Source: Bacteroidota bacterium
GTDB taxonomy: Bacteria; Bacteroidota; Ignavibacteria; Kryptoniales; JAKASW01
Direction of reading: 5' to 3'
DNA length: 35,621 nucleotides
Assembly (NCBI GenBank): GCA_021794075.1
Contig: JAJYRM010000037.1
Span: 1-35,621 of the forward strand
The position numbers were made by a program, and so were the translations under genes. This document shows, piece after piece, positions 1 through 35,621 of the stretch (its first letter is position 1; every line of letters begins with the position of its first letter). The notes beneath the pieces are model-generated. The model was not told the DNA's origin. It saw only the letters and a list, made by a program, of their open reading frames with translations, and searched no databases.

Positions 1-1263
1 GAACAACGCAAGGAGGAATGGTATCGCGAAGTATCTTGTCGGGAAGCCCGCACGACCGTCATACCATCCTTTCGGAGCATTTATAAATGCGACGGGCGCA
101 TTCTGTATATCTCCGGCACGGCCAATGAAATTCCAACCGAGATAACGAAGGTACATCTGGTCAAGCTGGTAACCGAGAAAATAGTCTAAGTCGGACGAAT
201 ATTTTTGATATCCAGCCTGATATTCAGCCTGGCTGCTCCAACGCCGCGGCCAGAAAATTGGCTGTGAGCCATATTGGTCACGGTTCAGATAACCGACTAG
301 CGCCTTCAAGTTACTCGGGTTGTCTTCATTTATTGGTGGGTGAGAATTTGCGCGGATGTATACGAGGGCGTAAGTGGAATAGCCGAGGACTATGAAGAGT
401 CCCGCAAGGATGGATGTGTTCAGTATCCATCTCTTCGCCTTCTGCGCCTTGTAAGCCCCATAGATGGCCGCAATCACGAGACCCGGCGGAATCAGCTGTA
501 TGATGAAACTGTGCTTAATATCGAACGGCCCGAAGCTCACATCGCCGTGCAATATCGCCGCGATCCATTTTACAATTCCCGGATATATGATAAAGAACCC
601 GAGCAGTGCTATGATCCCAAATCTTATGAACGTCTTCCACTCGAATTCGTAATACCTGAAGTAGATCAAGAGGGCCACAGTGAAAAATACTATTATGCTC
701 AGCACGTGAATGCCTATCGAAAGCCCGATCGCGTACGCCGCGAGTAACAAGTATTTTTGGCTCCCCGGTTCGTCGGCCTTGTCGAACCACACCATCCCGA
801 GCCATAGTATCAACGCTATAAAAAATAGTGCGGTGGCAAATAAACTCGACTCTACCGCGTTGAACCAGATGGAGTCGCACACCGATAATATCAGGGCGCC
901 TATGGCAGCGGATCCGAAAACAACTATCGCTCCTTCTCCGTCGTTAGGGAAACCTTTCCATCGGGATATGACTTTTACGCCGACCAGATAGAGGAGCATC
1001 ATGGCAAGCGCGCTTGTAAGGGAGGAGACCAGGTTGAATCGCATCGCCGGATCATGAACGTATGGCGTCATCATCGCGATCCTTCCGAGGAGTGTCCACA
1101 ATGGGGCGCCAGGCGGATGAGGCACCTCCATCGCGGGTGACGTTGCGGCATATTCACCGCAATCCCAAAAGGCGACCGATGATTGCGCGGTCATACCGTA
1201 CATGAAAAGTGTGACAACAAAGATCGCGAGCGCTATGTAGCGGTGGAGGTGCTTGAAATTCAT
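1..1263 (-). CDS. DUF2723 family membrane protein, O-mannosyltransferase-like (partial, C-terminus off left edge)
   Basis: The frame stays open from ATG 1263-1261 to the window edge, giving 421 residues without a stop. It shows the DUF2723 hallmarks: FWDCGEY at residues 32-38, PHPPGAP at 48-54, an SIWFNAVESS segment near 131, SIGIHVL near 182, and a late stretch resembling the family's WNFIGR-GDIQ block. Several hydrophobic helices (about 8-24, 80-100, 112-128, 141-160, 170-200) indicate a polytopic inner-membrane protein. DUF2723 is related to eukaryotic TMEM260 and is thought to act as a GT-C fold protein O-mannosyltransferase working on exported proteins. That role is family knowledge, not shown here. 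The C-terminal part, often carrying a soluble or TPR-like region, is outside the window. The gene diverges from the Asp-box protein at 1391. No strong ribosome site precedes the ATG. Confidence 0.85.
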   Translation of the reverse strand, partial: MNFKHLHRYIALAIFVVTLFMYGMTAQSSVAFWDCGEYAATSPAMEVPHPPGAPLWTLLGRIAMMTPYVHDPAMRFNLVSSLTSALAMMLLYLVGVKVISRWKGFPNDGEGAIVVFGSAAIGALILSVCDSIWFNAVESSLFATALFFIALILWLGMVWFDKADEPGSQKYLLLAAYAIGLSIGIHVLSIIVFFTVALLIYFRYYEFEWKTFIRFGIIALLGFFIIYPGIVKWIAAILHGDVSFGPFDIKHSFIIQLIPPGLVIAAIYGAYKAQKAKRWILNTSILAGLFIVLGYSTYALVYIRANSHPPINEDNPSNLKALVGYLNRDQYGSQPIFWPRRWSSQAEYQAGYQKYSSDLDYFLGYQLDQMYLRYLGWNFIGRAGDIQNAPVAFINAPKGWYDGRAGFPTRYFAIPFLLALF

Positions 1264-1278
1264 TTTGCGTCCAATGGT

Positions 1279-1311
1279 TTTGTTGACTCAGTGGATTCTA
1301 TGTTACATTCG
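1279..1311 (+). promoter_or_regulatory. Putative Bacteroidota-type promoter for the Asp-box protein
   Basis: TTTG at 1279-1282 is followed after 21 nt by TACATTCG at 1304-1311, close to the Bacteroidota pattern TTTG-N19-21-TAnnTTTG (one mismatch in the -7 box). It lies in the divergent gap between the DUF2723 gene and the Asp-box gene and points toward the latter. Found by eye, so a chance match is possible. Confidence 0.35.
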
Positions 1312-1390
1312 AACTGATGAAAAAACAAGGTAATCCTTGCAGGGATGACGACTTCCAGAATGCCAGATTCCGTGAAAAACTTGCACGAAT

Positions 1391-2803
1391 TTGACAAAGT
1401 TCATATTATCAATAGGTGATTTGAATGGGCCAAACGTGAACCATATTGCAAAAGATTTTGTACTTCCCAGTGTCATGGTGCTTTTATGTTTGTCCAATTC
1501 ATTCGCTGCTCCGCCGCAAAATGATTCCGTTCTCCCAGTCTTAACGCTTGCTCCCGGTTCCCAAGTCACGGCAGTTAGCCGGGAAGGTTATTTTACAGAA
1601 CCTTCCATCGCAATCAACTACAGAAACCCCAGGCAAATTACCGTTGTGTACCAGCGAAATGTTTCCGCCGCCTACTCAACCGACGGCGGGATTCATTGGA
1701 GTCGATCAACGGGGCTCGCGATTCCATCGTACCGCGTATCGGGTGACGTCTCGGTGGTGTACGATAACAAGGGGCACGCAATCATGTCATGCATCGCATT
1801 CGACAAGCTGGGCACTGAAGACTATTGGGGGCACGACGCGACAAGGAACGGGATTTTCGTGAAGCGCTCTCTAGACGGCGGGAAGAGATGGGAGGCGGCT
1901 GCGATAGTTGTGGACTCCCAGGGGACGAAACAGGGCATCCCGTTCGAGGATAAACCTTATATCGTCGCCGACAACACTAGCGGTCCTTTCGCGGGGAACT
2001 TGTACATAGGCTGGACGGAGTGGAGACTGACAAAGTCCGTGATGCTTTTTTCACGCTCGACCGATGACGGCGTAACATGGTCCAAACCGATGGACATAAG
2101 TGATGTCCATGGTTTGCCGCGCGACGATAACGGCGGTCTGGAAGGATTCGACGGGACGGTTACTCCGGACGGTGTGCTCCATTTCGTATGGACAAACGGT
2201 GACCATATCATTTACAAGACTTCAAGCGACGGAGGAAAGACATTTACCCCGGATCGCGCGATCATAAAAACCGCCGCGGCTATGTTCAAACCCGCTAACG
2301 TGTATCGCGGAAATGGCTTCCCTCAAATTGCCTCCGACGATCGCGGACGCCTGTACGTCACCTGGAGTGACTTCCGAAATGGAGACATTGACGTATTCGA
2401 ATCGCGCTCATCCGATTCCGGTGAAGTCTGGTCGCGGCCCGTGCGAGTGAACAACGATCCTTTGCACGACGGAGCGGACCAGTTTATGCAATGGCTCGCG
2501 GTCGACAGGGCGACAGGCGATGTTTACGTTCTCTTTTATGACCGCAGGATGGATCCACTGAACGTGCGGGCTTGGGTCGTTGTCGCGCGATCCAATAACT
2601 TTGGCAGGACTTTCAGTAATTACTTAATGGGCAACTCGTCATTCATACCGGACGGCGCATTTATCGGAGACTACAACGGCATCGCCGCGTTCGACGGACG
2701 AGTATATGGAGCGTGGACCGTACAGATTCCAAGAATTGAAAATAAAAGAAATGATGCCACGGTCGTTAAAGTCGGCGCGGCTAATTTCAACGAGATAAAG
2801 TAA
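1391..2803 (+). CDS. Secreted Asp-box (BNR) repeat beta-propeller protein, sialidase-like fold
   Basis: The protein is about 470 residues long with a hydrophobic N-terminal segment ending in SNSFAA near residue 40, read as an export signal. At least six Asp-box motifs of the S-x-D-x-G-x-x-W type are spread along the chain: YSTDGGIHW near 95, RSLDGGKRW near 159, RSTDDGVTW near 222, SSDGGKTF near 278, SSDSGEVW near 341 and a weaker SNNFGRTF near 402. This spacing is typical of six-bladed sialidase-type propellers. The C-terminal GDYNGIAA block is common in secreted FCB-group propeller proteins. Asp boxes define a fold, not a reaction; the arginine triad and Tyr/Glu of true sialidases could not be assigned, so neuraminidase activity is not claimed. 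The first possible start is TTG 1391, while ATG 1475 would cut most of the signal, so the true start is uncertain. Confidence 0.75.
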   Translation: MTKFILSIGDLNGPNVNHIAKDFVLPSVMVLLCLSNSFAAPPQNDSVLPVLTLAPGSQVTAVSREGYFTEPSIAINYRNPRQITVVYQRNVSAAYSTDGGIHWSRSTGLAIPSYRVSGDVSVVYDNKGHAIMSCIAFDKLGTEDYWGHDATRNGIFVKRSLDGGKRWEAAAIVVDSQGTKQGIPFEDKPYIVADNTSGPFAGNLYIGWTEWRLTKSVMLFSRSTDDGVTWSKPMDISDVHGLPRDDNGGLEGFDGTVTPDGVLHFVWTNGDHIIYKTSSDGGKTFTPDRAIIKTAAAMFKPANVYRGNGFPQIASDDRGRLYVTWSDFRNGDIDVFESRSSDSGEVWSRPVRVNNDPLHDGADQFMQWLAVDRATGDVYVLFYDRRMDPLNVRAWVVVARSNNFGRTFSNYLMGNSSFIPDGAFIGDYNGIAAFDGRVYGAWTVQIPRIENKRNDATVVKVGAANFNEIK

Positions 2804-3014
2804 GTACCAGGGACTCGTCCTTAGAGTTCCGCTTTGTATATAGATTCAGAATGAAATCTAATACGGCTGTGAATGTGCCCGTAGATTCCGGGGGCATCAG
2901 AGTCGTGGGCATCGGCGCTCAACTTGCGTGAGAAGTTCCAGATAGATGAACATCTATGGAAACGTATTCGCAATATTCAGAAAAGAAAATTCGAAAGGAA
3001 GTTTGGTTAATACT

Positions 3015-4232
3015 ATGAGTATGAGCCAGTTAGCGAATTCGATAGCCGAATCGCCGACACTGAAGCTTAATGAAGAAGCCAGGGTGCTGAAAGAAAAGGG
3101 CGAAGCGGTAATTCACCTCGGAGCGGGTGAACCTAAAAACAAGGCTCCACTATCCGCAATCCTCAGTGCGGCGGCAAAACTTAATACTGCAGAAGTCAAG
3201 TACACGCCTACCGACGGGATTCCTTCCCTCAAGAAGGCGATCATAAAGTACACTGAAGAAAATTATGACAGGATTGTCGCTCCCGAAAATGTGATTGTCT
3301 CGGCCGGTGCAAAACAATCAGTCTATAACATTCTCTACTCGATCATAAACCCCCAGGACGAAGTCGTAATCCTCGCGCCTTACTGGGTCAGCTATCCGGA
3401 GATGGTGCGGATGGTGTACGGCGTCCCCGTTATCGCCACTCCGGAAGATGGCGGGTTTTATCCGAGGATGGAAGATGTGATGAAGGCCGTCAGCAGCTAC
3501 ACGAAGGCCATCATCGTCAACAGCCCGAACAATCCTTCGGGCGTGATGTACCCGGAGGAGTTTATTGCAGAGCTGGTCGAGTTCTGCGAGAAGAAGGATA
3601 TCTACATCATCATGGACGATATTTATCACAAGCTCGTCTTTGACGGCAAGAAAGCTCCTTCGGCTTACAAGCACACAAAAAAGGACATTGAGTCGACGCA
3701 CGTCATCGTCGTGAACGGGGTGTCGAAGCTCTACGGCATGACCGGCTTCAGGATCGGTTGGGCGATAGCCAACAGAAAACTGACCCAGATCATGACGAAT
3801 GTCCAGAGTCAGATCACATCGTGCACAGCTGTGCTTCTTCAGGCGGCCGCCGAGGGCGCGCTGACTGGGCTGCAAAGCGTGGTCGAGAGCCTTCGCATGA
3901 CTCTTGAGAATAACAGGAACGTCATGATGGAGGAGTTGAGATCTTTCGACGGAGTGAAGACTGTGAAGCCGGACGGCACTTACTACTGTCTGCCGGATTT
4001 TAGCGCTTACTCGAGAGATTCGGTCGCGCTCTCCAAGATGCTCCTTAACAAAGCGCTTGTCGTTACGGTGCCGGGAAAAGAATTCGGAATGGAAGGCCAT
4101 TTGAGGTTAAGCTATGCCGGTTCGTTGAAGGACGTGACCGAGGGGATTGCCCGAATAAAGTGGGCACTCGATCCCAATTCGCCCAAAGAGATATACATCG
4201 GAGAACGAAAACTAATGAGGGATTGGTTATGA
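3015..4232 (+). CDS. Pyridoxal-phosphate aminotransferase, class I (aspartate aminotransferase-like)
   Basis: This is a fold-type I PLP enzyme of about 405 residues that probably exchanges amino groups between aspartate (or another amino acid) and a 2-oxo acid in the cytosol. Visible motifs, counted from ATG 3015, are the substrate loop LGAGEP near 35, the cofactor contact NSPNNPSG at about 169-176, MDDIY near 200, the Schiff-base lysine in NGVSKLYGMTGFR at about residue 238, and the carboxylate-binding arginine in LRLSYAGS near the end. An in-frame ATG at 2946 would add 23 unconserved residues. I prefer 3015 because AAAGGAAG lies about 12 nt upstream and family homology begins just after it. 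The stop overlaps the start of pckA (ATGA), implying translational coupling. Exact substrate preference is not readable from sequence. Confidence 0.85.
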   Translation: MSMSQLANSIAESPTLKLNEEARVLKEKGEAVIHLGAGEPKNKAPLSAILSAAAKLNTAEVKYTPTDGIPSLKKAIIKYTEENYDRIVAPENVIVSAGAKQSVYNILYSIINPQDEVVILAPYWVSYPEMVRMVYGVPVIATPEDGGFYPRMEDVMKAVSSYTKAIIVNSPNNPSGVMYPEEFIAELVEFCEKKDIYIIMDDIYHKLVFDGKKAPSAYKHTKKDIESTHVIVVNGVSKLYGMTGFRIGWAIANRKLTQIMTNVQSQITSCTAVLLQAAAEGALTGLQSVVESLRMTLENNRNVMMEELRSFDGVKTVKPDGTYYCLPDFSAYSRDSVALSKMLLNKALVVTVPGKEFGMEGHLRLSYAGSLKDVTEGIARIKWALDPNSPKEIYIGERKLMRDWL

Positions 4233-5869
4233 ACAACCTGCTAAATATAAAAACACCCGCTGAAGGTGAAGCCAAAGCTCTAAAGAGCGATTATGGGCTG
4301 GATAACCACGGCATCTTCAACCTAAGGATGTCGTATTGGAATCTACCCACTGAAGCTCTTTACGAGGAGATAGCCTTCAGGGGAGAGGGGCGGATAACGC
4401 GCCTCGGGCCCGTCGTCGCCTTCACGGGAAAACACACCGCCCGCTCGGCGAGTGACAAATATATCGTCCGTGAACCATCGACCGAAGAACATATCTGGTG
4501 GGGACAGTACAACAAGCCTTTTCCACCGGACAAGTTCGACGGGCTGTACAACCGCCTTCTGGGTTTCATGCAGGGGCGGGACATGTTCGTCCAGGACTGT
4601 TACGTTGGCGCGGATTCGCAGTACCAAATGCCGATTCGCGTCATCACGGAGAAAGCATGGCACGCGATGTTCGCACGCAACATGTTTATACTCCCGGAGA
4701 CCAACGAAGATTACCGCAGGCACGTTCCGGACTTCACTGTCATTGCCGTACCATCTTTCAAAGCGATTCCACAGATCGACGCTACAGCGAGCGAAACTTT
4801 CATAATACTGAACTTCGCCCGCCGAATCTGCATCATCGGAAACACCGCGTACGCCGGTGAGATAAAGAAATCTGTCTTCACGATAATGAATTATCTGATG
4901 CCGCTTCAGGGAGTGATGTCGATGCACAGTTCCGCCAACATTGGCGACGACGGAAACAGCGCGATCTTCTTCGGTTTGTCTGGAACGGGGAAGACAACCC
5001 TGTCAGCAGATCCCAAACGAAGGCTGATCGGCGACGACGAGCACGGCTGGAGCGACGAGGGGGTCTTCAACTATGAAGGCGGATGCTACGCAAAGGTGAT
5101 ACGTCTTTCCGAGTCGGCGGAGCCGGAAATCTACGCTACGACAAGTATGTTCGGCACGGTGCTGGAAAACGTCGTGTTCGATAACGTGACGCGAACGATA
5201 GATCTCAATGATGAGACGGTTACTGAAAACACACGCGCGTCTTATCCGCTCGATTATATCGCGAACGCGGTACCGGAGAAGAAGGGAGGACATCCGAAAA
5301 ACATTATCCTTCTCACCTGCGACGCGTCCGGAGTCATGCCTCCGATTTCCAGGCTGAGTCCGGATCAGGCAATATACCAGTTCATATCGGGCTATACATC
5401 AAAGATTGCAGGCACTGAAGTCGGTCTCGGCAAGGAGCCTGAGCTTACGTTCAGCACATGTTTCGGCGCACCATTCATGGTACACCATCCGATGTTTTAC
5501 GCGGACATTCTAAGACGGAAGATCGTCAACCATGGCGTCAACTGCTGGCTCCTCAACACGGGCTGGATTGGCGGCGCGTTCGGGGTCGGCAAAAGGATCA
5601 GCATTGGGTATACTCGCACGCTGCTGAACGCCGCTCTAAACGGCGCCCTTGTGAAATCGAAATTTGTCACGGATCCCGTCTTCGGTTTCCAGGTCCCAAC
5701 CAACTGTGAAGGCGTTCCTGCAAACATACTCGATCCTTCCGGATCGTGGCCGAGCAAGGATGAGTACATGAAGAAGTACAGACAACTCGCGATGAGGTTC
5801 GTCGAGAACTTCAAGAAGTTCGAGCCCGGATGTCCTCCCGAAATAATAAGCGCCGGTCCGAAGCTGTAA
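4229..5869 (+). CDS. pckA: Phosphoenolpyruvate carboxykinase (ATP)
   Basis: The enzyme converts oxaloacetate and ATP to phosphoenolpyruvate, CO2 and ADP, the entry step of gluconeogenesis; the reverse direction is possible in fermentative bacteria. The 546-residue length is normal for the ATP type. It has the P-loop GLSGTGKTT at about 249-257 and the PEPCK kinase-2 signature LIGDDEHGW at about 266-274. It also has the DMFVQDCYVGAD segment near 118 and a glycine-rich GWIGGAFGVGKR block near 450. The ATG at 4229 overlaps the TGA of the upstream aminotransferase (ATGA), and an in-frame ATG at 4160 inside that gene is not needed. Pairing with an aminotransferase links oxaloacetate made from aspartate to PEP synthesis. 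A strong hairpin follows the stop. Confidence 0.97.
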   Translation: MNNLLNIKTPAEGEAKALKSDYGLDNHGIFNLRMSYWNLPTEALYEEIAFRGEGRITRLGPVVAFTGKHTARSASDKYIVREPSTEEHIWWGQYNKPFPPDKFDGLYNRLLGFMQGRDMFVQDCYVGADSQYQMPIRVITEKAWHAMFARNMFILPETNEDYRRHVPDFTVIAVPSFKAIPQIDATASETFIILNFARRICIIGNTAYAGEIKKSVFTIMNYLMPLQGVMSMHSSANIGDDGNSAIFFGLSGTGKTTLSADPKRRLIGDDEHGWSDEGVFNYEGGCYAKVIRLSESAEPEIYATTSMFGTVLENVVFDNVTRTIDLNDETVTENTRASYPLDYIANAVPEKKGGHPKNIILLTCDASGVMPPISRLSPDQAIYQFISGYTSKIAGTEVGLGKEPELTFSTCFGAPFMVHHPMFYADILRRKIVNHGVNCWLLNTGWIGGAFGVGKRISIGYTRTLLNAALNGALVKSKFVTDPVFGFQVPTNCEGVPANILDPSGSWPSKDEYMKKYRQLAMRFVENFKKFEPGCPPEIISAGPKL

Positions 5870-5941
5870 CATTGCACAACGATCATTAACTATCAGCGTT
5901 TACTGCGGTAGATGCATGGCCGCTGAGAAGAATTCGTTGGC

Positions 5942-5975
5942 GGATTGGCGGAGACCTCAAGGTCTCCGCCAATCT
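5942..5975 (+). terminator. Strong hairpin downstream of pckA, possible terminator
   Basis: The arms ATTGGCGGAGACC (5944-5956) and GGTCTCCGCCAAT (5961-5973) are perfectly complementary around a TCAA loop. One more G-C and one G-U pair can be added outside. There is no clean T-tract on either strand, so it may be a Rho-dependent or 3'-end stabilising structure rather than a classical intrinsic terminator. Confidence 0.55.
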
Positions 5976-6223
5976 CTGTCAATCTTGCCCCTCTGTTATG
6001 TCGATTGTGTCCTGTCATCTGCATTGTCAAACATTGGATAATGGCTCACTTCGCTTTATAGATGGTCTTGAAGACGAATTATGCAGGATTTTTTTCTCTT
6101 ATCTCGTATCTCAAAAGACCCTTCTATTTGTATATTTCCGTGTCTGGGTGATTCCGCTTGTGGCATTCGCTTAATCGTGATTGTTCATCCGGTTCGTCAA
6201 TCACGCTTTCCGCAGCCTTCAAA

Positions 6224-6255
6224 TTTGGAACAATCTCCTGTTTTGCGTAAATTTT
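6224..6255 (+). promoter_or_regulatory. Putative Bacteroidota-type promoter for ffh operon
   Basis: TTTG (6224-6227), a 20-nt spacer and TAAATTTT (6248-6255) match TTTG-N19-21-TAnnTTTG at all but the last base. A start of transcription near 6262 would leave a roughly 20-nt leader before the ffh ATG, which has no obvious Shine-Dalgarno sequence. Confidence 0.4.
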
Positions 6256-6281
6256 CAGGCAAAAAATGAACCTTTTGTCGC

Positions 6282-7610
6282 ATGTTTGAACAAATTTCAG
6301 AGAAATTCGAAGGCATTTTCCACCGGCTGAGTGGACAGGCGCGCATCTCAGAGGAGAACGTCACAGATGCCGTGAGAGAAGTGCGTCGTGCCCTTCTTGA
6401 GGGCGATGTCAACTACAAGGTCGCGCGTTCATTTACGGAAGAAGTCCAGAAGAAGGCTATTGGTAAAGATGTCGTAAAGAGCCTCAACCCGGGACAAGTT
6501 TTCGTAAAGATCGTCTATGACGAGTTAGTCCAGCTTCTGGGCGGTACTACAAGCGAGCTCGATCTCAGCCAGGATATCCCGACGGTAATTATGATCGCGG
6601 GACTTCAGGGTTCAGGTAAGACGACTTTCGCCGCGAAGCTCGCCAACCATCTCAAGTCGAAAGGGAGATACCCTCTTCTTGTCGCGTGCGATGTTCACAG
6701 GCCAGCGGCTATAGACCAGCTAGAAACTCTCGGCCAGCAAATAGGAGTCCCGGTCTATCTCGAGCGTGGAGCTTCCGCCGTTGATATAGCGTCGAAGTCG
6801 GTCGACTACGCTAGGAAGAATGCTCGGGACATCGCTATCATCGATACGGCGGGCCGCTTGCACGTCGATGAGGAGATGATGGCGGAGGCCGAAAGCGTCC
6901 GTTCCGCGGTTAAGCCTCACCAGATACTATTTGTGGTCGACTCGATGACCGGCCAGGACGCCGTGAACACGGCTCAGGAGTTCAACAGACGTCTCGACTT
7001 CAACGGTGTCGTTCTGACCAAGCTCGACGGCGACGCGCGCGGTGGAGCTGCGCTGTCCATAAGATCCGTTGTCCAGAAGCCGATCAAGTTCGTGAGTCTT
7101 GGCGAGAAACTCGATCAGCTCGAAGTATTCCACCCGGACAGGATGGCCTCGCGAATACTCGGGATGGGAGATGTCGTAACACTCGTCGAAAAAGTGCAGG
7201 AGCAGGTCGACGAGAAGAAGGCCGCGAAGCTTGAGGAAAGGCTACGAAAGAACGAGTTCACGCTTGAAGATTTCAGAGATCAGCTCAAACAAATCAAGAA
7301 GATGGGACCGCTTCAGGATGTACTCTCGATGATACCTGGAGTGTCAAGCGCGATGAGGAATGCCACATTCGACGACAAGGCTCTGGTAAGGATCGAAGCC
7401 ATAATCAACTCAATGACGATCTCCGAGAGAGAGAAACCGCACATCATAGATGGAAGGCGGAGGAAGAGAATCGCGGCGGGGAGCGGCACATCAGTTCAAG
7501 AAATAAACAGGCTTTTGAAGCAGTTCGCCGAAATGCAGAAGATGTTCAAGACGCTTTCTAAAGGAAGGCTCGGTCGGGCGGCTGCATTGGCAAACATGCG
7601 TTTTAGATGA
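6282..7610 (+). CDS. ffh: Signal recognition particle protein Ffh
   Basis: Ffh is the GTPase that binds signal sequences on nascent chains and, with SRP RNA and FtsY, delivers them to the inner membrane. The 442 residues show the normal N-G-M order: an N domain with the ALLEGDVNY motif near 37-45, the G1 loop GLQGSGKTT at 107-115, CDVHRPAA near 136, G3 DTAGR at 188-192 and G4 TKLD at 246-249. The M domain runs from about 325 and includes IINSMT and the RNA-binding RRKRIAAGSGTSVQEINRLL block. The C-terminal tail after the M domain is short and basic. It heads a run of translation genes (rpsP, khpA, rimM, trmD, rplS), a conserved order in many bacteria. No Shine-Dalgarno site is obvious before the ATG. 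Confidence 0.98.
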   Translation: MFEQISEKFEGIFHRLSGQARISEENVTDAVREVRRALLEGDVNYKVARSFTEEVQKKAIGKDVVKSLNPGQVFVKIVYDELVQLLGGTTSELDLSQDIPTVIMIAGLQGSGKTTFAAKLANHLKSKGRYPLLVACDVHRPAAIDQLETLGQQIGVPVYLERGASAVDIASKSVDYARKNARDIAIIDTAGRLHVDEEMMAEAESVRSAVKPHQILFVVDSMTGQDAVNTAQEFNRRLDFNGVVLTKLDGDARGGAALSIRSVVQKPIKFVSLGEKLDQLEVFHPDRMASRILGMGDVVTLVEKVQEQVDEKKAAKLEERLRKNEFTLEDFRDQLKQIKKMGPLQDVLSMIPGVSSAMRNATFDDKALVRIEAIINSMTISEREKPHIIDGRRRKRIAAGSGTSVQEINRLLKQFAEMQKMFKTLSKGRLGRAAALANMRFR

Positions 7611-7707
7611 GCGCCAACATGATCATGAAAAAAGCGCGTCACATTGATCGCGGCGCAGATGAATTTGTCAAACTTTTGACGCTACTTTAAAAAATCCGGA
7701 GGATAAT

Positions 7708-8160
7708 TTGGCGGTAAGGTTAAGACTACGAAAGACAGGAAGAAAGAACCAACCAGCTTACAAGGTGGTGGCGGCGGATTCAAGATTTCCGCGCGACGGT
7801 CGATTTCTGGAAACAGTTGGGACATACAACCCATTGAAGAACCCTGCAGAGATTAGGTTCGACGAGCAAAAAGCTTTCAAGTGGTTGAAGCGCGGAGCGC
7901 TCCCGACCGACACTGTTCGTAGTCTGCTTCGTAAAACAGGTTTGTGGTACAAGTGGTACCTGATGAAAAAGGGCCTAGATGAGTCTGCCGTTGCTCAGAA
8001 GCTAGCTGAGTGGCAGGCCAATCAGGAAGGCAAGCTCGCACGTGAGGCTGCGCGTAAGCAGCGACGCAGGGCGTCCAGGAAGGCAAAGAAAGCGGCTCCT
8101 CCCGCAGCGGGAGCGGAAGCTGCAGCAGCGCCGGCACCGGCCAGCGGTCAGCCCGCCTAG
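7708..8160 (+). CDS. rpsP: 30S ribosomal protein bS16
   Basis: This small-subunit protein begins MAVRLRLRKTGRKNQPAYKVV and contains FLETVGTYNPLKNP, both diagnostic of bS16. The start codon is TTG, fixed by a perfect CCGGAGG site 5-10 nt upstream and by the conserved N-terminus. At 150 residues it is much longer than the roughly 80-90 residues of minimal bS16. The extra part, from about residue 110, is a lysine/arginine-rich helix followed by an alanine/proline-rich tail, as seen in many FCB-group bS16 proteins. It lies about 100 nt after ffh and is probably co-transcribed with it. Confidence 0.97.
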   Translation: MAVRLRLRKTGRKNQPAYKVVAADSRFPRDGRFLETVGTYNPLKNPAEIRFDEQKAFKWLKRGALPTDTVRSLLRKTGLWYKWYLMKKGLDESAVAQKLAEWQANQEGKLAREAARKQRRRASRKAKKAAPPAAGAEAAAAPAPASGQPA

Positions 8161-8413
8161 GTTTCGTCCTCTGAGCTTTGAGTTTAGTCGAGGCCCGTCG
8201 TCTCATGCCGGTTCGGAGAGCATCTTTGTAATAAGAACCGACCTGACGTTGTACCGACGAAGCTTCAGCTAATTTTCTCCCGGCTCTCGCGGGAGAGTAA
8301 CTAAAGCGGTCCGCCCGCGATGGACGGACGGACAGTTATCAGGCTCATGTGAGACTCGTCAGCGATTTCATTCTTTCTGGGAATCGCCGACGAGCAGGAA
8401 AAGGAGGTCCGCA
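8161..8413 (+). other. Hairpin-rich non-coding spacer between rpsP and khpA
   Basis: This 253-nt gap inside an otherwise tight operon holds four inverted repeats. They are CGGTTC/GAACCG (8209-8214 with 8235-8240), TCTCCCG/CGGGAGA (8276-8282 with 8290-8296), GTCCG/CGGAC (8309-8313 with 8325-8329, inside three tandem GGAC units at 8322-8333), and a 13-bp stem (8355-8367 with 8382-8394). No convincing open frame and no known RNA family was recognised. It could be a structured leader, processing sites or a small RNA. Confidence 0.45.
8355..8394 (+). promoter_or_regulatory. Stem-loop immediately upstream of khpA ribosome site
   Basis: CTCGTCAGCGATT (8355-8367) pairs with AATCGCCGACGAG (8382-8394) with one A-C mismatch around a 14-nt loop. 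The stem ends 6 nt before the AAAGGAGG site at 8401-8408, so it may influence khpA translation or mark an RNA processing point. There is no T-tract, which argues against an intrinsic terminator. Confidence 0.5.
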
Positions 8414-8650
8414 ATGCATGACTTCGTTGATTATGTGGTTAGAAAACTGGTGGACAAACCTGATAGCGTTCAATTGACCGAAGAGGAGAAAGAGGCCAAT
8501 AAGGTAGTCTTCGAACTTAAGGTCGATCAGGAGGATGTAGGCAAGGTGATCGGTCGAAAAGGAAGGACTGCCAACGCGATCCGAACATTGTTGAGCGCCG
8601 TTGCCGCAAGAGAGGGCAAGCGAGCGATTCTGGAGATCGTCGACAAGTAG
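8414..8650 (+). CDS. khpA: KH-domain RNA-binding protein KhpA (YlqC family)
   Basis: A 78-residue protein that is almost entirely one KH domain. The GxxG loop is GRKG at 47-50 within DVGKVIGRKGRTANAIRTLL, and the C-terminal strand is RAILEIVDK. KhpA proteins bind RNA, often as partners of KhpB/Jag, and affect cell elongation and small-RNA biology in Gram-positive bacteria; its job in FCB bacteria is less clear. Placement between rpsP and rimM is the classic position. An AAAGGAGG site lies 5-6 nt before the ATG, one of the strongest ribosome sites in the window. Confidence 0.95.
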   Translation: MHDFVDYVVRKLVDKPDSVQLTEEEKEANKVVFELKVDQEDVGKVIGRKGRTANAIRTLLSAVAAREGKRAILEIVDK

Positions 8651-8737
8651 TTCCCCCGCGCAGAACTTAATCCTCAGGTTTACTGCTCAGGTCCGCGGGA
8701 AGCCGGATTTCCGGCTGCCTCACGGCAAAGGGATGCC

Positions 8738-9304
8738 TTGTCACAACAAAAGATGAACATGGACGAATTGATTCTCATTGGCATAGCCAGAAAAGTGCGC
8801 GGGAATAAAGGAGATCTTAAGATCGAGTCCATGAGTGATTTTCCGGAAAGATTTGAAGGGCTTCTCGACGTCTTTGTTCGGAAGCCAAACACGACCGATG
8901 CCGTAAAAATGAGACTCGAAAAGAGTGAATTCGTGAAGAATTATGCTGTGATGAAATTGAAGGGAGTGGATTCGTACGACGATGCCGCCGCCTATCTCGG
9001 TTCTGAGATACTCGTTCCTGAATCGGATAGGGTGTCTCCGCCCGAGGGGACTTATTTCGTCGATTCACTGATCGGGATGAAGGTGGTGAGCGCCGCCGGA
9101 GAGAAGCTGGGCACAGTTGAAAACGTGCTGTCGAATCTTAAGCAAAGTATTCTTCTCATCAGCTCTGTGGACGGAAAAGAAATCAATATTCCATTTGTTA
9201 ACGCCTTTGTTAAGAAAGTTGACGAGACGTCCCAGGAAATTACGATCGAACTTATTGATGGCCTTATAGAGGACACGGTTGGCAAACGGGAGATCGTCCG
9301 TTGA
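8738..9304 (+). CDS. rimM: 16S rRNA processing protein RimM
   Basis: RimM binds ribosomal protein uS19 and helps mature the 30S head. The N-terminal RimM domain is recognisable by [16 protein letters not shown] and SDFPERF (about 12-45). The C-terminal PRC-barrel covers [12 protein letters not shown] to [12 protein letters not shown] (about 105-165). At 188 residues it is slightly long, within the family range. The TTG at 8738 has AAAGGGA just upstream; ATG at 8753 or 8759 are alternatives that lose only unconserved residues. A small hairpin (AGCCGG/CCGGCT, 8701-8716) precedes it. Its TGA overlaps the TTG of trmD. Confidence 0.93.
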
Positions 9305-10023
9305 GAATCGACATCATAACAGCCTTTCCCAAAATGCTGGAGAGCCCTCTAGGCGAGAGTATGCTGAAGAAGGCGCAGGAAAGGAATGTTGTAGAAGTCG
9401 TTGTGCATGATCTTAGAGATTTCGCCCACGATAAGCACAAAACTGTAGACGATTCGCCTTACGGCGGCGGAGCGGGAATGGTGCTTAAACCGGAACCGGT
9501 GTTTGAGGCCGTCGAGAAACTCCTTTCGGAGCGATCATACGAGGATGTTATTCTCCTTGCCGCAGACGGCGATACGTTCACTCAAAAGGCAGCGAACCAG
9601 CTTTCGCTGAAGAACAATCTGCTGTTCATTTGCGGCCACTACAAAGGAGTGGACGAGCGCATCAGGGAAAGTATTGTCACGCGAGAAATCTCGATAGGAG
9701 ATTACGTCCTTACAGGAGGCGAGATCGCGGCACTCACCGTGATCGATGCGATTGTAAGGTTGCTCCCCGGAGCTTTGGGAGACAGCGAGAGCGCGCTAAA
9801 TGATTCCTTTCAGACCGGACTACTGGACTCGCCGCAGTATACGCGGCCTGCGGAGTTCAGGGGAATGAAAGTTCCGGATGTCCTCCTCGCGGGAGACCAC
9901 GAAGAGGTGAGAAAATGGCGCGAACAGAAGAGTATCGAAAGAACTTCACGTCGCAGGCCCGATTTATTGGAGAAATATTTTTCGGAGTCCGGTGCCGGAA
10001 AGGCGCAGGCCCAAAAGTTTTGA
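9301..10023 (+). CDS. trmD: tRNA (guanine-37-N1)-methyltransferase
   Basis: TrmD methylates G37 next to the anticodon of tRNAs reading CNN and some other codons, preventing +1 frameshifting. It is a SPOUT-fold enzyme using S-adenosylmethionine. The 240-residue protein has the normal length and motifs: [16 protein letters not shown] at 51-66, [13 protein letters not shown] near 109-121, the knot segment [12 protein letters not shown] at about 130-141, and the C-terminal [17 protein letters not shown] followed by [13 protein letters not shown]. The start is TTG, overlapping the rimM stop (TTGA), so translation is likely coupled. It is followed 18 nt later by rplS. Confidence 0.98.
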
Positions 10024-10041
10024 GAAAATGGAGAAATAAAA

Positions 10042-10380
10042 ATGAACAAAATCTCGTTAGTTGAAGCAGCGCATATCAAAACAGACCTGCCGAAATTCCG
10101 GCCGGGGGATACCGTTAACGTCCACTTCCGCGTCATTGAAGGTGACAAGGAGAGAATCCAGGACTTTGAAGGGATAGTCATCAGCCGTCGCGGCGCGGGG
10201 TTGAAAGAGACTTTCACGGTGAGAAAGATTTCAAACGGCGTCGGGGTCGAAAGGATCTTCCCGATTCATTCACCTCGCATCGCTAAGATCGAGTTAGTCC
10301 GCGGTGGAAAGGTAAGACGCGCGAAGCTTTTCTATCTCAGGGAGCTTGCAAGCAAAGCGGTTCGTCAGAAGACTACCTGA
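10042..10380 (+). CDS. rplS: 50S ribosomal protein bL19
   Basis: bL19 sits at the interface of the ribosomal subunits. The 112-residue sequence has the canonical [49 protein letters not shown] and [11 protein letters not shown] segments. The stop codon lies within the right arm of an intrinsic terminator hairpin. It is the last gene of the ffh-rplS operon, 18 nt after trmD with an AATGGAGAAAT ribosome site. Confidence 0.98.
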
Positions 10381-10391
10381 CGTTTTTTTTT
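10363..10391 (+). terminator. Intrinsic terminator overlapping the end of rplS
   Basis: CGTCAG (10363-10368) pairs with CTGACG (10377-10382) around an 8-nt loop and is followed by nine T residues (10383-10391). The rplS TGA stop (10378-10380) is inside the stem, so the last codons of the gene double as terminator sequence. Confidence 0.8.
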
Positions 10392-10398
10392 CATCAGG

Positions 10399-10429
10399 TT
10401 GGACGCCGGAGCTGGACTCGTCAAATTTG
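10399..10429 (+). promoter_or_regulatory. Putative promoter for mqnE-mqnA
   Basis: TTG (10399-10401), a 20-nt spacer and CAAATTTG (10422-10429) resemble the Bacteroidota TTG/TAnnTTTG pair with one mismatch. The site begins 8 nt after the rplS terminator, where a new promoter would be expected. Confidence 0.35.
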
Positions 10430-10475
10430 AGGAGGGACAAGTTCCGGTGTCTTATCCAGGAGTGATAGGAGAGAG

Positions 10476-11573
10476 ATGCTGGATCTGCAGGAAATCGACG
10501 CGTTCACAGACTTAGAGGATATCCGGCAGAAGGTTGAGTCGGGCGAAAGGCTGTCCCGCGAGGATGGGGTCAGGCTGTACAAGACAAATAACCTTCTGGC
10601 GCTCGGGTACATGGCTAATCAAGTTCGTGAAAAATTGAATGGATCGAGGACGTACTTCGTTAAGAATTACTATCTGAACTATTCCAACATTTGCGAGCTC
10701 GACTGCAAGTTCTGCTCGTTCTACCGTAAGGAGGGACAGGAAGGCGCGTTCCTGATGAGCCTCGACGATATCTTCAAAGTCGTCGAGAGCGACAAAGAGA
10801 ACATCACCGAGATGCACATGGTGGGGGGATTGCACAACGGTCTCCCGTATGACTATTACCTGAATCTCTTGCGCGGGATAAAGAAGATAGATTCGAGAAT
10901 TCACATCAAGGCGTTCACCGCCGTTGAAATAGAATTCTTTGCCAGGCTATACGGCCTTTCGGTCGAGAGGGTGTTGCTGGATTTAAAGGAAGCGGGTCTG
11001 GACGCGATGCCGGGCGGCGGCGCCGAGATATTCAGCGATCGAGTCCGCGCGAAAATGTTTGCCGACAAGATTGGCGCAGATCAGTGGATCAGCGTGATCA
11101 AAACCGCGCACAGGCTCGGCATCCCTTCAAACGCTACTATGCTCTATGGTCACATGGAAACCATCGAGGAGCGGGTCGACCATCTCATTCGACTACGCGA
11201 AGTTCAGGACGAAACCAAAGGCTTCTTTGCGTTCATTCCGCTGGCTTATCACCCTCACATTGAAGACTCGACACAATGGGCAACCGGATTCGATAACCTA
11301 AAGAGCATCGCCGTTAGCAGATTGATGTTGGACAACTTCCCGCATATTAAGGCGTACTGGATCTCAATGGGGCCTAAGGTGGCACAGATAAGCCTAGGGT
11401 TCGGCGCTGATGATCTGGACGGGACGGTCCGCGACGAGCATGTCTTCAGAATGGCGGGCGCGTCGACGGAGACCTCCCTCACGAAGCGGCAGCTTGTCAA
11501 GCTCATCAAAGATGCCGGAAGAATTCCCATCGAGCGGGACGCCTTGTATAATACACTAGAAAGCTTTTCCTGA
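10476..11573 (+). CDS. mqnE: Aminofutalosine synthase MqnE (radical SAM)
   Basis: MqnE joins the product of MqnA, 3-[(1-carboxyvinyl)oxy]benzoate, to S-adenosylmethionine to make 6-amino-6-deoxyfutalosine, the second step of the futalosine route to menaquinone. The [4Fe-4S]-binding cysteines are C73, C77 and C80 (CELDCKFC). Downstream are MVGGLHNGLPYDYY near 115-128, IKAFTAVEI near 144-152, MPGGGAEIFSDRVR near 178-191 and the C-terminal IKAYWISMGPKVAQ. These favour MqnE over its paralogue MqnC. The 365-residue length is typical. AGGAGAG precedes the ATG closely. It lies about 30 nt upstream of mqnA, the preceding step. Confidence 0.95.
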   Translation: MLDLQEIDAFTDLEDIRQKVESGERLSREDGVRLYKTNNLLALGYMANQVREKLNGSRTYFVKNYYLNYSNICELDCKFCSFYRKEGQEGAFLMSLDDIFKVVESDKENITEMHMVGGLHNGLPYDYYLNLLRGIKKIDSRIHIKAFTAVEIEFFARLYGLSVERVLLDLKEAGLDAMPGGGAEIFSDRVRAKMFADKIGADQWISVIKTAHRLGIPSNATMLYGHMETIEERVDHLIRLREVQDETKGFFAFIPLAYHPHIEDSTQWATGFDNLKSIAVSRLMLDNFPHIKAYWISMGPKVAQISLGFGADDLDGTVRDEHVFRMAGASTETSLTKRQLVKLIKDAGRIPIERDALYNTLESFS

Positions 11574-11605
11574 GCTAACAAGCACGGGAAAATGTAGGTA
11601 AGAAA

Positions 11606-12463
11606 ATGGCAGCTCCAAAAGATCGCAGCGGGAAAAAAAGGCTGGGCGCGGTTAGTTTTCTGAATACCAAGCCGCTCATTTACGGCATCGAGAAGAATCT
11701 TTTCCCTCACAATTTCGAGATTATCAAAGCGATACCGTCGTCACTCGCAGTCGAACTCAACGCCGGTAAACTCGACGTCGCGTTGATTCCAACCATTGCC
11801 TACGCCAGGAATAGCCCCACACTGAGGATTGTGCCGGAATGCGGGATCATAGCCCACGGCGAAGTGAACAGTATTCGCCTATACTTCAACAAAGATTTGA
11901 AAAGCATACGCACCGTCGCGCTGGACATTAGTTCGATGACGTCTGTCGTGCTCACGAAGATTATTCTGGCGGAGAGATATGAGATTAAGCCTGAATTCAT
12001 CGCCGCTCAGCCAGATGTGAACAAAATGCTCGCTTCCGCGGACGCGGCTCTCGTTATCGGTGATGCCGCTCTTTTTAAGACGAAGTCAGCCGGCGCGATG
12101 TATCTGGACCTGGCGGAAGAGTGGCGCGACATGACCGGCCTCCCGTTTGTTTTCGCTGTCTGGGCGGGGAGGGAAAAAGCCATAAGCCTTGATGATACCC
12201 AGGCAATAATTTCATCCAAGAATCTCGGGATGGACAATATCGATGACGTCTGCCGAGCGGCCACCGCCGAATACGACGCGAATTTTTCACTGGTTAAGTC
12301 GTATCTAACCGAAAATATACAGTTTGACCTGGGAGAAGAAGAGATTGCCGGAATGAAGCAATACTTCGAGCTCGCGTACTATCACGGCGCGCTTGAATAC
12401 TTGCCGCTCCTGAATTTCTACCCGCTTGAGTCGCCCGCTGAGGAGTCGTCCTCGCACGTTTAG
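11606..12463 (+). CDS. mqnA: Chorismate dehydratase MqnA
   Basis: MqnA removes water from chorismate to start the futalosine pathway of menaquinone synthesis. The 285-residue protein has the periplasmic-binding-protein-like fold of the family, recognised from LGAVSFLNTKPLIYG at about 13-27, PSSLAVELNAGKLDVALIP near 47, ALDISSMTSVVL near 112, AALVIGDAAL near 148 and LPFVFAVWAGR near 180. It lacks a signal peptide, as expected for a cytosolic enzyme. The partner genes mqnB, mqnC and mqnD are not in the window and must lie elsewhere if the pathway is complete. Confidence 0.95.
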   Translation: MAAPKDRSGKKRLGAVSFLNTKPLIYGIEKNLFPHNFEIIKAIPSSLAVELNAGKLDVALIPTIAYARNSPTLRIVPECGIIAHGEVNSIRLYFNKDLKSIRTVALDISSMTSVVLTKIILAERYEIKPEFIAAQPDVNKMLASADAALVIGDAALFKTKSAGAMYLDLAEEWRDMTGLPFVFAVWAGREKAISLDDTQAIISSKNLGMDNIDDVCRAATAEYDANFSLVKSYLTENIQFDLGEEEIAGMKQYFELAYYHGALEYLPLLNFYPLESPAEESSSHV

Positions 12464-12466
12464 CGA

Positions 12467-12499
12467 TTTGTAACAATTTTCCCCGATTTCGTAGATTCC
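12467..12499 (+). promoter_or_regulatory. Possible promoter for the outer-membrane protein gene
   Basis: TTTG (12467-12470), a 21-nt spacer and TAGATTCC (12492-12499) partly match the Bacteroidota pattern. AAAAAGGAGC at 12505-12514 then forms the ribosome site for ATG 12522. Confidence 0.25.
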
Positions 12500-12521
12500 T
12501 TGAGAAAAAGGAGCTTTTGAA

Positions 12522-14216
12522 ATGAAATGGCTGCTACCCCTTCTCATGTCTTTGACTCTGTTAACCGCTACGACTCCTGTTTCCGCCCAGGAGGTCGACT
12601 CGGCCGCTTCTGATCAGGGTGGTATCATCGACTCTCTTAGGACCCAGATGCGCGGGATAGAAAAATCTTACATGTTGCTCAAAGAGCGCACAGACTCTAC
12701 CAAGCACTTCACTGAAGCCGACAGGCTCGAGCTCGAGAAGCTGTCGCAGGAAATGACTTCTATAGGGGAACAGCTGAAGCATCTTACTGAGAATGCTGCT
12801 CGACTCGCGAATGACGCAGCTGATGTTTACGACCTGAAAAATGCCGTGATCGAAAATGGCGACTACACAATCTCAGATAACGAAGTAGTGAACCATGATG
12901 TCAAAGTTCTTAACGGTGATGCATTCATTCACGGCACACTGAAAGGAAGCATTGTGGTTGTGAACGGTGATGCGTATGTCCGGAACGGCGCGAAGGTAAC
13001 CGGAGACGTGATCGTGGTGAACGGCAAGGTCCACGTCAGCCGGAACGCGGAGGTCGAAGGGAACGTCATAGAGCGCGGCGGCGCGGATCTTGAAATGAGG
13101 CGCGATCTCACCGAGAAGCTTCACATACTTAGCAATCCTGACATATGGTCGAAGCCCAGCTTTCTGTTCAACAGGCTCGCGGCTGATTACAACCGCGTAG
13201 ATGGACTATTCCTGGGAATAGGTCAACGCAGGGAATTTTACTGGAGCGGCGCTGAGAGTTTCTCGCCTTACGGATTCGTCGGCTATGCTTTTGCTCTGCA
13301 TAGGTGGCGATATGAGGTAGGATTGGATAAATGGTTCGGAAACCGGGACAGATTCGAAGCGGGCATTGAGGCGCATTCGTTGACCGATTCCAAGGATTAT
13401 TGGATAATAGGTCCAAAAGAAAATTCACTGTACTCGATTCTCGCGAAAGAAGATTTCATGGACTACTTCTCGAGAGATGGGATGTCGGTCCACGTAGCGC
13501 AATACTATGAAATGAATTCACGCATAAAGGTGAGTTTTGATGTCGACAAGTACTCCTCATTATCCAATATGACCAACTGGTCTATCTTCGGGGGACACAA
13601 ATCTTTCCGTCCCAATCCTTCCGTCACCGATGGTTGGATGCGGAGCGTCGTCGTCGATTTACAGCACCGCCAGTACACGGGTGACTCCAAGCGAGTCGGG
13701 TGGATAGCCGATCTTCGCGGTGAGACGACTGTAAGCGGCGCTTTCAATTTCTCAATGTTGACGGCGAACTTTGTAAGGTATCAGCCGCTCTTCAGGGGTA
13801 TGCAGCTAAACATGAGACTGCGGGGTGGCACATCCCGCGGATTTCTTCCGCTGCAGAGAAATTACCAGATAGGCGGCTTCAATACCCTCAACGCATTTCC
13901 TTACAAGGAGTTTACGGGCAACAGGCTGGTCCTCTTCAACGCAGAGCTCCTGTTGAGTCCCGAATTGTTCAAGCGTTCTCATCTTTTCCCTCTCAACACT
14001 GTGACTCTGATACTCTTCAGCGATGTCGGGGAAATGCAGGATGCTGGCACGGTGGGGATGACAAATGGCTGGCAGCTTATGACGCTGGGCGGTCTTAAAT
14101 CCGATTATGGAGTCGGACTCGGCAACGGCTCAGGCAGCTTCAGGATTTTCCTTGCGTGGAGGACTGACATCAGCGCGTCGCCGACATTCGGAATCAGAAT
14201 AGCAAGACCCTTCTAG
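12522..14216 (+). CDS. Outer-membrane protein joining coiled coil, bactofilin-like beta-helix and Omp85-like barrel
   Basis: A 564-residue exported protein with four parts. Residues 1-22 are a signal peptide ending SAQ. About 35-105 is a charged heptad-like helical region (DRLELEKLSQEM and similar). About 122-185 holds three tandem 18-19-residue turns built on V-x-V-x-NG-D/K-A/V-x-V/I (VLNGDAFIHG at 129, VVNGDAYVRN at 146, VVNGKVHVSR at 165), like polymer-forming bactofilin or adhesin beta-helices. About 200-564 reads as alternating amphipathic strands. It includes YQIGGFNTLNAFPYKEFTGN near 446 and a terminal IRIARPF, similar to the last strands of BamA/ShlB-type barrels. No POTRA domains are evident. 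The role is unknown: periplasmic beta-helix polymerisation or anchoring to a barrel is inference. A hairpin terminator follows. Confidence 0.75.
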   Translation: MKWLLPLLMSLTLLTATTPVSAQEVDSAASDQGGIIDSLRTQMRGIEKSYMLLKERTDSTKHFTEADRLELEKLSQEMTSIGEQLKHLTENAARLANDAADVYDLKNAVIENGDYTISDNEVVNHDVKVLNGDAFIHGTLKGSIVVVNGDAYVRNGAKVTGDVIVVNGKVHVSRNAEVEGNVIERGGADLEMRRDLTEKLHILSNPDIWSKPSFLFNRLAADYNRVDGLFLGIGQRREFYWSGAESFSPYGFVGYAFALHRWRYEVGLDKWFGNRDRFEAGIEAHSLTDSKDYWIIGPKENSLYSILAKEDFMDYFSRDGMSVHVAQYYEMNSRIKVSFDVDKYSSLSNMTNWSIFGGHKSFRPNPSVTDGWMRSVVVDLQHRQYTGDSKRVGWIADLRGETTVSGAFNFSMLTANFVRYQPLFRGMQLNMRLRGGTSRGFLPLQRNYQIGGFNTLNAFPYKEFTGNRLVLFNAELLLSPELFKRSHLFPLNTVTLILFSDVGEMQDAGTVGMTNGWQLMTLGGLKSDYGVGLGNGSGSFRIFLAWRTDISASPTFGIRIARPF

Positions 14217-14244
14217 AAGTGGACAGACCAGCGAGAATTTTATT

Positions 14245-14284
14245 GATCCGGCACCGTCACGGTTTCAAGTGAGGTGCCGGGATC
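14245..14284. terminator. Bidirectional hairpin terminator between convergent genes
   Basis: GATCCGGCACC (from 14245) pairs with GGTGCCGGGATC (to 14284), 11 bp with one bulged G. It sits between the converging outer-membrane protein gene and gdhA. Downstream T-rich bases (TATTTGTCTT) follow on the plus strand, and the minus strand has AATAAAATTC, so both directions could use it. Confidence 0.65.
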
Positions 14285-14333
14285 GTATTTGTCTTGAACT
14301 TCTAAGTGTCTAGATAATGCGGTGGAAAGAAAC

Positions 14334-15755
14334 TCAGGGGAAAATCCCGAGCTCCAGGTAAGCCGTCGCGATCTTGTTTATCGCGTTAAGAAATGCGGCG
14401 GTACGCAGATCCGGTATTTTGCTGTTACTCTTCAGTATGTCCCTAATCTGGTTGTAAGCTCCTGTCATAGTCTCTTCAAGCCCGGAGTTTACGAGGTCGA
14501 TCTCGTCTGCGCCCTTGGTTATCGAAATCCGCTCCGCCTCTGTGAAAGACTTCCCAGTCGTCTGTTCCACGGCGTGGAGAATTTTGTCGAACGCGGAATG
14601 TTCAAAGCGCTTATCCATCCTTCCGAACCTTACGTGGGAGAGATTCTTCAGCCACTCGAAATAGGAAACGGTTACTCCACCGGCGTTCAGGAACATGTCC
14701 GGGACTACCATCACGCCTTTCTTTAGCAGTATTTCTTCGGCGCCAACGGTTGTCGGACCGTTCGCTCCCTCGCCTATTATCTTCGCCTTTACGCGTGGAG
14801 CGTTCTCTTCGGTAATCTGTTCCTCCAGCGCGGCCGGGATTAGAATGTCGCAGTCCAGCTCCAGCGCCTCCAGAGAATGGTCGATGTCCTTTGCACCCGG
14901 GAACTTCAGGATCGACCCTGTTTCCTTCCGATGTTTCACGACCGCGTCGACATCGAGGCCTTTTGGATTGTAAATGGCTCCTTCATACTCCGCGAGCGCG
15001 ACGACCACCGCACCGCCTTCCTGACAGAACTTCGCGGCATGGTAACCGACATTTCCAAGTCCTTGAACTACGACTCGTTTCCCGGATAGGCCGCGCGTCA
15101 GACCCAACTTTTTCATGTCGTCCGCGTTATCACACGCTTCCTGAAGTCCGTAGAAAATACCTCTCCCGGTCGCTTCGGTCCTTCCACGAACACCGCCTTC
15201 CGCCACCGGCTTTCCGGTGACGCATGCGAGTGCATCGATCTTCCCAGGATAGAATGTCGAATAAGTGTCCGCGATCCAAGCCATTTCTCTTGAACCTGAG
15301 CCATAGTCCGGAGCCGGCACGTCTACGCCCGGCCCGATGTAATTCTTTCTAATGAGTTCCGTGGTATAGCGCCGTGTTATGACCTCGACATCCGTCTCGC
15401 TGTATTCCTTCGGGTTGAACTTGATTGCTCCCTTCGCGCCGCCGAAAGGCACATCAACTACCGCGCATTTGTAGGTCATCAAGGCGGCGAGGGCTTTCAC
15501 TTCGTCCTCGTCCACCATTTCAGAAAATCTTATCCCCCCCTTCACGGGAAGTTTGTGATAACTGTGTTCCACTCTCCATCCGCGAAGGACTTGCAAGCCT
15601 TTCGAAGTCCTCACGGGAAATTGAAATGAGTAAACGCTGTTGCACCCTTTGATTTGTTCAAGCAAGCCTTGTGGGTAGCTTGTGAATTGGGCAGCCCGAT
15701 CGAAATTGCGGTTTACATTTTCGAAGAAGCTGATTACATGTTTTGTGTTCGGCAT
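14334..15755 (-). CDS. gdhA: Glu/Leu/Phe/Val-type dehydrogenase, probably glutamate dehydrogenase
   Basis: The enzyme interconverts glutamate and 2-oxoglutarate plus ammonia with NAD(P). Counted from ATG 15755, motifs include [10 protein letters not shown] near 69, the catalytic-lysine segment [17 protein letters not shown] (lysine about 96), [15 protein letters not shown] near 146, the Rossmann glycine motif VVQGLGNVG near 229 and EGANGPTT near 330. At 473 residues it is in the hexameric class range. An upstream ATG at 15794 adds 13 residues but its GAGG lies too close to the start, so 15755 is preferred with modest confidence. It lies 64 nt downstream of ybjQ on the same strand. Coenzyme choice and substrate (glutamate versus branched amino acids) cannot be settled by eye. 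Confidence 0.9.
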
Positions 15756-15819
15756 AAATTTACCCTGTTTTGGTTGTTGGGTATTGTGAAGCATTCCTCA
15801 ACAAAGATATATGTTGAAT

Positions 15820-16149
15820 TTAGACGTGTGTTACCACGACAGCTGTGCCATAGCAAAGAACTTCAGTGACGCCGTTCATCAATTCTGTGGCGTCATATCT
15901 TACTCCTATGATTGCGTTCGCCCCGAGCTTCTCGGCATGCTCCACCATCATCTCGAACGCTTCTTCGCGGCTCTTTTCGCAGAGCTCCGTGAAGAGTGTG
16001 ATGTTCCCGCCGAATAGTGTTTGCAATGACCCGCCTATCGTGCCGAATACGGATCTGGATCGAACGGTGATGCCGCGGACAACTCCCATCTGCCTTGAAA
16101 TCTTATATCCATCGAGTTCGAAAGTTGTTGTCGTCATTGAATGGTCCAT
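15820..16149 (-). CDS. YbjQ/UPF0145 family protein
   Basis: A 109-residue protein with the whole family pattern: [20 protein letters not shown] near 14-33, LFGGNI near 45, [27 protein letters not shown] at about 60-86 and [12 protein letters not shown] near the end. The family is small, pentameric and annotated as a putative heavy-metal-binding domain, but its function is not established. ATG 16149 is supported by AAGGAGG seven nt upstream. It probably shares a transcript with gdhA downstream; no functional link is known. Confidence 0.92.
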
Positions 16150-16202
16150 CGAAAACCTCCTTGAGTGTAAGGTTTAGATTCGACTCGCAGCAATTTGTTC
16201 AG

Positions 16203-16233
16203 TGAATATACTCGTGCGATCTAAATTTCACAA
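16203..16233 (-). promoter_or_regulatory. Putative promoter for ybjQ-gdhA
   Basis: On the minus strand, TTG (16233-16231), a 20-nt spacer and TATATTCA (16210-16203) match TTG-N20-TAnnTT. A start near 16196 would give a leader of about 47 nt before the ybjQ ATG. Confidence 0.35.
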
Positions 16234-16447
16234 TGTCGCCGCGCAATAAAATGGTACATTCAAGCGAATGAAATTCATGCGACTATCGTCATGTCGCTGA
16301 CAATATTAGCTAATCTGCCGTGCACGAGAAAATTAATGAGCCGCTATGCCTTTCAGCACTTATTCTTTTAATCAAGCGGCTTTTAGATCTTGAGGGTGGT
16401 GTATTCCTCGACGGTTTAGTAAATTTAGCGAATCAAATGAGGAACGA

Positions 16448-18205
16448 ATGAAGTATATCAAGCCCGCCGCGGTCGTAATCCTCGCGGTAATACTGGCCTC
16501 TTGTTCACCCCGGCAACTTAAAGTCGAACTTGTTTTGACAAACGGAGATATCGAAACGATGGATCCCGGCTTACCGACGGCTGAGGCTGTCGCCATCAAT
16601 AACGGAAGAATCGTCGGCGTCGGTACGAACGATGGCGTTACATCTCACTTCTCCGGAAAGAGAACTGTGAACCTGCATAGTGCATATGTAATTCCAGGTT
16701 TAATAGATGGACATGCGCATATGTTGGATCTTGGGATGAGTCTTCAGACCGTCAACCTGTCAGGCACGCGTTCTCCGCAGGAAGTGGCAACGCTGGTAGA
16801 AGAAGCCACTGCCAGAACAAGGCTAGGAGGCTGGATCCGCGGGAGCGGTTGGAACCCGACCTCCTGGCATGAGAGTCTGCGGGATGTCGGTGGTCTTCTT
16901 GACAAAGCTGCTCCGGACAATTATGTCTTTCTCGTTAGCTCAAACGGCGAGGCAATCTGGGTGAACGAGAAAGTGCTTCGGCTTGTCGGCATCGACCGCC
17001 ATACTGAAGCCCCGCAAGGCGGAGTCATCGTAAGGGACAGCAAGGGGAACCCTACTGGGATACTGGCTGGCTCCGCTATTTCGCTTGTAACTTCCAAGCT
17101 CCCGCGCCCCTCAGAAGATGATATCGAAGATGCGATTGAGCTAGCCTCTGATACTTGCGCACGATACGGCATCACGGAAGTACAGGATGCTGGGATTGGC
17201 AGGCACACACTGGACGCGTATAAGCTCCTTGCGGATCAGGGAAAACTTAAGATAAGAATCTACGCGATGTACGACGGAAACGACACCACTCTTCCGGCCA
17301 TCCTCAAGTCTGGCCCGATAGTGAACTATAAGAAGTTTTTCACCTTGCGTTCCGTGCGGGTCGACATGGACGGGCCTCTGGCATCTCGGCAGGCTGCGAT
17401 GGTCAGGGAATACTCGGATGCGCCGGATCAATTCGGATCCACATTGATGAGCGAAGAGAGCCTGGCGAATCTTACCATCGCGTCGCTGTCGTCTGGATTT
17501 CAAGTCTGTGCTGAAGCCCATGGCGACAGGGCGAGCGACGTCGTCCTGGATGCTTACGAAAAAGCTCTGAAGATTGCCGGCGTGAGCGATCCTCGACTGC
17601 GTTTAGAATGCGCTGATGTCCTGCTCACAAGAGATATACCTAGGTTCAAGGAACTCGGTATCATTCCATCGATGCAGCCGTCAGTGTGTACGTCTGACAT
17701 GTATTGGGTGGAGTCGAGGTTGGGCCCAGAGAGAACAAAAGATGCCTTTGCATGGCAATCACTGCTGAGAGACGGAAACATCATTGTTTCCGGCTCCGAT
17801 TTCCCGAATGAGAGTCCTGATCCTAGGGTTGGGATTTACTCTGCTGTAACTAGGCGGGACATAAACGGAATACCGCGCTCCTTTGCCGATGCAAAGAAAT
17901 ATTTTCAGCTAACTCCGGGCGCTGAGATCGACAGCTCAGACTTCGACGGCGGCTTTTTCCCGGCACAAAGGATGTCACTTTCAGACGCGCTGAAGTCGTT
18001 CACCGTTTGGCCTGCCTATGCTGCTTTCCAGGAATCCGAGAAAGGAAGCATAACGGTGGGCAAATATGCGGACATCACCATTCTGAGGTCGAACTTTCAC
18101 AAGATACCTGTGGATGAAATACCTTACGATACTATTATGGCCACGATTGTTGGAGGGAAGTTCGTCTATGAGAATCCGGTCGCGCGGGCGTGGCGTTCAC
18201 ATTGA
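16448..18205 (+). CDS. Lipoprotein of the YtcJ-like amidohydrolase family with altered metal site
   Basis: A 585-residue protein with a lipoprotein signal (LASC, lipidated cysteine at 19), so it should be membrane-anchored outside the cytoplasm. The fold is Amidohydro_3/YtcJ: an N-terminal beta part, PGLIDGHAHM with the HxH pair at 89/91, the barrel, GSDFP with D451, and a C-terminal GKYADITIL strand. However, other family positions are changed. The histidine of the GHAAWVN block is E168 (NGEAIWVN), the lysine of VKxxxDG is R304 (VRVDMDG), the histidine of HAIGDRA is E356 (EAHGDRA) and the histidine of IEHAQ is C388 (LECAD). It is either an inactive relative or an enzyme with a different metal arrangement. 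GAGGA precedes the ATG. Confidence 0.85.
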   Translation: MKYIKPAAVVILAVILASCSPRQLKVELVLTNGDIETMDPGLPTAEAVAINNGRIVGVGTNDGVTSHFSGKRTVNLHSAYVIPGLIDGHAHMLDLGMSLQTVNLSGTRSPQEVATLVEEATARTRLGGWIRGSGWNPTSWHESLRDVGGLLDKAAPDNYVFLVSSNGEAIWVNEKVLRLVGIDRHTEAPQGGVIVRDSKGNPTGILAGSAISLVTSKLPRPSEDDIEDAIELASDTCARYGITEVQDAGIGRHTLDAYKLLADQGKLKIRIYAMYDGNDTTLPAILKSGPIVNYKKFFTLRSVRVDMDGPLASRQAAMVREYSDAPDQFGSTLMSEESLANLTIASLSSGFQVCAEAHGDRASDVVLDAYEKALKIAGVSDPRLRLECADVLLTRDIPRFKELGIIPSMQPSVCTSDMYWVESRLGPERTKDAFAWQSLLRDGNIIVSGSDFPNESPDPRVGIYSAVTRRDINGIPRSFADAKKYFQLTPGAEIDSSDFDGGFFPAQRMSLSDALKSFTVWPAYAAFQESEKGSITVGKYADITILRSNFHKIPVDEIPYDTIMATIVGGKFVYENPVARAWRSH

Positions 18206-18210
18206 GTTGC

Positions 18211-18230
18211 TGACGGCCGGGCAGCCGTCA
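18211..18230 (+). terminator. Short hairpin after the amidohydrolase gene
   Basis: TGACGGC (18211-18217) pairs perfectly with GCCGTCA (18224-18230) around a 6-nt loop, in the gap before the adenosine-specific kinase. There is no T-tract, so it may only attenuate or stabilise RNA ends. Confidence 0.4.
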
Positions 18231-18254
18231 CACTTTAAGTAAAAGGAGGTTGCA

Positions 18255-18737
18255 ATGGAACTGAAAGTCGTGAAGATTGAAAAACCCGAGGACGTCAATT
18301 TCATTCTCGGTCAAGCCCACTTCATAAAGACCGTCGAAGATTTGCACGAGGCAATCGTCGAAACTGTACCGCAGATGAAATTCGGGATAGGGTTCTGCGA
18401 GTCATCCGGCCCCGCTCTTGTGAGGTTTAGCGGCAACGACGATGAGCTCACGGAACTTGCGAAGAAGTGTGCGATGGATATTTCAGCGGGACACTCGTTC
18501 ATAATATTCATGAGAGACGGCTTTCCGGTAAACATTCTCAATACAATAAAGAATGTCGCCGAAGTCGCCGGAATATACTGCGCCACCGGCAACCCGGTAG
18601 AGGTGATCTTAGCCGAGACTGAACAAGGGAGGGGGATTCTGGGGGTAATCGACGGGGTTAAGACGAAAGGAATCGAGACTGATTCCGACAAACAGGCACG
18701 CCACGATTTTCTGAGGAAGATCGGCTACAAGCTCTAA
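18255..18737 (+). CDS. Adenosine-specific kinase family protein (PF04008)
   Basis: The 160-residue protein matches the Adenosine_kin family end to end. Characteristic segments are EKPEDVNFILGQAHFIKTVEDL at about 9-30, FGIGFCESSGPALVR near 43-57, GHSFIIFMRDGFPVNILN near 78-95, GIYCATGNPVEVI near 106-118 and GRGILGVIDG near 126. The family is best known from archaea and thermophilic bacteria; an archaeal member binds adenosine, but the physiological reaction is poorly documented. No signal peptide, so cytosolic. AAAAGGAGG gives a very strong ribosome site. It lies between the amidohydrolase and the efflux operon without an evident functional tie. Confidence 0.9.
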   Translation: MELKVVKIEKPEDVNFILGQAHFIKTVEDLHEAIVETVPQMKFGIGFCESSGPALVRFSGNDDELTELAKKCAMDISAGHSFIIFMRDGFPVNILNTIKNVAEVAGIYCATGNPVEVILAETEQGRGILGVIDGVKTKGIETDSDKQARHDFLRKIGYKL

Positions 18738-18778
18738 ACCGAACTTCTTTTCAGGAAAGCCGTCTATAATCACAATCA

Positions 18779-20086
18779 ATGTTGGAGACTATGAATAAGT
18801 ATATCCTTTTCTTCTTGCTTATACCGATGGTCGCGCTTGGCCAGAGTGTTATGGGATCGGAGGCCGCTCCTGCCAGCTCTGACTCGCTGACACTCGAGCA
18901 GTGTGTCGGGCTAGCTTTGAAATACAGTCCACAGATTCGATTGGCTGAAGGCGGAGTTGAAGCGTCGAAAGCAAATCTGAAGTTGGCCACATCGGCATAT
19001 ATGCCGCAAATAATGGGAACGGCCAGCGCGGCTCGGAACGGAGGAACTTTCGTGTTCGGCCCTATCGCTAGATCGGGATACTTTGACAATTTCTCTGCCG
19101 GTTTCAGCGCGTCACAAACTATATTCGATTTCGGAAAGACGATCTCACGAGTATCTGCCTCTTCCGATCTTGTGAAAGCCTCGCACCAGAACCTCAGAAG
19201 CACAACCGAAGATGTCGTGTTGAATACTCATATCTCATACTTCAACTACTTAGCTGCCGTAAGGGTGGCGGAAGTTGACAGTGAGACGGTCTCCGAGGCG
19301 GAAGATCACCTCCGTCAGGCAGAGGGGTTTTATAAAGCCGGGACTGTACCACAATATGACGTAGTAAACGCCGAGGTCGAGGTGGCAAACGCCAAAGTGA
19401 GTTTGATCCAGGCGGTCAATAACGTGAAGATCGCTAGAGTGCAGCTGGAGAATGTGCTCGGCGTGAATTTGCCTTCTCATTTGAGACTCGAGGATAATCT
19501 CGATGTCAAATACGTGAACATTCCGATGACCGCCGCAATCGAAACCGCTCTGAAGAACCGTCCGGAGCTTCTTGCGAGCCGTGCGCAGTTGCAAGCTAAC
19601 AAATCGCTATTGACTGAGGCTTGGACACAAGATTTGCCGGACGTTGCCGCCACAGCGGGGTACAAATGGAACGGCGCGGATCCTCAGCCTCTCTTCCCAA
19701 GCTGGAACGTGGGCGTAACACTCACTGTCCCGATTTTCGAAGGATTTGCGCTCGACGCGGGAATTGATCAAGCAAGAGCAAACCTTAAGAGTGCGGAAGC
19801 GTCCAATGACATAGTTATGCAAACGTTGTACTTGGATGTCCAGCAGCAGGAGTACGCTCTCCAGGAAGCGGCCGAGAAAATTCAGGCTGCCAGGAAGCTT
19901 GTCGAGCAGGCTAAAGAGGCACTGCGTCTCGCCGTGGGACAATACAACTCAGGAACCGGCAGCGCGCTTGATGTCACCGATGCGCAGGTCACGCTTGGAA
20001 GCGCTAGAATTTCATACATCCAGTCGCTGTACGACTACAACGTTTCGTACGCTTCGTTGCAAAGGGCAATGGGCACCATTAAGTAA
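18779..20086 (+). CDS. TolC-family outer-membrane efflux protein
   Basis: This is the outer-membrane channel component of a tripartite exporter. It has a signal peptide (ILFFLLIPMVALGQ) and two tandem outer-membrane efflux protein repeats, about 40-215 and 245-430. Family features are LTLEQCVGLALKYSPQIRLAEG at the mature N-terminus, GVEASKANLKLATSAYMPQI, a helical QAEGFYKAGTVPQYDVVNAEV stretch and its counterpart LAVGQYNSGTGSALDVTDAQ in the second half. ATG 18779 or ATG 18791 may be the start; the latter has GGAG just upstream. It is the first gene of an operon with adaptor, ATPase and permease, separated from the adaptor by 18 nt. Confidence 0.93.
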   Translation: MLETMNKYILFFLLIPMVALGQSVMGSEAAPASSDSLTLEQCVGLALKYSPQIRLAEGGVEASKANLKLATSAYMPQIMGTASAARNGGTFVFGPIARSGYFDNFSAGFSASQTIFDFGKTISRVSASSDLVKASHQNLRSTTEDVVLNTHISYFNYLAAVRVAEVDSETVSEAEDHLRQAEGFYKAGTVPQYDVVNAEVEVANAKVSLIQAVNNVKIARVQLENVLGVNLPSHLRLEDNLDVKYVNIPMTAAIETALKNRPELLASRAQLQANKSLLTEAWTQDLPDVAATAGYKWNGADPQPLFPSWNVGVTLTVPIFEGFALDAGIDQARANLKSAEASNDIVMQTLYLDVQQQEYALQEAAEKIQAARKLVEQAKEALRLAVGQYNSGTGSALDVTDAQVTLGSARISYIQSLYDYNVSYASLQRAMGTIK

Positions 20087-20104
20087 AATCAGGAAACTCA
20101 AGGT

Positions 20105-21400
20105 ATGAAGAAGAAGAGGATTGTCGCCGCCATTCTCGTTTTGGTTGTAATAGCAGGTGTTGTTACGTTCTTCGCGAGCAAGGGAAACTCCGAAAGCGTC
20201 CAGTGGCTAACTCTCCCGGTGGGTCGGGGGAACGTTGATGTTGTCGTGACGGCGACGGGAACGCTAGCGCCAGACACAACGGTGCAGGTCGGAACTCAAG
20301 TTTCAGGAACCATAGCGAAGCTATACGCCGACTGGAATACTCGCGTCAGAAGGGGCCAGGTGGTCGCCTTATTAGACACGACTTTTCTTTGGGCGAGTGT
20401 TGAACAGGCGCAGGCTAACCTGCAGAAGGCGGTCGTCGCTGAGCAGCAGGCAAAGAGGACTTTCGAGAGGGTTAAACAGCTGTACGACCGCAATCTGGAT
20501 TCACAATCGGATTATGATACGGCGCTCTCCGGATACCAAACGGCACAAGCAAGCGTTCTTCAGGCGCAGACTTCACTGGACCAGGCCAGAATCAATTTGA
20601 GCTATGCAACGATACGGTCTCCCATAAGTGGAGTCGTGATCTCGCGAAACGTGGATATAGGTCAGACTGTCGCTTCGAGCTTCAATACCCCGACACTCTT
20701 CACGATTGCCAATAACCTGTCTGATATGCAGGTACAGGCTTCGGTCGACGAAGGCGACATAGGGAACGTTAAGGTCGGCGAGCACGTCAGCTTCACCGTT
20801 GACGCATACCCGAACAGCGTTTTCAAAGGCAAGGTAACTCAGATTCGTCTGCAGCCGTCTACGGTCCAAAACGTTGTCGAGTACACGGTGATAATCGATG
20901 TTCCAAACCCGGATATGAAGTTACTCCCTGGGATGACCGCTAATCTGACGATAGATATCGCGCAGGCTGACGATGTGCTTAAGGTCCCAACAACGGCACT
21001 CAGGTTCATGCCTCCGCAACAGTACCTAGCTCAACTGAGGAAAGCGATACCGGATTCAGTTAGGGAAAAGTTTCGCAAGAGATTCGAACGTTTCCACAAA
21101 GAAAATGGCGGAGGCGCACCCGGTCAATTTGGAGGCCAGGGAGGTCATCCGTTCGGCCAAGCGGGCGGAGGCCAGAGTTACCAGGACAGGGACCTTACAC
21201 CAGGAAGCTATTTCATGGTATGGGTGCTCGATGGAAAGACCATAAGGCCGGTACGCGTCCAGATCGGACTTTCGGATGGGACAAGCACACAGGTGAGCGG
21301 CGATCTAAGACCCGGCGAACCTGTTGTTGTCGGAATGCTTTCGAACGGTCCGGCAGGACAGGGCCAGTCAAATCCGTTCGCTATGAGGCGGAGGTTTTAA
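20105..21400 (+). CDS. Periplasmic adaptor (membrane fusion) protein, MacA-like
   Basis: A 431-residue adaptor that should bridge the inner-membrane ABC transporter and the TolC-like channel. One N-terminal membrane anchor (about 5-24) is followed by the lipoyl half motif VQVGTQVSGTIAKLYADWNT near 60-79. A helical hairpin spans about 95-165, the second lipoyl half TIRSPISGVVISR lies near 169-181, and a beta-barrel and membrane-proximal part follow. Between the barrel and the last domain (about 302-365) lies an unusual insert: a basic helix and then a glycine/glutamine-rich stretch (GGGAPGQFGGQGG). The gene sits between the channel and ATPase genes with only 4 nt before the latter. The export substrate is not predictable. 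Confidence 0.92.
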   Translation: MKKKRIVAAILVLVVIAGVVTFFASKGNSESVQWLTLPVGRGNVDVVVTATGTLAPDTTVQVGTQVSGTIAKLYADWNTRVRRGQVVALLDTTFLWASVEQAQANLQKAVVAEQQAKRTFERVKQLYDRNLDSQSDYDTALSGYQTAQASVLQAQTSLDQARINLSYATIRSPISGVVISRNVDIGQTVASSFNTPTLFTIANNLSDMQVQASVDEGDIGNVKVGEHVSFTVDAYPNSVFKGKVTQIRLQPSTVQNVVEYTVIIDVPNPDMKLLPGMTANLTIDIAQADDVLKVPTTALRFMPPQQYLAQLRKAIPDSVREKFRKRFERFHKENGGGAPGQFGGQGGHPFGQAGGGQSYQDRDLTPGSYFMVWVLDGKTIRPVRVQIGLSDGTSTQVSGDLRPGEPVVVGMLSNGPAGQGQSNPFAMRRRF

Positions 21401-21404
21401 CCAA

Positions 21405-22157
21405 GTGGCACAGTCGATCATCGCAGTCAAGCACCTCGTGAAAATTTATAAGATGGGCGACATCGAGGTCCACGCGCTCAGAGGAATTAATCTCGACATA
21501 GAGCAGGGCGAGTTCGCCGCCATCATGGGTGCAAGCGGATCGGGCAAGTCGACCTTCATGAATATTCTCGGATGTCTGGACATTCCGACCAGCGGAGAGT
21601 ATTTGCTCGACGGCGTAGATGTCGCCAGGCTCGATAAGGATGAACTGGCTAGGCTGCGGAACAAGAAACTTGGTTTCGTATTCCAGGCTTTCAACCTCCT
21701 TCCGAGAACCACTGCGCTGGAGAATGTAGAGCTTCCGCTACTCTATTCGAACAACCATTCGTCCACTCAGAGACGCGAGAAAGCCATGGAGGCGTTGGCG
21801 GCAGTCGGACTCGCCGATCGTGCGGGCCATTACTCCAATCAACTTTCCGGCGGTCAGCAGCAACGTGTTGCCATAGCAAGATCTTTGGTCAACGACCCCG
21901 TCGTGATTCTTGCCGATGAACCTACGGGCAACCTCGACACGAGAACGAGCGTGGAGGTTATTGAGATATTCCAGAAGCTAAACGAAAAAGGAATTACTGT
22001 AGTCCTCGTGACACATGAGACGGATATCGCACAGTTCGCCACGCGCAACATAGTGTTCAGGGACGGTAAAGTCAGCAAGATGATACAAGTTGAAAACAGA
22101 AAACTAGCTTCCGAGGAACTTCCCAAGATCCCTGTGGCAATGGATGAGGTGGAGTGA
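21405..22157 (+). CDS. ABC transporter ATP-binding protein, MacB/LolD type
   Basis: This is the cytoplasmic ATPase that drives the permease encoded next. The 250 residues include Walker A GASGSGKST at 42-50, the Q-loop FVFQAFNLLP near 91-100, signature LSGGQQQR at 147-154, Walker B VVILADEPTG at 166-175 followed by NLDTRTS, and the H-loop VTHETD near 203. The C-terminus extends about 20 residues past the usual end. The start is GTG 21405, four nt after the adaptor stop, with GGAGG at 21390-21394 for ribosome binding. Its stop overlaps the start of the permease (TGATG). Adaptor and TolC neighbours point to MacB-type efflux rather than Lol lipoprotein sorting. Confidence 0.95.
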   Translation: MAQSIIAVKHLVKIYKMGDIEVHALRGINLDIEQGEFAAIMGASGSGKSTFMNILGCLDIPTSGEYLLDGVDVARLDKDELARLRNKKLGFVFQAFNLLPRTTALENVELPLLYSNNHSSTQRREKAMEALAAVGLADRAGHYSNQLSGGQQQRVAIARSLVNDPVVILADEPTGNLDTRTSVEVIEIFQKLNEKGITVVLVTHETDIAQFATRNIVFRDGKVSKMIQVENRKLASEELPKIPVAMDEVE

Positions 22158-23377
22158 TGAATGTACTGAATGTGTTGCGGGTATCTTATCGTTCGTTGGC
22201 GAGAAACAAACTCCGCTCATTCCTCACGATGCTCGGTATAATCATCGGCGTCGCGGCCGTAATAGCGATGCTTGCGATAGGGCAGGGCGCTAGCGACGCG
22301 GTAAAGCAGCAGATTGCTGGATTGGGAACTAATGTAGTTATAGTATTTCCCTTCGCTTCATCACAGGGACAAGTCCGCTTCCAGGCTGGTGAAACATCTC
22401 GCCTGACGGAAAGCGACGCGGTAGACATAGGCGCGCAATGCCCGGCCGTCGAGTACGTCACTCCGGTCGTAAGGGTAGTGACTCAGATAATAGCCGGTCC
22501 GCAAAACTGGAGAACCTCAGTGATGGGAGTCTATCCAGATTTCGAACAGATTAGAAATTGGCCGGTTCAGAGCGGAAGCTATTTCACGAGCACAGACGAG
22601 CGCACGGCCGCAAAAGTGTGCCTGCTCGGCCAAACGGTGGCCAACAATCTGTTCGGAGCCGGAGCGATTCCTCTCGGCGCCACAGTGCAAATAAGAAATC
22701 TCCCCTTCAAAGTGATCGGAGTCCTCGCATCAAAGGGTCAAAGTGCCATGGGACAGGACAACGATGACATAGTTATTGCGCCTTTTTCTACGGTGCAGCA
22801 GAAGCTTGCCGGGACAATATATGCCAACTTGCTTTTCGCGTCTGCAATTTCCGCCAAAGCAGTGGACACCGCAGTCCAGGAGATCACTCAGTTCCTTCGC
22901 ATCAAACACAACCTAAGATCGTGGCAGCCTAACGACTTTACGGTAAGGACCCAGACAGAGATAGCGAGCACTGCTGATGCGACGACGAAGACGATGACAC
23001 TTTTGTTAGCAAGCGTTGCGGCCATTTCTTTGATCGTAGGCGGCATCGGTATCATGAACATAATGCTGGTGTCAGTGACTGAACGGACACGGGAGATCGG
23101 CATTAGGATGGCAGTAGGCGCGAGGGGAGGAGATGTGCTCACGCAGTTTCTTATCGAAGCGCTTTCACTCAGCCTCGCGGGCGGGATTATCGGCGTCGTG
23201 CTGGGCGTGTTTACTTCAAAATTCGTGTCGGACATACAACGCTGGCCGGTTGTGATATCACCGCAGTCTATCGGAATGGCCTTCGCGTTTGCCGCGATTA
23301 TAGGCATTTTCTTCGGATGGTATCCGGCGCGGAAAGCGGCAAACCTCAATCCTATTGAGGCGCTTCGGTACGAATAA
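22157..23377 (+). CDS. ABC transporter permease, MacB/FtsX type
   Basis: A 406-residue inner-membrane permease with the MacB topology: one helix at about 20-42 (MLGIIIGVAAVIAMLAIGQG), a large periplasmic MacB_PCD domain at about 45-275, then three helices near 275-305, 330-355 and 365-395. Conserved FtsX-family segments are GIGIMNIMLVSVTERTREIG and GWYPARKAANLNPIEALRYE at the C-terminus. ATG 22157 overlaps the stop of the ATPase gene; a GTG three nt earlier is also possible. MacB normally has its ATPase fused to this part; here the two are separate genes, as is common in this phylum. It ends the efflux operon. Confidence 0.95.
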   Translation: MNVLNVLRVSYRSLARNKLRSFLTMLGIIIGVAAVIAMLAIGQGASDAVKQQIAGLGTNVVIVFPFASSQGQVRFQAGETSRLTESDAVDIGAQCPAVEYVTPVVRVVTQIIAGPQNWRTSVMGVYPDFEQIRNWPVQSGSYFTSTDERTAAKVCLLGQTVANNLFGAGAIPLGATVQIRNLPFKVIGVLASKGQSAMGQDNDDIVIAPFSTVQQKLAGTIYANLLFASAISAKAVDTAVQEITQFLRIKHNLRSWQPNDFTVRTQTEIASTADATTKTMTLLLASVAAISLIVGGIGIMNIMLVSVTERTREIGIRMAVGARGGDVLTQFLIEALSLSLAGGIIGVVLGVFTSKFVSDIQRWPVVISPQSIGMAFAFAAIIGIFFGWYPARKAANLNPIEALRYE

Positions 23378-23490
23378 GCCCCGTGAAATGGGCCTGCAAT
23401 TTAAGGCGCCTCGTTAGAGTATGGTTATGCCTGAAACGGATTTCTGAATTATCGCTGAAACTTCAATGTTGCCGCGTTGAACTTGGACTG

Positions 23491-23506
23491 TTCACCGCTT
23501 GGTGAA
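23491..23506. terminator. Small hairpin between convergent permease and ogt genes
   Basis: TTCACC (23491-23496) and GGTGAA (23501-23506) form a 6-bp stem with a GCTT loop in the 173-nt gap between two convergent genes. There is no T-tract on either side, so the terminator role rests on position only. Confidence 0.3.
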
Positions 23507-23550
23507 GTGGGGAAGGGAAGCTCGGGGTGTGGTTTCTATTTCACCCTGTA

Positions 23551-24171
23551 TTAAATCAGGATGATCCCTTCAAGCCTAAGGAGGTATTCTTTCAACTTCA
23601 TGCCGCCGGCGTATCCAACCAGTTTGCTGTTTGAACCGACTACTCTGTGACACGGAATAACTATCGGAACGGGATTCTTGCTCACGGTTGAGCCTACAGC
23701 CCTGAAGCCTTTTGTATGAAGCCTCTTTGCGATTTGTTTGTAAGTAGTAATCTTGCCGTATGAAGTCTTAGTCAATTCAGTCCATACTCTGAGCTGGAAG
23801 TTCGTGCCGATAAGATCTATATCGAGATCGAACCTGGTTCTTTTGCCGATCAAATACTCGTTCAGTTGCCTGATCGCGTTTGAATTCTTCTTTCTATCAT
23901 CCACAATTGTATCCGGCGCGAAATTTTCTTTTATCCAGCCGAGGAAGCTGGACTTGCCGTCTTTTGGGAGAGCAATTTTGCAAAGGCCCTTTTCAGTTGA
24001 TGCGAGATAGATCACGCCAATCGGTGACTCGAAAGAGGCGCAGTAAACCTTAGATGACGCTTCCTTCGTATCGTTGTGCATGGTTACTAGACCGCGAAGA
24101 GTGTCCGCTCTTCTGAACCGTTCGGCATTCCTGAGCCATTGCGGCGAAACTTTTACATTTACCTGAGACAC
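23551..24171 (-). CDS. ogt: Methylated-DNA-protein-cysteine methyltransferase
   Basis: This suicide repair protein transfers alkyl groups from O6-alkylguanine to its own cysteine. The acceptor is C174 in VIPCHRVVG, preceded by FRAVGSTVSKNPVPI (the helix-turn-helix arginine-finger region near 157-170) and the SYGKITTYKQIAKR helix near 137. A ribonuclease-like N-terminal domain begins at about residue 41. The start GTG 24171 is supported by AGAGG eight nt upstream and gives a roughly 35-residue N-terminal extension with no family match. An internal ATG at 24081 would remove most of it but lacks a ribosome site. No Ada-type zinc or AraC domain is present, so it is a repair-only form. Confidence 0.93.
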   Translation of the reverse strand: MSQVNVKVSPQWLRNAERFRRADTLRGLVTMHNDTKEASSKVYCASFESPIGVIYLASTEKGLCKIALPKDGKSSFLGWIKENFAPDTIVDDRKKNSNAIRQLNEYLIGKRTRFDLDIDLIGTNFQLRVWTELTKTSYGKITTYKQIAKRLHTKGFRAVGSTVSKNPVPIVIPCHRVVGSNSKLVGYAGGMKLKEYLLRLEGIILI

Positions 24172-24281
24172 TTGTCTTACCTCTGGTTTTTAATGAGAAG
24201 CAAGTAAACCGGTAAACTGCACACGGCAAACGGCGGAATGCAACACGGTCTTAATGAAAGATAGATGACGGTGTGATCTTC

Positions 24282-24923
24282 TCATATACCGTGCATCACA
24301 AAATTGGTAAGTAACTCGTAGCCGACGTAAGCGCTGAAACCCAGCATGATGTAACCTGAAACTTTTGAAAGCAATGTCAATGTCTCCGCCTTGAATGAAT
24401 CTCGTTTCCAGAATATCGCCTTCAAAAGTAAATAATACCACAAAACGTTGCCAAAACCAACTCCGAGTGTGAATAACACTCCGTCAGTAATTCCGTCGAT
24501 GATTGATCCCGTGGACTGCACGACGCCGCTCAGAGTAATCCAAAACGCGACGAGCGCCGGATTGGACACGTACATAAAAACGCCGACGAAAAAAGCGCCG
24601 CGAACTTTTCCGCTTTGCTGTAAATCGCTATCGTAACGAAAGCTGTCCGCCTTCGTCGAAATGTCTCTGATCCCAAGGTATATCAGGAGCAGAAACCCAA
24701 TTGCTTGGAAAACGAAGTTGACTTCGATCTTGTGAACGATTGCCGACAACCCCAGCAGAGCGGCGCCGCAGTATATGAAATCCATTACGGAAGCCCCGAG
24801 GCCGACGGCGAACGCGTTTGAGAATCCTTGCTTCAGGCCTCTCGATATTATGTTAACATTAATTGGGCCGATCGGAATTGAAATAGCAATTCCGATAATC
24901 AGGCCGATTAAAAGAGCAACCAT
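24282..24923 (-). CDS. LysE/RhtB-family amino-acid exporter
   Basis: A 213-residue, strongly hydrophobic protein with about six membrane helices and the family's N-terminal motif SIPIGPINVNIISRGLKQGF at about 15-34, followed by GLGASVMDFIYCG and the later FMYVSNPALVAFW block near 117. LysE-type proteins export amino acids or related solutes by proton exchange; the substrate is not predictable. ATG 24923 has only a weak AGAGAA site. It is about 110 nt upstream of ogt on the same strand and could be co-transcribed with it. Confidence 0.88.
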   Translation of the reverse strand: MVALLIGLIIGIAISIPIGPINVNIISRGLKQGFSNAFAVGLGASVMDFIYCGAALLGLSAIVHKIEVNFVFQAIGFLLLIYLGIRDISTKADSFRYDSDLQQSGKVRGAFFVGVFMYVSNPALVAFWITLSGVVQSTGSIIDGITDGVLFTLGVGFGNVLWYYLLLKAIFWKRDSFKAETLTLLSKVSGYIMLGFSAYVGYELLTNFVMHGI

Positions 24924-24988
24924 GATATGTATTCTCTAGTGGTCAATGCAGGACCTTCTCAACACAAATCCCCGGACAAAATGCAAAG

Positions 24989-25019
24989 TCAAAATAAAAA
25001 ACAGCTCGACAAATTGCAA
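24989..25019 (-). promoter_or_regulatory. Putative promoter for the LysE-family exporter
   Basis: On the minus strand, TTG (25019-25017), a 20-nt spacer and TATTTTGA (24996-24989) resemble TTG-N20-TAnnTT. It would give a leader of roughly 60 nt. Confidence 0.3.
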
Positions 25020-25046
25020 TTATCGTCGCCTCGCTTCAAGTAAATT

Positions 25047-25063
25047 TTGAAAAACTTTTTCAA
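25047..25063. repeat. Palindrome TTGAAAAA-C-TTTTTCAA, possible operator
   Basis: Two perfect 8-base arms flank a single C at 25055. It lies between the divergent exporter and PPIase genes, where a regulator dimer might bind. No regulator gene is nearby and A/T-rich symmetry can arise by chance. Confidence 0.3.
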
Positions 25064-25254
25064 GAAATGTTGACGCGCTCGATTAATTACCCGTTACCTT
25101 AAAATGTAGATTGGCAAGAGAGTAATGGATGAATAATGCGCGAGCTCTGAATTCGTTTCCCACAACTCTTCTCGAAGCGGCTATTTACCTTGATTTTCAG
25201 GCGGGTGTTGGTTATGATTTTATCCGCACGTCAATTTAAATGGAGGTTTCCTGA

Positions 25255-27246
25255 ATGTCTCTTAAACACCTGGCTTTTCTGTTTTTCCTGAGCTTAATTG
25301 CCGCAGGCTGTGCGGCAAACCTGAGCGTGGATAACAAAGTCATTGCAGTGGTCGGTGGGAGGCCGATCACGTACGGTCAATTCGAGCAGCAGTATTTGCA
25401 GAATTCCGTTCCGAACAGCGACTCCATCAACTCGATTTCCAGCAAGAAGAATTTTCTCAACTTGCTCATCGATTATAGACTCAAACTCATGGATGCCAGG
25501 AAGGAGCATCTTCTCGACCAGCCGGCGATGAAGTCTGAGATGCAGAAATACGAGACGCAGCTTGCGGTAAGTTACGTGCTCGAGCATCAAATCACTGATC
25601 CGATGGTTAAGAAGATTTACGAACGACGCAAGTCTGAAGTAAGCGCGAAGGAAGTATTCATCCAAATAAAGCCGGATTCGGCATATCCTTTGGGAGACAC
25701 TCTCAAGGCGTATGACGAGGCGATGGGAGTAATCAAGGCTCTGAAAGCCGGAGCTCCGATAGATTCGCTGATTCACGCTTATCGAGGAGGGGATACCTAC
25801 TATGTTACCGCCGGGACTTTCCTTCAATACAAGGGCGGCGAACAGTTTGAGAACATGCTGTATTCGCTCAAGCCGGGCGAAGTGGGAAGTTATCCTGTGC
25901 GGACGCCGTACGGTTATCTTGTCATAAAACTAGAGGATAGAAGGCCTCGCGTGGAAGCCATTCGCGTGAGCCACATCCTTATAAAAATAGACGGCACCAC
26001 TCCCGCGGATACGCTAAAGGCGTATGACAAAGCGCTTGCCATCATGGATTCCGCAAAAAGCGGAGTCGATTTCGCGAAACTTGCTCATGAGTATTCCGCG
26101 GACTCCTTATCGGCGAAGCGCGGCGGTGATCTCGGGTATTTCAAACGCGGTATGATGGTACGACCTTTCGACGAGGCCGCATTTGACATGACGAAGATCG
26201 GTCAGATTACAGGCCCGGTGAGAACCCAGTTTGGTTATCATATTATTAAACTGACCGGAATACAACCCGTCCCGCCATTCAACGAGGTAAAGGAATCGTT
26301 GCGGTCCGCGTACCTTAACGGTGGCTACAAGTTCGACTACGACAGCTTCGTTGAAGGCCTCAAGAAGAAGTACGACTTCACGCTCGACGAAAAGGCAATC
26401 GACTCGTTGTACGCCAAAGTCGATTCTCTGAAAACATTTGAGAGCGCCGACTTTGATTCGCTCCTCACGCCTGAGGAAATGAAGATGGATCTCTTCACGT
26501 TTGATCATGAGGGTGGAACGGTAGACACAGTCCTAGCGATTGCAAGGGAAGGTGGACAATCCGCATCCTTAATGCTTACGAGACAAAACATAGTCAATAT
26601 TGCGAACGCAGCGGGGAAGGACCTGGTGCTAGCGCACTACGCCGTACCGGCTGCGCGTACCTATCCGCAATTCGATTCGCTCATAACAAAGTATGAAGAC
26701 GGCATCATGATCTACCAGATTGAGCAAGAGAAGGTCTGGGATAAAATTGCGACTACGGACAGCGTCCTGAAGCCGTACTTCCTGGCGCACACCGACAGGT
26801 ACACATGGCCGCGAAGAGTTGATCTCAGCAGGATCGATGTAGCTACCCAGAAACTTGCCGACAGCCTTCACACGCAGCTTAAAGGTGGAGCGAATTTCGA
26901 TACGCTGGCCGCAAAGTTCGATTTGGGAAAAGAACAAAGGGACAGTGATGGACACTGGGGTTTGTTCGCTGACTCCGCGAACGCTCTCGTAATCGAAGCG
27001 TTTGGGATGCAGCCTGGCCAATTCAGCAAACCTGAAAACTTCGAAGGGACATTCACGATATTCAAGGTCAACAAATTCGTGTCGCCGGAACCGAAGACTT
27101 TCAAGGAAGCGCGCGGCGAGGTGTCGGCTGATTACCAGGAATATGAGTCGAACAGGCTCAGAAAAGAGTGGATGCAGCATTTGAGGAACGAGTTCGGCGT
27201 GAAGGTAAATGAGAAGACTTTCGATGAGCTTATTTCGGAGAAGTAA
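25255..27246 (+). CDS. Lipoprotein peptidyl-prolyl isomerase with multiple parvulin-like modules (SurA/PrsA-like)
   Basis: A 663-residue protein with a lipoprotein signal (LIAAGC, cysteine 19), so probably anchored in the periplasm. After a SurA-type N-terminal helical region (VIAVVGGRPITYGQFEQQY from about 29), it carries a degenerate parvulin-like module at about 131-228 and a clear one at about 235-335. The clear module has VSHILIKID, FAKLAHEYS, GGDLGYFKRGMM and TQFGYHIIKL. A third divergent module lies at about 515-615 (FDTLAAKFD, GHWGLFADS, FEGTFTIFKV). Such proteins chaperone and isomerise exported proteins. GGAGG gives a good ribosome site. Its end overlaps the next gene by 23 nt, so translation is probably coupled. 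Enzyme activity of the outer modules is doubtful. Confidence 0.88.
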   Translation: MSLKHLAFLFFLSLIAAGCAANLSVDNKVIAVVGGRPITYGQFEQQYLQNSVPNSDSINSISSKKNFLNLLIDYRLKLMDARKEHLLDQPAMKSEMQKYETQLAVSYVLEHQITDPMVKKIYERRKSEVSAKEVFIQIKPDSAYPLGDTLKAYDEAMGVIKALKAGAPIDSLIHAYRGGDTYYVTAGTFLQYKGGEQFENMLYSLKPGEVGSYPVRTPYGYLVIKLEDRRPRVEAIRVSHILIKIDGTTPADTLKAYDKALAIMDSAKSGVDFAKLAHEYSADSLSAKRGGDLGYFKRGMMVRPFDEAAFDMTKIGQITGPVRTQFGYHIIKLTGIQPVPPFNEVKESLRSAYLNGGYKFDYDSFVEGLKKKYDFTLDEKAIDSLYAKVDSLKTFESADFDSLLTPEEMKMDLFTFDHEGGTVDTVLAIAREGGQSASLMLTRQNIVNIANAAGKDLVLAHYAVPAARTYPQFDSLITKYEDGIMIYQIEQEKVWDKIATTDSVLKPYFLAHTDRYTWPRRVDLSRIDVATQKLADSLHTQLKGGANFDTLAAKFDLGKEQRDSDGHWGLFADSANALVIEAFGMQPGQFSKPENFEGTFTIFKVNKFVSPEPKTFKEARGEVSADYQEYESNRLRKEWMQHLRNEFGVKVNEKTFDELISEK

Positions 27247-28072
27247 CTCAATTGCGATTCTAATCCCAGTCGTCTCCGCCGTACTGCTTGCAGGGTGTTC
27301 CAGGGAGGCCGAGCGCGGAAAGTTCCTCGCATCCGTTCGTGGGAACGATCTCCGAATGGGCGACGTCGCGCCGCATGTCGACACCAGCTCCGCGTATGCG
27401 GTTCGAAATTATGTTTCGAATTGGGTCGACGAGCAGTTGCTCTACGAGGAAGCGAAGAAACTCGGCCTCAACGAATCTCCGCAATTTGAGCAGCGGGTAA
27501 AGGAATTCTCGATGCAACTTGCCATTACGATGCTGCTCAACAAAGAGATATACAACGTCCCTCTGAATCTTTCACCGCAGGAAGTGGCGGCGTTCTACGA
27601 CTCCCACCGCGGAGAGTTCATGGCCTCCGGCGATGTCGCTTACGTTAACTATGCGGGATTTGACCAACGAAGCGTGGCGGTTGCCTTTAGGAACACTCTC
27701 GTTTCGGGGACGCCTTGGTCATCCGCGTTCTCGCAGATCCCTGCCTATCAGATCATCTCGGTGAAGGACTCAGTCTACCTCAAAGGATCAGATGCTAACG
27801 GGGCCGTCTGGAATGTCATTCAATCTCTCGACCCCGGGAAAGTCTCTTTCCCGATCCAGGTGGACAGCGTGAGCTACATAGTCCAGGTCATCGACAAAAT
27901 CAGTCCCGGGGAAATGCTTCCTCTGAGCTACGCGGCACCTCAAATCAGGGAGAGGCTGACCATCGAGAAACGACAGAAAATGTACAGCGCGCTCGTTGAT
28001 TCTCTCAGATCGTTGGGAAATTTTCAGATTAATCCTAGTGTTGCTATTAGTGATACTAATAGCCAGGAGTGA
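27224..28072 (+). CDS. SurA/PpiC-like lipoprotein with degenerate isomerase domain
   Basis: A 282-residue lipoprotein (VLLAGC, cysteine about 25). The middle has the SurA-type helical layout (NWVDEQLLYEEAKKLGLNE, FEQRVKEFSMQLAITMLLNKE, LSPQEVAAFYDSHRGEF), the part that binds unfolded chains. The following region (about 140-240) has parvulin-like spacing ending in SVSYIVQVIDK but lacks the HILI and GGDLG core, so isomerase activity is unlikely. ATG 27224 lies inside the end of the previous gene with GAGAAG about 7 nt upstream. The stop is followed 5 nt later by the SurA-like gene. It probably acts with its two neighbours as a periplasmic holdase. Confidence 0.8.
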   Translation: MSLFRRSNSIAILIPVVSAVLLAGCSREAERGKFLASVRGNDLRMGDVAPHVDTSSAYAVRNYVSNWVDEQLLYEEAKKLGLNESPQFEQRVKEFSMQLAITMLLNKEIYNVPLNLSPQEVAAFYDSHRGEFMASGDVAYVNYAGFDQRSVAVAFRNTLVSGTPWSSAFSQIPAYQIISVKDSVYLKGSDANGAVWNVIQSLDPGKVSFPIQVDSVSYIVQVIDKISPGEMLPLSYAAPQIRERLTIEKRQKMYSALVDSLRSLGNFQINPSVAISDTNSQE

Positions 28073-28077
28073 TTAGA

Positions 28078-29355
28078 GTGAAGAAGGTAAGTGAAATATT
28101 GGTCATGTTGTCGTTGTTCGCCGGCCTGGCGTTCGGCCAGTCTAAGCCGGTGCTTGACGGCGTAGTTGCCGTGGTTGGCAATCAAATAATTTTGAAATCT
28201 GAGCTCGACTACCAGGTTCAGTTGGCGGCTTATCAGAACAAGCTGAACCCAGACGATCCGCAACTTCGCAAGAGAATACTCGATGCGATGATAGATGATA
28301 AACTGATACTCGCTCAGGCGGAACTCGATAGCGTAACGGTGAGTGACGAGCAAGTCAGCAGGCAACTCGATCAGAGGATCCAGAATCTTATCGCACAGGT
28401 CGGGAGCAAGGAGAAAGTCGAAAAGTTGTACGGCATGTCGATAAGCAAGATTCAAAACGAATTCAGAGCGGACATGCGCCGGCAGCTTATGATTGAGAAG
28501 GAAAAGGAAAATAAATTCGGCGATATGAAAGTATCTCCTCTTGAAGTGCGACAGTTTTACGAAGAGTATAAAGACAGCCTTCAGGAGGTCCCGGAGGAAG
28601 TGACCCTGAGTCATATATTCATTAAGCCGAAGCCGAGCAAGAAAGCGCAGGAAGAGGCGTACGCCAGGGCGGAAGCACTCCTTGATTCCCTGAGGCACGG
28701 CGCGAGTTTCTCGGAGCTTGCAAAAAAATACTCGCAGGACCCCGGAAGCGCTCCTGACGGAGGCGACCTGGGATGGGCGAGCCGCGGACAGTTCGTGCCG
28801 GAATTTGAACACGCTGTCTACGGGCTGAAACCGGGTCAGATATCCGGTATTGTCAAGACTCAGTTCGGCTACCACATCATCCAATTGCTTCAGCGCAGGG
28901 GCGACATGGTTCACGCGAGACATATACTTATAAAGATTCCAGTGCTGCCATCGGACAATGATTCAACTATCGCATTCCTAGATTCGCTTCGCCAGGCGGC
29001 GATGCACGGCGCAAGCTTCGCGGTTCTGGCGAGGGAATTCTCAGAAGACAAACAGACTCAGGACCTCGGCGGCGACCTGGGGACTGTCTCCATCGATCAG
29101 CTCGAGCCTGCATTCCGAGCCACTGTTGATTCGATGAAGGTCGGTGAGATCAGCAATCCCGTCAAAGTCACAGCGGGCGCGTCGTATGGTTACCAGATCG
29201 TGTACTTGAGGAACCGAATACCCGCGCACAAGGTCAACCTCAATGAGGATTACGCCCGTCTTGAAAAAATGGCTCTAACGATGAAGCAGAACGAAGCCTA
29301 CCAGAAGTGGATCGATCAACTCAAGAAACAAGTATATTGGAAGGTCTTGAGCTGA
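28078..29355 (+). CDS. SurA-like periplasmic chaperone with two parvulin domains
   Basis: A 425-residue soluble periplasmic protein with a cleavable signal (about 1-20, ending AFG). The SurA-N region starts at VLDGVVAVVGNQIILKSELD, followed by helices to about 170. Two full parvulin domains come next: VTLSHIFIKPKP to FGYHIIQLL (about 175-275), with the GGDLGWASRGQFVPEFE loop, and VHARHILIKIP to YGYQIVYLR (about 285-385). The length and domain order match E. coli SurA, which escorts outer-membrane proteins to the Bam complex. GTG 28078 is chosen over GTG 28069 because AGGAG sits 8 nt upstream and KK then starts the signal peptide. In many Bacteroidota a similar gene set leads directly to a MoxR gene (recalled, not checked). 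Confidence 0.92.
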   Translation: MKKVSEILVMLSLFAGLAFGQSKPVLDGVVAVVGNQIILKSELDYQVQLAAYQNKLNPDDPQLRKRILDAMIDDKLILAQAELDSVTVSDEQVSRQLDQRIQNLIAQVGSKEKVEKLYGMSISKIQNEFRADMRRQLMIEKEKENKFGDMKVSPLEVRQFYEEYKDSLQEVPEEVTLSHIFIKPKPSKKAQEEAYARAEALLDSLRHGASFSELAKKYSQDPGSAPDGGDLGWASRGQFVPEFEHAVYGLKPGQISGIVKTQFGYHIIQLLQRRGDMVHARHILIKIPVLPSDNDSTIAFLDSLRQAAMHGASFAVLAREFSEDKQTQDLGGDLGTVSIDQLEPAFRATVDSMKVGEISNPVKVTAGASYGYQIVYLRNRIPAHKVNLNEDYARLEKMALTMKQNEAYQKWIDQLKKQVYWKVLS

Positions 29356-29441
29356 GAAACGGGGGCGCGAGTTAACATTAGTGGAGGGCCGATTGCCCTT
29401 CTTCCTCATCCAGACCGTTCTTGAATTCTCGCGGAGACGAG

Positions 29442-30710
29442 TTGATATTCATAGAGTTCTCTGAATTAACTCTGCCAAACGGTTTGCACGTTATAATGAG
29501 CCCGGACAGGAGCGCTCCCGTGATCGCAGTTGACGTTTGGTATCACGTCGGAAGTAAGAATGAAGAGCCGTCTCGCACCGGCTTCGCTCATTTGTTCGAA
29601 CATATGATGTTCCAGGGCTCGGCCAATGTGAAGAAGGCCGAACATATGAAGTATGTAGAAGAAGCGGGAGGAGTCTTCAACGGTTCCACAAGCCATGATC
29701 GTACCAATTATTATGAAGCGCTCCCTTCAAATCGCCTGGAGCTAGCCCTTTGGCTGGAGTCCGACAGAATGTCAAGCCTGGATATCAGCCGCCGCAATCT
29801 CGACAATCAAAGGGATGTTGTGAAGGAGGAAAGGCGCTTCCGTGTCGACAACAAGCCATACGGGAGCGCATGGGAGAAAATCTTCGCGTTGGCTTATCGT
29901 GAACATCCGTACAAGTGGCCTGTCGTCGGTTATCTTGAGCATCTCGACGCGGCCACTGTGAACGAAGCAAGATCGTTCTTTCGCAAATACTACCTGCCCA
30001 ATAACGCGGTTCTCGCTATCTCAGGGGATTTCATCCCTTCCGAGGCGATGAAGCTCGTTGAGAAATACTTCGGGGATATCCCCCCTGGCGTTGTGGGCCG
30101 TAGCGATCGGGTGGCGGAGGAACCTCTGAGCAGTCAGGCACGCGAAGTCGTTTATGACAATGTGGCGCTCCCGGCAATCTACATGGCTTTCAGGGTGCCA
30201 CCCATGATTTCGGACGATTCGAACGCGCTAAACCTTGCGGCAGAGATTCTCTCAAAGGGGAAAAGCTCGAGGCTGTACAGGAAGCTTGTGTATGAGAAAA
30301 GGATCGCTCAATCGGTGGGCGCCTTTCAGCTCGACTTAGAGGATCCGGGTTTGTTTGTCGTGAATGCCGTTGTCTCTGCTGGGAACAAGCTGGAAGATAT
30401 GGAGCGTGAGATCAGGAACGAAATTCGACTCCTTGCAGAAAGAGGGCCACGCGAGAGTGAGCTGGAAAAAACAAGGAATCAGTTCTCCTCGGACTGGGTC
30501 AGGCAGTTGACGAAGGCACTCGGGCGTGCCGACAACCTTGCTCAGTTCCACACGTTATACGGCAACGCCGGAATGATAAACCGATACCTTGATAGACTTC
30601 TGCACGTATCGGGCAGGCAGGTCAGGGATGTCACGCGCGAATACCTTGACACTGACAATAGCGCCGTAGTGTACTATTATCCCCGCGAGAATAGGGCGCG
30701 TAAGCGTTAA
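29442..30710 (+). CDS. M16 family zinc peptidase (active-site copy 1)
   Basis: A 422-residue pitrilysin/mitochondrial-processing-peptidase-like metallopeptidase. The inverted zinc motif HLFEH is at about 50-54 and the third ligand is in VVKEERR (glutamate about 130), 76 residues later as the family requires. Other marks are LPNGLHVIMSPD, VDVWYHVGSKNE, TNYYEALPSNRLELALWLESDRM and the C-terminal-half RLYRKLVYEKRIAQS. No clear signal peptide is visible, so the compartment is uncertain. TTG 29442 follows GGAGACGAG and is preferred to TTG 29421. It closely resembles the next gene, indicating tandem duplication. Confidence 0.9.
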   Translation: MIFIEFSELTLPNGLHVIMSPDRSAPVIAVDVWYHVGSKNEEPSRTGFAHLFEHMMFQGSANVKKAEHMKYVEEAGGVFNGSTSHDRTNYYEALPSNRLELALWLESDRMSSLDISRRNLDNQRDVVKEERRFRVDNKPYGSAWEKIFALAYREHPYKWPVVGYLEHLDAATVNEARSFFRKYYLPNNAVLAISGDFIPSEAMKLVEKYFGDIPPGVVGRSDRVAEEPLSSQAREVVYDNVALPAIYMAFRVPPMISDDSNALNLAAEILSKGKSSRLYRKLVYEKRIAQSVGAFQLDLEDPGLFVVNAVVSAGNKLEDMEREIRNEIRLLAERGPRESELEKTRNQFSSDWVRQLTKALGRADNLAQFHTLYGNAGMINRYLDRLLHVSGRQVRDVTREYLDTDNSAVVYYYPRENRARKR

Positions 30711-30744
30711 ATTTAAAACATCGATCGATCGGAATTTTCTGAAA

Positions 30745-32085
30745 ATGTTTTCGAAGTACGAATTGCAAAAAGTGCTAAATGACACGAAGCCATTGAGAGC
30801 GGCAGCTCCTGTTTCGAGGCTGACAGTCAACGTAAATTTTAAAGAGTTTCGTCTGGAGAATGGACTATCCGTAATTTTGCGGCGGGATCGTTCCGTTCCT
30901 GTTGTCGCGGTGGACGTTTGCTATCACGTCGGTTCCAAGAATGAAAGGAAAGGAAAGACTGGCTTCGCTCACCTGTTCGAGCATCTGATGTTCGAGGGAT
31001 CGGAACATGTCTCCAAAGGCGAGTTCGATCATTACATCTCGCTTGCCGGGGGGTACAATAACGCTTACACTACGGAAGACGTTACCAACTACTACGAAGT
31101 ACTCCCATCGAATCAGCTGGAGCTGGCACTGTGGCTCGAAAGCGACAGGATGTTGAAGTTTACCGTGACCGAGGAGGCCCTCGCCACACAGCGCGAAGTA
31201 GTGAAAGAAGAGAAGCGGTGGCGGGTCGATAATCGTCCATACGGCGATACTTCCGAGAAATTGCAGGGATTGATTTTTCCTGTCGGGCAATATCACTGGC
31301 CCGTCATCGGTTCGATGGAAGATTTGAATGCCGCAGGAATGGCTGACGTCAGACGCTTTTACGAAACCTACTACACGCCGGATAACGCGGTGCTCGTCGT
31401 GAGCGGCGATATCGACGATGGTGACGCCGAAAGACTTGTCAGGAAATACTTTGCCGACATACCCTCCGCGAAGAATCCGGCGCCTGTAGTCCAGTTTGAA
31501 GACAAGAGTCTTTCAAATGCGGTCGAAGATGCTTTGAAAGGAAACGTTCCTTCACCGGCGGTGTTTGCCGCCTACAAAATTCCGCCTGAAGGGACGCCGG
31601 AGTACTACGAGCTAAGTCAGGCCGCCAAGATTCTTTCTGACGGTAACAGCTCGCGACTTTATAAGAGACTCCTCTATGAAAAACAGGCGGTGTCCGAGTT
31701 CGATGTTTCTATCGAGGGGTTGGAAAAAGCGGGAGTGTTCCTCTTTTCTGCATTCATCGCGCCCGGACACACGACGGATGAGGTGCTTGGAATTTTCGAT
31801 GAGGAAATCGAAAAGATGAAGAACTCCCTCGTCAGGCCCTACGAGTTTGAGAAGGCAAGGAACTCGACACTATCGTCGTACGTCAGCAGGCTTTCTACAA
31901 ACAGCGGTGTCGCCGACGCCCTTGCCCATTACCGCGTGATTTTTGGAGAAACGAGCCTGATAAACTCGGAGGTGGATCGTGAACTTAACGTTACCAGGGA
32001 GGCGGTAAGGCGGGCTTCCCGCGAGCTGCTAGACGAAGGGAAGAGAGTTGTCCTATCCTATTTTCCCTCAGAAGATAATGAGTAA
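30745..32085 (+). CDS. M16 family zinc peptidase (active-site copy 2)
   Basis: A 446-residue paralogue of the preceding gene. The zinc motif HLFEH is at 76-80 and the downstream glutamate in VVKEEKR at about 156. It shares VDVCYHVGSKNE, KTGFAHLFEH and YYEVLPSNQLELALWLESDRM with copy 1, almost residue for residue. An N-terminal stretch of about 30 residues before NFKEFRLENGL is extra. No export signal is evident. The ribosome site before ATG 30745 is weak. It lies about 35 nt after copy 1 and about 57 nt before the inactive partner, so the three genes are likely one unit. Confidence 0.9.
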   Translation: MFSKYELQKVLNDTKPLRAAAPVSRLTVNVNFKEFRLENGLSVILRRDRSVPVVAVDVCYHVGSKNERKGKTGFAHLFEHLMFEGSEHVSKGEFDHYISLAGGYNNAYTTEDVTNYYEVLPSNQLELALWLESDRMLKFTVTEEALATQREVVKEEKRWRVDNRPYGDTSEKLQGLIFPVGQYHWPVIGSMEDLNAAGMADVRRFYETYYTPDNAVLVVSGDIDDGDAERLVRKYFADIPSAKNPAPVVQFEDKSLSNAVEDALKGNVPSPAVFAAYKIPPEGTPEYYELSQAAKILSDGNSSRLYKRLLYEKQAVSEFDVSIEGLEKAGVFLFSAFIAPGHTTDEVLGIFDEEIEKMKNSLVRPYEFEKARNSTLSSYVSRLSTNSGVADALAHYRVIFGETSLINSEVDRELNVTREAVRRASRELLDEGKRVVLSYFPSEDNE

Positions 32086-32142
32086 ATTCCAAATGCAGTC
32101 TGACTTCTCGACCAGACTCGTTCAAATTTCGGTGAGTGAATA

Positions 32143-33543
32143 ATGAAGGTTAACAGAAAGCCTGCTCTGGACAGAACCAAAGCGCCCAAACCCGGCCCGG
32201 CCGGCAAGATTTCGTTTCCAAAATATTTCGAGAAGAAATATCGGAATGGTTTCAAGATTTTCGTTATTGAAAATCATCAGCTGCCCATAGTGACGATGGG
32301 ATTCGTGCTGAAGAACGGTGCCGCCTATGACGGAGATTTGCCCGGGCTCGCGAGCGTCACCTGCGAACTCCTTTCGAAGGGGACGAAGACGAGAAGCGCG
32401 ACCAAGATTGCCGAGGAGATAGACTTTGTCGGCGGATCGCTTTCTCAGAACGTATCGTGGGACGCGGGACAAGTGTTCGTCTCGGTGCTGAAGGCCCATC
32501 TGCAGAAAGGTTTCGACATACTTCGCGATGTCGTACTGAATCCTACCTTCCCGCAGAAAGAAGCGGAGCGCGTTAAGACACAGCGAATCGCGGCTATCCG
32601 GCAGTTGAAGGCAGACCCAGGATATATGGCCGACACGACGTTTTCATCGGTCGTCTTCGGCACCCATCCCTATGGAAACACCATCAGCGGAAATGAAAAG
32701 TCGGTTAACCGAATGAGACGGGGCGATTTCTCAAAATTTCATAATGCATATTTCACTCCTGACAACTCGTTCCTCGTTTTCGCGGGAGATATCTCCCCAA
32801 AGGAGGCAGAGAAATATGTCTCAGGTTCATTTGCGAAATGGAAAGGTGTGTGTAAGAAGAGTCCGCTCCCGCCTTTGCCGGAATTGCCGCGCGACGGCCA
32901 CGTGTTCATCGCGAACAAGCAGGGCGCGGTGCAGTCCTCACTGAGGGTTGGACATCGGGGAATAGCAAGGAGCAATCCCGATTACCTGAAGGCGTTTGTA
33001 ATGAATACAATTCTCGGCGGGTATTTCAGCTCCAGGATCAATATGAACCTTCGTGAAGCGCATGGATACACTTACGGAGGACGAACCGATTTCGATGGGC
33101 GTATAATACCTGGAGCGTTTCAGGCATCGGCGGACGTGAGAAATGACGTGACCGCCGAGACGATCGAGGAAATAGTAAGAGAGTTAAAACGCATCAGGGA
33201 GACTCTTCCGTCGAAGGACGAACTTACCATGGTGAAGAATTATCTGACGGGACTTTTTCCGATTCAACTCGAGACGCCTCAGCAGGTTGCCGGACGAGTA
33301 ATTGCGTTGGAACTCTATGATCTTCCAAGAAATTACTACAGGGATTATCGAAACAATATCGGCAAGGTGACCCCGAAGGATATCCGCGAGGTTGCGAGGA
33401 AATACATAGATCCCGATAACCTGTATGTCGTCCTAAGCGGCGATGCCAGGAAGATCGCGAGCAAATTGAAAAGATTTGGACGCGTCGAGATCTTGGAAGA
33501 GGATGGCGCGGCGCGGCCTGTACAAAAACATAAACAATCATGA
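32143..33543 (+). CDS. M16 family protein lacking the zinc motif (inactive partner)
   Basis: A 466-residue M16 homologue whose active-site helix reads GLASVTCELLSKGT (about 68-81). The positions of HxxEH are S71, C74 and E75, so zinc binding is lost. The fold remains: YRNGFKIFVIENHQLPIVTMGFVLKNGAAYD at the N-terminus, and SRINMNLREAHGYTYGGRTDFD near 300, which carries the arginine/tyrosine pair used by non-catalytic subunits to hold substrate. In known two-subunit M16 enzymes one chain supplies zinc and the other this pair. The preceding two genes could supply the catalytic chain. The N-terminus is basic and not a signal peptide. The next gene follows within 14 nt. Confidence 0.88.
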   Translation: MKVNRKPALDRTKAPKPGPAGKISFPKYFEKKYRNGFKIFVIENHQLPIVTMGFVLKNGAAYDGDLPGLASVTCELLSKGTKTRSATKIAEEIDFVGGSLSQNVSWDAGQVFVSVLKAHLQKGFDILRDVVLNPTFPQKEAERVKTQRIAAIRQLKADPGYMADTTFSSVVFGTHPYGNTISGNEKSVNRMRRGDFSKFHNAYFTPDNSFLVFAGDISPKEAEKYVSGSFAKWKGVCKKSPLPPLPELPRDGHVFIANKQGAVQSSLRVGHRGIARSNPDYLKAFVMNTILGGYFSSRINMNLREAHGYTYGGRTDFDGRIIPGAFQASADVRNDVTAETIEEIVRELKRIRETLPSKDELTMVKNYLTGLFPIQLETPQQVAGRVIALELYDLPRNYYRDYRNNIGKVTPKDIREVARKYIDPDNLYVVLSGDARKIASKLKRFGRVEILEEDGAARPVQKHKQS

Positions 33544-33556
33544 ATCGGAGTGGCGC

Positions 33557-34561
33557 TTGAGCAAGGAATCTTCGAATCAGAGCCAGACTTCGGACGTTGA
33601 AGGGATTTCGCGTCTAAACAAAAGTTTCGGCGACCTGCGAAAGGAAGTCGCGAAGGTCATAGTCGGCCAGGATGAAATTGTGAAACAGATCTTTGTGACA
33701 ATCCTTTCGCGCGGTCATTGCCTCCTGATAGGCGTTCCAGGACTGGCAAAGACACTCCTGGTGAAGACACTTTCCGACGCGCTCAACCTGAAGTTCAGTC
33801 GAATACAATTCACGCCTGACCTCATGCCGAGCGACATAACCGGTACCGAGATCATAGATGAAAACATCAACACCGGTCAAAGGTCATTCAGGTTCGTCAA
33901 GGGACCGCTCTTCGGGAACATCATACTGGCCGACGAGATAAACAGGACACCGCCGAAGACCCAGAGCGCGCTCCTCGAAGCGATGCAGGAATATAGAGTG
34001 ACCGCCGCGGGGCAGACCTTTTCGCTCGAACAGCCTTTTTTCGTCCTCGCCACTCAGAATCCGATCGAACAGGAAGGAACTTATCCGCTGCCTGAAGCTC
34101 AACTCGACAGGTTTATGTTCAATCTTTGGCTCGACTACCCATCATTCGAAGAGGAAGTCAGAATCGTTCAATCGACTACGGGACATTACAATCCGACCGT
34201 TTGCAAAGTGATCGGTGGTGACGATATCACGTACTTCCAGGAGCTGGTGAGGCGAGTTCCGGTCTCGGATTCCGTCGTAAAGTACGCGGTCGAGCTGGCG
34301 AACCTTACACGCCCACAGAACGCGAAAGCCCCCGATTTCGTAAAGCAGTATGTGAGCTATGGGGCAGGGCCGAGGGCGTCGCAGTATCTTATACTCGCCG
34401 CGAAGACAAACGCCGCACTGGATAACAGGTTCAGTCCTGATATTGACGACGTCAAACGTACAGCTCTGCCGGTTCTTCGTCACAGGATCATTACTAATTT
34501 CAACGCCGAGGCGGAAAACACAAACACACCGGAGATTTTGCGCCGGCTTCTTGAGATCTGA
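33557..34561 (+). CDS. MoxR-family AAA+ ATPase
   Basis: A 334-residue MoxR ATPase, a chaperone-like AAA+ protein that usually helps activate or assemble partner complexes at the membrane. Counted from TTG 33557: P-loop GVPGLAKT at about 59-66, Walker B IILADEINR at about 122-130, LEAMQEYRVT sensor-side segment near 140, sensor-1 FVLATQNPIEQEGTYPLPEAQLDRF near 160 and the C-terminal lid with GAGPRASQYL. GGAGTGG precedes TTG 33557 by about 4-6 nt, and an upstream in-frame ATG (33476) lies within the previous gene, so TTG is preferred. MoxR genes are commonly followed by DUF58 and VWA genes; here an S8 protease comes next, 3 nt after the stop. Confidence 0.95.
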   Translation: MSKESSNQSQTSDVEGISRLNKSFGDLRKEVAKVIVGQDEIVKQIFVTILSRGHCLLIGVPGLAKTLLVKTLSDALNLKFSRIQFTPDLMPSDITGTEIIDENINTGQRSFRFVKGPLFGNIILADEINRTPPKTQSALLEAMQEYRVTAAGQTFSLEQPFFVLATQNPIEQEGTYPLPEAQLDRFMFNLWLDYPSFEEEVRIVQSTTGHYNPTVCKVIGGDDITYFQELVRRVPVSDSVVKYAVELANLTRPQNAKAPDFVKQYVSYGAGPRASQYLILAAKTNAALDNRFSPDIDDVKRTALPVLRHRIITNFNAEAENTNTPEILRRLLEI

Positions 34562-34564
34562 ATC

Positions 34565-35621
34565 GTGAAGGTCCATTCGGCTTTTCTTCTCCTTCTGGCG
34601 TATGTGGTACTCACCGTACCGAGCGTCTATGGGCAGAGCCGTTATTGGGTCTTCTTCAAAAACAAACCCGAGGCGGTAGGCTTTTCAGACTTTTCACTGG
34701 GCGGGCCCGCTGAACAGTACCTCCTAAGCCATGACGTTTTGACACAGCGTGCCATCACCCGGAGGCTGAAAGTCCTTCCACCATCGGACGTCGTGTCGCT
34801 TCTCGATTTCCCTGTTTACTCGGGTTATATGGACAGCCTCGAAAGCATCGGACTTAAGGTGATAGGGACGAGCAGGTGGTTCAATGCCGCATCCGTGGTA
34901 ACCGACTCTCTTCAGATTGTCGGAGCGATGAGATTCCCTTTCGTACGGAAAACTCAGAAGGTTGCCACCTCCAGCGTTCCTGTTCGAATGATCGCGCGCC
35001 CCGGCGCCCCGGACTCGCGAGTTTTTAAAGTGTCGAGCGTGGCTGTCGCGCCGGACTCCTCGCTGTACGGCCCTTCATGGGCACAACTTGAGTTGAGCGG
35101 CGTTCCAAAGCTTCAGGCACTTGGGATAAACGGCCAGGGTGTCCTTCTCGGTATGCTTGACTCAGGCTTCAGGTACGAAACTCACGACGCTCTGAAGAAT
35201 ATCAGGATCATCGGCGAGCACGATTTCGTCCAGAACGATTCGATAACCGCCAACCAGCCGGGTGACTCTTCGTATCAGGATAACCACGGAACTTCGACTC
35301 TCTCCGTGCTTGGCGGCTACTCTCCGGGAAATATAATCGGCGTTTCTTACGGCTCATCTTTTATGCTCGCCAAGACCGAGTACGTGCCGGTTACGGACTT
35401 TCAATGGGAGGAAGATAATTGGGTCGAAGGTCTCGAGTGGATGGAGGCGCACGGCGTTGATGTAGTATCATCTTCGGTTGCCTACAGCACATATGTGGAT
35501 TCAACGGGACAGGTAGATTCTTCCATCTCGTATTTCTTTTCCAGAGGAGACTTCAACGGTAAGACATCCTACGCGAGCAGGGCGGCCGCAATCGCGTCGC
35601 GACTTGGCGTTATCGTGGTTC
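34565..35621 (+). CDS. Secreted subtilisin-like (S8) serine protease, partial at right edge
   Basis: The frame is open from GTG 34565 to the edge, giving 352 residues. It starts with a signal peptide (residues 1 to about 23, ending VYGQ), then a propeptide-like region to about 165 containing YWVFFKNKP and a YSGYMDSLESIGLKV/RWFNAASV pattern. The S8 domain shows the catalytic aspartate D199 in GMLDSGF and histidine H241 in DNHGTSTLSVLGG, followed by LAKTEYV and the substrate-strand VVSSSVAY near 300. The catalytic serine lies beyond the window. The layout matches the Bacteroidota group of cell-surface S8 proteases; any C-terminal sorting domain cannot be seen. It starts 3 nt after the MoxR stop, so co-expression is likely. 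Confidence 0.9.
   Translation, partial: MKVHSAFLLLLAYVVLTVPSVYGQSRYWVFFKNKPEAVGFSDFSLGGPAEQYLLSHDVLTQRAITRRLKVLPPSDVVSLLDFPVYSGYMDSLESIGLKVIGTSRWFNAASVVTDSLQIVGAMRFPFVRKTQKVATSSVPVRMIARPGAPDSRVFKVSSVAVAPDSSLYGPSWAQLELSGVPKLQALGINGQGVLLGMLDSGFRYETHDALKNIRIIGEHDFVQNDSITANQPGDSSYQDNHGTSTLSVLGGYSPGNIIGVSYGSSFMLAKTEYVPVTDFQWEEDNWVEGLEWMEAHGVDVVSSSVAYSTYVDSTGQVDSSISYFFSRGDFNGKTSYASRAAAIASRLGVIVV

Follow-up and report, generated by a model that had tools for sequence, protein, structure and literature searches.

The window analysed here, a stretch of 35,621 nucleotides, contains on its plus strand a reading frame (12522-14216) that proved to be open over the coordinates first given for it. Its predicted product begins with an export signal and ends in a membrane barrel, and the following features can be recognized or are predicted within it:

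12522..14216, + strand: whole gene, an open reading frame of 564 amino acids plus stop, the product ending in F
12522..12587, + strand: probable signal peptide, residues 1-22, read from the sequence, with the cut before Gln23
12585..12698, + strand: predicted stalk helix 1, residues 22-59 (AlphaFold2, single sequence)
12714..12833, + strand: predicted stalk helix 2, residues 65-104 (AlphaFold2, single sequence)
12843..13076, + strand: predicted bactofilin-like beta-helix of about four windings, residues 108-185 (AlphaFold2, profile searches)
13080..13121, + strand: predicted linker helix between beta-helix and barrel, residues 187-200 (AlphaFold2, single sequence; low confidence past residue 187)
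13167..14213, + strand: predicted Omp85-type barrel domain related to DUF5686, residues about 216-564 (Pfam, profile comparisons)
13869..13946, + strand: L6 region, IGGFNTLNAFPYKEFTGNRLVLFNAE, with N457 where Omp85 proteins have the Arg of (V/I)RG(Y/F)
14016..14030, + strand: FxDxG motif, FSDVG at 499-503, in which the lid-lock partner D501 is kept (alignment; motif from PMC4490367)
14187..14213, + strand: C-terminal strand FGIRIARPF, beta-signal-like with terminal Phe; R559 and F564 invariant (alignment A4)

The first 22 residues are likely to be a Sec-type signal peptide: the cleavage context is ...TPVSA/QEVD, A22 and Q23 are invariant among close relatives (alignment A1), and a mature protein starting at Gln23 would fit the “Q rule” of the Bacteroidota, in which Gln directly follows the signal-peptide cut (PMC5837995). 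The stalk helices would form a hairpin or a broken coil, the hairpin form being our own reading. The overall architecture is very probably signal peptide, helical stalk, bactofilin-like beta-helix and Omp85-type barrel, with no POTRA domain; the preliminary description, which had proposed the order coil, bactofilin-like beta-helix and POTRA-less Omp85-like barrel, was right in this, and the order is kept in relatives.

The surroundings of the gene give few hints. An mqnA gene lies 58 bp upstream of it, and when the neighbors of 21 loci were clustered, some families had a divergent PdxJ-like and a convergent YbbR-like gene (named by eye). These three neighbors were considered as operon partners and set aside, there being no functional link; no conserved partner beside the gene emerged from the 21 loci, and no RNA families were found within the window. 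Elsewhere in the window are three PpiC/SurA-type peptidyl-prolyl isomerase ORFs in a row (25255-29355) and three consecutive ORFs that by eye resemble M16 peptidases (29421-33543), two of them with an HxxEH motif.

The regular NGD/NGK turns noticed at the outset lie at residues 131-133, 148-150 and 167-169, and there is one more NGD, the fourth turn, at 112-114. Single-sequence AlphaFold2 predicts short strands over 108-185 (block pLDDT 75-91), and the same strands return with an 8-row alignment (66-91), so the predicted beta-helix of the preliminary description is borne out both with and without an alignment. A profile built from 27 beta-helices of other families, the query's own family being left out, matches residues 112-181 at 61.2 bits (E=3.5e-18), while 1000 composition-preserving shuffles peak at 9.9 bits against it. 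The Pfam Bactofilin profile (PF04519) stays under its cut-off of 27.9 bits for the query, at 18.7 bits for the whole protein and 23.2 bits (E=8.5e-5) for the domain alone; among 14 members of the family, 10 match it, at best with E=6.5e-9. Profile comparison with the bactofilin encoded in the same genome yields E=9e-7, and the top PDB sequence match is again a bactofilin (E=0.021). Foldseek searches of the PDB with both AlphaFold2 models found no match at E<=0.001; with the 8-row-alignment model the BacA bactofilin ranks first but at E=0.41, which carries little weight alone. By these profile measures, bactofilin is the closest known domain to the beta-helix. The same genome also holds a true bactofilin adjoining an M23-peptidase-like ORF, and two adjacent long polymer-forming-repeat ORFs (L095, L096).

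Polymer formation, a property that the preliminary description linked with such helices when it suggested barrel arrays, is not supported for this domain. It has about four windings where the genome's own bactofilin has about six; the first bactofilin windings are absent, the query covering PF04519 positions 29-97 of 98 and lacking about 28 at the N-terminal end. The Phe of the polymer interface, in GAIFDGK of the genome's own bactofilin, aligns to Val178 in NAEVEGN, and is present in only two of 39 carriers of the beta-helix, both of them f2 copies; in BacA, replacement of the corresponding F130 by Arg abolishes polymers (PMC12448750). Helices are also predicted on both sides of the beta-helix (AlphaFold2, single sequence). 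Filaments or arrays are unsupported because the domain lacks those first windings and 37 of 39 carriers lack the Phe, and the beta-helix is probably not a filament former. It is a 73-column domain of nearly constant length (a gap of one or two residues in only 2 of 39 carriers), and a search of 61 relatives with the beta-helix alone recovered only the fusion gene (27 of 61, one per genome) and one short fragment: this fixed length and restriction to a single fusion gene per genome point to a dedicated arm.

The barrel is harder to place from the query itself than from its family. DUF5686 (PF18939) matches the query at E=6.2e-10 and 38.6 bits, 0.6 under the cut-off of 39.2, over profile positions 328-481 of 669; one relative (L073) reaches 47.7 bits. 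Among 21 relatives, DUF5686 is matched by 17 and Omp85 (PF01103) by 13 (best 7.9e-13), several of them passing the PF01103 cut-off of 24 bits (two score 49 and 43.4, for example). PF01103 does not appear among the matches of the query, whose Omp85 membership comes through its family. Alignment by hhalign of the family profile with Omp85 proteins of the same genome gives a probability of 97.7% (E=1.5e-12), and the family profile matches one PDB chain, 9ccg, an Omp85-type “POTRA domain-containing protein” (E=2.3e-6). Because of the PF01103 matches, the hhalign result and 9ccg, we hold with high confidence that the barrel is Omp85-type and DUF5686 akin to Omp85, as the earlier reading of an Omp85-like barrel had it. 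Typical members of the Omp85/TpsB superfamily carry one POTRA domain or more. A Pfam scan of the query found no POTRA match at E<=1, in keeping with the earlier statement that these domains are absent, and no patatin domain; the N-terminal half is stalk and beta-helix. Omp85/TpsB barrels have 16 strands; in the barrel region of the query AlphaFold2 gave no folded barrel, with single sequence and 8-row alignment alike (block pLDDT about 20-48). The same genome contains seven further Omp85-superfamily genes (L088-L094), BamA among them; these include a patatin-Omp85 (L091), a WD40/TolB-like-Omp85 (L094) and a POTRA-less Omp85 of 349 amino acids (L092). It also has a paralogue of the long DUF5686 type (L057; C60, 4270-6459), whose N-terminus is carboxypeptidase-regulatory-like.

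A more telling departure from Omp85, absent from the preliminary description, is the loss of the L6 arginine. In Omp85 proteins the Arg of the L6-tip motif (V/I)RG(Y/F) is salt-bridged to the Asp of (F/G)xDxG in strand 13, forming the lid lock (PMC4490367). The query's L6 reads GGFNTLNAF, with LNAF in place of (V/I)RG(Y/F). The partner side remains: D501 and G503 are nearly invariant (alignment A4), and the strand-13 Asp is mostly kept among homologues. The Arg is found in none of the 39 beta-helix carriers (a count that includes L029, read by eye as TLNAF) and is missing in 17 of 27 non-carriers, the other 10 having it, L078 for example; within the query's genome, RG is kept at L6 in BamA and in most of the remaining Omp85 proteins, less clearly in the patatin one. 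The kept Asp and a conserved nearby Lys/GNR could form another lock, so the loss of the Arg is no proof that insertase function was lost.

Matches to the protein occur in 130 of 197 related genomes, a figure that includes barrel-only and long DUF5686 genes, and across the phylum the barrel profile finds matches in 176 of 297 genomes. A search for the same domain order in relatives found the beta-helix in 39 of the 66 distinct homologues of the barrel that were read in detail; the other 27 had none. The carriers belong to several families within the class (f1, that of the present gene, and f2, f4, f6, f9, f17 and f20) and to one outside it (f28). Judged from these sequences, the fusion is an old, conserved family within one phylum. 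In the genus, the sole searched member without the gene is a 2.8-Mb, 90% complete genome (G006), possibly through assembly loss. In a tree based on barrel columns only, with three long-branched rows left out, a single event accounts for the loss of the Arg (support 99/95), and four changes are required for the beta-helix label, as they also are with the three rows included. With the root set on the Arg-keeping side, an assumption taken from the motif and not from an outgroup, this suggests one gain of the beta-helix after loss of the Arg, followed by three losses (in f3, in f13, and in f18 with f23). A single origin of the copies without beta-helix was rejected (p-AU 6e-30 when they were held as one clade). 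In the f3 copies (L044-L049), an Asp/Glu/Trp-rich linker takes the place of the beta-helix between helices and barrel.

What might such a protein do? The reading that we favor, tentatively and at somewhat short of even probability, is an anchor derived from Omp85 that does not translocate and holds a rigid arm in the periplasm for self-pairing or docking: an Omp85-type barrel would have been turned from translocase or insertase into an outer-membrane anchor. BAM would insert the barrel into the outer membrane, and the N-terminal part would remain periplasmic, like POTRA domains and the patatin domain of PlpD; by this analogy, a periplasmic location of the beta-helix is likely. Stalk and beta-helix would make a short, rigid arm, to which the beta-helix contributes roughly 2 nm and the helices up to 5-6 nm; this arm may pair two barrels or dock a periplasmic partner, with the beta-helix acting as a stiff docking surface and not as a filament former. 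Such an anchor is favored by the precedent of PlpD, whose N-terminal patatin domain is periplasmic, in a homodimer, and not secreted though once thought so (PMC11116518), and by the loss of the L6 Arg on a single branch. With a BamA and six more Omp85 proteins in the genome, the fusion gene is not needed as a BamA, and since three lineages dropped the beta-helix, that domain would be dispensable. The lack of a conserved partner beside the gene in the 21 loci speaks against the reading.

The main rival, which we consider unlikely, is a POTRA-less insertase or a helper of BAM or TAM, coil and beta-helix replacing POTRA domains as a platform for substrates or partners. The barrel is of the right type, POTRA-less Sam50 is functional, and “noNterm” Omp85 proteins are thought to be active in assembly (PMC4104836), but the lid-lock Arg is gone across the whole clade, BamA and other POTRA-bearing Omp85 proteins are already present, and the platform was dropped three times with the barrel retained. 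PlpD is also the precedent for a role in lipid handling (PMC11116518), in which a similar disturbance of the inner leaflet would be combined with an arm placing a partner for lipid transfer or turnover; we regard this as rather improbable, the N-terminal part showing no catalytic or lipid-binding domain and the gene no conserved lipid genes alongside it. Beta-helices joined end to end, linking barrels into an envelope-bracing periplasmic lattice, are improbable as well: bactofilin is the nearest domain family, and anchoring by the barrel could favor polymerization in the same way as binding to the membrane favors that of BacA (PMC12448750), yet the missing N-terminal windings, the Val at the interface, the helices flanking both ends and the repeated loss of the domain all count against it. 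Equally a long shot is the bolder version in which the lid-lock-less barrel anchors a paired or higher-order periplasmic beta-helix scaffold, which in the envelopes of this phylum would be the outer membrane's equivalent of the bactofilin skeleton. Export of the beta-helix to the surface as an adhesin, in the manner of type V secretion, is very improbable. Beta-helices are typical of autotransporter and two-partner passengers (PMC11116518), but this one is N-terminal to an Omp85 barrel, a position that is periplasmic in studied cases including PlpD, has only about four windings, and is free of adhesin-like length variation; the earlier suggestion of a passenger or plug found no support.

The long form of DUF5686 has a barrel region homologous to that of the query and a CarboxypepD_reg N-terminus, where the query has stalk and beta-helix instead. 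Omp85/TpsB “noNterm” and patatin (PlpD) proteins likewise combine an Omp85 barrel with no N-terminal domain or a non-POTRA one, but PlpD keeps one POTRA, whereas the query has neither POTRA nor patatin and has lost the L6 Arg. Sam50 or BamA stripped of POTRA domains is likewise a bare Omp85 barrel in the membrane, to which the query adds a broken lid-lock motif and an extra arm. Bactofilin (PF04519; full domain about 110 amino acids) has a similar short beta-helix repeat, while the query's domain has fewer windings and no polymerization Phe, and is predicted to be exported and fused to a barrel. The ten Omp85 subfamilies of Heinz and Lithgow (2014), including POTRA-less, WD40, patatin and metallo types, contain none with a beta-helix (PMC4104836). 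In the open-licence part of the literature, no paper was found on DUF5686 by name or on bactofilin joined to Omp85; the fusion appears to be undescribed, silence of the literature being weak evidence.

The finding may interest specialists in outer-membrane biogenesis, as a conserved Omp85 branch in which the lid lock was lost and a beta-helix gained. The beta-helix joins the short list of non-POTRA domains on Omp85 barrels, and the suggested history is an ordered one: the Arg lost once, the beta-helix gained once and then dropped three times. The family may thereby offer two natural tests. What can replace POTRA domains? And once the lid lock is gone, does an Omp85 barrel go on moving proteins, or has it become a plain anchor?
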